A DNA stretch of 64,000 nt, from positions 23,559 to 87,558 of the forward strand of contig JABHDC010000256.1 of NCBI GenBank assembly GCA_018673255.1. The letters are read 5' to 3'. Source of the stretch: Gemmatimonadota bacterium (GTDB lineage Bacteria; Latescibacterota; UBA2968; UBA8231). The position numbers and the translations under genes were made by a program. Shown in pieces: positions 1 through 64,000 of this stretch. The notes beneath the pieces are model-generated. The model was not told where the DNA came from, made no database searches, and saw only the letters and a program-made list of their open reading frames with translations. Every line of letters starts with the position of its first letter. Positions within the stretch are counted from its first letter, which is position 1.

Positions 1-2
1 CG

Positions 3-152
3 CTCTGGACCGGTGCGCTGTCGGCAGGGAGCCATCGCATGACGTGGGATGGCCGGGATGAGGATGGCCGACACCTGAGGACGGGTGTGTACTTTGTCTC
101 GCTGGTGACCGATGACGTGAGGCGCGTCCATCGGCTTCTGCTGTTGCGGTAG
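3..152 (+). CDS. C-terminal end of a secreted protein with FlgD-like/type A sorting module (partial)
   Basis: Only the last 49 codons are present; the start lies left of the window. The frame reads LWTGALSAGSHRMTWDGRDE, then TGVYFVSLVTDD and a basic RRVHRLLLLR end. The pattern G-x-H-x-x-x-W-D-G-R-D-x-x-G-R, then G-x-Y-x-x, is the FlgD Ig-like or type A sorting fold used by FCB bacteria to secrete or anchor proteins. The same arrangement ends the large protein at 44125-49215. A rho-independent terminator follows at 235-267. What the rest of the protein does cannot be told. Confidence 0.8.
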   Translation, partial: LWTGALSAGSHRMTWDGRDEDGRHLRTGVYFVSLVTDDVRRVHRLLLLR

Positions 153-234
153 CGCGGGGCAACCCGTGCCACCAGGCACTCGACTGTACTCACCTGCCCG
201 GTTGACCCAGGCCACCGCTGCTGGATACATTTTC

Positions 235-267
235 GGGCCCGTTGCATCAACGCGACGGGCCCTTCTT
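235..267 (+). terminator. Rho-independent terminator
   Basis: An 8-bp perfect stem, GGGCCCGT (235-242) with ACGGGCCC (255-262), encloses a 12-nt loop and is followed by TTCTT. It lies 83 nt after the stop of the upstream gene and ends that transcript. Because the stem covers 242, it argues against a TTG start there for the next gene. Confidence 0.75.
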
Positions 268-280
268 ATATGAACTTCTC

Positions 281-1528
281 TTGACACCTATCTCACTCAC
301 ATCGCCAGCGACCCGCCGGGAACGGACCGGATCTCTACCGGACCGTCTGCGCAGCGGACTCAAGCCGCTGGCGGTATCCTGTCTGCTGGTTGGGGCTGGA
401 GGTGTGATCGGCTGTCACGGGCCGAGTATTCCTGCCGACACCGAATCGGTGGCTCCCGGTGTCTGGCACCACGCTGTGAATCTCATCGACGGCCCCTGGG
501 CCCTCCACGTGGTCGAGATCGATCTGCCCACGGCTCGGAAGGCTGGTATCCGGTTGCATTCGGCACGCGCGCCCTTCGACGGTCTCGGGCTGGAGAAGAC
601 GAGCATTCTGGCCGGTAATGCGCTGGCGGCGGTCAATGGCGACTTCTTCTACCACGGGGCCCCGGTGCGGTCATCCGGAATGCAGGTCCGGGCGGGAGAA
701 TTGCTGGAGGAGCCTCGGCCACGTTCGGCACTGGCCATCGGTGGCGATGGGTCCCTGCATATCGATGTGTTCGATCTCGATGCGGGACTGGTGACAGCGA
801 CAGGACGCGTGTTGCCCATCTCTCATGTGAATCGTGATCCAAGGGGGGCCTCGGATCTCACCTACTTCAATCACCACGCCCAGGCCTGGATGGACACGGT
901 CACTGCTGATGTCGGATTCGTCCTGCAGGCGCTCGGGTCGTCAGACTGGAGCGTGGCGGACACACTCCGCGCCCGGGTGATGCAGGTTCGCCGACACCGG
1001 TGGCCTCTGAAGCTGGTGCCAGGGCAGTGGTTGGTTGCCGGCGGCGCCGACTTTGCCGAAGAGGTCGTCACGCCGGGAGATACAGTCCAGCTCTTCCGGC
1101 GATTGCCCCCGGTCAAAGAGGGGCTGCGAGAGGCGATCAGCGGCGGACCCCGCATCGTGCGCAATGGCAAGGTGTCGATCGAACACGAAGCCGAGAATCT
1201 CAGTGCCTCCTTCGCCACCGATCGCCATCCGCGCACGGCGGTTGGCATCGACGACGGGGGACGAACTCTGTTTCTCGTCACCGTCGACGGACGTCAGCCC
1301 GGATACAGTGTCGGTATGAGTCTGGCGGAACTGGCCGAATTCATGTCCACGAAGCTGGCCCTGTTCACGAAGGCCCGCGTCAATGCTGCCCAGGCGCTGA
1401 ATCTGGATGGCGGCGGTTCGACGACGATGGTCGTGGGCAACCAGGTCGTCAATCGACCCTCCGATCAAACCGGCGAACGCACCGTCGCCAATGCACTGCT
1501 CGTCACCTCAACCGGTGGCGGAGACTAG
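281..1528 (+). CDS. Phosphodiester glycosidase (NAGPA-like) lipoprotein
   Basis: This is a secreted NAGPA-domain (PF09992) protein, a family that cleaves phosphodiester-linked sugars such as N-acetylglucosamine-1-phosphodiesters. Seen: a hydrophobic N-terminus with lipobox VIGC; NGDFF early in the domain; GGPRIVRNGK; HPRTAVGID; and the signature LNLDGGGSTTM near the C-terminus, followed by ERTVANALLV. The start is uncertain: no ATG is available, an upstream TTG at 242 lies inside the terminator stem, so TTG at 281 is used here, and a CTG at 347 just before the signal sequence is also possible. The next gene begins 11 nt downstream, so the two are probably co-transcribed. The family call is firm; the substrate is not known. 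Confidence 0.85.
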   Translation: MTPISLTSPATRRERTGSLPDRLRSGLKPLAVSCLLVGAGGVIGCHGPSIPADTESVAPGVWHHAVNLIDGPWALHVVEIDLPTARKAGIRLHSARAPFDGLGLEKTSILAGNALAAVNGDFFYHGAPVRSSGMQVRAGELLEEPRPRSALAIGGDGSLHIDVFDLDAGLVTATGRVLPISHVNRDPRGASDLTYFNHHAQAWMDTVTADVGFVLQALGSSDWSVADTLRARVMQVRRHRWPLKLVPGQWLVAGGADFAEEVVTPGDTVQLFRRLPPVKEGLREAISGGPRIVRNGKVSIEHEAENLSASFATDRHPRTAVGIDDGGRTLFLVTVDGRQPGYSVGMSLAELAEFMSTKLALFTKARVNAAQALNLDGGGSTTMVVGNQVVNRPSDQTGERTVANALLVTSTGGGD

Positions 1529-1539
1529 AAAGACAGAAG

Positions 1540-2601
1540 ATGCCGAAATTCGCTGCTGCTGATCTGCGCCGTCTCGGGCAGGACCTGTTCACCTGCGTCG
1601 GGGTCCCTGAGGATGAGGCCGCTCTCGTCTCCGACCACATGGTCGAGTCGGGTTTGCTGGGACACGATTCACATTCGGTTCTGCGATTTCCTCAATACAC
1701 CGAGATGGTCCGCAGTGGCAAGGTCACGCCCGGCGCCCCGCTGGAGATTCTGCGCGAACACGACAGCGTCGTGCAGGTGAATGGGAACTGGAACTACGGG
1801 CCGGTGACGGCGACGCGGGCCACGGAACTGGCCATCGAACGAGTGAAGGACCGGGCGATGAGCATCGTCACGGTTCGGGGCTGCAACCACGTGGCCCGGC
1901 TGGGTCGTTTCGTGCACATGGTGGCCCAACACGAGCATCTCATCGGCCTTATGTGCGCCAATGGGCACGGAGCCGACCTGGCGGTGGCCCCCTTCGGCGG
2001 GCGTGAACGGCGTCTGCCGACGAACCCGCTGGCCGTCGGCATCCCCACGGGCCGCGACTGGCCGATCGTGCTGGATATGACGACGAGTATGACTTCGGGT
2101 GGGGCGTTGCGGGAATACAGGAATCGGAATGAGCCGGTCCCCGACGGTAGCATCGTTGATGGTCACGGCCGTCAGACGACGGATGTGGAGGACTACTACA
2201 ACGAACCCTTCGGCGCAATGCTTCCCCTGGGTTTCCCTCTCGTGGGCCACAAGGGAACGGGACTGGCCGTCGTCATCGATATTCTGTCCGGCGCACTGTC
2301 GGGGGCAGGTTGCAGTCAGGCTGATCCCCCCGAGTCGGGCAATGCCCTGTTCCTGGCGATCCTGGATATTCGGGCGTTCCGCGAGTTGACGGATTTCCAT
2401 GACGAGGTGGATCGATTCATAGATTTTCTCAAGTCGAGTGAGCCGATGGAAGGCTTCTCTGAGGTGATGCTGCCCGGGGAAAAGTCCCACCGGATTCGGC
2501 TCGAGCGAGAGGCACACGGGATGGACGTCGACGACACGGCGTGGTCCCAGATTTCGGAACTGGCGGGAGAACTGGGGATCGATCTCCCCAAGCCGTTGTA
2601 G
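1540..2601 (+). CDS. Malate/L-lactate dehydrogenase family (Ldh_2) oxidoreductase
   Basis: The 353-residue protein matches the usual length of the Ldh_2 (YlbC/AllD/ComC) family, NAD(P)-dependent 2-hydroxyacid dehydrogenases. Seen: the N-terminal GVPEDEAALVSDHMVESGLLGHDSHSV-type segment with the GHDSH motif; NGNWNYGPVTATRA; the catalytic-His region RGCNHVARLGRF; and GHKGTGLAVVIDILSGALSG. ATG 1540 is preceded by a weak AGACAGAAG. A longer open frame upstream is only shadow of the glycosidase. It sits between a glycosidase and a Gfo/Idh/MocA enzyme, which suggests oxidation of a sugar-derived hydroxyacid; the exact substrate is inference. Confidence 0.88.
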   Translation: MPKFAAADLRRLGQDLFTCVGVPEDEAALVSDHMVESGLLGHDSHSVLRFPQYTEMVRSGKVTPGAPLEILREHDSVVQVNGNWNYGPVTATRATELAIERVKDRAMSIVTVRGCNHVARLGRFVHMVAQHEHLIGLMCANGHGADLAVAPFGGRERRLPTNPLAVGIPTGRDWPIVLDMTTSMTSGGALREYRNRNEPVPDGSIVDGHGRQTTDVEDYYNEPFGAMLPLGFPLVGHKGTGLAVVIDILSGALSGAGCSQADPPESGNALFLAILDIRAFRELTDFHDEVDRFIDFLKSSEPMEGFSEVMLPGEKSHRIRLEREAHGMDVDDTAWSQISELAGELGIDLPKPL

Positions 2602-2644
2602 ATACCAGGTACAGATTCACAACTGAGAAGAGGAAGAGAGCCAG

Positions 2645-3646
2645 ATGGCCAAGCTCAAGGTCGGAGTCGTCGGACTCGGCGGGATCGGCAACAACCACGC
2701 GCGTTGTTATACCGACAATCCGCATACCGAGATCGTCGCCGTATGTGACATCATCAAGGAGCGTGCCGACAAGGCGGCTGCCACCTACGGGGCGCAGGCG
2801 TTCTACACTGTCCGTTCCATGCTTAAGAGTGGCATCAAACTCGACGGGTGCAGCATGTGCACGGCTGGTGTCGAGAATGGGGGCGACCACTACACGCCGA
2901 CGATGGAGTTGCTGAAGGCGGGAATCCCCGTGCTGGGTGAGAAGCCGATCTCCAACGATGTGTCGAAGGCGCGTCGCATGGTGAAGCTGGCCAAAGAGAA
3001 GCGGGTCCGTTACGGCGTGAATCTCAACCATCGATTCACCCCCGCTGCACTGCGGGCCAAGCAATGGATGGAGGAAGGGCGACTCGGCGAGCTGAACATC
3101 GTGAATATGACGATGTGGATTAACAATCCGAACGAGTCTTCGCCGTGGTTCCACATTCGTGCGTTGCACCCCCATTCCCTGGACGTCATGCGCTACTTTG
3201 CCGGCGATGTAGATCGCGTGCAGGCCTTCTTCAAGAAGGGGAAGGGCCGTAAGATCTGGTCGAATGTGCAGGCCAATCTGCAGTTCACGAATGGCGTCAT
3301 CGGTCATCTCACCGGTTCCTACGATGCCGGCGGCAGCTATGGTCTGGAAACGTGTGAGTTGGTCGGGTCAGAGGGCCGTGTCGTGATCAATGAGGCGTGT
3401 GAGAAGTTGAGCTATTATCCGCGCTTCTCGAAGGAAGTCGAATCCTATGACTACCTCGGCGGCATGATGGGTTTCGGCGACACGTTCCCATCGCGGATCG
3501 GCGCCTGGGTCGAGGACCTGCGCAAGAAGACGGCACCGAGCAAGGTGGATGCGAAGGCGGAGGACGCGCTCAAAGTGCAGCTGGTGATCGAGAGCATCAT
3601 CAAGTCCTGGGAGACCGGGAGGGTGATCAAGGTTCCGCAGGCGTAG
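2645..3646 (+). CDS. Gfo/Idh/MocA family NAD(P)-dependent oxidoreductase
   Basis: The 333 residues begin with a Rossmann nucleotide-binding motif, GVVGLGGIGNNHARCY, followed by EKPISNDVSKARRM (the conserved E-K-P) and the C-terminal alpha/beta domain with HPHSLDVMRYFAG. ATG 2645 has a GAAGAGGAAGAG Shine-Dalgarno region. The family oxidises or reduces sugars, inositols and related polyols. It is 43 nt after the Ldh_2 gene on the same strand and belongs to the same putative catabolic operon. Substrate not determinable. Confidence 0.9.
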   Translation: MAKLKVGVVGLGGIGNNHARCYTDNPHTEIVAVCDIIKERADKAAATYGAQAFYTVRSMLKSGIKLDGCSMCTAGVENGGDHYTPTMELLKAGIPVLGEKPISNDVSKARRMVKLAKEKRVRYGVNLNHRFTPAALRAKQWMEEGRLGELNIVNMTMWINNPNESSPWFHIRALHPHSLDVMRYFAGDVDRVQAFFKKGKGRKIWSNVQANLQFTNGVIGHLTGSYDAGGSYGLETCELVGSEGRVVINEACEKLSYYPRFSKEVESYDYLGGMMGFGDTFPSRIGAWVEDLRKKTAPSKVDAKAEDALKVQLVIESIIKSWETGRVIKVPQA

Positions 3647-3739
3647 GGTCTTGTGCGGCTCGGGGACGACGCCTCCGAGCCACGAATCCTTCGCCTGCAC
3701 CTTGAGTGTGGGCGGCAACTGCAAAGCGGGAAGACGCAG

Positions 3740-4069
3740 ATGCTCTACACTGTGGGCAGCCGGTTGAGCTATCTGGAGACATTCCGGAAGATGGCGGGTG
3801 TCGCTGGTGGTGAACACTCTAAGAGTGAAGGGGGCCTGGTGGTACGCTCGATCGGGGAGGCTCGCAGGCTTGCTCGGGAGCGATTCTCCGGCGAAGACAT
3901 GGGCATCTTCGGGCTGCAGGCTGTTTGGGACGATGATACGCGAGCAGTTACCGGCGGCTGGTGGCACGTGATCACACGATCGGTGCCGATTCTGATGCTC
4001 TCCCCAGATGGCGAGCCGATTCAGTGGCCTCGCGGGTCAGAAGAGCCTCCAGATGTCTGTCGAGTCTGA
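3740..4069 (+). CDS. Conserved-looking small hypothetical protein
   Basis: The 109-residue protein starts MLYTVGSRLSYLETFRKMAG and continues GGLVVRSIGEARRLA, then GIFGLQAVWDDDTR. This resembles a family of short soluble proteins of unknown function in which a one-strand start, a GG-V-x-R-x-x-x-E-A segment and a G-x-x-x-x-W-x-x-D-T segment are kept; that resemblance is from memory, not a search. An in-frame extension up to 3653 is possible, but ATG 3740 after GGGAAGACGCAG fits better. It lies 93 nt after the Gfo/Idh/MocA gene. No function is proposed. Confidence 0.55.
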   Translation: MLYTVGSRLSYLETFRKMAGVAGGEHSKSEGGLVVRSIGEARRLARERFSGEDMGIFGLQAVWDDDTRAVTGGWWHVITRSVPILMLSPDGEPIQWPRGSEEPPDVCRV

Positions 4070-4107
4070 GCCTATAGTAGATGAAGAGGGCCCAGGCGAT
4101 CTGAGAT

Positions 4108-4944
4108 CTACAGGGTGATGCCCTCTGCTGCGGCAACGGAGCGGATGTGTGCTGCTGCGGCGGCGTAGGCGTCCTGGTCAGGCAGGTGCTCGAGCATGAG
4201 GGGCACGTCCGATGACAGGCGATCCAGTTCGTGCAGATAGGTTGGGTAGTCGAGGCCACCGGTGCCCGGGCAGCACTCATCCAGCTGCACGGTGAGGCTC
4301 TGGCCGAGGGTGATATCCTTCGCGTGGCAACTGACGATCTGTGGCCCCAGCTTGGTGAAACACTCGCGGATGACGGCCCCCGTATCGTAGAAGCGTGTCG
4401 GGCTGTTGATGATGTTCACCGGATCCAGATGGACGGCCATCGCTTCTCGATCGACGCGGGCAATCAACTCCAGATAACTATCGGGTGAATCCGGCAGCAT
4501 CCAGGGCATCATCTCGATGGCCCACTTCGTCTGTACGGGATTCACTGCATCGATGATCTCGCGCAATGTGTCGATGATCCGGTCGACGGTCTCGGGCAGG
4601 AGATCGCGAGGATCGGGTCCATCCCACTTGGAACCGACAGACCCCACCACATTCACACTGCACCGAGCGCCGATGGCTTCGGCCAGCCTCAGTGCGCCCT
4701 TGCACTTGTCGAGTGCTTCGGCTCGCGTCTGCGGGTCCAGACTCACGGGGCTGCTCCACGCACCGACCTCGGCGATGACGAGATCGGCATCTGCGGCTGC
4801 GGTGCGGTAGTCGGCAATCAGGGCGTCAGGGGCGCCGATGGGCAGGGGACAATAGGCGGCGCGATAGCCGCGAGCCCGGTGCGCTTCGATCCAGGCCGCA
4901 GGCGTCTGCTGTTCCGGTGCAGGTATGGGGCCACCCAGGCGCAT
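4108..4944 (-). CDS. Xylose isomerase-like TIM-barrel (sugar phosphate isomerase/epimerase family)
   Basis: The 278-residue protein has the AP-endonuclease-2/xylose-isomerase-like barrel pattern: VIAEVGAWSSP, AIGARCSVNVVGSVG, KWAIEMMPWMLPDSPDS (metal-ligand Glu), VHLDPVNIIN (His-Asp), SCHAKDI (His) and a late MLEHLP (Glu). These are the usual divalent-metal ligands of sugar isomerases/epimerases. ATG 4944. It is the third gene of a leftward transcript, 34 nt after the PduS-like gene, so it may act on the substrate of that pathway; this is inference. Confidence 0.82.
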   Translation of the reverse strand: MRLGGPIPAPEQQTPAAWIEAHRARGYRAAYCPLPIGAPDALIADYRTAAADADLVIAEVGAWSSPVSLDPQTRAEALDKCKGALRLAEAIGARCSVNVVGSVGSKWDGPDPRDLLPETVDRIIDTLREIIDAVNPVQTKWAIEMMPWMLPDSPDSYLELIARVDREAMAVHLDPVNIINSPTRFYDTGAVIRECFTKLGPQIVSCHAKDITLGQSLTVQLDECCPGTGGLDYPTYLHELDRLSSDVPLMLEHLPDQDAYAAAAAHIRSVAAAEGITL

Positions 4945-4978
4945 GTGTCAGTCCAGTGAGGGGCAGACCAGGTGAGCG

Positions 4979-6352
4979 TCAGGACGTGGCGAGGATGATC
5001 TGCTGATCATCGACGGCCTCGATCGTGCCATTCACCGGGGCGTGCAGGGGTGCCCCAAGATCGATCGCCGCCACGTCGGCGATCAGATCGCCCTGTCGCA
5101 CCGTCTGTCCGGGTATGACCTGCGGTGTTGCTGGCGCCCCCGCATGCTGCTTGAGAGGCAGCACGAGGCGTGAGGGGGGAGCGTCCAGTTCACGCAGTGG
5201 TGAGGGGATATCAAAGGGCCGCAGTCCCAGGCGCTGCACCAGTTGCTTGAGTGGCGTATGACGGGAGCCGTACATCGGATGGGCCTGCATCTTCTTGGGT
5301 GTTTCGCGCGGTCCCAGGCGTCCGCGCCCCTGGGGCAGCAGATCGGCCTTGGCCTGCTGACAGGCTTCGCGTGGGAACAGATCCTCCGGGCAGGCCAGCA
5401 AGGTGCAGAGCCCGCACTCACAACAGAGTGTGCCCCAGTGATTCCACGTGTCTTCGCCCTCAAGGTCGAATAGCAGTCCGCGCATGACCTTGTGGGGCTC
5501 AATGTCGTGGCCGAGCAAATACCGAGGGCACAACTCGGTGCAATAGGAACACTGATCGCAGGCGGATTTTCCGATACGGTGCTTGGCCGTCTCGGGTGTC
5601 TCGGCCCGTTGCACCAGATGGTGATCGCCCGGCAGGACGATGACACCCGCCGTGGTCTTGGTCACCGGCAGTGAACTGTCGCGTTGCAGCTTGCCCATCA
5701 TGACGCCACCCACGTAGTAGGCGACATCCTCACTGGTTGTGCCACCGGCCTGTTCGATGAGCCAGGCCAGATCCACACCGAGTGGGACCCAGCCGGTGAA
5801 GGGGCGGGCCACGGCGCCGGCGACGGTCACCATCTTGCGAATGACGGGGGTGCCGCGCGAGGCGGCGGCGAGATTGAAGAGACTCTCCACATTGCTGACA
5901 ACACAGCCCACATCGAGTGGCAGTCCGGCCGACGGGATCAGGCGGCCCGTGGTCTCGTAGACGAGTATGTATTCGTCACCGGTAGGGTAGAAATCGCCGA
6001 GTTCGTGCAATTCGATGCCTGTGCCAGGCAGGAGAGGGCCGAAGGCAGCAATGGCATCGGTATGTTTGGATTTGAGCCCGAGGATGCCACGGCCTGCGCC
6101 GGTCGCCGTCATGGCCAGCTGCAACCCCTCGACGATCTGGGCTGCATGGTGGGCCATCAGTTCGGCATCCTTGTGCAGCAGGGGTTCGCACTCGGCGCCA
6201 TTGGCGATGACCGTGTCCACCGATGGCGCATCGTTGCGACCTGCAAACTTGGCATAGAGCGGGAAACCGCCACCCCCGGCGCCAACCACACCAGCCTGAC
6301 GAGCCTGGGCGGTGATCTGATCAGCCGCAGCGCCTGCTGACACGGTGCTCAC
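4979..6352 (-). CDS. PduS-like flavin/iron-sulfur electron-transfer protein (RnfC/SLBB type)
   Basis: The 457 residues are close to the ~450 of PduS, the microcompartment cobalamin reductase/electron-transfer protein. Seen in order: GAGGGGFPLYAKF (residues 25-37, nucleotide/FMN-binding loop of RnfC/NuoF-like folds); NGAECEPLLH (51-60); SLBB region; a first four-Cys cluster C265, C268, C271, C275; a second cluster around C310-C321; and a C-terminal barrel-sandwich tail. The GTG start overlaps the stop of the PduT-like gene by four bases (GTGA), which signals translational coupling. Known family: moves electrons from NADH through flavin and 4Fe-4S centres. No cobalamin enzyme is present in the window. 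Confidence 0.85.
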   Translation of the reverse strand: MSTVSAGAAADQITAQARQAGVVGAGGGGFPLYAKFAGRNDAPSVDTVIANGAECEPLLHKDAELMAHHAAQIVEGLQLAMTATGAGRGILGLKSKHTDAIAAFGPLLPGTGIELHELGDFYPTGDEYILVYETTGRLIPSAGLPLDVGCVVSNVESLFNLAAASRGTPVIRKMVTVAGAVARPFTGWVPLGVDLAWLIEQAGGTTSEDVAYYVGGVMMGKLQRDSSLPVTKTTAGVIVLPGDHHLVQRAETPETAKHRIGKSACDQCSYCTELCPRYLLGHDIEPHKVMRGLLFDLEGEDTWNHWGTLCCECGLCTLLACPEDLFPREACQQAKADLLPQGRGRLGPRETPKKMQAHPMYGSRHTPLKQLVQRLGLRPFDIPSPLRELDAPPSRLVLPLKQHAGAPATPQVIPGQTVRQGDLIADVAAIDLGAPLHAPVNGTIEAVDDQQIILATS

Positions 6353-6909
6353 AGTGTTTCACCGTAGAGTTCGGCCGATGGGGCCGGAATGACCACCTTG
6401 TTCACCAACAGACCCTTGGCCTCTACGACGGCTGCTCCTGCGTCGACGGCGGCATTCACAGCCGAGACCGGGCCGCAGACCCGACAGAAGGCCTTGCCAC
6501 CCAGGGCCATGGCCAGCCGGATTTCGAGCAGTTGCACGTCGGCTGTCTTCACCGCCGTATCGGCTGCCTCGATCAGGGCGGCGACGGAGAACGACTCAAT
6601 CAGACCCAGGGCCTCGTGGTCCTGTAGTATGACAGAGCCGCCCAGCGCCGGGAACAGGGCCGGGTCGACGTTGGGGATGATACAGGAGTCGATGAGGTAT
6701 GTTCCGGCTGTCTCGGCGGCAACCTCGACTCCGGCTCGAACGTTGGCCACATCCCCGGCGACGAGAACCATGTATTTGCCTGAGCAGATCGTGCGATTCA
6801 GAAGCAATCGCAGCTCAGCGGTCTTCAACATTTGATCGGCGACCAGGTAACCGGTCGCCACGCTCGACAACTCTACGAGCCCAATCGATTTCTTCTCAGA
6901 TTCGTTCAA
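6349..6909 (-). CDS. PduT-like tandem-domain BMC shell protein
   Basis: The 186-residue protein has two BMC domains, each opening with an E-L or E-S-F element (GLVELSSVATGYLVAD; GLIESFSVAALIEAAD). The length equals that of PduT. Cys42 in NRTICSGKY aligns with the PduT cysteine that holds a 4Fe-4S cluster at the trimer pore. The start is TTG 6909 after GGAGGGCGGG. It overlaps the PduS-like gene by four bases, matching the known physical PduS-PduT partnership in electron transfer across a shell. No other shell genes are seen here, so either they lie elsewhere in the genome or the pair is used outside a classic compartment. Confidence 0.88.
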   Translation of the reverse strand: MNESEKKSIGLVELSSVATGYLVADQMLKTAELRLLLNRTICSGKYMVLVAGDVANVRAGVEVAAETAGTYLIDSCIIPNVDPALFPALGGSVILQDHEALGLIESFSVAALIEAADTAVKTADVQLLEIRLAMALGGKAFCRVCGPVSAVNAAVDAGAAVVEAKGLLVNKVVIPAPSAELYGETL

Positions 6910-7051
6910 GAGACCCGCCCTCCACGCGGGAAATGAAGAAGCTGGGCAGGATCAGCGTTTGGGGCAAATGGCGTGGGGTGCCGGCGATGGTTGCGCTGAG
7001 GGCGTGGATACCCGAAATCCATACCGAACCCTTCGACCGAGGAGCTTCACC

Positions 7052-8218
7052 ATGTCTCAGTATCGCACCGCCTTCATCGCCTGCGGCGTCATCGCCCGAG
7101 TTCACGCCAGAGGCTGGCTCGGTGTGGACGGGCAGCCGACCCAGATCTCTGCCCTGGCCGATACCCACCCGGATGCCCGACAGGAATTCGGTGATTTCTT
7201 CGGTGTCGACGAATCCAAACGTTATGATGACTACCGGCAGATGCTGGACCAGGAACGGCCGGATTTCGTCGATATCTGCTCCTGGCACCAACAGCACGCC
7301 GAAATGGTGATCGCCGCTGCCGCTCGCGGACCCAAGGCGATTCTGTGCCAGAAACCGATGGCTGTCGATCTGGGCGAGGCGGATGCCATGCTCACCGCTT
7401 GTGAGCGCAATGGCGTCAAACTCATCATCGCCTATCAGCGCCCGCACCACGCCAACTGGCTGGCGGCGCGCGATCTCATCCGTCAGGGGGTGATCGGCCG
7501 AGTCACGCAGGTCGTACTCGAGGAGGGGGGGAATATCCTCAACACGAATTCTCACAATATCCGACTCGCCCTGTTCTTGATGGATGAACCCAACGTGGAA
7601 TGGGTCATGGGCGCAGTAGAGCGCACGACAGATCAGGTCGAGCGGGGACTGCCTGCTGAGGATGCCTGTCTGGCCGTGGCCGGCTGCGCCAATGGGGCTT
7701 CCATCCTCATTCAGGGAAATCTCGTGGGTGGTCTCGGTCAGGGATGCAGAGTCATCGGTACCGAGGGGGTGATGGAACTGAGCACAGGGCGTCACCCGGA
7801 CAGTGAGGTCCCATCTGACGCACCGATGTACATGCCTGAAGGGCCTTCGGCACGCTACAACCACGAATTCGGCACGGTCCGCTACCTGAGTTCAAAGGGG
7901 ACCGGCTGGCAGCAGGTCGAGGTCCCTTGGCATGATAGCTGGGCGCACCAGTGCCAGGAGGCCATCGACTGGGTGGAAGGTCGGCAGGATCAACCCATCA
8001 GCCGGGCGGAACGGGCTCGTGCCGTGCAGGAAGTCATGATGGCCATGTTCGAATCGGCGCGGAAGCGTCAGCGCGTGTATCTGCCCCTCAAGACGAAGGT
8101 CAATCCCCTGACGCTGATGGTTGAGAATGGTGATCTGCCCATCGAGTGGCCTGGTCGTTATGAGTGTCGTGCGCGTATCGTGCGCGGCGAGGCCATGTCG
8201 TGGCACGGGGATAAGTAG
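7052..8218 (+). CDS. Gfo/Idh/MocA family oxidoreductase
   Basis: The 388-residue protein starts MSQYRTAFIACGVIARVHAR, a Rossmann start with G-x-I-x-x-x-H, then ALADTHPD, DICSWHQQHAEM, CQKPMAVDLGEAD (the K-P motif, here with Cys in place of the usual Glu), and a C-terminal domain with HNIRLALFLM. ATG 7052 has AGGAG eight bases upstream. It is divergent from the pduT-pduS operon, with 142 bp between them that probably carry both promoters. A sugar, polyol or amino-sugar substrate is likely from the family; specificity unknown. Confidence 0.85.
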   Translation: MSQYRTAFIACGVIARVHARGWLGVDGQPTQISALADTHPDARQEFGDFFGVDESKRYDDYRQMLDQERPDFVDICSWHQQHAEMVIAAAARGPKAILCQKPMAVDLGEADAMLTACERNGVKLIIAYQRPHHANWLAARDLIRQGVIGRVTQVVLEEGGNILNTNSHNIRLALFLMDEPNVEWVMGAVERTTDQVERGLPAEDACLAVAGCANGASILIQGNLVGGLGQGCRVIGTEGVMELSTGRHPDSEVPSDAPMYMPEGPSARYNHEFGTVRYLSSKGTGWQQVEVPWHDSWAHQCQEAIDWVEGRQDQPISRAERARAVQEVMMAMFESARKRQRVYLPLKTKVNPLTLMVENGDLPIEWPGRYECRARIVRGEAMSWHGDK

Positions 8219-8304
8219 ACGTGCCGGGTGATGGCCCATCGCGTCGGGTGGCACCCAATCGACCCGACGGTCACCGGGCCGTTGCGAGGGGGTGGCGACT
8301 GATC

Positions 8305-9789
8305 ATGCTGCGTCAGATCCTGCTGGCTCTGCTGGTATGTCTGCCTGCGGCCGCTGGACATCCCGGACCCCAGGAACTGCTGGATCTCAAGTTGCAGACG
8401 GCCATGCTCACCGAGACGACGGGCACGATGACAGGAGAGGGTGTCGCCTGGCACGCGGCCTGGAGATCCACGGAATTCGTCCGCTATGCAAGAGAGAGTG
8501 AAGAGCGGGCATTTCTCGAAGCAGGGGTGATCTATTTTGATGCCCTCATCGGCAAGCTCCATACATCGCCGGATGGCTTCAAGGGTTGGGTTGGTCCCTT
8601 CATCTACGACGAATCCGTCATCGGTGATGTGCACGTGGGTGATGCGATCCTCGTCAATCCCATGCTCGAGTGGGTGGAATACGTGCACACCGAGCTTGCC
8701 GCTGACCAGCGCCCTGCCTTCGAGGCGACCGCCTCGCGGTATCTGGACCTGGCCCAGCATATCTGCGACAAGTGGGACGCGCGGGGCACGTGGTGGGAGT
8801 CCGGTCACGCCGGTGGTTACATCACCTGGGATCAGTTCCTGTCGCCGGATGATCTGACGCGCTTCCAGCAGCGCGGCGATGTGCGCACGGCGAGACTCGG
8901 TCTGCAATTCAACAAGCAGCAGAGCATGGGCATCGTGCATCTGAGACTCTACCGGCTCACCGGTGACGAGGAGCATCGGCGGCGGGCACAGCTGATCTTC
9001 CAGCATGCGAAGGCACGGTTGACGTTGTTCGAGGGGCACTATACGTGGAACTACTGGGAGCCCTTTTATCCCGGAGACGTGGTCAGTGTCGAGCCACCTG
9101 AACTGAATCTCTGGGTGGCGACCCATCCGCATCGGAACTATCAGAGTGGTGAGGTGAGCGAGTTTGTCGAAGCCTTCCACAGTGGCCTCGTCTTCTCAGC
9201 TGAAGACATGCAGCGTCTGGTGCGCACAAACTGGCGTATGTGGAATGGCGATCGAGAGGAACCCGCCTACGCCAACTCGGATGCTGCCGTCACGCAGGCG
9301 GCCGTTCCCGGATACGAACCGCCGTTGTCCGATGGACACGGTCGAGCGGGCACCCTGTGGCGGGCGTTGGCTGACTTTGATTCGACTCTGAGCCACCTGG
9401 CAGAGAGGACGGCATCGAATACGAGATTCGAACGACGTTACGATCTTCCCGTGTCGGAATTCCAGTGGCCGCAGACTGAATCAACCTATCTCAGCATGAT
9501 CTCTGTGTTGCCCCCGGCAGGTGCGTCGGGTCAGCAGCGATACCTGGTGAGCAAAGCCCGTGCGCCCGGTCATCTGCGCATCCTGCTGATCGATGCAGAT
9601 GGCGGCAGTGAGCTGGCCGAACTCTACGCCGGCGCGACACCGGGTGGTGTCGACGGGCGAGAGGGTGTGCTGATTCGAGAGTGGGATGCGACGATCGCGG
9701 CAGGTGCGTATCGCGTGCGCTGGGTCTTCACCTCGCCAGAGGGTCAGAGCGAATACCGGGACTACCCCATCGCCGTAACCCAGGATTGA
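8305..9789 (+). CDS. Exported protein of unknown function, probable alpha/alpha-toroid enzyme
   Basis: The 494-residue protein has a signal peptide (MLRQILLALLVCLPAAAG). The body is rich in helices with aromatic and His motifs such as FIYDESVIGDVHVGDAIL, GTWWESGHAGGYITWDQF, NKQQSMGIVHLRLYRLTGD and YTWNYWEPFYPGD, a pattern seen in alpha/alpha-barrel glycosidases, lyases and epimerases. A C-terminal beta domain (residues ~395-494) follows. I cannot assign a family. ATG 8305 is chosen because it begins the signal peptide; the 28 upstream in-frame codons lack one. Its setting among sugar dehydrogenases fits a periplasmic carbohydrate role. Confidence 0.6.
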   Translation: MLRQILLALLVCLPAAAGHPGPQELLDLKLQTAMLTETTGTMTGEGVAWHAAWRSTEFVRYARESEERAFLEAGVIYFDALIGKLHTSPDGFKGWVGPFIYDESVIGDVHVGDAILVNPMLEWVEYVHTELAADQRPAFEATASRYLDLAQHICDKWDARGTWWESGHAGGYITWDQFLSPDDLTRFQQRGDVRTARLGLQFNKQQSMGIVHLRLYRLTGDEEHRRRAQLIFQHAKARLTLFEGHYTWNYWEPFYPGDVVSVEPPELNLWVATHPHRNYQSGEVSEFVEAFHSGLVFSAEDMQRLVRTNWRMWNGDREEPAYANSDAAVTQAAVPGYEPPLSDGHGRAGTLWRALADFDSTLSHLAERTASNTRFERRYDLPVSEFQWPQTESTYLSMISVLPPAGASGQQRYLVSKARAPGHLRILLIDADGGSELAELYAGATPGGVDGREGVLIREWDATIAAGAYRVRWVFTSPEGQSEYRDYPIAVTQD

Positions 9790-9810
9790 GGCGCAACGCG
9801 CAGAGTCGCC

Positions 9811-10434
9811 TCAGCCTCGCGGGCGCTGGAATGTGGCGATGGACACGCCACCATGCTGGGCACCCTCCAGGTCATCGGTCTGATCGATGGCATCAAGACC
9901 CTGGGCCTGGATCGTGTCCACGAATCCGGGAGTGAGGATCCACGGTGGCCCCGCCTCGAAGGATCGCGGCGTGTCGCCGACGATGGCAATGGCCAGCAGC
10001 AACCCGCCTTCGGCAACAAAGTCAGCGATGCGTGCGATCGTCTCGGCCTCATAGGCAGGCGGCAGCGCCTGGATCGTATAGATCTCCAGCACGAAATTGA
10101 AGTGTTGGTACCATTCGAGAGGCGGGTTGAGCAGGTCTGCAACCACCCAGTCGACGCCTGAATCGACGAACCGGCGACGGCAGTGATCGATGGCGGACGA
10201 GGACACGTCGAAGGCGGTGACTGCAAATCCGCGGGAGGCGAGTTCGACGGCGTCATCACCCATTCCACAGCCGACAACCAGCGCCGAGAGACCTTTCCCC
10301 TGGATGGGGCTGCGCTCGAGCCATGCACTGAAATGAGGGTGCGTCTCCATGTTGGCCCACGGAACGCCACTGCCATCGGTATCGGTATCCCGATACAGGG
10401 GCTCAAACCATTCTGTGGGGCGATCCTCGTTCAT
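9811..10434 (-). CDS. Class I SAM-dependent methyltransferase (TPMT-like)
   Basis: The 207-residue protein has motif I ALVVGCGMGDDAVELASRG, then AVTAFDVSSSAI and DWVVADLLN, and a post-motif region FNFVLEIYTIQALPP. This is close to the thiopurine methyltransferase-like group, which methylates small molecules. ATG 10434. It converges on the exported protein that ends at 9789, and lies 53 nt downstream of no coupled partner; the GH4 gene ends... upstream of it on the same strand at 10488. Target molecule unknown. Confidence 0.82.
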   Translation of the reverse strand: MNEDRPTEWFEPLYRDTDTDGSGVPWANMETHPHFSAWLERSPIQGKGLSALVVGCGMGDDAVELASRGFAVTAFDVSSSAIDHCRRRFVDSGVDWVVADLLNPPLEWYQHFNFVLEIYTIQALPPAYEAETIARIADFVAEGGLLLAIAIVGDTPRSFEAGPPWILTPGFVDTIQAQGLDAIDQTDDLEGAQHGGVSIATFQRPRG

Positions 10435-10487
10435 ACGATCCTTCTGATGAGATGTGGCCTGATGTGCAAGATGGGCGTGGGTTCGAC

Positions 10488-11861
10488 TCAGGAGCCAGTG
10501 CTGAATTGCGGCAGGAGGTCCGCAGAGGAGGCCAGCAGTTCATCGAGCATCGCCGTCGCTTCGCGTGGCGGAATCGCCATCTCATCGATGAGCAGTGCCT
10601 GCAACGCGGCGTTGCGGTCCCCCTTCACGCCGGCATCGGCTACCAGTTCGTGCCAGACGAAGCGCTTCTCCAGGATGCCCTTCAGGACCTGTGGCGCATC
10701 ACCCATGGTGAGGGCCCGTGCGCCGGTGGAATCGGTTACCGCCTCAACTTCGACCTCCGCTGTGGCGGGGAGATTCGGGATCGCAGATCCATTGGCCAGA
10801 TTGAGGATGCAGACCTGACGACGACCCGTGGCCATGGCGCCGATCAGTGTGGCCAGTCCTTCCCCATGGATGCCATCCTCCTTCTGTTCGGGTAGCTGAA
10901 CCTTGTCGAGAATGCGACCGTATTCGGTGAGGAACTCAGCACGGATCTCAGGCGAAGCCGGTTCCTGGTCGAGCATCGATTCGGCGGCGTCATAGCCGTG
11001 GCTGCGAGCCGATTCGGCCAGCGTATAGGGGAGGGATGCCTGGTCAGGGACACGAGCGGCGAAGGGATAGAATTCGATGATGTGACCATCATCGGGATAG
11101 ACGATGCGGTGGCCGTAGGCGGCTGACAGGTCGGCGCTCATCTGATGGGCGGGTGGTGTGTCGGCGTCGGCTGTTCGTCGCAGCAGTTCTGGCAACAGAT
11201 CCTGCCCCTTGTGGCGCAGGGTGGTGAACCAGTAGTAGTGATTGGTGCCGATCCACCGGCACTCCAGTTCGTCGGCTGGCACACCCAGCAGCTCTGCGGC
11301 GGCACCGATGCCGCCCTGTACGCCGTGGCAGATGCCGATCGACGTGATGGGCGAATACTTGTGCAGGGCCCGCATGATCGCAGCCATCGGATTGGAGTGA
11401 TTCAGCAGAATCGCATGGGGGCAGCGTTTCTCCATCCGCTTGCAGATCTGCAGGTAGGCGGGAATCGAGCGCAATCCCATCATCATGCCTGCCGGGCCGG
11501 CCGTGTCACCGATGACCTGGTGAATGCCGTATTTGGCCGGGATGTGCATGTCGGCACTGTGGTAGTAGGAGTCGTAGACATTGCGAGTGACCTCGGCCCC
11601 ACTGCCGCCGATGGAGGAGACTGCAAATCCGGCACCGTCGAGGGCATCATCCAGATCCGCCGTCGATCGTACACGCAGCCCGGTCCCTGAGGCCTGCGCC
11701 AGGCGACTCCCAAGGGCGGCCATGAGCTGGGTCTTCTCTGAGTCGATGTCATACAGCACGATCTCGTAGCCGCTCAGTTCGTCCGCCAGAGACAGATCCG
11801 CCAGCACGCGCGGGAAATAGAGAGATCCTCCACCGAGACATGCGATTTTCGTATTTGCCAC
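10488..11861 (-). CDS. Glycoside hydrolase family 4 (NAD/metal-dependent glycosidase)
   Basis: The 457-residue protein shows the GH4 layout: N-terminal KIACLGGGSLYFPRV (NAD-binding glycine loop), NHSNPM at residues 154-159, and the metal-binding CHG at 178-180 followed by the WIGTNHYYWF segment. GH4 enzymes open alpha- or beta-glycosides by an NAD- and Mn-dependent redox-elimination route. The GTG start at 11861 is chosen over an upstream in-frame ATG because GAGGG lies just ahead and the Rossmann strand begins at once. It is divergent from the flavoprotein gene at 12013. Whether it is a galactosidase, glucosidase or glucuronidase cannot be told. Confidence 0.88.
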   Translation of the reverse strand: MANTKIACLGGGSLYFPRVLADLSLADELSGYEIVLYDIDSEKTQLMAALGSRLAQASGTGLRVRSTADLDDALDGAGFAVSSIGGSGAEVTRNVYDSYYHSADMHIPAKYGIHQVIGDTAGPAGMMMGLRSIPAYLQICKRMEKRCPHAILLNHSNPMAAIMRALHKYSPITSIGICHGVQGGIGAAAELLGVPADELECRWIGTNHYYWFTTLRHKGQDLLPELLRRTADADTPPAHQMSADLSAAYGHRIVYPDDGHIIEFYPFAARVPDQASLPYTLAESARSHGYDAAESMLDQEPASPEIRAEFLTEYGRILDKVQLPEQKEDGIHGEGLATLIGAMATGRRQVCILNLANGSAIPNLPATAEVEVEAVTDSTGARALTMGDAPQVLKGILEKRFVWHELVADAGVKGDRNAALQALLIDEMAIPPREATAMLDELLASSADLLPQFSTGS

Positions 11862-12012
11862 TTGGCCCTCGTCGGCAATTCGTGAACAGCTCGTCATACG
11901 ATGGGGGGAAGTCGCCCTGTGGCACAAGAGGTGGCCCACACTGGCGTCGGGACAGGGCATTCATCTTCCTTTGGGCACAGGCCAAGCCAACCCCGGAGGA
12001 AGGTGGAGGAAG

Positions 12013-12924
12013 ATGGCTCGTGTTCTCGGATTGCTCGCCAGCGGTCGGACGAAGGGATTCACAGCGCGACTCCTCGAAGCGGCCACGATGGGGGCTGAGA
12101 GTGTGGCGGGGGTCGAGATCGAATACGTCCACCTGCACAAGTATCAGATTCGCCCGTGTGCCAGTTGCTTCAGCTGCATCCGCAGGCAGGAGCATACGTG
12201 CGCCCAACACGACGACATGGGGGCGAAAGGGGCGCTGATGGAGAAGGTGAAAACGGCCAATGGCTGGATTCTGGCAGATGCCGTGCACTTCTGGGGACCC
12301 AGCGCGCAGGCCCACCTGTTCGTCGAACGCTGTTATCCCTTCTTGTGGAGTGGGGATCTGAATGGCATGCCCTTCGCATCCATTTCCTGCGCCAGCAACC
12401 AGGGCATGCAACGCCTGGCGACGACGGAGATCTGCAAGTGGGCCTTCGCTTTTGGCATGCGATATGTCGGCGGGCTGCCGGTACACACGACCCACCTGGA
12501 ATGGGCCGTGGGGCAGGCAAAGGATCTTGGACGTCTGCTGGGGGAGGCGGCGTTGCGCGACGAAGAAGGACGTATCGAGTATCCTGAACCGGATCGGTAT
12601 GTCGATTCCCTCGACCATCCCTTCAGCGTGCTGGAACCGTATCTCGACAATCTCACCAATGGCACCATGGCGTATGAGGATTCCCTGATCGCTCAGGGGC
12701 TCGAAAGCTTCAACAACGAAGAGGCTCTCGATCTTCTGCGGCAGGCCCGCGAGCCCTTCGAAGGCGCCCTGGCGCACTTTGCCGGCGGTGACCGTCAGGC
12801 GGCGTGTGCTGATCTTGTGCGTGCCAGTGCCCTGTGGACGCACGCCACGTGGCAGGAATTCCTGGCCAGCGATGTCATCAAGTCCGAAGTCCCCGGAGCC
12901 TATCGCCCGCTGGCGGACGCCTGA
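12013..12924 (+). CDS. NADPH-dependent FMN reductase/iron-sulfur flavoprotein
   Basis: The 303-residue protein begins MARVLGLLASGRTKGFTARL, a flavodoxin-like FMN loop, and carries a Cys cluster, C-x-x-C-x-x-C then a fourth Cys in CASCFSCIRRQEHTC, typical of iron-sulfur flavoproteins. The central segment SISCASNQGMQR follows. A strong GGAGGAAG precedes ATG 12013. A C-terminal helical part of ~110 residues is extra to the core fold. It is followed after 11 nt by the Tet(M)-like GTPase. Electron donor and acceptor are unknown. Confidence 0.8.
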   Translation: MARVLGLLASGRTKGFTARLLEAATMGAESVAGVEIEYVHLHKYQIRPCASCFSCIRRQEHTCAQHDDMGAKGALMEKVKTANGWILADAVHFWGPSAQAHLFVERCYPFLWSGDLNGMPFASISCASNQGMQRLATTEICKWAFAFGMRYVGGLPVHTTHLEWAVGQAKDLGRLLGEAALRDEEGRIEYPEPDRYVDSLDHPFSVLEPYLDNLTNGTMAYEDSLIAQGLESFNNEEALDLLRQAREPFEGALAHFAGGDRQAACADLVRASALWTHATWQEFLASDVIKSEVPGAYRPLADA

Positions 12925-12935
12925 AAGGCCCTCGT

Positions 12936-14897
12936 TTGCCCCAATCGATCCGAAATCTCGGCATCCTGGCCCACGTCGATGCTGGCAAGACGACGCTGAC
13001 GGAATCTCTGCTGCTGCACAGCGGCAGTATTGCAGATGCCGGTTACGTCGATCGTGGCACGAGTCGCTCCGACGTCATGGATGTGGAGCGTCGGCGGGGG
13101 ATCTCCGTGCGTGCCTCGGCGCTGTGCTTCGAGTGGCAGGGGATTCAGATCAACCTTATCGACACGCCGGGACACGTCGACTTCAGCGCCGAGGTGGAGC
13201 GATCGTTGCGCGTCCTGGACGCCGTGATTCTCGTCGTGTGCTGCTCGGCCGGTGTGCAGACGCAGACGGAAGTCATCTGGCGTGCCCTGCGAGAGCGGGA
13301 TCTGCCCGTATTTCTCTTCGTCAACAAGATCGACCGCATGGGCGCTGATCCGGATGCGGTACGCGAACAACTGCGCCAGGAGTTGTCCGAGCGGATCGTG
13401 CCCGTCGATGAGGTGCGTGGCGCCGGCGATCTGGCGGCGACTGTAACGGCTGTTGATGATCAACGCCAGCGAGCACTACTCGAAGCCGTGGCCGCCGAAG
13501 ACGACACACTGCTGGAACGTTATCTGGCCGAGGCTGAGATCACCGACGACGAGATCCGACAGAGTCTGGCACACAGTGTCGCCCAACGGCGCATCTTTCC
13601 CGTTTTCTGTGGCAGTGCCAAGAGTGGCGAAGGGGTCGAGCCCCTGTTGGAAGGGATCGCACAGCTATTGCCTGATGCACCTGGCGATCCGGATGCACCT
13701 GCATCGGCCATCGTCTTTCGCCGCGATCGAGATGATCGGTTGGGGCAGATCGCCGCCATTCGAGTATACGCGGGTCGTCTGCGACCGCGGGATCGGATCC
13801 AGAATCTGACAGGAGATCGCCAGGAGCAGATCACGCAGATCAAACGGTTGTCTCTGGACCGCCTCGAGGATGCATCTGAACTGGCAGCGGGAGATATCGG
13901 ATTTCTCTGTGGCATGCCCGAGGCCCGGATTGGTGATGTCCTCGGCGACGATGGCCCCGTGCCGGGTGAGGTCCGCTGGACGCAGCCACTGCTCTCCGTG
14001 CAGGTCTCGCCGGCAGATGATGCACAGCTGCCGGATCTGCTGGCCGCACTGGAGCAACTGTCGCGTGAAGACCCGCTGCTGGATCTGCGTTGGCATGCGG
14101 ATGAACGTGAACTGCACGTGCGGATCATGGGCGCTGTGCAGGTCGAGATCCTCACGGAAATCCTGCAGACCCGATTTGGCCTGGAAGCTCAGTTGCAGGA
14201 GCCGACGGTCATCTATCGGGAGACCCCTGCCACGGCGGCCGATGGTGCCGAGAGCTACACGATGCCGAAGCCGTGCTGGGCGATTGTCGGCCTACATCTC
14301 GAACCCGGCGAACCCGGGTCGGGTGTCGAATTCCGGTCAGAGGTTGGCAAGAGCGATATCCATCCGAAGTATCAGAACGAGATCCGGCAGATGCTGCCCA
14401 CGGCGCTCAGTCAGGGCATCAAGGGCTGGGAAGTGACCGATCTGCGGATCACCCTCGTCGAAGGCAGTCACCATCTACTGCACAGCCGGTCCGGTGATTT
14501 CAAACTGGCGGCTCATATGGCGATCATGAAGGGCCTGCAGGCGGCTGACACGACGCTTCTGGAGCCGATGCTCGCCTTCCGCATCCACGGGCCGGATCAT
14601 CTCATCGGTCGTGTCACGTCTGACATCATCAATATGCGGGGGCAGATCGAGCCGGCTCAGGTCGATGAGGGCAGTTTCATCCTCACGGGCCGGGTGCCCC
14701 TGGCGACGTCGATGGACTACGTGGTCCAGTTGAGTTCGCTAAGTAGCGGCCGCGCCTCGCTCTCGGCGCAGTTCGATGGGTACGATCCCTGCCCGAGCGA
14801 ATTGGGCCAGGTGCGACCTTATCGCGGCATATCGCCGCTGGATCGCGCCAAATACATCCTCTGGTGGCGTGGGGCGATCACCGATTCGCACCGGTGA
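12936..14897 (+). CDS. Tet(M)/EF-G-like translational GTPase
   Basis: The 653-residue protein has the length and layout of the ribosomal protection (TetM/TetO/TetW) family. Seen: G1 AHVDAGKTT (residues 12-20), switch region with RGIS, G3 DTPGH (76-80), G4 NKID (130-133), then EF-G domains II to V, including GSHHLLHSRSGDF late on. The TTG start at 12936 follows GAAAGG at a good distance and gives the typical first residues of this family; upstream codons overlap the flavoprotein. Members rescue ribosomes from tetracycline, but many environmental homologues have not been tested for resistance. Confidence 0.85.
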   Translation: MPQSIRNLGILAHVDAGKTTLTESLLLHSGSIADAGYVDRGTSRSDVMDVERRRGISVRASALCFEWQGIQINLIDTPGHVDFSAEVERSLRVLDAVILVVCCSAGVQTQTEVIWRALRERDLPVFLFVNKIDRMGADPDAVREQLRQELSERIVPVDEVRGAGDLAATVTAVDDQRQRALLEAVAAEDDTLLERYLAEAEITDDEIRQSLAHSVAQRRIFPVFCGSAKSGEGVEPLLEGIAQLLPDAPGDPDAPASAIVFRRDRDDRLGQIAAIRVYAGRLRPRDRIQNLTGDRQEQITQIKRLSLDRLEDASELAAGDIGFLCGMPEARIGDVLGDDGPVPGEVRWTQPLLSVQVSPADDAQLPDLLAALEQLSREDPLLDLRWHADERELHVRIMGAVQVEILTEILQTRFGLEAQLQEPTVIYRETPATAADGAESYTMPKPCWAIVGLHLEPGEPGSGVEFRSEVGKSDIHPKYQNEIRQMLPTALSQGIKGWEVTDLRITLVEGSHHLLHSRSGDFKLAAHMAIMKGLQAADTTLLEPMLAFRIHGPDHLIGRVTSDIINMRGQIEPAQVDEGSFILTGRVPLATSMDYVVQLSSLSSGRASLSAQFDGYDPCPSELGQVRPYRGISPLDRAKYILWWRGAITDSHR

Positions 14898-14909
14898 GTT
14901 GGAGCCCGG

Positions 14910-15791
14910 TCAGCGCTGGGTGGACAGGCTGATACCAAAGGCGGGGGTGGCGATGCCATTGCGCAGACGCCTGACCATGGTGCCCGATACGGATAGCTCC
15001 AGATCGTGTGAGAGTCTCAACCCGACCCGGGGGCCGAAGCTGATGTATCTGCGGTGGTTTCCATAGAGGCCGCCGGCACCGCCGCTGACAGCATCATCGC
15101 CATTGTCGCGTGAGGAGAGCCACTGGGTGCGCAGCCCCAGGGACAATCGGCGCCACCTCGTTCCTCCTTCTGCTGTAACGGACACGTCATCGTCATAGCC
15201 GTCATGGCGCAGATTGTAGGCGATCTCCAGACCCAGGTGCCCTGGCCAGGGATATAGTGAGCGGCCGAAGAGCAGGGCGACCTGCTGATTGAACTCGCCG
15301 TCACCGGTGAGCAGGCCATTGGTCTGGGTATCGTCGCCGATGGGCAGGCCCAGTCTCAGGGCGGCGCTGAGAACGCCCACATCCGAATCCAGCAGGCGAT
15401 AACGAAGGCCAAGCTCGGCATCGGCGATTCCATGTACAGCATCCCCGCCGAAATAGACGAAGTCAGATTCGCGCCCCAGCTGCTCATTCAGGGTGATTCG
15501 CTTGAACATGGGCAGATAGGCGACGAGGGTGAGATCATCTCGCAGGCCGTATTCGACGTAGGCGCCGAGCGTGTATTCAGCGAGTGTGGGGATCTGGGTC
15601 GGGTGGCCCTCGCGATCTCGGTAGTCGTCGCCACGCAGCATCGCTGCTGAGATCTCGTAGTAGCCATGGCCCTGCGCCTGCGTCCAGGCGCCAGCATCCA
15701 CCCGAGTGGAGATGGCCAGGGCCAGGACACAACCCAGCAGGATGGCGGCCGGGCGAATCACACGGCGAATCATGTCGAGTCGATGTGCCAT
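14910..15791 (-). CDS. Outer-membrane beta-barrel protein of unknown function
   Basis: The 293-residue protein has a signal peptide (IRPAAILLGCVLALAISTRVDA) and then alternating amphipathic strands such as YTLGAYVEYGLRDDLTLVAYL and LGLRYRLLDSDVGVLSAALRLG, ending in a final strand with PAFGISLSTQR. Acidic turns and aromatic girdles fit a transporter-like outer-membrane barrel. ATG 15791 lies two bases after the stop of the DM13 lipoprotein, so they form an operon. It converges with the GTPase gene, which ends 12 nt away. No ligand can be named. Confidence 0.7.
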   Translation of the reverse strand: MAHRLDMIRRVIRPAAILLGCVLALAISTRVDAGAWTQAQGHGYYEISAAMLRGDDYRDREGHPTQIPTLAEYTLGAYVEYGLRDDLTLVAYLPMFKRITLNEQLGRESDFVYFGGDAVHGIADAELGLRYRLLDSDVGVLSAALRLGLPIGDDTQTNGLLTGDGEFNQQVALLFGRSLYPWPGHLGLEIAYNLRHDGYDDDVSVTAEGGTRWRRLSLGLRTQWLSSRDNGDDAVSGGAGGLYGNHRRYISFGPRVGLRLSHDLELSVSGTMVRRLRNGIATPAFGISLSTQR

Positions 15792-15793
15792 GG

Positions 15794-16744
15794 TCACTCC
15801 AACTCCGCCAGTCCGAAACTGACATTGAATGGCACACAATGGATGATGACCCAACCATAGTCGCCGAGTTGTGTGTCCGCAGGCAGATCGTAGAATTGTT
15901 CGCCGCGCAGGGCCTTCAATTCACCGAGATTGATACTGCCGGGTGCTACCTGGTCGACGGGACTGAGGAAGACCTCGAGTCGTGGGCCCTGGTCGATGAC
16001 GAAGTCCTCGAGGAAATTCAGGACCAGTTGGTCTTCGTCGTCGGGACTCAGGATGGCTGTGCCTTCACAGTTGTAGCCGCCACGACTGAAGAAGGCGCCT
16101 CTCAGATGGGTGCCCAGGACGGAGATCTCGATGCCCGCACTCCGGATCCCCGCCGTCGTGGCGCGAACCTGGGCCGTGCCGCCGCCGCGCGCGACCCCGA
16201 CCCCTGCCGTGTCGACGGTGATCACAGCCCCATCAGAGGAATCCCACGAGTAACCCTCAGATGCCAGCTCGCCACCGGTCGCATTGTGACTGGTCGCCTG
16301 GAAGCGCACGGTGTCTCCTATGCTCAGACTCGTAGATTCCGGTGCGACGCGGACCAGGGCGAGTTGAGTCGTGGGATCTTCCACGACGGTGACCAGCGCC
16401 GTCGCCTGAGCGAGAATAGAGTCTGCGTCAGATACACTCACGGTGATGGCTGCCTGTCCCAGACTGAGGCCCTGAATCGTGCCGTCCAATGCGGTCAGGG
16501 CGACTTCGGGACGGCCACTGACGTATTCTATGGTGAGTGTGCTGTCCGGCTCGCCGTATTCATCATAGAACACGACACGCAGATCGATCTGCTCGCCGAT
16601 CTGCAGGGCCGCCATTGATGGGCTGATCTCGACACGGGCAGGTACTCGCATCGGTGGATCGGCGATGTAGTCGGTGCCGATACAGCCGGAGGCGAACCAC
16701 ACCAGGGCCAGCTGTGAAAGATGAATGGCAAGTCGGCCGGGCAA
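15794..16744 (-). CDS. Lipoprotein with bacterial Ig-like repeats and a C-terminal DM13 domain
   Basis: The 316-residue protein starts at TTG 16744, placed five bases after GGAAGG. Its signal sequence ends in a lipobox ASGC. Residues ~30-210 hold two Big-2-like beta domains (VEISPSMAALQIGEQIDL; VRVAPESTSLSIGDTVRF). The last ~105 residues are DM13-like: GAFFSRGGYNCEGTA, FLEDFVIDQGPRLEVFLSP, LGELKALRGEQFYDLP, VIIHCVPFNVSFGLAEL. DM13 has been proposed from its conserved Cys to bind a redox cofactor. It is upstream of, and coupled to, the outer-membrane barrel gene, which suggests a surface complex; function is inference. Confidence 0.78.
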   Translation of the reverse strand: MPGRLAIHLSQLALVWFASGCIGTDYIADPPMRVPARVEISPSMAALQIGEQIDLRVVFYDEYGEPDSTLTIEYVSGRPEVALTALDGTIQGLSLGQAAITVSVSDADSILAQATALVTVVEDPTTQLALVRVAPESTSLSIGDTVRFQATSHNATGGELASEGYSWDSSDGAVITVDTAGVGVARGGGTAQVRATTAGIRSAGIEISVLGTHLRGAFFSRGGYNCEGTAILSPDDEDQLVLNFLEDFVIDQGPRLEVFLSPVDQVAPGSINLGELKALRGEQFYDLPADTQLGDYGWVIIHCVPFNVSFGLAELE

Positions 16745-16901
16745 GGTGACCTTCCGCGTCGGGTGTGTCTCTGGAGAACCGAACAGTTTTCCGGCAATAT
16801 GGTGTTGGATGATCTGGAGCCAATGTAGGGTTCTTGACCGCACCCCACAGGGGCGTCGTGATTGCCCTGTCAGGGTGTGGAAATCTGTGAAGGAGAACAC
16901 G

Positions 16902-17849
16902 ATGAGAAAGCTTCGACTGGGTGCGACCGATCTTGAGGTCTCCGCCATCGCCTATGGTGGTATGAGTTTGACGGCAGATCGTGCCGAGGAAGGGAAGAAG
17001 GCCGTGGCTGCCGCCTTCGAAGGGGGGATCAACTTCTTCGACACGGCTGATGTGTATGGCACGGGAGAGGCCGAGACGATTCTGGGGGATGCACTGAGGG
17101 AGGCCGGCATCCGCAGAGAGGATGTGGTGATCGCCAGCAAGTGCGGGATCGTTTTCAAGGGCATGGAACCGGCCTACGACTACAAGGCGTATGATCTGTC
17201 GAAGGATTACCTGGTCAGCAGTTGTGAGGCATCACTGAAGCGGCTCGGTGTGGAGTATCTGGATCTGTATCAGCCGCATCGTGTCGACTACCTGACCCAT
17301 CCTGAAGAGACCGCCGCTGCCCTGGAGCAGTTGCAGGCAGATGGCAAGATCCGATATGCAGGCGTCAGCAACTACTCGGCTGACGAAATCCGTGCACTGA
17401 CGGCGTATACGCGCATCGAGTCCCTGCAGACGCGGTTCAGCCTGTTGCATCTGGAGCCCCTGGAGACGGGTCTGACTGCCGTCTGCTGTGAGCAGCAGAT
17501 GAGTGTCCTGTGCTACAGCCCTCTGCAGAAAGGCATGCTGGCCTCAGGAAAGACCGCGGCTCATGATGACTGGCAGCAGCAGCGGGAGGCCGGCGTCTGC
17601 GCGCAGGTCGCTGAAATGGCTTCCACTCTCGGCGTCACACCGGGACAGCTGGCCCTGGCATGGCTGATGAAGCTGCCGGGGGGTGTCATCCCGCTGGTGG
17701 GTACGGCCAGTGTCGAACATATCACGGAGGCCATCGGTGCCTCCGATGTCAGCATCGATCGCGATGACTGGTACGAACTGATGGTGATGGGGCGCGGTCG
17801 TGGGATGCCCTGGGGCCAGCGTCCATTCTTCTACGTGAAGGAGCGGTAA
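16902..17849 (+). CDS. Aldo/keto reductase
   Basis: The 315-residue protein carries the AKR tetrad: Asp and Tyr in FFDTADVYGTGEAE, Lys in VVIASKCG, and His in LYQPHRVD. The cofactor end shows PLVGTASVEHITEAIGA. ATG 16902 is preceded by GAAGGAG. It is divergent from the DM13 lipoprotein and nine bases ahead of the ABC-F gene, so the two probably share a transcript. Members reduce aldehydes and ketones, including sugars, with NADPH. Substrate unknown. Confidence 0.9.
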   Translation: MRKLRLGATDLEVSAIAYGGMSLTADRAEEGKKAVAAAFEGGINFFDTADVYGTGEAETILGDALREAGIRREDVVIASKCGIVFKGMEPAYDYKAYDLSKDYLVSSCEASLKRLGVEYLDLYQPHRVDYLTHPEETAAALEQLQADGKIRYAGVSNYSADEIRALTAYTRIESLQTRFSLLHLEPLETGLTAVCCEQQMSVLCYSPLQKGMLASGKTAAHDDWQQQREAGVCAQVAEMASTLGVTPGQLALAWLMKLPGGVIPLVGTASVEHITEAIGASDVSIDRDDWYELMVMGRGRGMPWGQRPFFYVKER

Positions 17850-17858
17850 TACCGGTAC

Positions 17859-19631
17859 ATGGCAATCGTCTCTCTCAATGGAATTGCTCTGGGCTATGAC
17901 GTCCAGCTGTTCAGCGGCGTCAATCTCCAGATCGAGCCGGGTGAACGTGTCTGCCTGCTCGGACGTAATGGGGCGGGCAAGTCGAGTCTGCTGAAGATCC
18001 TCCACGGCGATGTGAAGGCCGATGCCGGTGCCATACACTGGCAGCCGCACACACGTGTTGCCCTGCTTTCACAGGAGGTCCCCGCCGGGCTCGAAGGCAC
18101 GATTCGCGAGATCGTTGCCGCTGCGGTACCCGAAAGCAGGACGGGGCCGCCTATGGTCGACATTGTGCTATCGAAGATGCAGCTGTCCCCCGAGGCAGAT
18201 TTCGCGACCCTCTCGGTAGGCATGAAGCGTCGGGCCTTGCTGGCTCGGGCGCTGGCAACGGAGCCGGATCTGCTTCTGCTGGATGAGCCCACGAACCACC
18301 TGGACATCGAGGCCATCGTCTGGCTCGAAGAATTCCTTCTCAAGCGTCGTGGCGCCCTGCTCTTCATCACGCATGATCGCGCCTTAACCCGCCGACTGGC
18401 GACGCGAATTCTCGAGGTCGACCGGGGCCAGTTGTTCAACTGGAATTGCGACTATCCGACGTATCTACAACGCCGTGAGGCCCAACTCGAGGCGGAACAG
18501 GCGCAGCAGGGCCTCTTCGATCACCGATTGCGCGAAGAAGAAGCGTGGCTGCGACAAGGGGTCAAGGCACGGCGCACACGCAACGAAGGGCGCGTGCGAG
18601 CCCTGTTGCAGATGCGGGAAGATCGCCGCCAGGTGCGAGAGGGTGTCGGCGGTGTGCGTCTGAAGATTCAACAGGGCGAGAAGAGCAGCAAACGCGTCAT
18701 CGAGGTAAAGGATCTGCACTTCGGTTTTGACGAGCGGCCGATCGTTTCCGGACTGACAACAGAGATCCTTCGAGGGGACAAGATCTGTTTGCTGGGGCCC
18801 AATGGCGCCGGCAAGACCACCCTGTTACGACTGCTGCTCGGTGAACTGACGCCGCAGGCAGGACACGTGAAACACGGCCTGCGCATGCAGGTGGCGTATT
18901 TCGATCAGATGCGGGCACAACTGGACGAGGAGAAGACGGTCTTCGACAGCGTCGCCAATGGATCAGATCGCGTCGAAGTCGACGGCAAGACCAAACACGT
19001 GTTCGCCTACCTCAATGATTTCCTGTTCACCAAGCAGCAGGCGATGAACAAGGTGGCGGTCCTGTCCGGTGGTGAACGCAACCGGCTTCTGCTGGCCAAG
19101 CTGTTCACCATGCCGGCCAATATGCTCGCCCTCGACGAGCCGACGAATGATCTGGATGCGGAGACCCTCGATGTCCTGGAGGCAATGCTTGTGAGTTTCT
19201 CGGGCACTGTCCTGCTCGTGAGCCACGACCGGACATTCCTCGACAATGTGGCCACAGCGACGCTCTGCTTCGATGGCCGTGGTGGTGTCAAGGAATACAT
19301 CGGCGGCTACACCGATTGGCTCCGGCAACAGCCATCACCCGTTCAGGCGAAGAAACCGGTTGCCGTTGCCAGTGTGGCTCCCGCGGATCGTGAACGGGTG
19401 CGGCCGCGCAAGCTCAGCTACAAGGAGACGCGCGAACTGGACGGGTTGCCAGAGCATATCGATGGACTGGAAATGGAGATCACCAGTCTGCAGGAGACGA
19501 TGGCGGCTCCTGAGACGTACACGAATGGGAGCGATGTGGCTGCCCTGGGGGGGCGACTGGTTGCGGCAGAACGTGAACTCGAGGAGGCGCTGGCTCGATG
19601 GGAAGCGCTCGAAGAGATCCGCTCAGCCTGA
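17859..19631 (+). CDS. ABC-F family ATPase (Uup-like)
   Basis: The 590-residue protein has two ATPase modules and no membrane part. Module 1: Walker A GRNGAGKS (residues 35-42) and LLLLDEPTNHLD; its signature loop is LSVGMKRRALLARAL rather than LSGG. Module 2: GPNGAGKT (near 313), LSGGERNRLLLAKL and LALDEPTNDLD. A charged linker and a C-terminal coiled coil (SYKETRELDGLPEHIDGLE onward) match Uup. The family acts on the ribosome or on DNA precise excision (Uup). It follows the AKR gene by nine bases. Confidence 0.9.
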   Translation: MAIVSLNGIALGYDVQLFSGVNLQIEPGERVCLLGRNGAGKSSLLKILHGDVKADAGAIHWQPHTRVALLSQEVPAGLEGTIREIVAAAVPESRTGPPMVDIVLSKMQLSPEADFATLSVGMKRRALLARALATEPDLLLLDEPTNHLDIEAIVWLEEFLLKRRGALLFITHDRALTRRLATRILEVDRGQLFNWNCDYPTYLQRREAQLEAEQAQQGLFDHRLREEEAWLRQGVKARRTRNEGRVRALLQMREDRRQVREGVGGVRLKIQQGEKSSKRVIEVKDLHFGFDERPIVSGLTTEILRGDKICLLGPNGAGKTTLLRLLLGELTPQAGHVKHGLRMQVAYFDQMRAQLDEEKTVFDSVANGSDRVEVDGKTKHVFAYLNDFLFTKQQAMNKVAVLSGGERNRLLLAKLFTMPANMLALDEPTNDLDAETLDVLEAMLVSFSGTVLLVSHDRTFLDNVATATLCFDGRGGVKEYIGGYTDWLRQQPSPVQAKKPVAVASVAPADRERVRPRKLSYKETRELDGLPEHIDGLEMEITSLQETMAAPETYTNGSDVAALGGRLVAAERELEEALARWEALEEIRSA

Positions 19632-19696
19632 CCACCCCGGTACGCTGAGATCCGGGTCAATACGAGCGCATGCCACCTTTTGGAAATGGACTGAGA

Positions 19697-20692
19697 ATGG
19701 ACACATACGGTACCGATCGAGACTGGACCGGGCAGACACCTATCGGCTATCCGGAACGGGCCTGGGAAATCCTCGACCCGCGATTCGACGGAAATCAGGG
19801 CAATTCCACCCTCCTGCGACTCTGGCACGGCACCGGACACGATGCGGCCCAGTGGACGGAGGGCCCCGTGTGGATGGGGGACTGGGGTTGTCTGATCTTC
19901 TCAGACATTCCCAATCATCGTACCCTGCGCTGGTGCGAAGACGATGGCCGCGTCAGTGTCTTCCAGCATGAGTCGAACTACGCCAATGGCCACACGCGGG
20001 ATCTGCAGGGCCGACTCATCGCCTGTGAGCACGATACGCGACGTATCACGCGACGTGAATACGATGGCACCTGGACGGTGCTGGCCGATTCATGGGAGGG
20101 CAAGCCGCTGAATGCGCCCAATGACGCTGCCATTCACCCGGATGGATCCGTGTGGTTTACCGATCCGGGCTACGGCACGCTGTGGGAATACGAAGGACAC
20201 AAGGCAGAGCACGAACTACCGACACGGGTTTACCGCATCGATGGCGGCAACGGCGAACTCAGCATGATCAGCGAAGGACAGATGCGCCGACCGAATGGGA
20301 TCTGCTTCTCGCCGGATGCCACCAAGGTCTACGTCGTCGACACGGGCAAGACCGATGGTGACTATCCGGCCAATATCGTCGAATTCGATGTGAGTGCCGA
20401 TGGCACGCAGGCCGAGTCGCCACGCGTCTTCGCCGACTTCGCACCAGGCATGACGGACGGTATCCGTTGTGACACGAATGGCAATCTGTGGTGCAGCTGG
20501 GGATGGGGCGGGGATCAGACCCATGGCGTCCGTGTGCATGCGCCGGATGGCACAACCCTGGCAATTCTTCATACACCCGAAGCGATCGGGAATCTCTGCT
20601 TCGGTGGCACGAAGAGGAATCGCCTCTTCATGGCCGGCAGCACCTCCCTGTATGCGGTGTATGTGAATGCGAAGGGCGCGGCGCTGAGCTGA
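19697..20692 (+). CDS. SMP-30/gluconolactonase family protein
   Basis: The 331-residue six-bladed propeller shows EGPVWMGDWGCLIFSD (metal Glu), NGHTRDLQGRLIACEHDTRR, NAPNDAAIHPDGSVWFTDPGYG (metal Asn-Asp), RPNGICFSPDATKVYVVDT and a late DGIRCDTNGNLWCSWGWGG. These are the calcium/metal sites of the SMP-30/LRE family, which hydrolyses sugar lactones. ATG 19697 is used. It would open the lactone made by the aldose dehydrogenases nearby; this pairing is inference. Confidence 0.88.
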   Translation: MDTYGTDRDWTGQTPIGYPERAWEILDPRFDGNQGNSTLLRLWHGTGHDAAQWTEGPVWMGDWGCLIFSDIPNHRTLRWCEDDGRVSVFQHESNYANGHTRDLQGRLIACEHDTRRITRREYDGTWTVLADSWEGKPLNAPNDAAIHPDGSVWFTDPGYGTLWEYEGHKAEHELPTRVYRIDGGNGELSMISEGQMRRPNGICFSPDATKVYVVDTGKTDGDYPANIVEFDVSADGTQAESPRVFADFAPGMTDGIRCDTNGNLWCSWGWGGDQTHGVRVHAPDGTTLAILHTPEAIGNLCFGGTKRNRLFMAGSTSLYAVYVNAKGAALS

Positions 20693-20711
20693 GCCGCCCC
20701 GGTGGCCCAGT

Positions 20712-21293
20712 CTACTGAGGGACCGATAGATCACCCATCATGCGGGTGATCCGCGCAGCATACGTCACGTCCATGCTGCCCATGATCCTGGCGACCTGCT
20801 GCGGTTGCAGTTCAAACATCAGGTGAGCGACCAGGGTGTCGGACAGACTGCCCTCGGCAAGAATTGCTGCCGCGTCATCGGGTTTGATCTTGCTGAAGGC
20901 GGGTGCCAACACACTACCCTGTTGTCGGGCACGCAGGAAGGCGGCGCTGTCACCCGTCGATTCGCGCGCCGCCAACTCCTCCTGCAAGGCGCCGCGCAAC
21001 TCCACGACCTGGGCCGTGGTGAGGGCCAGAGAATTCCGGGCGGCGTTGAGACTGTCCAGTTGGGCCTCGTATTCTTGACGATAACCTTCCACCAGGGCCA
21101 GCATCGTTGTCAGCTTGTCCTCCTGGTCCATCAGGTCGTCAGGCAAGCCGCTCTGATCCTCTGCGCCTGTCAGCAGAGAGACCAGCTCCTGTGGCGAGTC
21201 GACGACGTCGGTGTAGAAGAGCATCGACACGAGGGCGGCGCTGAAGGAGAGGAACAACCCCGCAATCAGGAGTGGGGTGAGCAGGTATTTCAC
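20712..21293 (-). CDS. MotE/MgtE-N-like protein with one membrane helix and coiled coil
   Basis: The 193-residue protein has an N-terminal membrane segment (YLLTPLLIAGLFLSFSAALV), a coiled coil (LTTMLALVEGYRQEYEAQLD, then RNSLALTTAQVVELRGALQ), and a C-terminal MgtE-N-like helical domain: AFSKIKPDDAAAILAEGSL and LQPQQVARIMGSMDVTYAA. This is the layout of MotE, the flagellar stator chaperone. GTG 21293 is used because it opens the membrane helix; no good Shine-Dalgarno is seen. No flagellar genes are in the window, so the role here is open. Confidence 0.7.
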   Translation of the reverse strand: MKYLLTPLLIAGLFLSFSAALVSMLFYTDVVDSPQELVSLLTGAEDQSGLPDDLMDQEDKLTTMLALVEGYRQEYEAQLDSLNAARNSLALTTAQVVELRGALQEELAARESTGDSAAFLRARQQGSVLAPAFSKIKPDDAAAILAEGSLSDTLVAHLMFELQPQQVARIMGSMDVTYAARITRMMGDLSVPQ

Positions 21294-21399
21294 GCGAGAG
21301 CACCGGGCAAAGAGAGAAGCCTTACAGGAGTACAGATCGGCAGATCTGTGAATCCCTTGAGAAACCGACACATGACGACGAGAAACTGAAGGCGTTACG

Positions 21400-22794
21400 A
21401 TGAAAGCGATCCTCTTTTTCGACGACTTCCTCATCCACCGCAGTGCCGATGTCGAGCGTCGGTTCCATACGCCGAAGTGGCACGATGAGGTCGCCTATAC
21501 CGATCCCCATTCTCACTACGGCATGGGTTATGCGAGCGTCGTGGCAGCACCGGGAGAGGGATACTTCCTGTATTACGTCTGTCTGTCTGGCGAAGAGACC
21601 AGCGACGAACACGGTTCGAGCGTCGTCTGCATGGCGAAGAGCAAAGACGGTCTGGCCTGGGAACCGATGGCGACGGGTGTGGCAAAGGAGGGCCTACCTG
21701 AACACGTGCTCCTCTCCGGCCCACCCAAACCTGCCGGCTGGTGGGTGTATCGTGATGCCAACCCGGAGGCTCAAGGCCGCTACCTCACGACGAATTCCCC
21801 GATCCTGCGTGGTCCGTCCGGCGTAGGGCTGCAGGATGTGCCGTCGGTCTTGCTCGATTCCTGGGACGGTCTCACCTGGAATGTCATTCCGGACTCCGAG
21901 TTTCTGCCACATCACAGCGATACCTGCAACGCCCTCGTCTACAATCCGATCAAGGGCCGATACCAGATCACGATCCGACGACGATGGGGTGAACGAAGAG
22001 TCTTCCAGGTTGAGAGCACCGACCTGGTGAAGTGGACGGCGCCTCACCCGGTCCTGCATCCATCACCCATCGACCCACCGTCGACGCATTTTTACGGCAT
22101 GCCCCAGTTCTTCATCCCCTCGGCCGGCCTATTCGTCGGATTTCTGTGGTTGCAGCACATGCCGTATAACGATGTCATGGGTGGTCCGGTTACCACCGAA
22201 TACGCGTATTCCTACGACGGCGACCTCTGGAATCGATCGCATACGGTGGCGATGCCGCGAAGAGAGCCTGGTTGTTTCGGCGCTGGATCGATCTATGGCA
22301 CAGCCATGATCGAGCGCGACGAGGATGTCCTCGTATACGCCGTTGCCCGGGTGGAAGAGCATCATGCCATTCGGCGCCTCATCGAGGACGGTACGCAGAG
22401 CGCCGTGTTACTCTCCGGGTCCTTGCGAAAGCACGGTTTCGTCGGGCTCGTCTCGAATCGTGGACGGGGAGAGATCACGACCGAGTGCCTACTCCTCGAT
22501 CGTCCTGAGATTGCCATCAACGTCAATGCGCCACTTGGTGGTGTGCGCGTGCAATTGTGTGACACCGGCTATCGTCCACTGCCAGGATGCACATACGACG
22601 ACTGCCGTGAGATTCAGGGCGATCTCGTGAGTGCAGAGGTCGTGTGGGGAGACGGGGGTGCATTCCGGAAGGTTGTCGAAGCCAACCAATGGGTGAGAAT
22701 CCAGGTTGAATTCGAACACGCCGAGATCTTCAGCATCGACACCGAGTGTGCGGTGGCCATCAATCCCATGGCCCCGGTGCGGCGTGACCTGTAG
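21400..22794 (+). CDS. Five-bladed beta-propeller, GH43/GH32-like hypothetical protein
   Basis: The 464-residue cytoplasmic protein has blade-type motifs repeated along it: YYVCLSGEETSDEHG then SKDGLAWEPM, DSWDGLTWNVIPDSEF, TCNALVYNPIKGRYQI, STDLVKWTAPHPVL and YSYDGDLWNRSHT. The S-x-D-G-x-x-W pattern is that of GH43/GH32/GH68-clan propellers. The final ~110 residues form a beta domain. A GAAGG seven bases upstream supports ATG 21400. The catalytic acids are not recognised with certainty, so enzyme activity is inferred only from fold. Confidence 0.65.
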   Translation: MKAILFFDDFLIHRSADVERRFHTPKWHDEVAYTDPHSHYGMGYASVVAAPGEGYFLYYVCLSGEETSDEHGSSVVCMAKSKDGLAWEPMATGVAKEGLPEHVLLSGPPKPAGWWVYRDANPEAQGRYLTTNSPILRGPSGVGLQDVPSVLLDSWDGLTWNVIPDSEFLPHHSDTCNALVYNPIKGRYQITIRRRWGERRVFQVESTDLVKWTAPHPVLHPSPIDPPSTHFYGMPQFFIPSAGLFVGFLWLQHMPYNDVMGGPVTTEYAYSYDGDLWNRSHTVAMPRREPGCFGAGSIYGTAMIERDEDVLVYAVARVEEHHAIRRLIEDGTQSAVLLSGSLRKHGFVGLVSNRGRGEITTECLLLDRPEIAINVNAPLGGVRVQLCDTGYRPLPGCTYDDCREIQGDLVSAEVVWGDGGAFRKVVEANQWVRIQVEFEHAEIFSIDTECAVAINPMAPVRRDL

Positions 22795-22811
22795 AGGTCG
22801 TCAGGGCCCTG

Positions 22812-24647
22812 TTAAGGGCACTCGTGCCGTCTGCAGGTGTAGCGTGTCTCGAAACACGTGGAGACAGCGCGTCGTCTTACGACCAGCCCCTGGCGTGTGT
22901 GCTCGGTGGAATCCATGTAGCTGTAGACCAGATGCACGGTCGTACCGGGTGCACCCGCCATGGCCACCCGGACGGTCTTGTCTGCCAGGACGAAGTCCAC
23001 CGACCAGTCGTCATCGGTGGTGAAGTGACGGATGTCGAACAGGTGCTGGTAGCCGTTCTCATCACCCAGTGATGTCAGCGCGACCGTGTCGTACTGGCAT
23101 TGCAGATCGCCCAGACAGTAGAAGAACCAGTCCACCGTGTGTTCTTCGTAGGCCTGCACGTCGAAGCGATCCTCCAGCTGGCTGTGGCCGACGCGTAACT
23201 GGCGGGTGTAGTTGACGGCGTCATAGATCCCCTTTGCGGTCACTCGCAGGCATCCGGCCTCGGCGTCGAAGAGTTCCACGATCCCGTCGGCCAGGGATTT
23301 CTGAGATTCCATATCGATGGCCACCGTGTTGTGCGACGGGGTCAGTCGTTGCCACTCGGCGAAGAGCCCCGAGCCGTAGCCGCCCGTGCCCAGATCGGCG
23401 GCTACCACATCGGCATCGAAGGCCAGCTCGATGTTCATGATGTCCGGATGCACGTGCAACTTCGTGTGGGTGCCGTATTTCACGAACACTTCGGTATCGC
23501 CGCTGCGCAACATGGCCATATAGGCATCGGCGTTGTTCACCGAGCCGAATTCGCCCACCCTCTCGCACTGGGGCCAGCGATTGAACAGGAGGCGCCACAG
23601 GCCGCCACTGCTCTGGCCCTGGTGCATCAGGCCGCAGGCCTGGCGAATCAGATCGTTGTCGAACAGCGCACTGGCACACTCGTACTGAGTGGCGTAGTTG
23701 TCCAGTCGCAGGACCGGGTGTGCGTCATTGGGATTGGGGAACTGGCCGTTGCGGAACAGCAGGCCCAGCGGGAATTCAAACATACCCTCCACCGTCGCCC
23801 GGATCTGGGGCAGTTCGGGCAGTTCGAAGTTGCGCCACTGACAGGCAAGCAACAGGTAACACAGGGGGTGCAGCGTGTAGAAGTGATAGTGCATGGAACC
23901 TTCGTACCACAGACCATCGGCCGTCACCCCACGCTGCAGCTGGTCGGGAATGCCGTATTTCCCGTGGAAGGCCCGTTCGATCAGTCGTTCGTCGTCGAAC
24001 AACACACCGATCATGGCCTCGGCGCACTTGATCCACACGGGAATGTTGTAGATCCGCGTTGCAAAGAAGTCGAAGAGGTCCGCTTCGCGGCTGAACAGAT
24101 CGCGGTGGTATCGTTCCAGTTCGGCTGCCGTGAACTCATCCCGAATCATCTCCAGTCCCAGCATGATCGTCATCATGCCCACGGCGTCGTCCAGATGCTG
24201 GTTCATGATCTTGCCCTGGAAACGCATGGCCACGGCCCGGTTGTCGAACCGGTCGTAGTTGTCGGCGTACAGATCCAGCACCTGGCGGATATAGGCGGGA
24301 TAACGCGGATCGGGCTCGAGGCGATGGGCCACTGCAGCGGCCAGGACCTGCTGGTTGGCTTTGCCGCGATACATGTTGTTCCAGGCCTCGTCCAGCTTGA
24401 CGCCCTCATTGTCGCGGCCACAGGCGGGGCAACTGTGCTGGTGCGGGCGAGACAGGTCGAAGCTCAACCGACCGGAGCACGTCTGGCAGTTGTAGTCGTG
24501 GCCCCAGCCGGCGCGCCGACCTGGGTCGTCGGCATAGGAGGCCATCCACTGTGACAGATCACGTTTCATTTCAGCGAAGAAGGCGGAGGCCCATTCGTCC
24601 TCAAATGCCAGTGTTCTGATCTGAGCCCAGTCGATGGTGTGAGACAT
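22812..24647 (-). CDS. Heparinase II/III-like polysaccharide lyase family protein
   Basis: The 611-residue protein has no signal peptide. Residues ~50-85 contain two CxxC pairs (CQTCSG and CPACGRD), a zinc-ribbon-like insert. Next come the alpha/alpha-toroid part (GKANQQVLAAAVAHRLEPD, GSMHYHFYTLHPLCYLL) and a C-terminal beta-sandwich with heparinase-type motifs: KLHVHPDIMNIELAFDADV, TPSHNTVAIDMESQKSL and YDAVNYTRQLRVGH. AGGGA seven bases upstream supports ATG 24647. Family members cleave uronate-containing glycans by elimination. Lack of an export signal suggests action on imported oligomers. Confidence 0.82.
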   Translation of the reverse strand: MSHTIDWAQIRTLAFEDEWASAFFAEMKRDLSQWMASYADDPGRRAGWGHDYNCQTCSGRLSFDLSRPHQHSCPACGRDNEGVKLDEAWNNMYRGKANQQVLAAAVAHRLEPDPRYPAYIRQVLDLYADNYDRFDNRAVAMRFQGKIMNQHLDDAVGMMTIMLGLEMIRDEFTAAELERYHRDLFSREADLFDFFATRIYNIPVWIKCAEAMIGVLFDDERLIERAFHGKYGIPDQLQRGVTADGLWYEGSMHYHFYTLHPLCYLLLACQWRNFELPELPQIRATVEGMFEFPLGLLFRNGQFPNPNDAHPVLRLDNYATQYECASALFDNDLIRQACGLMHQGQSSGGLWRLLFNRWPQCERVGEFGSVNNADAYMAMLRSGDTEVFVKYGTHTKLHVHPDIMNIELAFDADVVAADLGTGGYGSGLFAEWQRLTPSHNTVAIDMESQKSLADGIVELFDAEAGCLRVTAKGIYDAVNYTRQLRVGHSQLEDRFDVQAYEEHTVDWFFYCLGDLQCQYDTVALTSLGDENGYQHLFDIRHFTTDDDWSVDFVLADKTVRVAMAGAPGTTVHLVYSYMDSTEHTRQGLVVRRRAVSTCFETRYTCRRHECP

Positions 24648-24913
24648 GGTTACATCCCTGTGTCTGGTTGGCGTGATCTGTGGATAGGGGACCGGGGCAG
24701 ATCGTGCTTGCGCACCCGTCTGCTACGACGATGGGCCGTCAGATACCGGATCTGACGAAGAGGCTGGGTCCAGAGGCAGTATGGTGAGCCGGGTGTTCGT
24801 TGGGCAAATGGCGAGCAACGTCTTCGGCCTACCGGTGGCAGATGCTCCGACGGCCCGGATGATAGCCGATCGACCAGTTGCCCGAACTCTCTCCACTGGC
24901 TAGGCTGAGTCTT

Positions 24914-27010
24914 ATGATCTCAGCTCCGATTCTCGTCGTCGCCACCGCCACCGTCCTCGCGATGGTCAGCCCTGCCCGTTCCGACCAAGGGATGCGTCCG
25001 TCCGATTCCTGGTCCTACCAGATGGGAGACGAACGCACGTGGGCAGATCCCGCCTTCGACAGCGGTGGCTGGCCGGTGGTCTCCCGCTCGCGATATCCCG
25101 AGGGTGCCAGCGAGGGTGTCGTCTGGTTCCGGTGTTCCCTCGAGATCGACTCGACGCGATGGGGCCGCCCGGTGCCATTTTCTCTCCAATACGCGGGGGC
25201 GGTCGAGGTCTATCTCGACGGCGAACTCGTGCGCCGTTTCGGCCGGATCGGTGACTCAACAGACTCAAGTGTCTACGGTGTGAACACCGAGCCGGTTCCG
25301 TGGGAGCTCATGCCATCCGCGTCGGCTACATCGACCGTGTCGGCTTCCGGCACGGCGTCTCGACATGTCATTGCTTTGCGCTACGCGCCCCTGGACGGCC
25401 TGTCGTTTCGAGCAGACGGCGCTCCACCCCTCCTGAACCTGAAGATTGGAGAACTCGAGACGGATCCGGTTTCGCGGGCGGAGGGAGGTGGATCCGAGAC
25501 CGACCCCGCCCTGTGGGTCTACCGGACGGCGTTTCCCGGACCCCACGGCATCTTCCTGATTGGCGTGTGCCTGGCCTTCGCTTTCCTCCACGTGTTCCTC
25601 TTCGTCTTCCACCCCGCCCAGCCTGCCAACATGTACTACACGCTCTTTCTGTTGGGCACTGCAGGCGGCCGAATCTTCTCTTACGAAATGCTGTCCCCAA
25701 CGGATCCTGACGGCATCGCCAACATCGTCGCCTGGGAGATGATCTCATCGACGGCTTCGATCCTCGCCGCCACGGGACTCATCCACGTGATCTTCCTTGG
25801 TCAGCGGACCAGGACATACCTGCCACTGGTCGGCTTGGGGGTGATCCTCTCGATCTGGCAATGGTTTGAGCCATTCCACGTGCGGGTCCCTGTCCTGGCG
25901 TTCTTCCTCCTCCTCTTCGCGGAGATCACCCGGACCCTCATCGTTGCTCGACTCCGACGCGACACCCGGCCGGTGGAAGGCAGGTGGATCCTGGCGGTCG
26001 GTATCCTCCCCCTCACAGTCATTGCCTTCTTCGCGATCACGTCCATGGCCGGATCTCCGTCTCCGGCGTTCGACCTATTCATCATCGACAGCGCGTTCTA
26101 TGCGGTTCTGTTCCTCATTGCGTGCATGTCCCTCTTCCTGGCGAGTGACTTCGCGCGCACCAGCAAGAAACTCGTGCGTGCAAATGCCGAACTCGAGTCG
26201 TACAGCCACACACTCGAGGAGCGGGTCGAAGCTCGGACGCAGGAGTTGAGGGAGAAGCAGTCACAGCTCGTTCAGGCGGGGAAGATGGCATCCCTGGGGC
26301 AGCTCGTGGCCGGCGTCGCCCACGAGATCAACAACCCGGTCGGGGCCGTCAATGGTGCGGCGGATGTAGCCGGTCGGTGCGTGGACAGACTGGAGGTGCA
26401 ACTCGAGGCCGAGGGTGCAGGTGACCAGGCCCAGGTGACGTCGCTACGGAAGACGGTCGATATCCTCCGGCAGAATGTGGGACTGATCGCGGCGGGCGGC
26501 GGGCGGATCGCATCCGTTGTCCGAAGCCTCAGAGATTTCGCCCGCCTCGACGAAGCTGAGTTTCAGAGCGCCGACCTGCATCAGGGTCTGGACAGTGTCC
26601 TCGACCTTCTGCGCCACGAAGTGGAAGGTCGCGTCACGATCATTCGGGAGTACGGAGGCATCCCGCCCATCGACTGCTACCCGAGGCAGCTGAACCAGGT
26701 ATTCATGAATCTGCTGCTCAACGCCGCCGAAGCGATCGATGGGGAAGGGACGATCACACTCACGACCGTGAGCGATGGCGAGTCGGTCACGGTGCGGGTC
26801 GCCGACACGGGACGTGGGATCCCGGAAGCAAACCTGGACCGAATCTTCGATCCCGGGTTTACGACCAAGGGTGTGGGCGTGGGGGTGGGTCTGGGACTGG
26901 CCATCTCGTTCAATATCGCGCGCGAACACGGTGGGACGCTTGGGGCACAGAGCGAGGATGGGAAGGGGACCGTGTTCACACTGACGGTCCCGATCCGTCC
27001 GACTGACTGA
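24914..27010 (+). CDS. Orphan sensor histidine kinase with 7TM (7TMR-DISM-like) module
   Basis: The 698-residue protein has a signal sequence, an extracellular beta-sandwich (residues ~35-210, with WPVVSRSRYPEG and VEVYLDGELVRRFGRIGDS, DISM-extracellular-like), seven membrane helices (~215-415), a coiled coil, and a kinase core. The phospho-acceptor His470 lies in VAHEINNPVGAVNGA. ATPase motifs: NLLLNAAEAID (N box), VRVADTGRGIPEAN (G1) and GVGVGLGLAIS (G2). ATG 24914 begins the signal peptide; TTG 24878 is a possible longer start. No response regulator is next to it, and the ligand may be a carbohydrate; this is inference. Confidence 0.88.
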   Translation: MISAPILVVATATVLAMVSPARSDQGMRPSDSWSYQMGDERTWADPAFDSGGWPVVSRSRYPEGASEGVVWFRCSLEIDSTRWGRPVPFSLQYAGAVEVYLDGELVRRFGRIGDSTDSSVYGVNTEPVPWELMPSASATSTVSASGTASRHVIALRYAPLDGLSFRADGAPPLLNLKIGELETDPVSRAEGGGSETDPALWVYRTAFPGPHGIFLIGVCLAFAFLHVFLFVFHPAQPANMYYTLFLLGTAGGRIFSYEMLSPTDPDGIANIVAWEMISSTASILAATGLIHVIFLGQRTRTYLPLVGLGVILSIWQWFEPFHVRVPVLAFFLLLFAEITRTLIVARLRRDTRPVEGRWILAVGILPLTVIAFFAITSMAGSPSPAFDLFIIDSAFYAVLFLIACMSLFLASDFARTSKKLVRANAELESYSHTLEERVEARTQELREKQSQLVQAGKMASLGQLVAGVAHEINNPVGAVNGAADVAGRCVDRLEVQLEAEGAGDQAQVTSLRKTVDILRQNVGLIAAGGGRIASVVRSLRDFARLDEAEFQSADLHQGLDSVLDLLRHEVEGRVTIIREYGGIPPIDCYPRQLNQVFMNLLLNAAEAIDGEGTITLTTVSDGESVTVRVADTGRGIPEANLDRIFDPGFTTKGVGVGVGLGLAISFNIAREHGGTLGAQSEDGKGTVFTLTVPIRPTD

Positions 27011-27090
27011 TGCTACCACCCCGGCAAATCCAGCATGTCGCAACCTCGACGGATGAGGAACAGGTCGCTACTGCCCAGGTCTGCAATCCG

Positions 27091-27695
<605 letters not shown>

Positions 27696-27702
27696 GGGAC
27701 GG

Positions 27703-29577
27703 CTACTGCCGGTCGGGCATGTCGAAGACGGCGAGTTGATCGTCCATCAACGCATAGGCCCGGCCGTCGTGATACTCGACATCTTTCGTCCACCAACGGT
27801 CACTCTCGATCGGTAGAGTCAGCAGGGGCGTGGGGAAGGGGTATGGATCCTCCACGGCATGCAGTTTGATGCCGTTGGGCATTCGGTACACATAGTAATC
27901 GCCGACAATGTCACGCGTACGTCGAGCACGCGGGCGATGGGTTGCCACGATCCGCGGGGCCGTGGGTGATGAGATGTCGACCTCAAGCAATTGCCTGGGC
28001 CACAGGCGATCGACGAAGAGCGTATCGCCGCGACGTCGGATATGGCGGGTACCGGATTGACGCGCCACCCCGTCCCCGGTGTCGAGATCGGCTACAGGTC
28101 GTAAGGCACCGTCCTCTGTGACCTCGACGACGCGTAATCCTTTGTGCCAGCCGAGAAAGAGATGCTGATCACCTGCGGCCATATTGATTGCATGCCTGGG
28201 CAGCAGTTCGTCACGCCCATAGGAGTAGCCATCGTGCCACGTCTTGTCGGCATACTCGTATTCCTCAATGACAAGACTGTCGATGGGTGTGGGTGAGCCA
28301 TCGCTGACCTCGACTGAGGTCAGTATTGAGCGTGCGTCCTCGACGATGGCAATGATGAGCACGTCACCGACGGTCTGTACCAGGGGACCGGGCCGGCTAG
28401 AGCCGTAGTAGTAGCCCACCTCATCACCAATTCTTCCACTTTCCGGAATCGCCAGTGCACCCGTCGCGAGCGGCGCTGATGGGTCGTCGACGTCGAAACA
28501 TACCAGCGCACGATTCTGACCCTGCACATCGCCTCGCGTCAGCCCACACACGCGGTTCCCCAGCACCTGCAACTGGTGCAAGGTGCCGCCCTCGGCGTGG
28601 GACGCACGCCCGATTTCGATTGGACGGCCCTCGCCATCGATGTCGAAGACGACCAAGTCGGCCACCTGGAAGGCATACACCCGGCCGTGCGCGATGGAGA
28701 GATTGCTGGCCTTGGCCAGTTGAATCGAATGGGTTGGATGAATCGGCAGCGTACGGTCGGGTCGGATCTGCGTCAGCGTCAACATCATCGTCCCAAGTGC
28801 AAAGGCACAGATCACGAGGATCTTGCGGCTGATGACGAAGTTTCGTGCCCGTGTCAGCACCGTGTGCGCTGCCATGAACCCTACGGCAACAAAGGCGGCA
28901 ACAATGAGCGTGTTGTGCAGGATGGTCATCGGATCGAGGGTGGCGAGCAGGCGGTATTCTTCGTTTCCGAGAACCTCGACAAAGTCGAAGGGCACCGGGA
29001 AGCGTTCGCGACACCCCGGGATCAAGGTCACCGATAGTGCGAGGAGCAGCACCAGGAAGAGGCCGATGAGGCCCGCCGCGCCGATCGCTTCGCCGGCGTT
29101 GTCGGTCGCCGCGGAGGCAGCGAAGACGATGGCATACAATGCCAGCATCGGCAGATACCAGGCATAGACCATGGCCAGCCAGGGGACGTCGAGCAGCAAT
29201 TGTACGCTGGCGAACTGCCTGATCGGTACCGGCCCGGGTGGTACGGCGTAGACCATGGCCCAGTACGCGGCCATGACGGCGAACAAGCCCAGCGCACCCA
29301 CGAGGAACTTCGCCGCCAGGATGCGCCCCACTGTCGTCGGTCGTACAAGCAGGAACTCCAGTGTGCCACGGCTGCGTTCACCGGCCAGCACTTCCATGGC
29401 CAGCACGCCTGCGCACAAGGCGCCGATCACGCCAGCCCAGGCGTCGGCATCGATGATGAAGCCCTTGTTGAACGACTCCAGCTGACGCAGGACCAGGAGC
29501 AGCAGGACCACGCCGAGTCCCGTCGCCACTTTGTAGAGATTCTCACGCGCTTCCTTCCACAGCAGTGCCTTCATCAC
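27703..29577 (-). CDS. ABC-2 type permease fused to a C-terminal beta-propeller (LVIVD-like)
   Basis: The 624-residue protein joins two parts. Residues 1-~265 are an ABC-2 permease: amphipathic LLWKEARENLYKV, a helix AGVIGALCAGVLAMEVLAGERSRGTLEFLL-type GERxxGTLE loop, and about six membrane helices. Residues ~290-624 are repeated blades such as VYAFQVADLVVFDIDGEGR, LVCFDVDDPSAPLATG, LLEVDISSPTAPRIVA and GRAYALMDDQLAVFDM, which resemble LVIVD repeats. The propeller follows the last helix (VICAFALGTMMLTL) and should face outside the cytoplasm. ATG 29577 overlaps the ATPase stop (ATGA). Confidence 0.82.
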   Translation of the reverse strand: MMKALLWKEARENLYKVATGLGVVLLLLVLRQLESFNKGFIIDADAWAGVIGALCAGVLAMEVLAGERSRGTLEFLLVRPTTVGRILAAKFLVGALGLFAVMAAYWAMVYAVPPGPVPIRQFASVQLLLDVPWLAMVYAWYLPMLALYAIVFAASAATDNAGEAIGAAGLIGLFLVLLLALSVTLIPGCRERFPVPFDFVEVLGNEEYRLLATLDPMTILHNTLIVAAFVAVGFMAAHTVLTRARNFVISRKILVICAFALGTMMLTLTQIRPDRTLPIHPTHSIQLAKASNLSIAHGRVYAFQVADLVVFDIDGEGRPIEIGRASHAEGGTLHQLQVLGNRVCGLTRGDVQGQNRALVCFDVDDPSAPLATGALAIPESGRIGDEVGYYYGSSRPGPLVQTVGDVLIIAIVEDARSILTSVEVSDGSPTPIDSLVIEEYEYADKTWHDGYSYGRDELLPRHAINMAAGDQHLFLGWHKGLRVVEVTEDGALRPVADLDTGDGVARQSGTRHIRRRGDTLFVDRLWPRQLLEVDISSPTAPRIVATHRPRARRTRDIVGDYYVYRMPNGIKLHAVEDPYPFPTPLLTLPIESDRWWTKDVEYHDGRAYALMDDQLAVFDMPDRQ

Positions 29578-30482
29578 CGTGTCCCCTCACGGCGCGCGTG
29601 GGGGCGCACCAGTTCGATGAAACTCTCTTCCAGGCTCATGTCGACGATGTCGACGACCTCGGCGCCGGCGGTGCGCAGAGCGGTCTGTTGTTCATCGCTG
29701 TAGTTGCTCATCGTCAACAACCGGCGATCGCCATGGCCCTCCACCTCGCTGACACCCTCGACCTGACTCACCGCTTCAATCACCTCGGGGGTGACACGCA
29801 CCAGCACCTTCTTCACGCGCCCCTTGAAAGCGTCCGTGTCGTCGCAGGCCAGCAGACGTCCACCTTCGATCACGGCGACGCGGTCGGCGACCCGCTCGAC
29901 CTCGTGTACCATGTGTGACGACAGCAGCACGGTGCGCCCCTGCTGCTGGATGACATGCACGATGCTCTCGAGGAAATCACGGCGCACCAGCACATCGAGT
30001 CCCGTTGCCGGCTCATCGAGGATCAACAGCTCCGGCTCGTGTCCCATCGCCAACAGCAGGGCCAGTTGGGCACCCATGCCGCGGGACAGGTTCTTCACGC
30101 GCTGCTCGGGATCCAGACCGAACTGATCGAGCAACTGCGCGACGTGCTCGTTGTTCCATGTGGGGTAGAATGCCCGGGTGAAGTCGATCGCTTCTCGTAC
30201 CCGCATCCACGGATACAGCTGTGGTGACTCAGAGACGTAGCCGATGCGTTGCTTCAGCTCGACATTGCCGACAGAAGGCTCCTGGCCCAGCACGTGCATC
30301 TGGCCGGCTGAGGGGTGCAGCAGACCGAGCAGCATCTTGATCGTCGATGTCTTGCCGGCACCGTTGCGTCCGAGAAAACCGAAGATCTGACCGCGCTCGA
30401 CGGTCAGGTCGAGGCCATCGACGGCGACGAGGTCGCCAAACCGCCGTGTCAGTCCTCGTGTCTGAATGACTGGTTCCGACAT
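29574..30482 (-). CDS. ABC transporter ATP-binding protein (ABC-2 type exporter)
   Basis: The 302-residue ATPase has Walker A GRNGAGKTS, Q-loop YVSESPQLYPWM, signature NLSRGMGAQLALLLAM (variant LSRGM in place of LSGGQ, as in other CcmA/YtrB-type proteins), Walker B LLILDEPATGLD, and H-loop LLSSHMVHE. A ~80-residue C-terminal extension follows. ATG 30482. It lies four bases after the GntR gene and overlaps the permease, so the three genes form one operon. Cargo unknown. Confidence 0.9.
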   Translation of the reverse strand: MSEPVIQTRGLTRRFGDLVAVDGLDLTVERGQIFGFLGRNGAGKTSTIKMLLGLLHPSAGQMHVLGQEPSVGNVELKQRIGYVSESPQLYPWMRVREAIDFTRAFYPTWNNEHVAQLLDQFGLDPEQRVKNLSRGMGAQLALLLAMGHEPELLILDEPATGLDVLVRRDFLESIVHVIQQQGRTVLLSSHMVHEVERVADRVAVIEGGRLLACDDTDAFKGRVKKVLVRVTPEVIEAVSQVEGVSEVEGHGDRRLLTMSNYSDEQQTALRTAGAEVVDIVDMSLEESFIELVRPHARREGTR

Positions 30483-30486
30483 ACGG

Positions 30487-30885
30487 CTACTCCTCGTTTC
30501 TCTGTTGCAGTTGCTGCTCGAAAATCTGCTGCAAACGGGCGTCATCGAGCCCAAGGGCCCGCCCCTCGTCGATGGCTTCGTGCAGGCGCTGAGCGACGAT
30601 GCGGTCCTTCTCTGCTGAGGCCATCGGTGCTGCCTGCTCTGAGATGAAGGTGCCCGTGCCCCGTTTCTTGTAGATGAGGCCCTCGCGTTCCAGTTCGGTG
30701 TAGGCGCGGACCACGGTGTTCGGATTGATCAGATACCCCTCAGCCAGTGAGCGCACTGAGGGCAGCTCGTCGTGGGCCTGCAGCCCGCCGCTGGCGAGCA
30801 GATACTTGATCTGCGCCTGAATCTGGGCGTACAGTGGCTCAGACCGGGAGGGGTCGAGTCGTAGATGGAGGGATGTTTCGGCCAT
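30487..30885 (-). CDS. GntR-family (YtrA subgroup) transcriptional regulator
   Basis: The 132-residue protein has the GntR winged helix: PLYAQIQAQIKYLLASGGL, ELPSVRSLAEGYLINPNTVV, RAYTELEREGLIYKKRGTGTF, and then only a short C-terminal dimerisation helix pair, as in the YtrA subgroup. That subgroup usually represses its own ABC transporter operon, and here it is the first gene of one. It probably binds the region just upstream of 30885, although no clear palindrome was picked out there. Confidence 0.9.
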   Translation of the reverse strand: MAETSLHLRLDPSRSEPLYAQIQAQIKYLLASGGLQAHDELPSVRSLAEGYLINPNTVVRAYTELEREGLIYKKRGTGTFISEQAAPMASAEKDRIVAQRLHEAIDEGRALGLDDARLQQIFEQQLQQRNEE

Positions 30886-30899
30886 TTTGGAATGTTATC

Positions 30900-31088
30900 T
30901 CAGGCCGAATGCACCGAATCAGCCCGTCGCCGCTGCTTGCGCGAAGAGGGTGTTTCGATACCAAACTTGCGGCACAGCCGACTGAAGCTGCGAGGCGTGA
31001 TGCCCAGAGCACGACTGGCGTCCGTGGCCTGATGATACATGCGGGCGGCTCGCTCGATGTCCGCCTTCGTGAATCCCCGCTGGAGCAT
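30900..31088 (-). CDS. Small Fis-type helix-turn-helix protein
   Basis: The 62-residue protein MLQRGFTKADIERAARMYHQ continues ATDASRALGITPRSFSRLCR and ends in a basic tail KQRRRADSVHSA. The A-x-x-L-G-I-x-x-x-x-x-x-R-x-x-x-x-x-G-I pattern is the Fis/HTH_8 helix-turn-helix that ends sigma-54 activators, standing alone here. GGAGAGA upstream supports ATG 31088. It ends 14 nt before the GntR gene on the same strand, so it could be transcribed with the transporter operon. Target unknown. Confidence 0.6.
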   Translation of the reverse strand: MLQRGFTKADIERAARMYHQATDASRALGITPRSFSRLCRKFGIETPSSRKQRRRADSVHSA

Positions 31089-31184
31089 GGCAGTCTCTCC
31101 GGATGTGGTGTATCGGTTAATTGATACACTGATACAGTTCACCCGGAAGCATGACACTGTCAAGAGTTTTTCGTGAGTAAAGAC

Positions 31185-31838
31185 TCAGTCGGAGGGGGCG
31201 ACCTGGACCATGACCTCGTTGCGGCGCATGAACCAGGGCATGAAGGGCGGGTTGTACCGCGCCATCTCAGGTTCACCGATGCGCCCAAGACCCGCCGTCT
31301 CGACGGCCGTGATCAACGCATCCGCGTGCCCCTGGTCGTTCCTCTCATTCCAGCGGCCCGAGTAGCGTTTCACCGCCATCAGACGAGGTTCGGTCTGTCG
31401 GATCCGCACACGCGGATCGTTGGGGGCAGGCAGGCTCTGCAATGTGTAGGACCGTTCCATGACGAAGGAATATGTGTATCCCTCGTCCGTTGCCCGCGGC
31501 CGTGACGTGACCTGCGTCGCTATCGTCACGTCCCCGGATTGGTCCGCCTTCTTCTCGTCTATCTGGCGCGCTGTGACGGGCGCGGTCATCGCCATCTTCG
31601 TACTCCCCTGATTGTTACCGAAGATGAAGCCAGCGAGGATCTTGAATGCGCGGTTGCCCGCACTGTTCAGGTCGCCCTCCACATCGACCTCGGCCACCAG
31701 ATACGACGGATATCGACGCAGCTCGTAGTCGGGTGTCTGGGCGACGACGTCATAGTGGGGTTCTTCCAGGGCCATAGCTGAACCGATCATTGTGAGCAGA
31801 AGGGCTGCGACGAGGGTTGTTCGTTTCTTTGTCTGCAC
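31185..31838 (-). CDS. SOUL heme-binding family protein, exported
   Basis: The 217-residue protein has a signal peptide (LVAALLLTMIGSAMA) and the SOUL domain: YDVVAQTPDYELRRYPSYLV, AFKILAGFIFGNN, STKMAMTAPVTA, YSFVMERSYTLQSLPAPNDP and LMAVKRYSGRWNE. SOUL proteins bind heme or tetrapyrroles. A near-consensus promoter is present 40-67 bp upstream, with TAGACAT elements in it and beside it, shared with the divergent SDR gene. SOUL and DUF2867-type SDR genes occur together in photolyase/light-stress clusters of other bacteria; no photolyase is in the window. Confidence 0.9.
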   Translation of the reverse strand: MQTKKRTTLVAALLLTMIGSAMALEEPHYDVVAQTPDYELRRYPSYLVAEVDVEGDLNSAGNRAFKILAGFIFGNNQGSTKMAMTAPVTARQIDEKKADQSGDVTIATQVTSRPRATDEGYTYSFVMERSYTLQSLPAPNDPRVRIRQTEPRLMAVKRYSGRWNERNDQGHADALITAVETAGLGRIGEPEMARYNPPFMPWFMRRNEVMVQVAPSD

Positions 31839-31877
31839 GAGTCTTCATCCTTCAGTTGGTCTGCATTCTGGCCCCTG

Positions 31878-31905
31878 AGTATATTCGATGTCTAAGATTT
31901 GTCAA
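31878..31905 (-). promoter_or_regulatory. Sigma-70-type promoter of the SOUL gene
   Basis: Read on the minus strand: -35 TTGACA (31900-31905), 16-bp spacer, -10 TATACT (31878-31883). The spacer contains one TAGACAT element, so a bound regulator would cover the promoter. It lies about 40 bp ahead of the SOUL start codon. Confidence 0.7.
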
Positions 31906-31941
31906 CTTATAGACCAAATTAATTAGACATTAAATAGACAT
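31888..31941. promoter_or_regulatory. Cluster of TAGACAT operator-like repeats between divergent SOUL and SDR genes
   Basis: TAGACAT occurs at 31924-31930 and 31935-31941, exactly 11 bp apart and so on one helix face; its reverse complement ATGTCTA is at 31888-31894, and a variant ATAGACC lies between. The surrounding stretch is strikingly AT-rich. One unit sits in the SOUL promoter spacer. Such spacing fits a dimeric or tetrameric regulator acting on both genes; a MerR/LitR-type light regulator is one guess from known neighbourhoods. Confidence 0.55.
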
Positions 31942-32099
31942 AGTTGTACTAATCTGATTCGGCCACCTTGGATTGCTGGTGGGGCGGTGAAGGTCGATCT
32001 ATCAGGTCAGCTGGAAGCCACCCGGACTTGCGGCGTCCGCATTCTCTGTATAGAAGACCTCACAGAGAATGCCGCTGCACACAGAAGGAGAGACAGCTG

Positions 32100-33530
32100 A
32101 TGTCGAATAGAAGGATTCTGCTGACAGGGGCAACGGGCTACGTCGGTCGGCTACTGCGAGAGCGGCTTGAGGATCGCACCGAGGTCGAAATCCGGTGTCT
32201 GGTGCGCGATGCCGGGCGAGCGAGGGATCTCGAATCGCCATCGTGTCGGGTCATGGTGGGAGATCTGCTCGACGCCGGTACACTGGTTGAGGCGATGACG
32301 GGAGTTGATGTCGCCTACTACATGGTCCACTCCATGGGGGCCAGTGGCTCGTTTGAAGAGAAGGATCGACAGGCTGCGCACAACTTCGGTGATGCAGCAC
32401 GCCAGGCGGGAATTGGCCGGGTCGTCTACCTCGGTGGCCTGGGCAGCGGTGATGATTTGTCGCCCCACCTGCGCAGCCGCCAGGAGGTGGGAGAGATTCT
32501 GGCCGGCTACGTGCCGACCGTTGAACTGCGCGCTTCGGTGGTGCTCGGGGCCGGCAGCCTGTCTTTCGAAATGATTCGAGCGCTCGTGGAGCGGCTTCCG
32601 GTGATGGTGACCCCCAAGTGGGTCGAGGTGCAGGCGCAGCCGATCGCCATTGATGATCTGCTGGACTATCTGGAACAGAGTATGGATATCCCGGTCGACG
32701 GAAGTTGCATCGTGGAGGTGGGTGGCGCCGATTGCTGCTCGTACGGCGATCTCATGCGCGAGTATGGTCGTCAGCGACAGTTGTCCCGCTGGATGATTCC
32801 TGTACCGGTGCTGACGCCCCGCTTGTCGGGGCTGTGGCTGGGGCTCGTCACGCCACTGTATGCGCGGGTCGGCCGCGCGCTCCTCGACAGCACTCGACAC
32901 CCCACCGTGGTCGAGAACCCGGCGCCTTCCCTCGAATGGTTCGATGTTCAGCCGATGGGGATGTCTCAGGCGATCGCGACGGCATTTGCCCACGAAGATG
33001 CACAGCCCCTGGCCCCCGCCAGCCTGGCCGTCGCCGCGCCCGCCCGTCCGCCGCTTGCCGGCATCCGCATCGGCAATCGCTTCGTCGACGCGCGGTCCAT
33101 GGTCGTGGATGCAAAACCTGTAGAAGTCTTTGCGCCGATTCGTCGGATCGGAGGGAGCACCGGCTGGTATGCGTGGAATGGTCTCTGGACGCTACGCGGC
33201 TGGCTCGATCTCCTCGTGGGTGGTCAGGGAATGACACCGGGGCGAAGAGATCCAGAGGAGTTGACGGTTGGTGATACGGTCGACTGCTGGACGGTAGAGG
33301 AGATCGTGAAGGAGAATTCGCTGCTGCTGCGGTCGCAGATGCGCCTTCCGGGCCGTGCCTGGCTGCACTTTGAGGTGACGCCCCTGTCAGGAGGGACACA
33401 GATCCGACAGACAGCGGTATTCGATCCGCGCGGCCTGCTCGGCCTGGCTTACTGGTATCTGGTGTGTCCGCTCCACGGCCTTGTCTTCCGCGGCATGTTG
33501 CGGGGGCTTGCACAGGCGGCGAAGGCCTGA
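32100..33530 (+). CDS. NAD(P)-binding SDR-type protein with C-terminal DUF2867
   Basis: The 476-residue protein starts MSNRRILLTGATGYVGRLLR (extended-SDR nucleotide loop), then VDVAYYMVHSMGASGSFEEKD and GRVVYLGGLGSGDDLSPHLR, and ends in a DUF2867 domain (residues ~325-470: GGSTGWYAWNGLWTLRGWLD, RLPGRAWLHFEVTPLSGGT, YWYLVCPLHGLVFRGM). AAGGAG precedes ATG 32100 by nine bases. This SDR-DUF2867 pairing is common but its reaction is unknown. It is divergent from the SOUL gene over a 261-bp control region. Confidence 0.85.
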   Translation: MSNRRILLTGATGYVGRLLRERLEDRTEVEIRCLVRDAGRARDLESPSCRVMVGDLLDAGTLVEAMTGVDVAYYMVHSMGASGSFEEKDRQAAHNFGDAARQAGIGRVVYLGGLGSGDDLSPHLRSRQEVGEILAGYVPTVELRASVVLGAGSLSFEMIRALVERLPVMVTPKWVEVQAQPIAIDDLLDYLEQSMDIPVDGSCIVEVGGADCCSYGDLMREYGRQRQLSRWMIPVPVLTPRLSGLWLGLVTPLYARVGRALLDSTRHPTVVENPAPSLEWFDVQPMGMSQAIATAFAHEDAQPLAPASLAVAAPARPPLAGIRIGNRFVDARSMVVDAKPVEVFAPIRRIGGSTGWYAWNGLWTLRGWLDLLVGGQGMTPGRRDPEELTVGDTVDCWTVEEIVKENSLLLRSQMRLPGRAWLHFEVTPLSGGTQIRQTAVFDPRGLLGLAYWYLVCPLHGLVFRGMLRGLAQAAKA

Positions 33531-33541
33531 GCTGCTGACAC

Positions 33542-33572
33542 AAAACGCCCGGGCCGCTTCTGCGGCCCGGGC
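33542..33572 (-). terminator. Strong rho-independent terminator of the TonB receptor gene
   Basis: An 11-bp perfect stem, GCCCGGGCCGC (33547-33557) with GCGGCCCGGGC (33562-33572), has a four-base loop. On the minus strand it runs into TTTT (33542-33545). It lies 30 nt past the receptor stop. The plus side lacks a T run, so for the SDR gene it would act only as a 3' hairpin. Confidence 0.85.
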
Positions 33573-33601
33573 GCGGATACTCATGGTCTACGTAGGGCTG
33601 T

Positions 33602-36334
33602 CTAGAACCGAACCGACAACCCGCTCCGGATGGTCATTCCCGTATAGCCAAACTGATTGACCTCCCAGGGATACTCGAACCGGCCGCCCAGGTCGGCCTC
33701 AAAATCACCCTTCGTGTCCAGCTTATCCGGAAACACGTCGAGGAGATTGTTCACGGCCAGGTTGATCCCAAACATCTCATTCACCTGATAGTTCAGAATC
33801 AGATCTGTCAGCACCTTGGCGGCGAAGGTCTGATCCGTCGCGTCATCGTAGTCCTTCGTGGCGTCACCGTTGGCATGTCGCCAGGTAACTTCCCCGAATC
33901 TCGTGTTGTTGAGGGCAGCCGTCAGGTTGCCGACACGATATGTGAGGCCAAGTGTGATCTTCTCCGAGGGTCGGGCCGTCTCGATGCGAGACTGCTCCTT
34001 GCGGTCGAAGATGTTCACGCCCGCTGCAGCGATCGGCCCGGGCGTGGCAATGGCGCCGACAATCTCAGTGGAGCTGATATTCGCGGCCACATTGATGTCC
34101 AGTCCACCTGGGCCCAACTCCACTGCAGGAATGTCCACGACGATATCGACACCGGTTGTCTTCGTGTCGACGGCGTTGGCGAAGAACTTCAGACTCGTGA
34201 TATTCGCGTCAGCGAGAATCTGATAGACCTGTGTTGTTTCATCGCTGGAGGCAATGCTGCTCGAATACACGATCCGGTCATCCACGGCGATGTTGTAATA
34301 ATCCACGGAGGCGTACCAACCGGGCCGCGGCTTGAATGCCACTCCCAGCATGAAGTTGGTTGACGTCTCCTGCTCGAGTTCGCCGACGCCAAGGGATCTG
34401 ACGACCTCGCTCTCATTGTTGTATGTGCCCTGATTCGAGATCGTGCCAGCCGACAACAGCGTTTGGACATTGCTCAGGTAGATCTGGTGGAGGGATGGCG
34501 CACGAAAACCCGTCGACAGTGACGATCGTATAGAGATGTTGTCATCTGCCATCTTGTACCGGCCATTCGCGCCCCACGTCACACTTGTACCGAAGTCGCT
34601 GTAATTCTCAAATCTCGCGGCCAAGGCGATGAGCACATCCTCATTGAGATCATACACCGCATCGGCGTAGATCCCGACATTTGATCGATCCTCATCGACG
34701 GCATTCTGCGGCTGGATTCCTGGGAATGATTGGGCGCCGCCACCAGAGTAGGAAGCCTCATCACCGGTCGTGGCGACGAAGTTCTCGATGCGAACTTCCG
34801 TTCCGAAGCCAAGGGACAGCTGATCGAAGGTATTGGCCACATCGAGGTTCAGTACCGCGTGGCCAAATTCATATCCGCCCGGCTCGAAGGTGGTAGGACT
34901 GTCTGCACCCAGATCCATGTTCAGGGAGTTGTCCACCGTGTAATCAACCTTGTTCCTCCCCGAACTGATGCTGGCATCAAAGTCCCAATCCATCTTCCTG
35001 CCGCGAACACCGGCCGTTAGTGAATTGTCTGTGATGTCAGTCTCAAATGTTGGCTGGAATCCATTCACGTCAGCACCGGAAATGAGATTGCAGCAGTCGG
35101 AGACGCCGGGCCAGTATGGGGCCCGATAGAGTGCGTAGCTCTTTCCTTCGCGTTGTGTGAGCCCACCAAAGGCATACAGTTCGGTCTGATCATTCAGATC
35201 GTATGAACCATTCAGGAACACCTCGGCCGTTGTCATGTTGGGCGTCCCGATGCGGGTTCCCAGGTTCGGATTCTCACGCTGCCAATCCGTATCGCCCGAG
35301 CGTATCTGCTCTCCTGTGGCAACGACACCTGGAGAAGCCTCAAACCCGCCCGCTGCCTGGATCGGAATGGCGCCGATGTCGTAGAGGAAACCGAACAGAC
35401 CATCGCCACCTGGCACTCCTTCACGCCTGGTTTCGTCCTGGTCGTGGTAAGATGCCGTGACGTTCAAGAAACCATCGTCACCAATGCTCATGCCGTGGTT
35501 GATGTCGACACCTTTGTTGTCACCATCGCCAGCATTTCTGTGGCCACCCGCGGTCTGACCGGCGGACAGGTTTATCTCTGTGTAGTCCGTCTCTTCTTTC
35601 ATGATGATGTTCACAACACCGGCGATGGCATCGGAGCCATATTGGGCAGATGCACCATCTCGCAGCACCTCGACTCGCTCAATGGCAGCGGTGGGAATGC
35701 TCCGCATGTCTACGCCCACCTCGCCTTTACCCGGGGTGTCGTTGATGTAGACCAGGGAACTTGCATGCCGGCGCTTGCCGTTGATGAGTACTAAGGTTCG
35801 ACTTGGACCCAGGCCTCTCAATTCGGCGGGGTCGAAGTGGGCCGTGGCATCGGAGATCGTCTGTTGGGAGACGTTGTAGGAAGGCACTCTGTAGGCCAGC
35901 ATGTGATCGAGACTCACCTGCCCGGTGGATATCAGCTCTTTGGCCTGTAGATTGTCGATCGGTACCGGTGAGGTGATCTGTGTTCGCGGTCGGAAACGCG
36001 ACCCGACGATCGTCACGGATTCAACCTCTACAGGAGAGTTCGTCAGAGAGAAATCAGCAGTTGCGCCGCTTTCGGCGACGGTGACGATCCGGCGTTCAGT
36101 GTCATAACCGACATAGGATGCAACCACCGTGTGCTGTCCGGCCTCAAGACCGTCAATCGAGTAGGAGCCACTCAGATCGGTGACCGCGCCCTGCCTCGTG
36201 CCCTCTATGGCGACGGTCGCCCCCACAAGCACGTCACCCGTAGCTGCATCGGCGACCTTCCCGCGGATCTGCAGTGCAAGAACCGAGGTTGGCAGAAGCA
36301 TCAGACACAGCATGAGGACATGTGATCTCTTCAT
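33602..36334 (-). CDS. TonB-dependent outer-membrane receptor
   Basis: The 910-residue protein has a signal peptide (MKRSHVLMLCLMLLPTSVLA), an N-terminal carboxypeptidase-regulatory-like domain (GKVADAATGDVLVGATVAIE, residues ~25-105), a plug (VTIVGSRFRPRTQITSPVPI; VEVLRDGASAQYGSDAIAGV near 235-255) and a ~650-residue barrel ending in a terminal aromatic strand (IRSGLSVRF). The regulatory-like domain is typical of Bacteroidota-type SusC/FCB receptors, but no SusD gene is next to it. ATG 36334 is taken at the signal peptide. Ligand unknown. It is divergent from the PhyH gene. Confidence 0.92.
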   Translation of the reverse strand: MKRSHVLMLCLMLLPTSVLALQIRGKVADAATGDVLVGATVAIEGTRQGAVTDLSGSYSIDGLEAGQHTVVASYVGYDTERRIVTVAESGATADFSLTNSPVEVESVTIVGSRFRPRTQITSPVPIDNLQAKELISTGQVSLDHMLAYRVPSYNVSQQTISDATAHFDPAELRGLGPSRTLVLINGKRRHASSLVYINDTPGKGEVGVDMRSIPTAAIERVEVLRDGASAQYGSDAIAGVVNIIMKEETDYTEINLSAGQTAGGHRNAGDGDNKGVDINHGMSIGDDGFLNVTASYHDQDETRREGVPGGDGLFGFLYDIGAIPIQAAGGFEASPGVVATGEQIRSGDTDWQRENPNLGTRIGTPNMTTAEVFLNGSYDLNDQTELYAFGGLTQREGKSYALYRAPYWPGVSDCCNLISGADVNGFQPTFETDITDNSLTAGVRGRKMDWDFDASISSGRNKVDYTVDNSLNMDLGADSPTTFEPGGYEFGHAVLNLDVANTFDQLSLGFGTEVRIENFVATTGDEASYSGGGAQSFPGIQPQNAVDEDRSNVGIYADAVYDLNEDVLIALAARFENYSDFGTSVTWGANGRYKMADDNISIRSSLSTGFRAPSLHQIYLSNVQTLLSAGTISNQGTYNNESEVVRSLGVGELEQETSTNFMLGVAFKPRPGWYASVDYYNIAVDDRIVYSSSIASSDETTQVYQILADANITSLKFFANAVDTKTTGVDIVVDIPAVELGPGGLDINVAANISSTEIVGAIATPGPIAAAGVNIFDRKEQSRIETARPSEKITLGLTYRVGNLTAALNNTRFGEVTWRHANGDATKDYDDATDQTFAAKVLTDLILNYQVNEMFGINLAVNNLLDVFPDKLDTKGDFEADLGGRFEYPWEVNQFGYTGMTIRSGLSVRF

Positions 36335-36518
36335 GGTCTTCGCCTTTTGATGAGTCGTGAATACCAAGAGCATTTTCTGCCATCGCATACAGTGACGTGG
36401 CATGCTGGCGGCCGAATCATCGATATCCTGCCTGCCCAGGGCAAATCAGCGAGTTGTCGCCGATCACGACGCGCAGTTCATTCTGCCTGACCATACCCCT
36501 CGACACTGGATCCAGCTG

Positions 36519-37403
36519 ATGGCCATGACCCCCATGAGTTCAGTCGAACCCTTCCTGGACTCGACCTCTCTATTGTCCGATCCCACGGCGCTTCGACGAC
36601 GCGCAGATGAACTCGGTTATCTGTTTTTTCCCGGGCTGCTCGCCACCGGGCCACTCCTCGACGTGCGGCAGCAGATTCTGCAGATCTGCCAGAGTCACAG
36701 CTGGATCCAGGAGGGGACGGATCTGAGTGCCGGCATCGCCATCAAGGAAGACGTCGTCATCGAGTCCACCGGGGATCCTCGCTGGCAGGCATTCTACAAC
36801 GATGTGCAGAAGCTGCGAGACTTCCATGCCCTGTGCCTGAGTGAACCGATCCTGGGTGCTCTTGAGGTGCTCTTCGGTGAATCGGTTCTCCCTCATCCGC
36901 GCAATATCCTGCGTGTCATCTTCCCACGCTCGGCGAGTCACACCACGCCGCCTCATCAGGACCACTTCTACATCGGCGGCAGTCGCGACACGTGGACTGC
37001 CTGGTTCCCATTGGGTGACTGCGATGCGGAATTGGGCAGCCTGGCCGTCGTGCCCGGCTCTCACCAATTGGGATTCCTGGACGTTCATGAGGCCAAGGGT
37101 GCTGGCGGTCGGGCCGTAGCCGTCGACGACGGGAAGACGTGGGTCGGTGGTGACTTCGCCTGTGGGGACTTGCTGTTCGTGCACAGTCTGGCGATCCACC
37201 AGGGACGTCCCAATGAAACCGACCGCCTGCGCCTCTCCTGCGACTTCCGTTACCAGCCTCGCAGCCATCAGGTCCGGCGTGACTCGTTGACGCCCCACAT
37301 GAACTGGCTCACGTGGGATGAGATCTACCAGGACTGGCCATCGCAGGATCCAGTTCGTTCCTACTGGTGCGACTGGGACCTCAATGTCGTAGAGCGCACC
37401 TGA
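36519..37403 (+). CDS. Phytanoyl-CoA dioxygenase (PhyH) family protein
   Basis: The 294-residue Fe(II)/2-oxoglutarate oxygenase has the metal motif HQD (residues 146-148, in TPPHQDHFYIGG), the distal His227 in SLAIHQGRPNETDRLRLS, and an Arg in that same run for 2-oxoglutarate. AWFPLGDCDAELGSLAVVPG is the usual jelly-roll centre. Three close ATGs (36519, 36525, 36534) are possible; a longer frame reaches 36402. PhyH paralogues are abundant in Latescibacterota and Poribacteria-like genomes. Substrate unknown. Confidence 0.85.
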   Translation: MAMTPMSSVEPFLDSTSLLSDPTALRRRADELGYLFFPGLLATGPLLDVRQQILQICQSHSWIQEGTDLSAGIAIKEDVVIESTGDPRWQAFYNDVQKLRDFHALCLSEPILGALEVLFGESVLPHPRNILRVIFPRSASHTTPPHQDHFYIGGSRDTWTAWFPLGDCDAELGSLAVVPGSHQLGFLDVHEAKGAGGRAVAVDDGKTWVGGDFACGDLLFVHSLAIHQGRPNETDRLRLSCDFRYQPRSHQVRRDSLTPHMNWLTWDEIYQDWPSQDPVRSYWCDWDLNVVERT

Positions 37404-37423
37404 GACAGAGAGTCTAACCGGGA

Positions 37424-38524
37424 TCAGGCTGGCAGATGACCGGCAAGCAACGCCGCTTCCGCCATCAGCCCCGGACCAAAACCCAATACCAGGGTCGGAC
37501 CGTCGAAGCGAGCGCTCTGCCCACGCAGCCGCTCGAGGATGAACAGAATCGTGGGGGACGACATGTTGCCATAGTCGTTCAGTATCTCACGAGACAAGGC
37601 GGTGGCTTCGGCGGGCAGGCTCAATGCTGCTCGTACGGCATCGATGATCCGGGGCCCTCCCGGGTGTACGACCCAGTGGGCAATATCCTCGATCTTCAGG
37701 TCGTGCTGGCCGAGCCAGGATACCAGGAACTCTTCCAGGTGTTCTTCGATCAAGCGCGGCACTTCACCGGTCAGCGTCATTTCGAAGCCGTGGTCACCGA
37801 TGCGCCAGGTCATTGCGTCCAGAGAATCCGGAATCAGGCAGGATGCTGTGTCGATGACGGACCATGGGGCTACACCGGACTGGGTAGAGACGGTCTGGGC
37901 GTCGCCGATGACGACGGCGGCGGCTCCATCCGCGAACAGGGCGTTGCCTTTGATGCCCTCCGTGTCCCAGGTCAGGCGGTAGTGGAGACTGCACAACTCT
38001 ACGGCGCATAATAACACGCGCGCACTCGGGTTGGCTGCCACCAGGCCTCGGGCGGCACGCAGTCCGTTGATTGCGCCGTGACATCCCATGAACCCCACAT
38101 GCACTCTCTGCGTCGTCCGGCTCAGGCCGAGTGACGAGATCAGCTGGACATCGACCCCCGGTGCCTCAAAACCGGTGCAGGACACGGTGACCAGGTGAGT
38201 GATCTCTGCCGCTGAAAGATGAGCGTCGTCGAGTGCCTGCAGAGCTGCCTGTTGAGCCAGTGGCCCCGCATGTTCGGCGTACAGTCGCACCCGTTCACCC
38301 GTCGTCGGTCCGGCGTCGCCCGAGTGGCGCTGCCAGTCGACGGCGGTCTGATAGGGCACGCAGGAATGCCTGGTGGAGACGCCGGACTTCTTGAACAACA
38401 CCCGCAACATCCGGCGCTGGCGTTCGTCCGTACAGATCAGTGTCTCGGACATGTCCCGCACGTCGGCCTGCTGTGCCGTGTGGGGGGGAGAGGCCGTACC
38501 CAGTCCGAGAATCGAGATCGTCAT
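37424..38524 (-). CDS. Type III polyketide synthase (chalcone/stilbene synthase-like)
   Basis: The 366-residue protein carries the catalytic triad Cys148 ([17 protein letters not shown]), His287 ([12 protein letters not shown]) and Asn320 ([17 protein letters not shown]). The length is typical. Bacterial members extend an acyl-CoA with malonyl-CoA to alkylresorcinols or alkylpyrones. ATG 38524 overlaps the stop of the FAD oxidoreductase (ATGA). It is the third gene of a methyltransferase-oxidoreductase-synthase operon, so the polyketide is probably oxidised and methylated. Confidence 0.92.
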
Positions 38525-39681
38525 GAAGGCCTTTCATCGGCCAGGCGTCGCAGAATGGGCGAGGCCAGTTGGGGGAATCGTGACAGCGTCACCATGGAGG
38601 CCGTGACCATCCATGGACGTCGCAGGGCCGAGGCAATGGCCCGACACAGGTGCTGGTGTTGCTGTATCTCGCCATGGTAGGTGGCGGCCCACTGCGTAGT
38701 CATGGCTGGGGACCATTCGCGGCACCCCTGGATGGCAAAGGCAGCGGAACTGATCCCTGACTGCAGAGCCCAGGCGGTACCCTCACCCGTGAAGGGTTCG
38801 ATGTAGCCGGCCGTATCTCCGATGCACAGCAGGCGATGCGCGGCGGGTACGAGCACACGACGTGTCAGTGATTCTGTGCCTGTCCACTGTCCCTCGAGCG
38901 TGGCCAGTTGGATGTCGACACCCGCATCGTCGAGAATGCGCTGACAGGTCGTGACAGGACCGCCACTGCGCAGGGCCGCCGAATCTACGGCGGCGGCAAT
39001 GGAGGTCTGGTTCTCCTCGGCCACCGTGAGGCCGACATAACCCTCCCGCGCGATGGCCATGCAGATGGTCCCGGCGGGTAAGGTTGGGATAGGGGTCGTT
39101 GTCGCAAGGCCCAGACCCATCCGCGATGACGGCTCGTGCTGAGCTGTGCAGTCTGATGCCACCAATCGCTGGCCGGCGAGCCCCGCCGCCGCAATCACAA
39201 CACGGGCCGTAGCCTCAACGGTCTGCTGGGCCCTCGAAAGGCAAACCGTACGGATATCTTCTGACGGCGGCAGCGATGCCGTCGTCCCGGTGAGCAACTG
39301 GCACCCATCGGCTACTGCCTGACGCACCAGCAATTCGTCGAGGGTTGCACGCGTGATTGAGACGCCACCCTGCAATGCCAGTTCGGCCAGCCGGCCACCA
39401 GCCTGCAGTCGAACTCGATGAAGTGGTACCGCACCCCGTTCGCTCAACTGGTGGACCACACCCAGCCTCTGCAGGCTTTTCAGCGACGACGGGTTGATGC
39501 ACCCACCACAGACTTTCGGCCGGGGCAGTGTCTTGCGGTCGACGAGCAATACGGCCAGGCCCGCGCGAGCCGATTCAATCGCTGCCGCAGTACCCGCCGG
39601 GCCGGCGCCGATGACGACAACGTCCCACAGACGCCCGGCCGCAGTCAGTGAGAGGGTGGACTGGAGTGGTGCAGTCGTCAT
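38521..39681 (-). CDS. FAD-dependent oxidoreductase (geranylgeranyl reductase/monooxygenase-like)
   Basis: The 386-residue protein has the dinucleotide motif [20 protein letters not shown] near the N-terminus, [19 protein letters not shown] (the Cys-rich segment of the geranylgeranyl reductase group), and [24 protein letters not shown], the GD motif binding FAD ribityl. ATG 39681 overlaps the methyltransferase stop by four bases and its own stop overlaps the synthase start likewise. In this setting it most likely oxidises the polyketide ring; product inferred. Confidence 0.88.
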
Positions 39682-40511
39682 CGTCCCGCGGCCGTTTCCC
39701 GGAGCCACGTCATCCGTAACCGTTCCGGCCACTGGCGCTGGATCGATACCTGTTCAAGGCCAGCCTGCTGGGTCAGGTCGTGCAACTCATGACTTGTCAG
39801 GGCTGCGCGCACAGACAGGGGGCCATCGGTGTGAACGACCGGCGACCGGCTGAGCCATCGGGTGGCGATGCGGGATAGCACATATCCCCGGCGACTGCGA
39901 ACCAGATCGCTGGCGACGAACATCGAGGCGCCGGCAGCGTGTACGCGGCGCAGGAGGCAGATGATGTCGTCATCGGCCAGATGGTGCAGAAAGAGGGCGC
40001 AGCAGATGACGTCATAGCCATCAGGTAGCGGTCCATCCAGCACGTCGCGGACCTCGAAGCGAACGTCGGCGTCTTCCATCGCTGCTCGAGCCGTGGCCGT
40101 TGAGATGGCGACGTCACTGATGTCGCAGCCGACCATCTGAACGTGGCGCCCTGCCTGTCGCGCCCTCTTCCAGATCCCCGTCGCCACATCGCCTGAGCCA
40201 CAGCCGATGTCCAGAATGCGAAGTGGTTCGTCGTGATCAGCAGGGAATGCAGCCGCGATCGGGTTCCACAGGGCGGACACGGCCCGAGAGATCAAGTTGA
40301 TGCGGCGCAGTCCCTGCAGTGCGAGGATGTGTTCGTCCCGGTCCAGCGCCGGGTCATCCATGCGCTCGGGCTGACGGTCCCGGGTCTTCAGGGACTGGAG
40401 TGTCTGCAACCAGGATCTGGTGATTCTTGCCTGCGGGTCAGATGAGGGAGTCAGATGTCGGGGCGAGATCGCTGGTATGGAACATAATGGCATGGCAAGA
40501 TGCAGAGACAT
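39678..40511 (-). CDS. SAM-dependent methyltransferase of the type III PKS operon
   Basis: The 277-residue protein has [20 protein letters not shown], motif [48 protein letters not shown] and LFLHHL, placing it in the class I group. The first ~45 residues look unlike the family and the real start may be nearer the ERMDDPAL segment; ATG 40511 is the outer limit. First gene of the coupled three-gene operon. It probably O- or C-methylates the resorcinol-type product. Confidence 0.85.
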
Positions 40512-40620
40512 CTTGCTGAACAGGCACGATCCGGTTGACTACAAACAGAATACGGACATCCTTTCGCCATGCACCCGAAGGGCCCGCCTGCTCGGGTCGA
40601 ATCATGTCGCGAAGGCCGTG

Positions 40621-41592
40621 ATGCTCAAATCTGTCGCACGAATCGCCATTGGCGCACCACTACTCTTGCTGCTGCCGCTGGTTTCGCTCGTGTTCTTCAT
40701 CCTGCTGAGCCCCCTGCTGCTTGTTTCGCTGTTCCTGAAATCACGGGAACCACGAGGTGATGCCGAGCGCCTTGAGAGGAACGACGCAGGTCTGGATCTC
40801 GAGTTCAATCGTACGCACGATATCTCGAAGCTGACGGGCTGCAATACTCGATCCGTGCAATATCGATGGGGGATCTTCTCTGACCTCATCCATGGGGTGG
40901 ACGCCAAGGATGACAGGAAGGCACTGGATTTTGGATCCGGGTCACTGCGCGACACCTGGGAACTGGCGCAACACGGCTTTCGGGTCACCGCTCTGGATGT
41001 CGACGACACTCAAATGGAGCGCGCCCGGGGGTTGTACGATTGGGGACAGGTTCACCACGAACCCGAATACACGACGAAGGGACTGGCGTCGGTTGCCAAG
41101 GATCATTTCGATCTGATCGTGGCCTTTGACGTCCTTGAACACGTCATAGAATTGCCCCAGGTGCTACCGCAGATTTTCGATCGGCTGAAGCCAGGTGGAT
41201 ACATGCTCGTGTCCGTACCCAACGGCAGAACACTGCGCGAACGAACGGGGAAGGTCATGCAAGGACTTCGCAGGCTGGCAGGCAGGGGAGACTCACGTCC
41301 CGGGCTCCATCATGTGAACTTCAAGACGCCTGCGGGTTGGACCCGATATTTCGAGGATCATGGTTTTACCGTGATGCGACATGAGATGGCCATTGGACAC
41401 CTCGTCAATGACTGGCACTGGATTCATGCGTTTCCCCTTGGTGTTTCCGGTGTTGCGCGGCGGCATCCCAATCTCGAGCGAAGCTTCTGTCCACCGGCGT
41501 TGATGAAACGACTTGATCTCGTCGACCAGTTCCTCAGGCCCGTGACCCAAGGACTGTGGGGCTGGAATCTGTTCGTGTTGACTCGGAGTTGA
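40621..41592 (+). CDS. Membrane-anchored SAM-dependent methyltransferase
   Basis: The 323-residue protein starts with one long hydrophobic stretch (IAIGAPLLLLLPLVSLVFFI, then LLSPLLLVSLFL) and then a class I domain: ALDFGSGSLRDTWELAQHG, ALDVDDTQME, FDLIVAFDVLEHVIELPQVL and LKPGGYMLVSVPNG. ATG 40621 is chosen because it directly precedes the membrane segment. It is followed after six bases by the deacetylase-like lipoprotein gene. A lipid or cell-surface sugar acceptor is likely from the membrane anchor; not proven. Confidence 0.8.
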   Translation: MLKSVARIAIGAPLLLLLPLVSLVFFILLSPLLLVSLFLKSREPRGDAERLERNDAGLDLEFNRTHDISKLTGCNTRSVQYRWGIFSDLIHGVDAKDDRKALDFGSGSLRDTWELAQHGFRVTALDVDDTQMERARGLYDWGQVHHEPEYTTKGLASVAKDHFDLIVAFDVLEHVIELPQVLPQIFDRLKPGGYMLVSVPNGRTLRERTGKVMQGLRRLAGRGDSRPGLHHVNFKTPAGWTRYFEDHGFTVMRHEMAIGHLVNDWHWIHAFPLGVSGVARRHPNLERSFCPPALMKRLDLVDQFLRPVTQGLWGWNLFVLTRS

Positions 41593-41598
41593 ACTCCA

Positions 41599-42723
41599 GT
41601 GAGATATCCTGTACTGGTGGCTCTGCTCGGACTGACTCTCGCCAGTTGTGACGAGTCTGCGTCACCGGTATCAAGTGAGCTGGCAAACCGTGCGATCGAC
41701 TGCGGTGTCGCTGTGTTGGATGGTCAGGACACTGTATTTGTCCTGAAGGCGACGAAGTGGCGTGGTGGCGCCCGGGGGGCCGTGTCGATTACGTACGATG
41801 CGCCCTGGGGGACGTTCGAGATCGATCCTCTGGTCACTGATGCGGCCGCCGAGCAGGGCATACGGATGGATATGGAGTTTGTCTCCGAGGTCTATCAGGA
41901 GGCGAGATGGCAGCACCTGCCTGAGATCTATCGATACAGATTGATCCCCCAGGGGATCCGCTTCTTCGGTCATGGTCACACGCACGCCCTGCATGACACG
42001 ATGACCTACGAGGCCGCCTACGAATCTTTCAGCCAGAATTTCGACCTGATGACGAGCTGGGGACTTCGGCCTCGTGCTTATGCCTATCCTGGCAGTGCCG
42101 GCAGAAAGGTCTCGACACAGACTGCCTGTCGGGATGCGGGTTTTATCTGCGCGCGGGGTGCAGAGCTGAATCTGAACAAAGCCATCATCGTGCCTGGGGA
42201 GGAACTGGCACCGGAAAACTGGTTCTACCTCCCTTCTGTCGTGATGGGCAATGCCTCCCATCGCTATCTCGATCGACACGAGAAACTCCTGCCCGTGCTG
42301 GATCGAACGGTCGAGAAGGGTGGCTGGGTCATCCTCATGTATCACGCCATCGGCATACCGAGTGGCTGGAGCTACTATCCCTTCGAAGACTTTCGCCAGG
42401 ATATTGAGGCGATCGCTGCACGGGATCTCTGGAGTGCGAACTTTGACGCGGCGGCAGTCTATACGATGGAAAGGGAGGCGCTGACGTTGGATATTCTGCC
42501 CGGGGTTCACGAGCCTGGTGACGGTCTGACAACGATTCGCATCAAGGATGGTCTTGCCGATGACCTCTACGATGAGCCTCTTACCTTTGAAGTCATTGCC
42601 TACCGAACCGATGTGACGGTCGAGATCGACGAGCGGTTGATCGCCGGCCCTGGCAGGCGCCTGCTCTTTGAGGCGATCCCCACGGACCTGCTCGTGACCG
42701 TGTCGACAACGAGACCCCAATAG
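41599..42723 (+). CDS. Polysaccharide deacetylase-like lipoprotein
   Basis: The 374-residue protein has a lipobox LASC in MRYPVLVALLGLTLASCDES. The NodB-type fold is suggested by AVSITYDAPWG (motif 1), GHGHTHALHD (metal HxxxH), RPRAYAYPGSAG (motif 3) and WVILMYHAIG. In motif 1 the second Asp of the canonical T-F-D-D is Ala, so a metal ligand is missing or supplied by another residue. The GTG start at 41599 is six bases after the methyltransferase stop, in one operon with the spondin protein. Confidence 0.72.
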   Translation: MRYPVLVALLGLTLASCDESASPVSSELANRAIDCGVAVLDGQDTVFVLKATKWRGGARGAVSITYDAPWGTFEIDPLVTDAAAEQGIRMDMEFVSEVYQEARWQHLPEIYRYRLIPQGIRFFGHGHTHALHDTMTYEAAYESFSQNFDLMTSWGLRPRAYAYPGSAGRKVSTQTACRDAGFICARGAELNLNKAIIVPGEELAPENWFYLPSVVMGNASHRYLDRHEKLLPVLDRTVEKGGWVILMYHAIGIPSGWSYYPFEDFRQDIEAIAARDLWSANFDAAAVYTMEREALTLDILPGVHEPGDGLTTIRIKDGLADDLYDEPLTFEVIAYRTDVTVEIDERLIAGPGRRLLFEAIPTDLLVTVSTTRPQ

Positions 42724-42739
42724 AAACAGGCAGGTGGTT

Positions 42740-43750
42740 ATGCTTCGCGCGATGGGTCTTCGTTCTCTGATGATGTGCAGTCTGTTGATCGCCAACTGCG
42801 GTGAGCAGGGCGTGACCGGGCCGGAGTCGCCATCCGGTGCGGCGAGGGTGGCTGTCAGTCTGTCCTCACTGGGCCTGAGTTCGATCGGTCGAGTGGGGGC
42901 AACCGTCTCCGGCGCCGACATGGACACGATTCGCCAGGACCTGCAGGTCGGCGTCGACAGTGTCGCCAGCGGTGTGATCGCCAACATCCCTGTCGGGACG
43001 GGTCGAAAGCTTGCGCTGGCTGTCTATTCCGATGAGGAGATCGTCACACACGCCGGTTTTGCGGCGGGCCTGAGTGTCACGCGAAGCGACACACTGGCGG
43101 TCAGCATCGCCCTGTTGCCACTGCAGGGCGCCATCAGCGTGATGGGCCGGATCCTGACCGACAATGAACCCGTAGAGTATGAGGTGACCTTCGAGGCGAC
43201 GTGGTCTGCTCTGACGCATCCGGGCGATTTTCCGCCCGCACCCCATTTCTCCGGTCTCATCGGTGTTCTGCACAACAGCAATGTCACCTTCTGGCTGGAA
43301 GGTGATCCTGCTACCGATGGGATCCGACAGATGGCAGAGCGGGGTGCGAAGATTCCGTTGCAGGCGGAATTCCTGATCGCCCGTAACAACAACAACGCAG
43401 GTGGCGAAATCTCGGCGGGGGAGATCCGACCCTCGCCAGGCGTCCTGACCACCTCATTCGAGGCGACGCCTGAGTTTCCTTTGGTGACGCTCGTTACCAT
43501 GATCGCACCAAGTCCGGATTGGTTCGCCGGGACGCAATCGCTCAGTCTGCTCGACTCGGCAGGGCAATGGCACGATGAGATTCAGTTTGATCTGTTTCCA
43601 CACGATGCCGGCTCGGATGGGGGACCGTCCTACACGTCGCCGAACGATCCTCTCGAACCGCCACTCCCAATCAGTGCGCTGAGGTTACCGCCATTCAAGA
43701 TCGGTGACCGTGTTCCCTCGCTTGGAAGCTTTACTTTCCGGCGCCGATGA
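42740..43750 (+). CDS. Lipoprotein with spondin-N domain
   Basis: The 336-residue protein has a lipobox (LLIANC). Residues ~30-135 form a beta domain. From about 138 on it matches the spondin N-terminal domain: YEVTFEATWSALTHPGDFPP, HFSGLIGVLHNSN, MIAPSPDWFAG, then DAGSDGGPSYTSPNDP. Spondin domains bind calcium/matrix in animals and occur in some marine bacteria as surface proteins. ATG 42740 is taken two codons inside a GTG. Third gene of the operon beginning at 40621. Confidence 0.82.
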   Translation: MLRAMGLRSLMMCSLLIANCGEQGVTGPESPSGAARVAVSLSSLGLSSIGRVGATVSGADMDTIRQDLQVGVDSVASGVIANIPVGTGRKLALAVYSDEEIVTHAGFAAGLSVTRSDTLAVSIALLPLQGAISVMGRILTDNEPVEYEVTFEATWSALTHPGDFPPAPHFSGLIGVLHNSNVTFWLEGDPATDGIRQMAERGAKIPLQAEFLIARNNNNAGGEISAGEIRPSPGVLTTSFEATPEFPLVTLVTMIAPSPDWFAGTQSLSLLDSAGQWHDEIQFDLFPHDAGSDGGPSYTSPNDPLEPPLPISALRLPPFKIGDRVPSLGSFTFRRR

Positions 43751-43799
43751 CCCGTAGCGATCCATCGGACAGATGATCCCAGTACAGTTCGCCTGGTTT

Positions 43800-43917
43800 G
43801 TCTGTTTGTTATTCGCATGGTCTGTTTGAGCCGCCGAGAAGGCACTATCTGCCGGTCATCGCTTCCTGAGAGGAAAAAGTTACCCTCGGGAAATGTGATC
43901 CCTTCGTTGTCTGTTTG
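43800..43917. repeat. Three direct copies of GTCTGTTTG
   Basis: GTCTGTTTG occurs at 43800-43808, 43820-43828 and 43909-43917, with the first two exactly 20 bp apart. They lie in the 374-bp non-coding stretch before the giant protein and could bind a regulator. Confidence 0.45.
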
Positions 43918-43964
43918 TAGTTGTACGTGTCCAAAGAGTCTTGTCGCTGCAGATGCGTTTTTTA

Positions 43965-44001
43965 GGACTTGTTCTAAGTTTCAGTATAATATGTAACTTA
44001 G
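43965..44001 (+). promoter_or_regulatory. Promoter whose -10 box is bracketed by an inverted repeat
   Basis: A perfect TATAAT is at 43985-43990. It is enclosed by CTAAGTT (43974-43980) and AACTTAG (43995-44001), a 7-bp inverted repeat with a 14-bp spacer. The -35 is weak (TTAGGA near 43962). The start codon of the giant protein is 135 bp downstream, giving a long leader. The arrangement suggests a repressor that covers the -10 box. Confidence 0.55.
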
Positions 44002-44124
44002 AGTTATTTCTGGAAGGAATTTCCGTGCCAGGAGCAGATCTTTCCTGAATTGGGCCGGAATGGCCCGTCCGTTGCTATTAGCTGGTCAGAAGACCCTCTA
44101 CTCAGCTACGGACAGGGACTGTCG

Positions 44125-47100
44125 ATGATCTGCCGAATTGCCTGCGTCACCTTTGTCAGCCTGCTTCTCAACGGGTTCATCACCACCGGCGTTGCAGCCC
44201 AGCTTCCACCACCCCCCAATCCAGATGAACCTGCACCCCAAGCGGCGGCCGTGTCCGGTGAAGGACACCAATTCGAGATCATCGGGCACGACACCCTCGA
44301 TGTGATCGTGGTGAGTTCGCAGTCGATCCGTGCAGAGATCAAGTCCCTGCCATCGACGCTGTCACTGTGTGTGGAGGCGCTCGATGGTGCTGCGGCCACT
44401 ACGCTGACGCTGGACGGCCTGCGCCCCACGACCAGCTACTGGCTCTATGTGGATCGCCTCGTGGATGGTCAGGAAAAGGTGACCGACGCGACGGGTCGTC
44501 TCATCCTCGACATTGATCTGACTGCAGCACATCTGCTGACACTGGCCAGGCGTCCAAGCACGCGCCACATCCCGTCAGATACTGAGATCGGCACGTGGGA
44601 TCCAGAGAGTCGTGTCTACACGCTGACGATGGACGTGTCTGAGACGGTCGAGATCGAAGCCGATGATATCACCCTGGAGGGGGCCGGCTACGCCATCACT
44701 GGCGCCGGCAGCTACGGTATCTATGCGATGAATCGTCGGGATATCGTGATTCGGAATGTGAGGATCGAGGGGAGCTTCAGCTACGGGATCTTCCTGCAGA
44801 ACATGACCCAGGCCGACCTCGGTGAGATCGTCGTGGAATGGACCACGATCGCGCCGACGGATGTCCCCGTCGATGTGGGAATTCACTTTCTCGACGCTCG
44901 CAGCAGTCGGGTGAACCTGTCCCGACTCGTGATCCGGAATAACGACATCATCGCCCGTCAGTCAGGGATCTGGCTTCGACAGGATGATGTCGACGTCGCC
45001 GGCGATATCGATCTCAGTTCGAATTCCATAGAGATCACCAATCACCAGGCGACCTATGGGATCTACCAGTATGCGTTGCGCGCTGACATCGCGGGCGACC
45101 TCAAGGTTGCAGACAACTACGTCACCCACACACATCCTGCGCCGGTGGCGGCCGACTATGGCATCTACGTCGACCAGTATCACGGTTATGTCGCCGGTGA
45201 CGTGCAGATCGTTCGCAATACGGTCAGCAGTCCGAATCCACCCCGCAGTAGTCAGTTGCCCTACTATGGCATGCACGTGCAGTTGCGTGGCGCCCCGTCT
45301 ACCTACGGCGGGCGTGTGGACATCAGTGACAACACGATTGATCGCTACAAGTACGGCCTGTATCTGTATGGTCTGAATCTGACGGTGCCGGGTGGCATCT
45401 TCGCCGAACGCAATCTGGTGACCGATACCTACTACTGGGGTGGCTACTTCAGCGATCTGCCAGCAGGCGCCACGGTTCGCGACAACATGATCAGTGGCCG
45501 CTATGGTGTGACCCTGAGTCGCAGCGATTCGGTTGAGGTCGAGGACAACCAGGTCAGTGCCGACGAACACATTCTCCACGTGCAGCATGGCGCGGCGAAC
45601 AAGGTCGTTGCCAATACACTGCGGGCAACGGCTGGGCCCCACGGTGGCTCGCGGGGTATCCGCACCCTGGAGGCGGATGGGAACCAGTTCTCCGGCAATA
45701 CCATCGAAGGCGTTGGTGTCGCCGTCGACCTGTCCAACTCGGAGGATAATGATTTCTACCACAATATCTTCACCGGTTTCTCCACGCCCGTGGTCCTGCA
45801 GGCGTCGACGAACAACACCTTCTCCCAACCTCTGCCGGCAGGTGGTAACTACTGGGCGACGGGTACGGCCGAAGATGACGACGACGATGGGTTCGCCGAC
45901 GAACCTTTCGACCTGGGTGGGATTGTCGATGAGCATCCCTGGCATGTGCCCACAGCGTGGCGTGTTCCAAAGGCACAGGCCAGTGATGACCAGGTCCTGG
46001 TGTGCCCCGCCAACAGCATGTATTCGACCCTGAATGCTGGAGACTCCATTCACCCCGAGGGGCTGCCCCTGTCCTATGACTGGTTGTCGGACACAGGGAT
46101 ACAGGCCGAGGGTGAAGCACCGGTTGTCCTGTTGTCACGAGGTGTGCATGTCTTCCTCCTCACCGTCGAAGCCGAAGGCTACAGTGCGACAGACACTGTC
46201 GTCGTCGAGGTCCTGGCCGACACCGAACCGCCTCAGCTCGATGTGAGCGCACCGGTGGCAGATTCCTGGGTGGGCGCATCGAAGGTCACCGTAGAGGGCA
46301 CGGTCCACGAGAACTATGGTCTGGCCACCATCGATGTGGCTGGCCGCAACGCCTCTTTCACGGCGGGCACACCCAACACGTTCTCCCGTCGGATTGATCT
46401 GGTCGATGAGGGACCGAACCAGGTCACGATCGTGGCCACAGATATCGCCGGGTCCTCTGACAGTGTCACCCTGAATCTCCTGCGGGACACGACGCCGCCG
46501 ACGCTCACCATCAGCGCCCCCGTATCGGGTTCGGTGCAGTTGTCGAAGGATCTGGTCGTGGTGGGCACAGTCCAGGATCTTGGCGCGGGCGTACAAGGGG
46601 TTACTGTCAACGGTGTTGATGCGACCATCGTCGACGGTCAGTGGCAGACCGCCGTGTCACTGAATGGACAGGGTGATCGGACACTGCGTGTGGTCGCGAC
46701 GGATGCTGTCGGTCACCGTACGCGCACCGACGTGGCTGTCGTTGTCGATACGCGACGGCCGAATCTTGCCCTCGACTATCCAACGCGCAATGCCGTGGTG
46801 ACGCCTGAGGTGGCGGTTGCTGGAACCGTATCAGACCAGGCCAGTGCCATCGCCGCTGTCAGCGTCAATGGTTTGCCGGCCCTTGTCGCTGGATCCGCCT
46901 TCTCGATCGACCTCCAACTGCCAGTGGGCGACACGACGATCGTGGCGATCGCCACCGATGCGGCTGGTCACTCGGACACCGTTCGTGTACCTGTCCGCGT
47001 CGCAGCACCGGCGGTGCCTCGTGTGGTGCTGCAACTGCTGGACAGTGAAGGTGCTGCCATGGCTGGCGCACGAGTCGACCTGCTGCGCGAGAATGGCCGC

Positions 47101-49215
47101 AGAATCGGTCCCCGGCACAGCACGGATCCGACAGGTTTCGTGCAGTTTGATGTCGATCCTGAGAAGGTCTGGCAGTTCCGGGTCCGCCTCGCCGGCGCCG
47201 ACCATACAGTGCCTGCCACAACGGGCGACACGGTCGTCGTCAGCACACTGCGCACTGGACTCCATTTCGCAACGGCTGTGGGTACGCCGGTAGAGGGTGC
47301 GCGTGTGCGCCTGATCGACGCAGAGGGTAGCCGTGTCGGTGAGCGCCAGTCCACGGATGCAGACGGCCTGGCGGTGTTCCAGATTCTACCCGGTGCCAGC
47401 TATGATTATGAACTGACTCACCTTGCAGAGACCGTCACCGTGGCAGCGACCGGTGCCGCGATCACGGAACTTCACGCTGCCAGGACTCGACTCACGGTGC
47501 AAGGCGCCAGTGGCGCGCCCGTCGAAGGTGTTCGAGTTGCTCTGTTGCGGCCCGACAGCACGCAGATGGGGCAACGACAGGACACGGAAGCAGATGGAAC
47601 GGCCGCCTTCGAGATCCTTCCTGGGCTGCCACACATCTTCAAGGTGACCTACCGAGGTGCCGAGTGGACTTCTGTCCTGCAGCCTGAGCTCACAGAGCAG
47701 ATTCTGCAGTTGGAGGGTTCCACTCTCAGCCTGCTCAACATCGATGGGCAAGGACTTGCCGCGGCCAAGGTTCGGCTGCTGCGCGCTGATGCGACCCGTA
47801 CTGGAATCCACGACACGACCGATGTAAATGGCATGGCAACAATCGACGTGCTGCCGGGGGCAGTACACGCCTTCGAAGTCATTTTCAGCGCCGGTACGTG
47901 GACTTCAGAGGCGTTGATCGGCGGACAGGACACATCGCTGACGACGGCCCGAACACGACTCGTCATCCGTGACAACACGGGGCTTCCTTTCCCTCAGATG
48001 CGGGTTGATCTCCTCGTCGATGGCCGACATCCCAATGGCCGACGAGTGCTCACCGATACAACCGGTGTGGCTTTCTTCGACGTGCTGCCAGGCGTTGCCC
48101 ATGCGCTGCGTGCCCGGCATCTGCGCGGTGAGTGGGTGAGTCCGATTCAGCATCAGGCCGATACGACCACCATCGCCCTGCAGACACAGCAGTCGAGTTT
48201 GACTCTGACCAGCGATGTAGGTGAACCCGTCGCCGGGGCACGGGTGACCTTGTTGACCCACGACAGCGTCTCGACGGGTGGACGAATCACGACTGCAGAG
48301 GACGGCACGGCACGGTTTCAGACCTTGCCCGGCTGCCTGGCGCGATTCCAGATCCGACTCCATGGTGAGACGACGATGACCGATCTGACACCGTGTGGTG
48401 GAACACTCGATGTCAATGTTGCCGCCAGCGCCCGATCTGTGTCGCTTACCTTCCTCGACGCGGATGATGCACCGATCGAGGGCGCCAAGGTACGTCTGCT
48501 CAAGTCGGATGGACGAAATGTCGAACGTGTAGATACCGATTCCAATGGGATCGCTCGTTTTGTGACGCTGCCCGAGGCGGATCATCAGCTGGAGGTTGCA
48601 TGGCTGGGGACGCGGCATCTCATCGAGGATCTGAGCGATGGAGAGATGACGCTGCACGCGGATCGAGTGGATATTGCCGTCGTGGATGCCGGCCAGCCTC
48701 TCGTCAATCAACTCGTGAGGCTGCGGCGCTCAGTCGATGGGGGAATCGGTGCCAGGGCTCGGACGAATCCAGAGGGGACTGTCCGGTTTGATGTCCTGCC
48801 CGGCATGGAGTGGTTGGGGGAGGTCAAGCGAAGTGGCGTCTTTCACCAGACGCAGGCTGCCACTGGCGGTGGATCTGCCTTGCTGGATGTGGGCGTTGCC
48901 CCCGCCGCGCGCGTTGTGGCAGCCGTCGGTCTTCCCGTCGCTTACGGGCTTGATGCCAACTATCCCAATCCCTTCAACCCGAGTACGTCGATCACATTCC
49001 ACCTGCCGAGGCCCACGGCTGTGAGCCTGGTGATCTACGATATGCTTGGCCAACGGATCGCCACGCTCATCGATGGTGAACGATCGATTGGCACACACGT
49101 CGTGACGTGGGACAGTCGTGACGATGCGGGGCGACTGGTCGCTGCCGGTTCGTACCTGACGTTGCTGGAAAGTGACCTCGGACAGCTTCGTGGCCGCATG
49201 ACCCTGTTGAAGTAG
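44125..49215 (+). CDS. Giant secreted modular protein: beta-helix, Ig-like, eight tandem repeats, type A sorting end
   Basis: The 1696-residue protein has a signal peptide (MICRIACVTFVSLLLNGFIT). Residues ~170-560 form a right-handed parallel beta-helix (YGIYAMNRRDIVIRNVRIEG; NMISGRYGVTLSRSDSVEVE). A PKD-like domain (~620-700) and three Ig-like domains follow (~700-958, e.g. PPTLTISAPVSGSVQL). Eight ~78-residue carboxypeptidase-regulatory-like repeats run ~965-1592, and the end (from ~1612, YPNPFNPSTSITFHLPRP) is a type A sorting/FlgD-like module. ATG 44125 is chosen at the signal peptide. Probable surface adhesin or glycan-handling protein; catalytic residues not identified. Confidence 0.88.
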   Translation: MICRIACVTFVSLLLNGFITTGVAAQLPPPPNPDEPAPQAAAVSGEGHQFEIIGHDTLDVIVVSSQSIRAEIKSLPSTLSLCVEALDGAAATTLTLDGLRPTTSYWLYVDRLVDGQEKVTDATGRLILDIDLTAAHLLTLARRPSTRHIPSDTEIGTWDPESRVYTLTMDVSETVEIEADDITLEGAGYAITGAGSYGIYAMNRRDIVIRNVRIEGSFSYGIFLQNMTQADLGEIVVEWTTIAPTDVPVDVGIHFLDARSSRVNLSRLVIRNNDIIARQSGIWLRQDDVDVAGDIDLSSNSIEITNHQATYGIYQYALRADIAGDLKVADNYVTHTHPAPVAADYGIYVDQYHGYVAGDVQIVRNTVSSPNPPRSSQLPYYGMHVQLRGAPSTYGGRVDISDNTIDRYKYGLYLYGLNLTVPGGIFAERNLVTDTYYWGGYFSDLPAGATVRDNMISGRYGVTLSRSDSVEVEDNQVSADEHILHVQHGAANKVVANTLRATAGPHGGSRGIRTLEADGNQFSGNTIEGVGVAVDLSNSEDNDFYHNIFTGFSTPVVLQASTNNTFSQPLPAGGNYWATGTAEDDDDDGFADEPFDLGGIVDEHPWHVPTAWRVPKAQASDDQVLVCPANSMYSTLNAGDSIHPEGLPLSYDWLSDTGIQAEGEAPVVLLSRGVHVFLLTVEAEGYSATDTVVVEVLADTEPPQLDVSAPVADSWVGASKVTVEGTVHENYGLATIDVAGRNASFTAGTPNTFSRRIDLVDEGPNQVTIVATDIAGSSDSVTLNLLRDTTPPTLTISAPVSGSVQLSKDLVVVGTVQDLGAGVQGVTVNGVDATIVDGQWQTAVSLNGQGDRTLRVVATDAVGHRTRTDVAVVVDTRRPNLALDYPTRNAVVTPEVAVAGTVSDQASAIAAVSVNGLPALVAGSAFSIDLQLPVGDTTIVAIATDAAGHSDTVRVPVRVAAPAVPRVVLQLLDSEGAAMAGARVDLLRENGRRIGPRHSTDPTGFVQFDVDPEKVWQFRVRLAGADHTVPATTGDTVVVSTLRTGLHFATAVGTPVEGARVRLIDAEGSRVGERQSTDADGLAVFQILPGASYDYELTHLAETVTVAATGAAITELHAARTRLTVQGASGAPVEGVRVALLRPDSTQMGQRQDTEADGTAAFEILPGLPHIFKVTYRGAEWTSVLQPELTEQILQLEGSTLSLLNIDGQGLAAAKVRLLRADATRTGIHDTTDVNGMATIDVLPGAVHAFEVIFSAGTWTSEALIGGQDTSLTTARTRLVIRDNTGLPFPQMRVDLLVDGRHPNGRRVLTDTTGVAFFDVLPGVAHALRARHLRGEWVSPIQHQADTTTIALQTQQSSLTLTSDVGEPVAGARVTLLTHDSVSTGGRITTAEDGTARFQTLPGCLARFQIRLHGETTMTDLTPCGGTLDVNVAASARSVSLTFLDADDAPIEGAKVRLLKSDGRNVERVDTDSNGIARFVTLPEADHQLEVAWLGTRHLIEDLSDGEMTLHADRVDIAVVDAGQPLVNQLVRLRRSVDGGIGARARTNPEGTVRFDVLPGMEWLGEVKRSGVFHQTQAATGGGSALLDVGVAPAARVVAAVGLPVAYGLDANYPNPFNPSTSITFHLPRPTAVSLVIYDMLGQRIATLIDGERSIGTHVVTWDSRDDAGRLVAAGSYLTLLESDLGQLRGRMTLLK
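47019..48900 (+). repeat. Eight tandem ~234-bp protein-coding repeats
   Basis: Each unit encodes a strand, then V-x-G-A-x-V-x-L-L, an acidic T-D-x-x-G-x-A-x-F, and V-L-P-G with a final hydrophobic strand. Units begin near VVLQLLDSEG, LHFATAVGTP, RLTVQGASGA, TLSLLNIDGQ, LVIRDNTGLP, SLTLTSDVGE, SVSLTFLDAD and DIAVVDAGQP. Protein divergence between units is high, so they are old duplications. Confidence 0.8.
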
Positions 49216-49254
49216 AGCCCGTCTGCTTGCGTGGCAGGTGGCACTACGGGAAGC

Positions 49255-50217
49255 TCAAGGTGGACCCCAGGATTCCTGACCATGCAGTGTGGGGCCGTGC
49301 ACCTCGCCGTGATCTTCTTCCGCCTCCAGATGAGATGTCACATACGTCACCGATCCCGTCGACTGCTCGAGCTGGGCCTCGATCTGTGTGGCAATCTCAT
49401 GTGCATCACGCACCGTCGTGGTGCCGGGGAACAGCAGGTGGACCTCCACCCAGTGGGCCTGACCCGCACTGCGGTGGCGGAGGTCATGGTAGCCGATTCC
49501 ACGTGATGACGTCTCGCGGTCGAGGATGGCTGTGAGGTTGCGATCGATCTCCGGATCGGCGGCATCCATCAGACCACCGATGCTGCGGCGAATCAGCCCC
49601 AGGCCGGAGACCAGAATGTTGATGGCCACCAGGATGGCAAAGATCGGGTCCCATGGGAGCCAACCGGTGACCAGAGTCAGACCCAACCCAACCAGCACCC
49701 CAACACTGGTCCAGCAGTCGGTCAGTACATGCTTGCCATTGGCCTCCAGAATCAGCGAGTTCTTGCGTTTGCCCAGCCAGACCAGATAGGCACCCAGGAA
49801 CCCGTTGATCACAGCCGCCAGAGCTGTCAGCCCCGTGCCCAGACCCAGATTCTCAAGGTGAGGATCTCCCATCAGGATGCTGACGGACTCGTACATGATG
49901 TAGAGCGCGGCCAGGATGATCATGGCGCCCTCGAAACCGGCTGAGAAAAAACTGATCTTGGCGTGGCCATACAGATGCGTGGAATCCGCAGGTTTGTAGG
50001 CCAACCGGAGACTGTAGGAGGCAAAGATCACGGCGACCACGTGAACGACCGATTCAGCGGCATCGCTGAAGATGGCCGCCGATCCCGTGATGTAGTAGCC
50101 ACCCATCTTCATTGCCAGCATGAGCAAGCCGACGATGAGGGAGAGTCGCATTGCCAGTCGCAGGCTCCGGCGATCGGCGCGTTCGGGCTCGCTCTCTTTC
50201 AGATTCACGTGACTCAC
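49255..50217 (-). CDS. Cation diffusion facilitator (CDF) family metal transporter
   Basis: The 320-residue protein has six membrane helices and metal-site segments YYITGSAAIFSDAAESVVHV (helix II, with S-D-A-A-E-S) and HVLTDCWTSVGVLVGLGL (helix V), plus a His-rich cytoplasmic domain (GYHDLRHRSAGQAHWVEVHLL). CDF proteins expel Zn, Cd, Co or Fe in exchange for protons. The helix II D-x-x-x-S (not D-x-x-x-D) arrangement suggests altered metal choice. ATG 50217. It is divergent from the arsR operon and shares a 167-bp intergenic region with it. Confidence 0.9.
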   Translation of the reverse strand: MSHVNLKESEPERADRRSLRLAMRLSLIVGLLMLAMKMGGYYITGSAAIFSDAAESVVHVVAVIFASYSLRLAYKPADSTHLYGHAKISFFSAGFEGAMIILAALYIMYESVSILMGDPHLENLGLGTGLTALAAVINGFLGAYLVWLGKRKNSLILEANGKHVLTDCWTSVGVLVGLGLTLVTGWLPWDPIFAILVAINILVSGLGLIRRSIGGLMDAADPEIDRNLTAILDRETSSRGIGYHDLRHRSAGQAHWVEVHLLFPGTTTVRDAHEIATQIEAQLEQSTGSVTYVTSHLEAEEDHGEVHGPTLHGQESWGPP

Positions 50218-50331
50218 TCACTTACTTCTGGCTGGGGTGGAGCAGCTGATCTCACCTTCAGAGAATGTAGCCATCTGTGACGGATATCGGATATCGAAGA
50301 TGCAGGACTTCACTGTTGATTTCTCTGTGCG

Positions 50332-50353
50332 TATTTGGCAATATTGCCAAATA
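50332..50353. promoter_or_regulatory. 22-bp perfect palindrome, probable ArsR operator
   Basis: A perfect inverted repeat centred at 50342/50343, with the core TTTGGCAATATTGCCAAA, lies 32 bp before the ArsR start. Palindromes of this size ahead of ArsR/SmtB genes are classic operators. It is placed to control both the ArsR operon and the divergent CDF gene. A degenerate relative (TTGGC...TGGCCA, 50781-50801) precedes the permease. Confidence 0.75.
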
Positions 50354-50384
50354 GACACGGAGAGACTCGCCACACTGGGATCGA

Positions 50385-50741
50385 ATGGCTCGCATGTCGA
50401 AAACCACCATCAGTCTGACCCAACCCAAGATCGCCGCGCGATACGAAGCACGAGCTCGCATCGTCAAGGCCCTCGGTCATCCGACCCGTCTGTTCCTGGT
50501 GGATCAGCTGGCAGAAGCCGAACGCTGTGTCTGTGATCTGACCGACCTGGTGGGAGCCGATACGTCGACGGTATCCAAACATCTGTCGATTCTGCGGGGG
50601 GCGGGTCTGGTGCGCGACGAGAAACGGGGCAACATGGTCTTCTACAGTCTGAGTATGCCCTGTGTCCTGGATTTCCTCAGTTGTGCCGAGAAGGTTTCAT
50701 GCCAGACAGCGGCAGAGCAGGCGAAAGTCCTGATCGACTGA
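50385..50741 (+). CDS. ArsR/SmtB-family metalloregulator
   Basis: The 118-residue winged-helix protein has ARIVKALGHPTRLFLVDQLA, the ERCVCDL element (the ELCVCDL-type alpha-3 metal site of ArsR/CadC), and the recognition helix DTSTVSKHLSILRGAGLV. A second Cys pair lies near the end (CEKVSC-like: CAEKVSC). ATG 50385 follows GGGA. It represses at the palindrome and releases on thiophilic metal or metalloid binding. First gene of a regulator-permease-thioredoxin set. Confidence 0.92.
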   Translation: MARMSKTTISLTQPKIAARYEARARIVKALGHPTRLFLVDQLAEAERCVCDLTDLVGADTSTVSKHLSILRGAGLVRDEKRGNMVFYSLSMPCVLDFLSCAEKVSCQTAAEQAKVLID

Positions 50742-50829
50742 CGACGCTCAGCGCTCGAGCAATGCACGTTGAGATGTAATTGGCTATTTGGCCGAATGGC
50801 CACGCGTTTTGAGCAATGGAGGTGGGAGT

Positions 50830-52134
50830 ATGTCGTCGATGTGGAAGCAGGAGTGGAAGGCGGGGGCGTGGATCGTGGGGCTGTTCCTCGTCGTGTTCTT
50901 CCTGCCTGTAGGAGAGGGTCGTTTCGACAATGCCCTGTTGGAAGCCTTCCACCTGGCCAAATGGTATGCCCGCGAACACGTCCTGCTGTGCCTGATTCCG
51001 GCCTTCTACATTGCAGGTGCCATCGCCACGTTCGTCAGCCAGGCGGCGGTGATGAAGAATCTCGGTGCTGGCGCGAAGAAGGTCCTCGCCTATGGCGTGG
51101 CCTCCGTGTCTGGCACGATCCTGGCCGTCTGTTCCTGCACGGTCCTGCCGCTGTTTGCCGGCATCTACCGCATGGGAGCGGGGCTGGGGCCTGCGGTTGC
51201 CTTCCTCTATTCCGGTCCGGCTATCAATGCGCTGGCCATCATTCTCACGGCCCGCATCCTGGGTCTGGAGCTGGGTATTGCCCGGGCCGTGGGAGCGATC
51301 GTGTTCAGTGTCGTGATCGGTCTGATCATGCACGTCCTCTACCGTCGCGAAGAGCAGGACCGGGCTCAAGCTCAGGTCATGCTGCCGGAAGCCGAGGTGA
51401 TCCGCCCCCTGTGGCAGACGGCGCTGTACTTCGCCTCCATGGTCGCCATTCTCGTGTTCGCCAACTGGGGAGCGCCACAGGATGATGGGGGTCTGTGGGG
51501 CGTGATCCATGCCGCCAAGTGGGAGATCACCGGTCTGAGCACGGTGGCGCTGGGGCTGATCCTGGCCAAATGGTACGGACTGCCCTGGGTGCCACTGGCC
51601 GGGGTGGGCGGGGTCGTGGCCGGTCTGGCCGTGCTGACACCTGAGCAGCCGCTGCTCGCGTTCACTGCAGGGGCACTGGGGCTGGGGCTGGTGATCGCCC
51701 GTCGCGAAGACGAGGCAGGGGAGTGGTTTCAGCAGAGCTGGGGATTTGCCAAACAGATTCTGCCATTGCTGCTGGGTGGTGTGCTGGTGGCGGGTCTGCT
51801 GCTGGGGCGGCCGGGCCACGAGGGGCTGATCCCCTCGACCTGGGTGGCCAGTGCGGTGGGTGGAAATTCCTTCGGCGCCAATCTCTTCGCCTCCGTGGCG
51901 GGTGCCTTCATGTATTTCGCCACCCTCACTGAGGTGCCGATCCTGCAGGGCCTCATCGGTGCGGGCATGGGCAAGGGGCCGGCTCTGGCGCTCCTGCTGG
52001 CCGGTCCGGCGCTGTCGCTGCCCAACATGCTCGTGATCCGCAGTGTGATCGGTACGCAGAAAACGATCGTCTACGTCCTGCTGGTGGTGGTCATGTCCAC
52101 CGCCAGTGGGTTGCTCTTCGGAGCCTTCTTCTAA
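50830..52134 (+). CDS. DUF318/ArsP-type permease
   Basis: The 434-residue protein has about ten membrane helices. It contains the family hallmark AVCSCTVLPLFAGIYRMGAG (residues ~98-117) followed by YSGPAINALAIILTARILG and, in the second half, ANLFASVAGAFMYFATLTEV and LAGPALSLPNMLV. COG0701 permeases export organoarsenicals or other metalloids. GGAGG precedes ATG 50830. The operon with an ArsR and a thiol protein supports a thiophilic toxic-metal role. Confidence 0.88.
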   Translation: MSSMWKQEWKAGAWIVGLFLVVFFLPVGEGRFDNALLEAFHLAKWYAREHVLLCLIPAFYIAGAIATFVSQAAVMKNLGAGAKKVLAYGVASVSGTILAVCSCTVLPLFAGIYRMGAGLGPAVAFLYSGPAINALAIILTARILGLELGIARAVGAIVFSVVIGLIMHVLYRREEQDRAQAQVMLPEAEVIRPLWQTALYFASMVAILVFANWGAPQDDGGLWGVIHAAKWEITGLSTVALGLILAKWYGLPWVPLAGVGGVVAGLAVLTPEQPLLAFTAGALGLGLVIARREDEAGEWFQQSWGFAKQILPLLLGGVLVAGLLLGRPGHEGLIPSTWVASAVGGNSFGANLFASVAGAFMYFATLTEVPILQGLIGAGMGKGPALALLLAGPALSLPNMLVIRSVIGTQKTIVYVLLVVVMSTASGLLFGAFF

Positions 52135-52169
52135 CGTGTCGCCAATGACTTCCAACAGGAGATACAGGT

Positions 52170-52400
52170 ATGAAAATCCAGGTTCTGGGCACGGGTTGCC
52201 CCAAGTGTGAGAAGCTTGAGCAGGTCGCCGACCAGGCAGCTCGCGAGCTCGATCTCGACTACGAACAGGAGAAAGTCACCGACATCAATGAGATCACCGG
52301 GTTTGGTGTGATGATGACGCCAGCCCTGGTGGTGGATGGGCAGGTCAAGGTCAGCGGCAGTGTGCCGTCTCTCGATGATCTTAAGGCGATGCTGAAGTGA
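52170..52400 (+). CDS. Small thioredoxin-like (redox-active disulfide protein 2)
   Basis: The 76-residue protein MKIQVLGTGCPKCEKLEQ has active-site Cys10 and Cys13 (CPKC), then a cis-Pro element GVMMTPALVVDGQVKVSG, all of the Thioredoxin_3 family. The ~76-residue length is normal for it. GGAGATACAGGT precedes ATG 52170. It is the third gene of the ArsR operon and probably supplies reducing power or metal transfer to the permease. The hairpin repeat copy 1 starts 19 nt downstream. Confidence 0.9.
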   Translation: MKIQVLGTGCPKCEKLEQVADQAARELDLDYEQEKVTDINEITGFGVMMTPALVVDGQVKVSGSVPSLDDLKAMLK

Positions 52401-52418
52401 GGCGCAGGTCGCGAATCT

Positions 52419-52604
52419 GCAGCGGTGGCCCGTCTCCATGTCCTTCGACTTCGCCTCTTATGGATGGGCCTGCCGTGAGTGGGTGAGGTATTCCGGGGGC
52501 GGTCCTTGTCGGACCGTTCTTTGAGATGAATGGTGGTGCGAATTTGACGAGCGATTCACGCCCATCCTCCAGATGCTACGCTCAGGAATGGAGGCCGGGC
52601 CACG
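52419..52604 (+). repeat. Hairpin repeat, full copy 1
   Basis: A 186-bp unit shared with 54893-55077 and 58011-58196. It starts GCAGCGGTGGCCCGTCTCCA and ends ATGGAGGCCGGGCCACG. Copy 1 differs at TTCGCC for TACGCC, AGATGCTACG for AGAGGCTGCG, and CTTTGAGATG in the middle. It lies in a 268-bp gap between convergent genes. Confidence 0.9.
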
Positions 52605-52668
52605 ATTGCCGATCGCACACTGAGCCAGATCAGTCAATCCACAGATCCGTGAATCCGCCGAGACGCTT

Positions 52669-54189
52669 CTACAGCGAATCGAGTAGATCCAGGAAGGAAC
52701 TCATCGTCTGTGGTAGATCGGTGAGCTGCCGGTTGCTGGCGCTCAGTGTTAGAGAGCTAGCGAAATTGCTGCATCGCAGGATGGATACGAGTTCCTTGAT
52801 CTCCGCGTTGCCTCGTGCCAGCAGGGCAGGCTGCCCGTCAAAGGTGCCATCCTCCACGTCGAGTTGATCGACGAAACGCTTCAGTCTGGCACCGTAGCTT
52901 TCGAGGAAGGGCTTTTCGCCAAGGCGGGCGAAGGCGGCGGGACGCAGGCACAGGCCTAGGTGAAGTCCCATGGTGCGCCACTCGGTGAACTGTTCCTGCA
53001 CCTGCTGGCCGCGCTGGGTTGTGTTGTAGGCACTGACATCGACATGTGCCTCTGCGGCCATGCTAGCCAGGGCTTCAACCTGTCGACAGATGGGCACGAC
53101 GAGTCTGTGCACGCTGCAAGCACGAGCCATGGACAGGAGGGCGTCGGGTGAGAACGAATCTGCGTTGCACCGCAGTGCCACGACCTCGCATCTCCGATCA
53201 CGCAGGGATGTCACGGCTTGCTCTACCGCCGACGGCCCTAACTCGACGATGTCCTTCCCGTTGAGACCGTCAAACTCGATGGCCTTGAGGTTGGCTTCTT
53301 CGCAGGCAGAGACGATTGTGTCGAGGGTCGATCCCCCGAGACTGGCAGCTGATGTGAGGGTGAAAGACTCGTCGCGTGACACGAGGGTGGAAGATGCGTC
53401 GCGCCTGGCGTGTTTTCGAATGGCGGTGCGTTGTTTGACGCAGTCGGCACAGAGGGGATTGTCACACAGGGCAAAGGCCGGATCGGCCCGACCGACCTCC
53501 AGCAGGTGGTCGATGACCCTGCTGCTCTTCATCAGCCGGACCGCGGCGTTGCCGATCTGCCCCAGCCGGACAAGACCAGCCTCACGCAAGCGTCGATCCA
53601 GTCCGATGAAGTCGCGATGGGGACCGGGGAAGTGGCGCCACGAACGGGTTACTTCTCCCTCCGGTGTGGAGAAGCCGGTCGCTTCGACGGTCTCCAGATA
53701 GGGCAACTCCAGCAGGGCTTCCACGCTGTGCAGTGTCGTGTTGCGGTCCTGGTCGACCCCCAGCAGACAGACATGGCCGCCCAGATCCGCCAGCCTCATA
53801 TAGGGCGTGTCCGCACCATGTGCGGTGGCGGCTTTCCAGTGGTCGTGGCAGATGTGCTCGGCTTCGGCCCCGATGGCGGCGACGCTGGCCTTTGGGTGAA
53901 TGCTCAATACCGCTTCGGGTCGAGAGGCGACAACTCGCGTTATCACACCCAGATCTCCGAAGGTCGGCACGACGAGGGTGCCCTTGGTACCCAGCACGGA
54001 GAGGAAGGCATCCACCACCGTGTTCGCGCCACCTGCTACGTCTCCCAGGCTCGACAGGGAACTGTGCAACAGGACGTTGTCGCCCTCGGCCAGTCCCAAC
54101 GCCTGAAGGCCAGCTTCGATCTGGTCACGCCGAAGCGGGGCCGGTCCGGGACGGTCTGTGCCACTGCCTGAGTGATCCGGGCCCGTCAT
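52669..54189 (-). CDS. Fusion of an AAC(3)-like acetyltransferase and a xylose-isomerase-like TIM barrel
   Basis: The 506-residue protein has two parts. Residues ~20-240 match the antibiotic N-acetyltransferase (AAC(3)/YokD/FrbF-like) fold: LAEGDNVLLHSSLSSLGDVA, SIHPKASVAAIGAEAEHICH, LADLGGHVCLLGVDQDRNTT. Residues ~285-506 are an AP-endonuclease-2-like barrel (ANLKAIEFDGLNGKDIVELG; HVDVSAYNTT; LGLCLRP). A Cys pair (CDNPLCADC) lies in the linker. ATG 54189 overlaps the cyclase gene by four bases. Domain calls are by motif; the combined activity is unknown. Confidence 0.75.
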   Translation of the reverse strand: MTGPDHSGSGTDRPGPAPLRRDQIEAGLQALGLAEGDNVLLHSSLSSLGDVAGGANTVVDAFLSVLGTKGTLVVPTFGDLGVITRVVASRPEAVLSIHPKASVAAIGAEAEHICHDHWKAATAHGADTPYMRLADLGGHVCLLGVDQDRNTTLHSVEALLELPYLETVEATGFSTPEGEVTRSWRHFPGPHRDFIGLDRRLREAGLVRLGQIGNAAVRLMKSSRVIDHLLEVGRADPAFALCDNPLCADCVKQRTAIRKHARRDASSTLVSRDESFTLTSAASLGGSTLDTIVSACEEANLKAIEFDGLNGKDIVELGPSAVEQAVTSLRDRRCEVVALRCNADSFSPDALLSMARACSVHRLVVPICRQVEALASMAAEAHVDVSAYNTTQRGQQVQEQFTEWRTMGLHLGLCLRPAAFARLGEKPFLESYGARLKRFVDQLDVEDGTFDGQPALLARGNAEIKELVSILRCSNFASSLTLSASNRQLTDLPQTMSSFLDLLDSL

Positions 54190-54818
54190 GGCAGTTCCGC
54201 CACGACGCAGCATGGCAACTGGGTCACCTGTGGGATTCGAGCGGGCAATACGGTCAACTGCACGGTTGGTGCTGTTACCTGATGCAGGTTGATGGGACAG
54301 CAGACGGTGGCGATTCCGGCACCAAAGAGCGCCTTGAACACGCCGTGCAGGGCTCGGCTCTCGTACACATCGGCGACCAGGAGTTTCACCCCCGTGGCGA
54401 TGATCCAGTCGATGGCGTCCAGTTCCAGATAGACGGATCGCTCCTGGATCTCATCGAAGCGTCTGGCGCCGAGGGCGTTGATGATCAGGGCCTGAGGATT
54501 GCCGTCCATTGCGGCCGCGCCTGCCAGTTCAGCTGCGCCGATCCCACCTGAGCCATCCTCCCGATCCAGGTGGATGACGGCTGATGGTAGACGATACAGT
54601 TGTTCAACTGGAAGCGTGGCGGCATCCTGGCCGTCATCGGTCTCCTCGATGTGACCGGGCAGGTCGAGATAGGTACCGGCCATGGAATCGTGGGCCATGT
54701 CATATACGATGGCGGTATACGTTGCGGCACCTTTGCCGAGCTGCAATCGTCGCGGGGTGGCCGTGGGGTGGCCATTTTGTTGCGACGGCAGGGGTAAGGT
54801 CAGGTCAACGAGTTTCAC
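54186..54818 (-). CDS. Cyclase/kynurenine formamidase-like protein with degenerate motif
   Basis: The 210-residue protein has the fold of the Cyclase (PF04199) family: VDLTLPLPSQQNGHP, then SMAGTYLDLPGHIEETDDGQ. The usual H-x-G-T-H-x-D-x-P-x-H metal motif reads S-M-A-G-T-Y-L-D-L-P-G-H, so the first two His ligands are replaced by Ser/Met and Tyr. It is therefore probably not a normal metal hydrolase. ATG 54818. It is coupled to the acetyltransferase-TIM barrel gene, which suggests a common pathway. Confidence 0.75.
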   Translation of the reverse strand: MKLVDLTLPLPSQQNGHPTATPRRLQLGKGAATYTAIVYDMAHDSMAGTYLDLPGHIEETDDGQDAATLPVEQLYRLPSAVIHLDREDGSGGIGAAELAGAAAMDGNPQALIINALGARRFDEIQERSVYLELDAIDWIIATGVKLLVADVYESRALHGVFKALFGAGIATVCCPINLHQVTAPTVQLTVLPARIPQVTQLPCCVVAELP

Positions 54819-54892
54819 CAGGTTGGTCCTCCGTTCACGTGTGCTGTCTCAGCTGGGTGCCACGCGGCAAGTCCGCTACTGCACGGTCTCGT

Positions 54893-55077
54893 CAGCGGTG
54901 GCCCGTCTCCATGTCCTTCGACTACGCCTCTTATGGATGGGCCTGCTGTAAGTGGGAGAGCTATCCCTGGGGCGGTCCTTGTCGGACCGTTCTCCGAGAT
55001 GCGTGGTGGTGCGAACTTAGCGAGTGTTTCACGCCCATCCTCCAGAGGCTGCGCTCAGGAATGGAGGCCGGGCCACG
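54893..55077 (+). repeat. Hairpin repeat, full copy 2
   Basis: A 185-bp copy. Paired segments, by position: 54898-54905/55069-55076, 54907-54912/55061-55066, 54914-54917/55057-55060, 54926-54931/55044-55049, 54935-54942/55033-55040, and an apical stem 54973-54978/54984-54989. The whole unit can therefore fold as one rod. Located between the cyclase start and the Fic stop. Confidence 0.9.
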
Positions 55078-55097
55078 ATGGTCGAACGCCGTTCCCG

Positions 55098-55712
55098 TTA
55101 TCGGTCGGGGTTCTGTTCGCTGAGATACTCCTCCAGAGGTTGTAGGTCGCCGGCATCCGCTTGCCGTAACGCGGCAATGTAGGTGGATCGTTCACTGCTG
55201 TCGGCATTGAGGGTGTCTGTCGCCCACACGAGGCGTGGCTCTCGGGCCAATCGTTCGACGACGGCATCACAGGCCAGTCGCGCCCATCGCCCATTCCCGT
55301 TGTTGAAGGGATGCACCCACACGAGTGTATGGTGGTAACGAGCAATGAACGGCAGCAGCGATTCGCTTCGTGCTTGCCAGCTTTCAGCGAACTCCATGGC
55401 GACGCGGCCAAGTTCGGAGGGAACCATTGCCGGTGGCACGCCGATGTTGGGCTGCGCGCCGGTTTCGGAGCGTAGCACGCCCGACCATTCCCACACTTGG
55501 TCGTACATGCGTCTGTGCAACTGCCGGTAGAAGGAGACGGTGAACACGTCACCGAGCCGCCCACGATCAATCCAGTCTACGGCGCTGACGATGTTGAGTC
55601 CTTCGGCCTCATCGAGTTGTTCACGTGTCGTGATGTCATCTCGAAGGAGCCCGGAAACATCATCAAGTGGCGTGGTTCCGTCCGGCTCGTTGTGGAACAT
55701 GCCATCAGTCAT
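55098..55712 (-). CDS. Fic-domain protein, mobile mystery protein B type
   Basis: The 204-residue protein starts MTDGMFHNEPDGTTPLDDVS and contains the full Fic motif HPFNNGNGRWAR (134-145), which binds Mg-ATP for AMPylation. The layout and the partner (Xre-type gene just upstream) match mobile mystery protein B, a Fic protein recurring on mobile elements. Its start ATG 55712 lies eight bases inside the antitoxin-like gene. The pair probably forms a toxin-antitoxin unit; target not known. Repeat copy 2 starts 21 nt beyond its stop. Confidence 0.88.
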   Translation of the reverse strand: MTDGMFHNEPDGTTPLDDVSGLLRDDITTREQLDEAEGLNIVSAVDWIDRGRLGDVFTVSFYRQLHRRMYDQVWEWSGVLRSETGAQPNIGVPPAMVPSELGRVAMEFAESWQARSESLLPFIARYHHTLVWVHPFNNGNGRWARLACDAVVERLAREPRLVWATDTLNADSSERSTYIAALRQADAGDLQPLEEYLSEQNPDR

Positions 55713-56172
55713 TCCACAGATCCGTGGGACGCTGGAACTGAAGCTCCTCGGCAAGATCCATGACGGTGGCGGCGAGTGTTTCACCTGCAATGGCAGAAGC
55801 CTCCAGCGCCTGAGACTCGTTGACGCGCCCGAGTTTCTGCTGGGCGCGGCTGCGTGCCTGGTCGGCGATCATGTCTTTCAGCGGCTGACGTGGAACCAAG
55901 GTGTAGTGGAGGTCACAACCCAGGGCAGCGGCAGCTCGCCTCAGTGAGGCAAGGGAGACAGCATCTCTGGCCTCGTTGCTTTCCAGTTGAGCGACACTCG
56001 GTCGAGCGACGCCGAGCCGCTTCGCCAGTTGGGTCTGATTCATTCCGAGTGCCTGGCGAATCGTCGCAATCCAGCCAGTACGTGGGCGTGGCTGCAAGTG
56101 AACCTTGGCCAGTGTGTCGTCGAGCTGTCGAGTGATCTGTCGCGCCACGCGCGGTGCCGGCTTGCGCTTCAT
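55705..56172 (-). CDS. Xre-family DNA-binding antitoxin-like protein, mobile mystery protein A type
   Basis: The 155-residue protein has a basic start, an Xre helix-turn-helix (ALGMNQTQLAKRLGVARPSV, then AQLESNEARDAVSLASLRRA, residues ~42-87) and a C-terminal region with HYTLVPRQPLKDMI. This matches mobile mystery protein A, always beside the Fic partner. GAGG precedes ATG 56172. It overlaps the Fic gene by eight bases. It likely represses its own promoter at the AT-rich palindromes to the right. Confidence 0.88.
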   Translation of the reverse strand: MKRKPAPRVARQITRQLDDTLAKVHLQPRPRTGWIATIRQALGMNQTQLAKRLGVARPSVAQLESNEARDAVSLASLRRAAAALGCDLHYTLVPRQPLKDMIADQARSRAQQKLGRVNESQALEASAIAGETLAATVMDLAEELQFQRPTDLWND

Positions 56173-56285
56173 TGTGGAAATCCTCGCGAAGTCAGTTAGA
56201 TATAGTAGGTATTAATATACGTATATCGAATGTAAACGTAGTTAATATAATGCGATATTATATCGATCTGGTAGGGTATATACTT
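56173..56285 (-). promoter_or_regulatory. AT-rich control region of the mobile mystery operon
   Basis: This stretch is far more AT-rich than its surroundings. It contains a perfect 12-bp palindrome ATATACGTATAT (56215-56226) and a further inverted repeat, TATAAT/ATTATA around 56252-56268. On the minus strand TTTACA and TAATAC with a 16-bp spacer form a plausible promoter overlapping the palindrome. This fits autoregulation by the Xre protein. Confidence 0.55.
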
Positions 56286-56373
56286 CGCGATAGCTGAAGA
56301 GCGAGTTCGAAGCGATCCTGTGGCTGTGCGTGCATCCACAGGACACGTTGAGGGCGACCGCTGAGGTGGCGGC

Positions 56374-56432
56374 GAAGAGGCCGATCTCTGGCGCGGGTCC
56401 TGGCCTGTTCGAGGCGGGCATAGTCGAAGTTG
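56374..56432 (-). pseudogene. Decayed fragment of a DUF4838-type gene
   Basis: On the minus strand, codons for YARLEQAR-T-R-A then a frameshifted GLF match the intact DUF4838 protein at 58434-60683 (YARLEQAKTRATGDLGLF, coding around 59078-59130). The near-identical string GGCCTGTTCGAGGCGGGC is shared. Only about 60 bp is recognisable; the rest of 56286-56600 is GC-rich sequence with no gene seen. Confidence 0.65.
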
Positions 56433-56685
56433 AGGGACTGGGTGGCGCGCCGACGGTGAGACGTGGTCGGAGTCCCGGGTGGATCATCCCCCGGGGGGCG
56501 GTTGGCGGGGCCGCCGGTGAAAGGGGGGCTCGTCACAGACTTGGCCCCGGCGCGCGATGACTGCACCCGGGTCCGCAGAGGCGATCGATTGGCGCCGTGA
56601 CTTTGCTTTCCAATGAGACATGGAATATCTCCCAGATCTCTACTTAGATCAGGAGATAATCACCTATGGAATGGAATATCGGCGT

Positions 56686-56750
56686 GTTTTCCACTTTCCG
56701 GTGGCACATATGAGGCAGTGGAGTAGAATCATGGGGGCATTTTCCACTTG
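56686..56750. mobile_element. Possible IS21-family end remnant
   Basis: TTTTCCACTT occurs twice, 56687-56696 and 56740-56749, 53 bp apart, with CGGTGGCACATATGAGGCAG between. This resembles the multiple short repeats at the ends of IS21-family elements, as recalled; no transposase is left in the 800-bp gap. Confidence 0.35.
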
Positions 56751-56974
56751 CATACGCGGCCATCGCCACGGGCCCATCGCCTCTGTGCCCGCCGCCGCTT
56801 CTCGAGATGAGTGGTGGCTGCGCTCAGGCCCCGGCGACCAGGTCACTGGAGAGAGTCTCGGATCTGCGTAACAGTTGCGAGGTTGTCGCCGATTCACGTC
56901 GAGTCGACCATATTGATCGATATGATCCGTATCGTCATCGAGCGAGCGGTCCGAACAACAAGGAGATTGGTAGA

Positions 56975-57514
56975 ATGAGCGACAAACAGGCGCGTGCCAT
57001 CCCCAAAGCCATGGCTGTGGGACTGAGCTTCTCTTTAGTGGCGATCCTGTTTGGATTTGTTCTGGGTGGGGTATTTGGCTCTGCGGAAAGCTCAATCAAG
57101 AAATGCCTGGACGATGCCGGAATTGCGGTTCTGGAATCGGTCTATGAGGGAGACGTTGCGGCGAAAGATGCCGTTGTGCAGAAGTCCTGGGCATACTTGA
57201 AAAGGGCACATCTCCACGGGGGAGCCATTGGGGCGGCAGCCCTTGGATGTATCGTGGCCCTCATCGTTGTGTGCCGTCGCGGAATGCTGGCCCAGCTGAG
57301 CGCGTTGGCTATTGGTTCGGGCGCATTGATCTACGCTGTGTTCTGGTTGCTGGCCGGGTTTGCGGCACCTGGCATGGGCAGTACTGGCGCTGCCAAGGAA
57401 TCGCTTTCGTATATGGCGATCCCGGGTGCGGGTCTTTGTATTCTGGGTTTGTGCGGGACACTTTACTCTGTAGTGAAGGAGTGCTTCTACTCTGAAATGG
57501 TGACGGACGAATGA
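56975..57514 (+). CDS. Four-helix membrane protein of unknown function
   Basis: The 179-residue protein has membrane segments at AVGLSFSLVAILFGFVLGGVF-type residues 13-33, GGAIGAAALGCIVALIVVCR, LSALAIGSGALIYAVFWLLA and IPGAGLCILGLCGTLYS. Between the first two is a charged loop (SSIKKCLDDAGIAVLESVYE). AGGAG nine bases before ATG 56975 is good. It overlaps the next gene by four bases. Base use is more AT-rich than the left part of the window. I do not recognise a family. Confidence 0.75.
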   Translation: MSDKQARAIPKAMAVGLSFSLVAILFGFVLGGVFGSAESSIKKCLDDAGIAVLESVYEGDVAAKDAVVQKSWAYLKRAHLHGGAIGAAALGCIVALIVVCRRGMLAQLSALAIGSGALIYAVFWLLAGFAAPGMGSTGAAKESLSYMAIPGAGLCILGLCGTLYSVVKECFYSEMVTDE

Positions 57515-57903
57515 AGACCCAGAACATCCTGGTCGCCGTAGCAGTTTTGTTTGGTCTCCTCACCATTTTCGCAGGCACTCGTGTTCTTCTCGGGTCAGAT
57601 CCGGGATACGTTGTTTATCGACCCCTGCTGATCTACAACACAGTGATGGGTGTTGTGTATGTCGCAACAGGTATCATCGCATGGCGCAGCATCAAACAGG
57701 GCATGTATGTGGCAGCTGCCATATTCGTTCTCAATCTCATCGTGCTGACAGCAATCTTCTTTCTCTACACAGAAGGCAGCCCAGTTGCTGTGGAAAGCCT
57801 TCGCGCCATGTCTTTTCGAACCGTTGTATGGTTCGTTCTGCTTGCTGGGTTCTGGTGGTTATGTCGCAGAAACGAACTCAACGGTAATCTGTCGATGAGA
57901 TGA
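57511..57903 (+). CDS. Second small membrane protein, coupled to the preceding one
   Basis: The 130-residue protein has four hydrophobic helices: LVAVAVLFGLLTIFAGTRVL, LLIYNTVMGVVYVATGIIAW, YVAAAIFVLNLIVLTAIFFL and FRTVVWFVLLAGFWWLC. ATG 57511 overlaps the previous stop (ATGA), so the two are made together. It ends 30 nt before the duplicated hairpin repeat. No family recognised; a two-part membrane complex is inferred. Confidence 0.75.
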   Translation: MKTQNILVAVAVLFGLLTIFAGTRVLLGSDPGYVVYRPLLIYNTVMGVVYVATGIIAWRSIKQGMYVAAAIFVLNLIVLTAIFFLYTEGSPVAVESLRAMSFRTVVWFVLLAGFWWLCRRNELNGNLSMR

Positions 57904-57933
57904 CCGATCGTCCTGGCGTTGGCTTTGAACGAG

Positions 57934-58010
57934 GCAGCGGTGGCCCGTCTCCATGTCCTTCGACTACGCCTCTTATGGATGGGCCGGTTTGGTAGGTGTG
58001 AGCTATTCCG
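57934..58010 (+). repeat. Hairpin repeat, partial 5' copy
   Basis: Only the first ~77 bp of the repeat (GCAGCGGTGGCCCG to AGCTATTCCG) is present, joined directly to full copy 3. The join falls at the variable arm before the apical stem, as from a replication slip or unequal exchange. Confidence 0.88.
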
Positions 58011-58196
58011 GCAGCGGTGGCCCGTCTCCATGTCCTTCGACTACGCCTCCTATGGATGGGTCGATTTGGCGGGCGTGAGCTATTTCGGGGGCGGTCCTTG
58101 TCGGACCGTTCTGCGAGATGAGTGGTGGTGCGAATTGGGAGGGTGGTTCACGCCCATCCTCCAGAGGCTGCGCTCAGGAATGGAGGCCGGGCCACG
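58011..58196 (+). repeat. Hairpin repeat, full copy 3
   Basis: A 186-bp copy. It keeps both outer arms and the apical CGGTCC-TTGTC-GGACCG stem; GGATGGGT replaces GGATGGGC and can still form a G-T pair. The rest of the 57904-58433 gap (58197-58433) shows no gene. Confidence 0.9.
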
Positions 58197-58433
58197 GATC
58201 CCTGGGCGACAGTAGGGAATTGCTCACCCAGTACAGGGGACTGGCTGTTGAAGAAATGAGACCCTGCAGCAAGGAGGCCCTTGGCTTCATCAAGGATCTC
58301 AATTCTCAATAGAGAGAGTCTCGGATCTCCGTTTTGCCTTGTCCCAACCCACGAAGGTGGATGAGGCGTCAACCCCACGCAGCCAATCGCCCAGAGCATC
58401 AACCCGGGGTGGTCGCCGCGTGGGGCTCAATTA

Positions 58434-60683
58434 CTACTGAACCACAATCTCATCAGCGAAGATCCATGCCTTGCCACCGGCGCCACCGTGCCATTCAGGA
58501 CAGGTCTTCCGATTCGTGGCCTTCACCTTCACGTAGCGAGCCACAGTCGAGGCGGCGGTGATGCTGAAGCTCTCGGTCTGCACGCCGGCTTCTCGTTCAT
58601 CGGTGGTGACCGTCGTTGAACCGAAGTCCTCGAAGGTCTGGCCATCCGTGGACAGGGCTACATCCAGTTGGAGGGGCATGAAGAGCCAGGAGCCGACAAC
58701 CTGCAGGAAATCGATGCTGACACTTTCGATCTGGCGTTCCTTGCCGAGGTCGATGGTGGCCTCGAGGTCTTCGCCTTCCCAACCGAGCCAGCCATAGCGG
58801 AAGTCGACGGGGCCCTGCAGTCCATCGGTGAGGGTGGAGTCACCGTCGGCGGGATACTTGGGGCTGAAGGGTGTGGTAAAGGTGGGGGCGATGCCGACGG
58901 CGAGGTGTTCGACGGGGACTCGCTTGAGGACTTCCAGATAACGCTCGCGGTATTCGGCGGGTGTGGTGTGCCATTCGGTGACGCGGGTGGCGCCCTGTTG
59001 TTGTGCGGTGGTGACGAAGTGGTCGAGGCGTTCGAGGATCTCGGGGCGAGGTACCCAACCGGTGTCGGTCTTGTTGAAGAGGCCGAGGTCTCCGGTGGCG
59101 CGCGTCTTGGCCTGTTCGAGGCGGGCGTAGTGGATGGGGAGTCGGGCCCAGGCGACGCGTTGGAGAAAGGTGGGCTCCTCGGCGACGGCTTCTTCGGCGG
59201 CATCGAACTGCGCTTCGTAGGTGGTCAGCAGTTTGGGTGTCAGGTAGGTCCTGGACGCACTGATCGGATTACCAAAGATGTTCAGGCCCGCTCCAGACAG
59301 GGCCAGTGCATCGTGCTGGGTATCGATGTAGGTCCGCAGATGTGCGCCAGCCGCTCCATAGTAGCCGACCAGGAATTCATCGATGATCTCGTCGGCATTG
59401 GCATCGGGGTTCCACAGGAGCTTGGCGATGACATAGGTGCGCAGCTCGGCCCATTCGCCACCGACTTCACGATTGCCCTGCTGGAAGTGGGCGATGGCGT
59501 GTTGGTCGACGAAGTAGCGGAGATTCGGCTGCAGGACGCGCAGGTTCGGGAAGGGGCTGATGAGATTGGCGAACTGGATGACGTAATCCCAGATCAGCAG
59601 TCGATCGGTGACACGGGCCCAATCCTCCAACTCGGCGCGGAAGGCGGCAGCGGATGGATCGGTGGCCACGGGTCGGGATCGATTCAGCTCGATGGGCGCC
59701 AGCACGATCAGGACATTGTCGGCGGGTCGAAGGTCTTTGGGTGCTTTGCGCGAATACTGGTAGGCGAGGGTGGAGAGGGTCTTGTCGGGGAATTCGGCGG
59801 CGAGGCGATTGACGAAGGCGATCAGTGATCCGGAGTGTGCCTCTTCGCGGGCGTCGATGGCGGCACAGTTCGTGCACGTGCAAAACCCCTGGGTGTCGTT
59901 CTGGCTCACGGACCAGTAGTGCTTCTCCGGTTCCGCTTCGATGCGCTCACGCAGGGCATCGCGCAGGGCCAGATACAAGCCCTCATTGGTCAGACACAAC
60001 TGGCCATTGGGGATTCGACGGCCATTCACCTCAGCGAACCATTCCGGATGGGTCTCGAAGTGCTCTTCCGGTGGAATCAGGGGTGCGAAGGTGTGGACCC
60101 ACATACCCCACTCATAGATGAAGCGATCGAGTCGATGCCACTCGGCGAAGGCCGGGTCTTTGGCAGGCGTGTAGAAGTCCTCACGGAATTCGATGATGGG
60201 GACTTCGGTGCGTTCGAGACCGTCCGGCAGCGTGATCTCACCGTCGGGCACCTGGAGGGCACCGGGTGTCCACAGGCGGAAGCCAAGCTCTTCGAGGAGT
60301 TCGTAGGCCCCGTAGATCGGTCCCTTGTCGTGACCGCCGATGATGGTGACCTGCTTGTCAGATGCGTGCAGGTGGAAGCCATCAGGACCGAGGCTGGCGA
60401 CGTCGACATGGGTAGCCAGGTCGCTGGTGGCGTCGCCGGGGCCGATGAGGATCTGCAGGTCTGACTTGCCTGAGGCGTCACCGATGGTGGGTGGGGTTTT
60501 GAGGATCATGCCCAGGTGCTCGACGAGGACGTCAGCGGCACGGGTCTGGGCGGCATTCGGCGTGTCGGGCAGCACGATCTGGACGTGCATCTCGGTCTCC
60601 TTGCAGGCCAACAGAGAGAAGGTGAGGAGCAGGAGGGCTGTGCAGAGGGTGGCGGTGCGTCGTGACAAGGGACCTGGCATCAT
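58434..60683 (-). CDS. DUF4838 family lipoprotein with C-terminal carbohydrate-binding-like domain
   Basis: The 749-residue protein has a lipobox (LLAC) after LLLLTFSLLAC. Residues ~30-135 are an alpha-glucuronidase-type N-terminal domain (LGPDGFHLHASDKQVTIIGG). The DUF4838 region follows (QNDTQGFCTCTNCAAIDARE; LSTLAYQYSRKAP; LLIWDYVIQFANLISPFPNL). Residues ~610-749 form an F5/8C-like sandwich (IDLGKERQIESVSIDFLQVV; ARYVKVKATNRKTCPEWHGG). Such proteins are thought to act on glycans, but activity is not shown. ATG 60683. A decayed relative lies at 56374-56432. Confidence 0.85.
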   Translation of the reverse strand: MMPGPLSRRTATLCTALLLLTFSLLACKETEMHVQIVLPDTPNAAQTRAADVLVEHLGMILKTPPTIGDASGKSDLQILIGPGDATSDLATHVDVASLGPDGFHLHASDKQVTIIGGHDKGPIYGAYELLEELGFRLWTPGALQVPDGEITLPDGLERTEVPIIEFREDFYTPAKDPAFAEWHRLDRFIYEWGMWVHTFAPLIPPEEHFETHPEWFAEVNGRRIPNGQLCLTNEGLYLALRDALRERIEAEPEKHYWSVSQNDTQGFCTCTNCAAIDAREEAHSGSLIAFVNRLAAEFPDKTLSTLAYQYSRKAPKDLRPADNVLIVLAPIELNRSRPVATDPSAAAFRAELEDWARVTDRLLIWDYVIQFANLISPFPNLRVLQPNLRYFVDQHAIAHFQQGNREVGGEWAELRTYVIAKLLWNPDANADEIIDEFLVGYYGAAGAHLRTYIDTQHDALALSGAGLNIFGNPISASRTYLTPKLLTTYEAQFDAAEEAVAEEPTFLQRVAWARLPIHYARLEQAKTRATGDLGLFNKTDTGWVPRPEILERLDHFVTTAQQQGATRVTEWHTTPAEYRERYLEVLKRVPVEHLAVGIAPTFTTPFSPKYPADGDSTLTDGLQGPVDFRYGWLGWEGEDLEATIDLGKERQIESVSIDFLQVVGSWLFMPLQLDVALSTDGQTFEDFGSTTVTTDEREAGVQTESFSITAASTVARYVKVKATNRKTCPEWHGGAGGKAWIFADEIVVQ

Positions 60684-61033
60684 CAGACCTGACCTGAGTC
60701 GTTGAGTCGGGGGTTATGTGGTGACGATGGGCCAAATGGGGGGTGGGCGCCAGTTGGTGGTGCAGGTTAGAGTCGAACTGGCTATAGAACCAAAGATACT
60801 TGGATAGGCGAGGTTCCGGACAACCAGAACACAGCTCTACTCGGCGGATGAGGAAGTGCGGATTTCCCGGGTATGGCCTGGCTATGACCAGCCATTGACC
60901 AGGTTCACCGAGCGGGTCTTGGTTGTAAGAAGAGGGGGTAGAGAGTGCGCACCGAACCCGGCAGACGGCTATTCGCTACTTCCAGATATCCGATTATAAG
61001 GCCAACTGTGGACAACCGAAGGAGTGCAGTGTG
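60684..61033. other. Intergenic stretch without a recognisable gene
   Basis: Divergent region between the DUF4838 gene (left) and the HEPN-like gene (right). GATTATAAGG near 60996 could be part of a -10 box for the right gene. No repeat, RNA gene or terminator was seen. Confidence 0.5.
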
Positions 61034-62059
61034 ATGGAGAACCTTGAGCGCTGGAAAGGCAAGCTCAGCGAGGCAGACAGTGGCCTGTGGTTCGCTCTCC
61101 GCGATGACCTGACCGAGAAGCTCGAGGCTCGACCGAAGGAGTCGGATTGGAGTGATGACTCCTCCCTCTTCGGCGGCCTACTGACAACTGTTGGTTTGGT
61201 GATCGCGTCCCCGCAGTTCACATCCGTCGTGCGTGAACTCGCGATCGCTGTGCTGTCGGAGATCGAAGACTACGAGGAGCGGGAGGGGCTAGTCGTCACG
61301 AAGCGTGATCTCTATCTCCTCCTCGCGATGATGGCCGTTGAGGCGAACGACGAGTCCGGGATATCCATTTGGTTTGAGCGCGCAACGTCTGAGTTTGGTC
61401 GCACGACGGGGCAGGCGCTTCGAGTTGACCTGATCACGGGTGAACTTGAGAAGACCCTCTCCTCAGTTACCTCAACATGCGCCAGTGCCTACGAGCAGCT
61501 CTCCCTAATGGAATCGCGGAAGGCGGCATCAGCTCCAACTCCGGCATTCAGTGATATTCTCCGTAACCTCCAAGGCGACCTCTTGGCTCTCTACGTTCTG
61601 TGCTCTGTCCGGCTTGTCAGAATTGGTCGCTGGCTTCGTTCTGGTGAAGACCTCCACTATGTGCGTATTCAGTCTCTTCAATTGGCACAGAATCTGGTTG
61701 TCATGACTGAAGCCACATTGAAGACCCATCTGGGCCGATCAGATGGGACCTTCAACGACCTCATCTCTGACCGTAATCTCGACCGACCACTAAGAGCTGC
61801 GATTCAAAGTTATAAGGCCACCAAGCCGCTGAACTCAGTAGAAGCCCTGAATGGCAACCTCAGCAGTGCGCTCGAGTCGCTGTCATTGACCACGGACGAT
61901 CATGAATGGAGAGCGATAGCGATCTCCATCGCTCATGGTCTGAGAAACAAGTTCCTGCACGCAGACGTGGAGAGCTTGGACTTCTACTCGAAGCCCAAAG
62001 ACTTTGAAAGAGTCTTGGCAGCATTGCTTCTTGCTGTTGCCGCAGTCTCCACGCTATGA
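61034..62059 (+). CDS. Hypothetical all-alpha protein with a C-terminal HEPN-like RxxxxH motif
   Basis: The 341-residue protein is mostly helical. Its end reads IAISIAHGLRNKFLHADVES, where R-N-K-F-L-H matches the RX4-6H signature of HEPN ribonucleases in abortive-infection and toxin systems. AAGGAG nine bases before ATG 61034; a GTG three bases upstream is also possible. Base use is more AT-rich than the core region. It stands alone between DUF4838 and two further hypotheticals. HEPN assignment rests on one motif and helical context. Confidence 0.6.
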   Translation: MENLERWKGKLSEADSGLWFALRDDLTEKLEARPKESDWSDDSSLFGGLLTTVGLVIASPQFTSVVRELAIAVLSEIEDYEEREGLVVTKRDLYLLLAMMAVEANDESGISIWFERATSEFGRTTGQALRVDLITGELEKTLSSVTSTCASAYEQLSLMESRKAASAPTPAFSDILRNLQGDLLALYVLCSVRLVRIGRWLRSGEDLHYVRIQSLQLAQNLVVMTEATLKTHLGRSDGTFNDLISDRNLDRPLRAAIQSYKATKPLNSVEALNGNLSSALESLSLTTDDHEWRAIAISIAHGLRNKFLHADVESLDFYSKPKDFERVLAALLLAVAAVSTL

Positions 62060-62387
62060 CTGGCACCCAGTGGGTGGACGCCGTAGTGGATTCAACGCTA
62101 TTGAACTGGTGAAGTGGCGACGGCGTTGGCCCAACATGGGTTGCAGCAGGCGGACCGGTGGTGAGTCGAGAGCAGGCGGTGTGTCAGCTGAGCAATCAGG
62201 CTTCAGCTCGCGATCGGTGGTTGTGTCCGCTGCTGAACCCTGTGTTAACAGAACAGAGAAGAACGCCGCACCACGGACGGGCTACAGGAATCCTAGAACA
62301 TGATGCGCATGTTGGATCCCAACTTCGTGGATCTGGAGAGGGAGGCACGAGAACATGTACAATGTTCAGACTCATGAGAGGAAGACG
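62060..62387. other. Intergenic stretch with no convincing gene
   Basis: Short frames are present, but none has a convincing start, composition or domain. No repeat copy is found here. Confidence 0.4.
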
Positions 62388-62552
62388 ATGGAACAGATCC
62401 TGAGCGATGACTACAGGGGCAGAACGAACGCCCAGGAACTCGAGGAGTCACTACGAGCTAGTGGTTGGCGTCAGGATAGAGATCCCACGAAACCAATCAC
62501 GCAATCGCAGATAAGGCGTGGTTTGCGAAACAACTCCGCTATATCAAGTTGA
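62388..62552 (+). CDS. Possible small protein
   Basis: A 54-residue frame MEQILSDDYRGRTNAQELEE follows GAGGAAG, a good ribosome site. It is charged and soluble, with no known domain. An alternative ATG at 62355 would add eleven residues. It could equally be non-coding; kept only because of its ribosome site. Confidence 0.3.
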   Translation: MEQILSDDYRGRTNAQELEESLRASGWRQDRDPTKPITQSQIRRGLRNNSAISS

Positions 62553-62625
62553 CTAGGCCAGAGGCAGTGGCTCACTGGTGGCTTCCGGGCCTCAGTCGAG
62601 GATACGACACAATCAGGAAGTCACA

Positions 62626-63366
62626 GTGAGCAAGAGAGAGATCTTCAGGGCATCATGGTGGCTATGTCTGACGGCGGCGTCAACATGGATGCTGTACTAC
62701 CGACTTGATGGAATACTGCAGGGGACGGCCACGTGGCTAGATGGCATAGTGGGCGCCGTTTGGATCGTCCTCATACTCAGCCCTCTCTTCAGAGAGATCT
62801 CCTTCGCAGGCCTCTCTGTCAAGAGAGATCTCGACGATCTCAAGGATAGCATCGAGTCGCTTCACGCAGATGTTAAGGCCAGTTCGGAGGTGCAGAACAA
62901 CTTCAACCCGACGCTAAACCTGTCGCCAATGCTCTCCGACGAACAACTTGATCGTCTAGCGGATCGAGTCGCACAACAGCAGCGAGACGGCGGCCAAGTC
63001 GATCTGGTCCGGGATGAGTCGGCAGTCTATCGCAGCAAGCTACCGTATGAGGACCTGGTTCTGACGAGGTTCGCAGTCGAGACCATTATAAGAGACTTCT
63101 ACGAAGGACTTAGCGAGAACAGTACCCCTGATGTGGGACTGACTAGGATACTCAGAGATCTGGTTGGGCTAAGCGTGATCGATAATGACCTGATGGTAAT
63201 CACCCGTGAGTTCTACACGATCTCGTCCATGGTGATCCACAACAAAGAGCCGAATCAGATGCAACTAAAGTTCGCCTACGATGTGCAGTCATACTTGCTC
63301 CCCGAACTGAACGACAGGTTCATGGCCTACAGCGAGGGTGGTCACAACCCGCCAACAGATCAATGA
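62626..63366 (+). CDS. Two-helix membrane protein with coiled coil and C-terminal helical domain
   Basis: The 246-residue protein starts at GTG 62626, five bases after AGGAAG. Two membrane helices (ASWWLCLTAASTWMLYYRL; WLDGIVGAVWIVLILSPLF) are followed by a coiled coil (LSVKRDLDDLKDSIESLHAD) and a soluble helical domain with LTRFAVETIIRDFYEGLSEN and SSMVIHNKE. The end resembles DUF4145/HEPN-like helical domains but the spacing of R and H (ten residues) does not fit the RNase motif. Possibly a membrane partner of the gene at 61034; inference. Confidence 0.6.
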   Translation: MSKREIFRASWWLCLTAASTWMLYYRLDGILQGTATWLDGIVGAVWIVLILSPLFREISFAGLSVKRDLDDLKDSIESLHADVKASSEVQNNFNPTLNLSPMLSDEQLDRLADRVAQQQRDGGQVDLVRDESAVYRSKLPYEDLVLTRFAVETIIRDFYEGLSENSTPDVGLTRILRDLVGLSVIDNDLMVITREFYTISSMVIHNKEPNQMQLKFAYDVQSYLLPELNDRFMAYSEGGHNPPTDQ

Positions 63367-63568
63367 AGGCAATCTGGCAGATCTCCCGAAGTCATGGTCA
63401 GGTTCGGATTCCCACCCCTGATAACAAGAGGGGGAGCAGACTGGATAGTGGGATAGAGTTGGGATTCGTCATCAACGCATGCTCAGCAAGCAGCTGCTTA
63501 GTGCCGATCTCAGCGCCAGCCGCTCATGTCAGTGTTAGCCATGCCGTGATGAGGAGGGGATCAACATC

Positions 63569-63955
63569 GTGAACGAGTTACTCGTCGCCCTCGGTGGCGG
63601 AGTTGGGGTTGGGGTGGCTCTCACACTAGCTATCGCTGGAGTTGCCCGCACGTGGCTTGTGTCTAGCATCACCAGAGCCGTCGAATACCGGTACGATGTT
63701 CGGCTTGAGGCGCTCAGGGCTGATATTGACACGAGACAGAAGAGAGAGGCCGACGCACTCCGGGGAAGGCAGTCCGACTGGGAAGCGCTGAGGTCATCTG
63801 CCATCACGAGCCGCATGGCAACGCAAACTGCCTTGCTTGAGCGCAGGGTACAGGCAGTTGACCTACTCTGTGCGTATTCCGGTGATGTCGTCCATCCAGT
63901 CCGGCGCAAACCGTCCACCCGGTCCGGTCCATTCCGTCCACTTGTCGGAGCGTAG
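63569..63955 (+). pseudogene. 5' fragment of a membrane/coiled-coil gene cut by an IS-like end
   Basis: Residues 1-~105 are coherent: an N-terminal helix (LLVALGGGVGVGVALTLAIA), then VEYRYDVRLEALRADID and a charged coiled coil (RQKREADALRGRQSDWEALR), a form common in hypothetical proteins that are normally longer. From about 63883 the frame turns into Pro/Arg-rich sequence (PVRRKPSTRSGPFRPL) that belongs to the adjoining IS-like end. A true C-terminus is therefore missing. ATG 63569, weak ribosome site (GAGGGG further upstream). Confidence 0.55.
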
Positions 63956-64000
63956 CGACGCTGGTCGGAGTTAGGAGGCGGCGGGTTTCTTCTTACGCCG
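63883..64000. mobile_element. Probable insertion-sequence end at the window edge
   Basis: From TGATGTCGTCCATCC the sequence changes style: two CCGTCCAC copies (63911-63918, 63934-63941) and a GTCGGAGCGTAGCGACG stretch, as at ends of IS21-like elements with multiple short repeats. A minus-strand frame ends just inside it. The element continues outside the window, so family is not settled. Confidence 0.5.
63971..64000 (-). CDS. Extreme C-terminus of a minus-strand gene in the IS-like element (partial)
   Basis: Only nine codons and a TAA are visible: R-R-K-K-K-P-A-A-S-stop. A Lys/Arg/Pro tail like this fits the end of an IS21-type transposase or its helper ATPase, but so short a piece cannot prove it. 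Listed because it supports the mobile-element reading. Confidence 0.35.
   Translation of the reverse strand, partial: RRKKKPAAS

Follow-up and report, generated by a model that had tools for sequence, protein, structure and literature searches.

A 186-bp intergenic hairpin repeat with a split palindromic core, a possible enlarged relative of REP and REPIN elements

Introduction

The closest described systems are the REP and REPIN repeats. CGTC-tagged REPs are intergenic palindromes of 20–40 bp, with stems of 8–9 bp and loops of 4–5 nt, which tend to sit just past stop codons and often form inverted (HH) pairs; the authors found no dedicated transposase for them (PMC3733652). A REPIN consists of two complete inverted REPs with links to a RAYT, and its ends are conserved while its spacers vary (PMC3116915). 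The REPs of Escherichia coli that pair with group 2 TnpAREP carry a GTAG tag, measure 29–37 nt and have a stem broken by a conserved mismatch or bulge, which the transposase requires (PMC8266576). ERIC, NEMIS and the enterobacterial RU (103–168 bp) are long hairpin MITEs: intergenic palindromic units of 100–200 bp, non-autonomous and transcribable as hairpins (PMC2229807, PMC2759123).

Here we describe a 186-bp element in a 64-kb window (the whole stretch of DNA analysed). It differs from the CGTC-tagged REPs (PMC3733652) in its length, in having no CGTC tag and in a core opened by a long inner arm. With REPINs (PMC3116915), it shares a mobile-looking unit with conserved ends and a variable spacer of kept length, a long hairpin, tandem arrays and a tail that stays unpaired at just one of the ends; however, its single core is divided between the two arms, and the search for a RAYT was negative. 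Its broken stem recalls that of the E. coli REPs (PMC8266576), although the sequence is different. The likeness to ERIC, NEMIS and RU, which come from other bacteria, is one of description. We consider it moderately likely that the element is a palindromic repeat of REP/REPIN type that is non-autonomous and has grown to 186 bp.

Results and Discussion

Copies in the window

The element is present in four copies, three full and one half, confined to 5.8 kb of the window (Table 1). The original prediction, of three full copies all on the plus strand and all between genes, is confirmed in location, with copy 2 gaining one base; it had overlooked the half copy and a possible scrap (blastn against copy 3, E 0.009). 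Pairwise identity among the full copies is 86.6–90.3%, without indels. CAGCGG forms the left end in 4/4 copies and GGGCCACG the right end in 3/3, the flanks beyond diverge, and the terminal inverted sequences are GTGGCCCG/CGGGCCAC. The three insertion sites lie 18–30 nt past stop codons, with genes in both orientations. No further copies were found in the 64 kb by blastn or by a covariance model built from the three copies, which skipped the half copy and is thus insensitive to fragments. One additional match of the model, on the minus strand at 52424–52609, is the reverse reading of copy 1. Inspection of the copy flanks by eye gave no clear target-site duplication, as had been stated. Such absence is expected of single-stranded DNA transposition, yet equally of other routes.

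Table 1. Positions of the element and its parts in the window
Feature	Position	Strand	Remarks
Copy 1, full 186 nt	52419..52604	+	Starts 18 nt 3' of the stop of a thioredoxin-like gene (52398-52400)
Copy 2, full 186 nt	54892..55077	+	End 20 nt from the stop of a minus-strand Fic gene (55098-55790)
Copy 3, full 186 nt	58011..58196	+	
Copy 4, 5' 77 nt only	57934..58010	+	Starts 30 nt past the stop of gene 57511-57903; adjoins copy 3
Possible decayed, shortened scrap, GAGATGAGTGGTGG then CTGCGCTCAGG	56799..56829	+	Weak blastn match; one-mismatch CTNCGCTCAGGA
Split core 5' half, copy 1 (element positions 23-40)	52441..52458	+	TCCTTCGACTNCGC at 52441
Split core 3' half, copy 1 (element positions 153-169)	52571..52587	+	CTNCGCTCAGGA at 52576; one helix mismatch
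Split core 5' half, copy 2	54914..54931	+	
Split core 3' half, copy 2	55044..55060	+	
Split core 5' half, half copy	57956..57973	+	
Split core 5' half, copy 3	58033..58050	+	One helix mismatch
Split core 3' half, copy 3	58163..58179	+	
Apical stem-loop CGGTCC-TTGTC-GGACCG, copy 1	52500..52516	+	Invariant across three copies
Apical stem-loop, copy 2	54973..54989	+	Invariant across three copies
Apical stem-loop, copy 3	58092..58108	+	Invariant across three copies

Fold and conservation

The nested arms and the apical stem first described for copy 2 are present in all three full copies. In a 40-pair rod drawn from the named arms, 118/120 cells are paired over the three copies; sliding the partner by 1–3 columns leaves 25–49% paired. 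The variable columns number 6/126 in the arms and apical stem and 27/60 in the loops (Fisher p = 1e-10, with column groups defined post hoc from the finished alignment), which bears out the claim that arms are kept while loops vary. REPINs have the same contrast between conserved ends and variable spacers (PMC3116915). The variable loops keep a constant length across the copies. The RNA fold of copy 2 has a z of −4.0 (plus strand) and −5.1 (minus strand) against dinucleotide shuffles. With DNA parameters, z is modest (−1.5, −2.9 and −1.6 for copies 1, 2 and 3). Copies 1 and 3 keep their outer arms in the predicted minimum-energy RNA fold, but their inner arms find other partners there. Co-variation of the arms, proposed as a check, is absent from the window copies (0 double changes, 37/40 pairs invariant) and was seen only for the inner module shared with another genome (below). 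A single conserved protein frame, which would have spoken against the prediction, was not seen; none of the frames, read on both strands, stays open throughout the three copies.

A structured non-coding RNA, or an RNA segment within transcripts of the adjacent genes, could produce such a pattern if the copies were local duplicates with arms kept by selection at the RNA level. The strong fold of copy 2 on both strands and the retention of arms and apical stem beside loops of constant length would suit this reading, but the copies sit at gene 3' ends in both gene orientations, compensatory changes among them number zero, and elsewhere the core is found as a compact, dispersed repeat. The sole promoter-like match in the region (56701–56729) is not at a copy, and this count of one falls below the 1.9 expected by chance. 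Rfam gave 0 matches above the gathering score over the 64 kb, and a known Rfam family was dropped on this ground; below threshold, there are only chance-level lncRNA matches (E 6.5–8), all outside the copies. We judge the RNA reading unlikely. The original prediction of a new-looking structured RNA or miniature non-autonomous element was right in direction and is partly supported: its mobile-repeat half gains support from the analysis. An intrinsic terminator was also considered and rejected, as 0/10 terminator-like sites in 52300–58500 fall within a copy.

A split core shared with other genomes

The arms contain a split core, TCCTTCGAC-TNC-GCC...GGC-TNC-GCTCAGGA. In the window copies, an internal loop lies between its helices, TCCT/AGGA and GCCTCT/AGAGGC, and the long inner arm follows. 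CTNCGCTCAGGA occurs exactly three times in the window, once per full copy and each time where the pairing demands it. Both halves of a compact palindrome core, TCCTTCGACTNCGCTCAGGA, are found in the element, but separated; the unsplit core is absent from the window at up to three mismatches.

Elsewhere, unsplit cores are multi-copy in 3/299 genomes of one phylum (28, 8 and 4 copies; 0 for a reversed-pattern control), and a Clostridia MAG has three. Compact TCCTTCGACTNCGCTCAGGA is followed by TGAC in this MAG, in genome G179 and in G001 (the JABDGH01 MAG, labelled Verrucomicrobia, an organism other than that of the window). G001 has four unsplit short copies, each with TGAC, the CGTC-type tag reversed. 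This compact form resembles the CGTC-tagged REPs, of which there are four families, in tag and size (PMC3733652). In the window copies, the CGTC (or TGTC/CCTC) tag is missing; they end in ...GGGCCACG, reversed CGTGGCCC.

A query with the pattern of the 5' half alone led to one MAG, G001, in 8/18 stretches, and the copies found there also bear the 3' half GGCTNCGCTCAGGA, absent from the query. The split core in G001 sits in its own element of ~295 bp, which consists of two inverted hairpins of ~77 nt. This element has 42 matches in that genome, with 13 inverted module pairs of 294–297 bp among the matches listed. In the 45 modules, 99.6% of 449 cells conform to a pairing that includes a bulged A; 8/10 pairs are altered on both sides, and doubly changed cells number 56 versus 15.9 in shuffles. 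The pairing with the bulged A is thus well supported by compensatory changes. Two inverted REPs, which define a REPIN, are present in expanded form in the G001 element and absent from the window copies; inverted pairing is likewise frequent among CGTC-tagged REPs (PMC3733652).

The two long elements have the same split core and the same bulged-A internal loop. In contrast to the window element, that of G001 has two inverted modules in each unit and ends in CGTCATCC/GGATGACG, and its core lies at the element ends, whereas in the window it lies 22 nt inside; the inner parts are unrelated. A covariance model of the G001 modules scores the window copies at 7.3–8.5 bits (E 2.5–5.6), with its best match elsewhere. 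For a 17-column score of the G001 3' half, 546/5000 random stretches are as good as copy 1, which is unremarkable, and 47/5000 as good as copies 2 and 3, which is modest. As the window element has no CGTC or GTAG tag, the likeness of the cores could be convergence.

No full-length relative of the 186-bp element was found in the collections searched. Copy 2 had no match in plasmid and phage collections, and five patterns of the long forms gave 0 matches in viral contigs. Copy 2 as DNA gave 0 matches in 387 genomes of the phylum of G001, from which that of the window may differ, and its covariance model with stricter filters gave 0 in 194 genomes of that phylum; both searches ran without a positive control. 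Among the relatives of an EF-G-like protein, those with a name carry the labels Gemmatimonadota (64%) and Latescibacterota (57%); nameless ones come closer, reaching 83% if one match at 100% is set aside. An open-access text search by core letters, to which figure lettering is inaccessible, yielded no publication about a repeat of this type, and one on Latescibacter intergenic palindromic repeats found only an unrelated match.

The transposase question

The original prediction reported no transposase, and a RAYT profile run on the ORFs of the 64-kb window agrees, with no match. The three genomes in which unsplit cores number 28, 8 and 4 lack a Y1_Tnp gene. Among five genomes with the core, RAYT is absent in 3/5 and otherwise not beside the core; no full core adjoins RAYT at any RAYT locus examined. 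Inverted repeats of another kind, ~50 bp long and starting with GGGTGGCCCGG, flank the single RAYT (Y1 transposase) of G001.

In a sharper form of the REP/REPIN reading, a RAYT/TIRYT-type Y1 transposase encoded elsewhere in the genome would move the element, with the GGTGGCCCG end as recognition sequence. The start of the G001 repeats matches the window element's end over 9 nt, which is consistent with this, but 9 nt of GC-rich sequence is a weak match, G001 is another organism, and the core is missing from its terminal inverted repeat. An inverted pair of GGTGGCCCG was seen at 0/14 other RAYT loci (one single occurrence, at L087), and the pair is absent from 7 further loci. A RAYT terminal repeat sharing GGTGGCCCG was dropped when it did not recur at these loci, and we hold the RAYT reading to be quite improbable.

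Duplication and cassette readings

A decayed local segmental duplication, free of mobility or function, would explain the clustering of the copies and the presence of gene scraps and a tandem half copy next to them. The flanks are not duplicated, though, and neutral decay is not expected to spare the arms and apical stem; this origin is very improbable. Integron attC-like recombination sites between gene cassettes are barely credible, even though same-orientation hairpin copies divide blocks of one or two genes over 5.8 kb and three independent sites within 5.8 of 64 kb would have p about 0.02 if random, since the RYYYAAC/GTTRRRY core sites of attC are absent from the copy ends (by eye), the genes run in both directions, and 186 bp exceeds the typical attC length (an integrase was looked for among 10 scanned proteins only).

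Proposed mechanism and significance

Several features support the mobile, non-autonomous repeat that we favour: the units are full-length, with fixed ends and unrelated flanks; their arms bear, in two halves, the core of a short palindrome present in multiple copies in several other genomes; and a comparable core-bearing element occupies ~40 places in another genome. Against it stand the confinement of all four copies to 5.8 kb, the negative RAYT and Y1_Tnp results, the poor scores of the window copies with the G001 models and the modest DNA folds. The 186-bp unit probably spread as a parasitic hairpin. The strand would fold as single-stranded DNA, the lagging strand being one example. Its interrupted stem may then serve as a recognition handle for an enzyme acting in trans, a transposase or another that processes DNA strands; the parts of this handle would be the outer helix, U-C mismatches, a G-C pair, the bulged A, a C-G pair, TNC facing TNC and the inner helix. 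By analogy, a candidate enzyme is a Y1 (HUH) transposase such as RAYT, and E. coli TnpAREP needs a conserved bulge in the REP stem (PMC8266576). New copies would insert in spacers, mostly just past stop codons, a position that CGTC-tagged REPs also tend to take. Landing there would do little harm, and copies may finish in mRNA tails.

More speculatively, the bulged-A, TNC-facing-TNC stem might be the handle of a RAYT-independent, putative enzyme by which short (28-nt) CGTC-type repeats as well as long hairpins (186 bp; ~295 bp in G001) spread in several bacterial phyla. A short repeat would become a long form through opening of its TNC loop and insertion of an inner arm, with TNC duplicated. 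We regard this proposal as doubtful. REPs are old and common, and the CGTC kind has no known mobilising enzyme (PMC3733652). The core is common to compact repeats and two distinct long elements, and compensatory changes back its internal loop in one of these (G001); it offers a concrete substrate for an enzyme hunt. The shared core also suggests a route by which short repeats might grow into larger mobile elements. Should the likeness to compact REPs be convergence only, the element is one more lineage-specific palindromic repeat.

As for the surroundings, the gene blocks that the copies separate comprise an acetyltransferase/cyclase block, a Fic/Xre block and a membrane-protein pair. A DUF4838-like gene scrap lies near the copies, at about 56389–56434.

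The repeat and its fold

The 186-nt repeat is a new family, and on balance we favour placing it with the REP/REPIN-like hairpin repeats, an ordinary class here in an unusual form. It differs from the CGTC and GTAG families in tag and in size (186 nt), and membership in either defined family is therefore not claimed. The copies span 5.8 kb of the 64-kb window. The three full copies are 86.6–90.3% identical without indels; all four copies start with CAGCGG, the three full copies end at GGGCCACG, and outside both limits the flanks diverge. The variable loop of the half copy is closer to that of copy 3 than to those of copies 1 and 2.

Locations of the repeat copies in the window and of related features in G001, a MAG labelled Verrucomicrobia bacterium
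Feature	Position	Remarks
Copy 1	52419-52604	full, 186 nt
Copy 2	54892-55077	full, 186 nt
Copy 3	58011-58196	full, 186 nt
Half copy	57934-58010	5' 77 nt only; directly precedes copy 3
Y1 transposase gene with flanking ~50-bp inverted repeats (G001)	L028:553-1235	two stem-loops per repeat
~295-bp element (G001)	L032:1502-1798, L034:1326-1621, others	structured modules in an inverted pair; tens of copies in this MAG

The original prediction described a rod of nested arms, all of which were found. The 40-pair rod is satisfied in 118 of 120 cells, against 25–49% of cells when the partner is slid by one to three columns. Copy 2 folds as RNA with z scores of −4.0 and −5.1 (two strands), and DNA folding gives −1.5, −2.9 and −1.6 for copies 1, 2 and 3. 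As the inner arms of copies 1 and 3 find other partners in the minimum-energy RNA folds, the full rod rests best on conservation, not energy. The described conservation of arms over loops also holds, with 6 variable columns out of 126 in the arms and apical stem versus 27 out of 60 among the loop columns (p = 1e-10, for two groups drawn after the alignment was inspected). Among the window copies, no pair is doubly changed and 37 of 40 never vary, so these copies are uninformative on co-variation. A shared protein frame, which would have spoken against a structured element, is not present: no reading frame is open across all copies. Rfam gave zero family matches, and no terminator-like or promoter-like site lies inside any copy.

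Relatives and the common core

No full-length relative was found in 387 genomes by DNA search, in 194 genomes by model search, or among the plasmids, phages and viral contigs searched. The 5' motif CCATGTCCTTCGACTNCGCC, run against the whole collection, hit 18 stretches, 8 of them in G001; by eye, no 3' partner was seen in the 150 nt displayed for the 10 others. The G001 element was matched 42 times in its own genome. The 5' half of the core was the query and thus provides no independent evidence. Downstream in the G001 copies, outside the query, lies GGCTNCGCTCAGGA, and the window copies have the same letters at the pairing place. The window contains CTNCGCTCAGGA in three places and no more, one per full copy; by our own arithmetic, the chance of 11 given bases matching within 180 positions is about 4e-5 if all bases are equally frequent.

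The G001 modules (~77-nt hairpins with a split core) lie mostly in inverted pairs. The 13 listed pairs measure 294–297 bp and have the ends CGTCATCC and GGATGACG, with no duplication visible by eye. Aligning 45 of the 46 modules (one without the 3' half was left out) gave an outer helix of A/G-TCCT with AGGA-T, a G-C pair, a bulged A, a C-G pair, TNC facing TNC, and an inner helix GCC/GGC. This structure, inferred from the same 45 sequences on which it was scored, is satisfied in 99.6% of 449 cells, and slid structures reach 27–50%. Two-sided changes occur at 8 of 10 pairs (56 cells versus 15.9 in shuffles). Between the two module subtypes of the ~295-bp element, compensatory changes are strong.

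The window copies fit the module structure. A covariance model of the module gives them 7.3–8.5 bits, not above background (top match 13.8 bits, elsewhere); a likely reason, we conjecture, is that the window element has a far longer inner arm. When the 3' half is scored over 17 columns, some of them fixed in G001 but different in the window, copy 1 does no better than 546 of 5000 random stretches, and for copies 2 and 3 the number is 47 of 5000. G001 also holds four unsplit cores, each with TGAC next. Given these and the common module structure, the long forms resemble a short palindrome of REP type that has been opened at the TNC loop, leaving TNC on both sides. This common structural core is worth further study.

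Distribution of the core

Among 145 genomes of G001's phylum, two carry the exact unsplit core (4 and 1 copies); in the phylum of a Clostridia MAG one genome out of 299 does (3 copies), and in a third phylum five out of 299 (28, 8, 4, 1 and 1 copies). A reversed pattern used as control had no match in any row displayed. TGAC directly follows the core in 8 of 8 displayed copies from G001, the Clostridia MAG and a further genome, G179, and in 0 of 10 displayed copies from the third phylum. In contigs classed as viral (IMG/VR; L112-L174) the unsplit core is found in 63 stretches, and 21 of the 66 matches are directly followed by TGAC. A near form occupies 59 places on 8 Sphingomonas parapaucimobilis plasmids. 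The exact split core with a 10–40 nt gap, a pattern that omits the longer-gapped window form, occurs in 2 of 60 G001 relatives (23 and 1 copies).

Candidate mobilising enzyme

An HUH transposase would be an attractive guess as mobiliser by analogy, since E. coli TnpAREP depends on a bulge that is conserved in the REP stem (PMC8266576). For CGTC repeats, the defining paper (PMC3733652) reports finding no dedicated transposase. The genomes from the third phylum that carry 28, 8 and 4 cores lack a Y1_Tnp gene, no full core adjoins a RAYT at the 22 loci inspected (15 + 7), and a profile built from 15 RAYT-like ORFs has no match among 1261 window ORFs. The G001 RAYT is flanked by a different inverted repeat, starting GGGTGGCCCGG, with 9 nt in common with the end of the window element. 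This 9-mer appears once at one other RAYT locus and as a pair at none; we consider the match weak evidence. The second stem-loop of the ~50-bp G001 repeats differs between the two ends, with pairing kept.

Surroundings in the window

The distance from a gene's stop codon to the repeat is 18 nt for copy 1 (thioredoxin-like gene to copy start), 20 nt for copy 2 (minus-strand Fic gene to copy end) and 30 nt for the half copy (gene 57511-57903 to copy start). Pfam comparison of 10 window proteins identified as neighbours an ArsP-type permease, an Antibiotic_NAT-domain protein, a cyclase, a Fic and Xre-type pair and a DUF4838 protein; two small neighbour proteins have no Pfam match. The spacer at 56389-56434 matches the DUF4838 gene at 59096-59141 over 46 nt (85%), which suggests that it holds a gene scrap. 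A 27-nt repeat (89%), GAGAGAGTCTCGGATCT..., is present at 56843-56869 and 58306-58332, each copy at some distance behind an element or element scrap.
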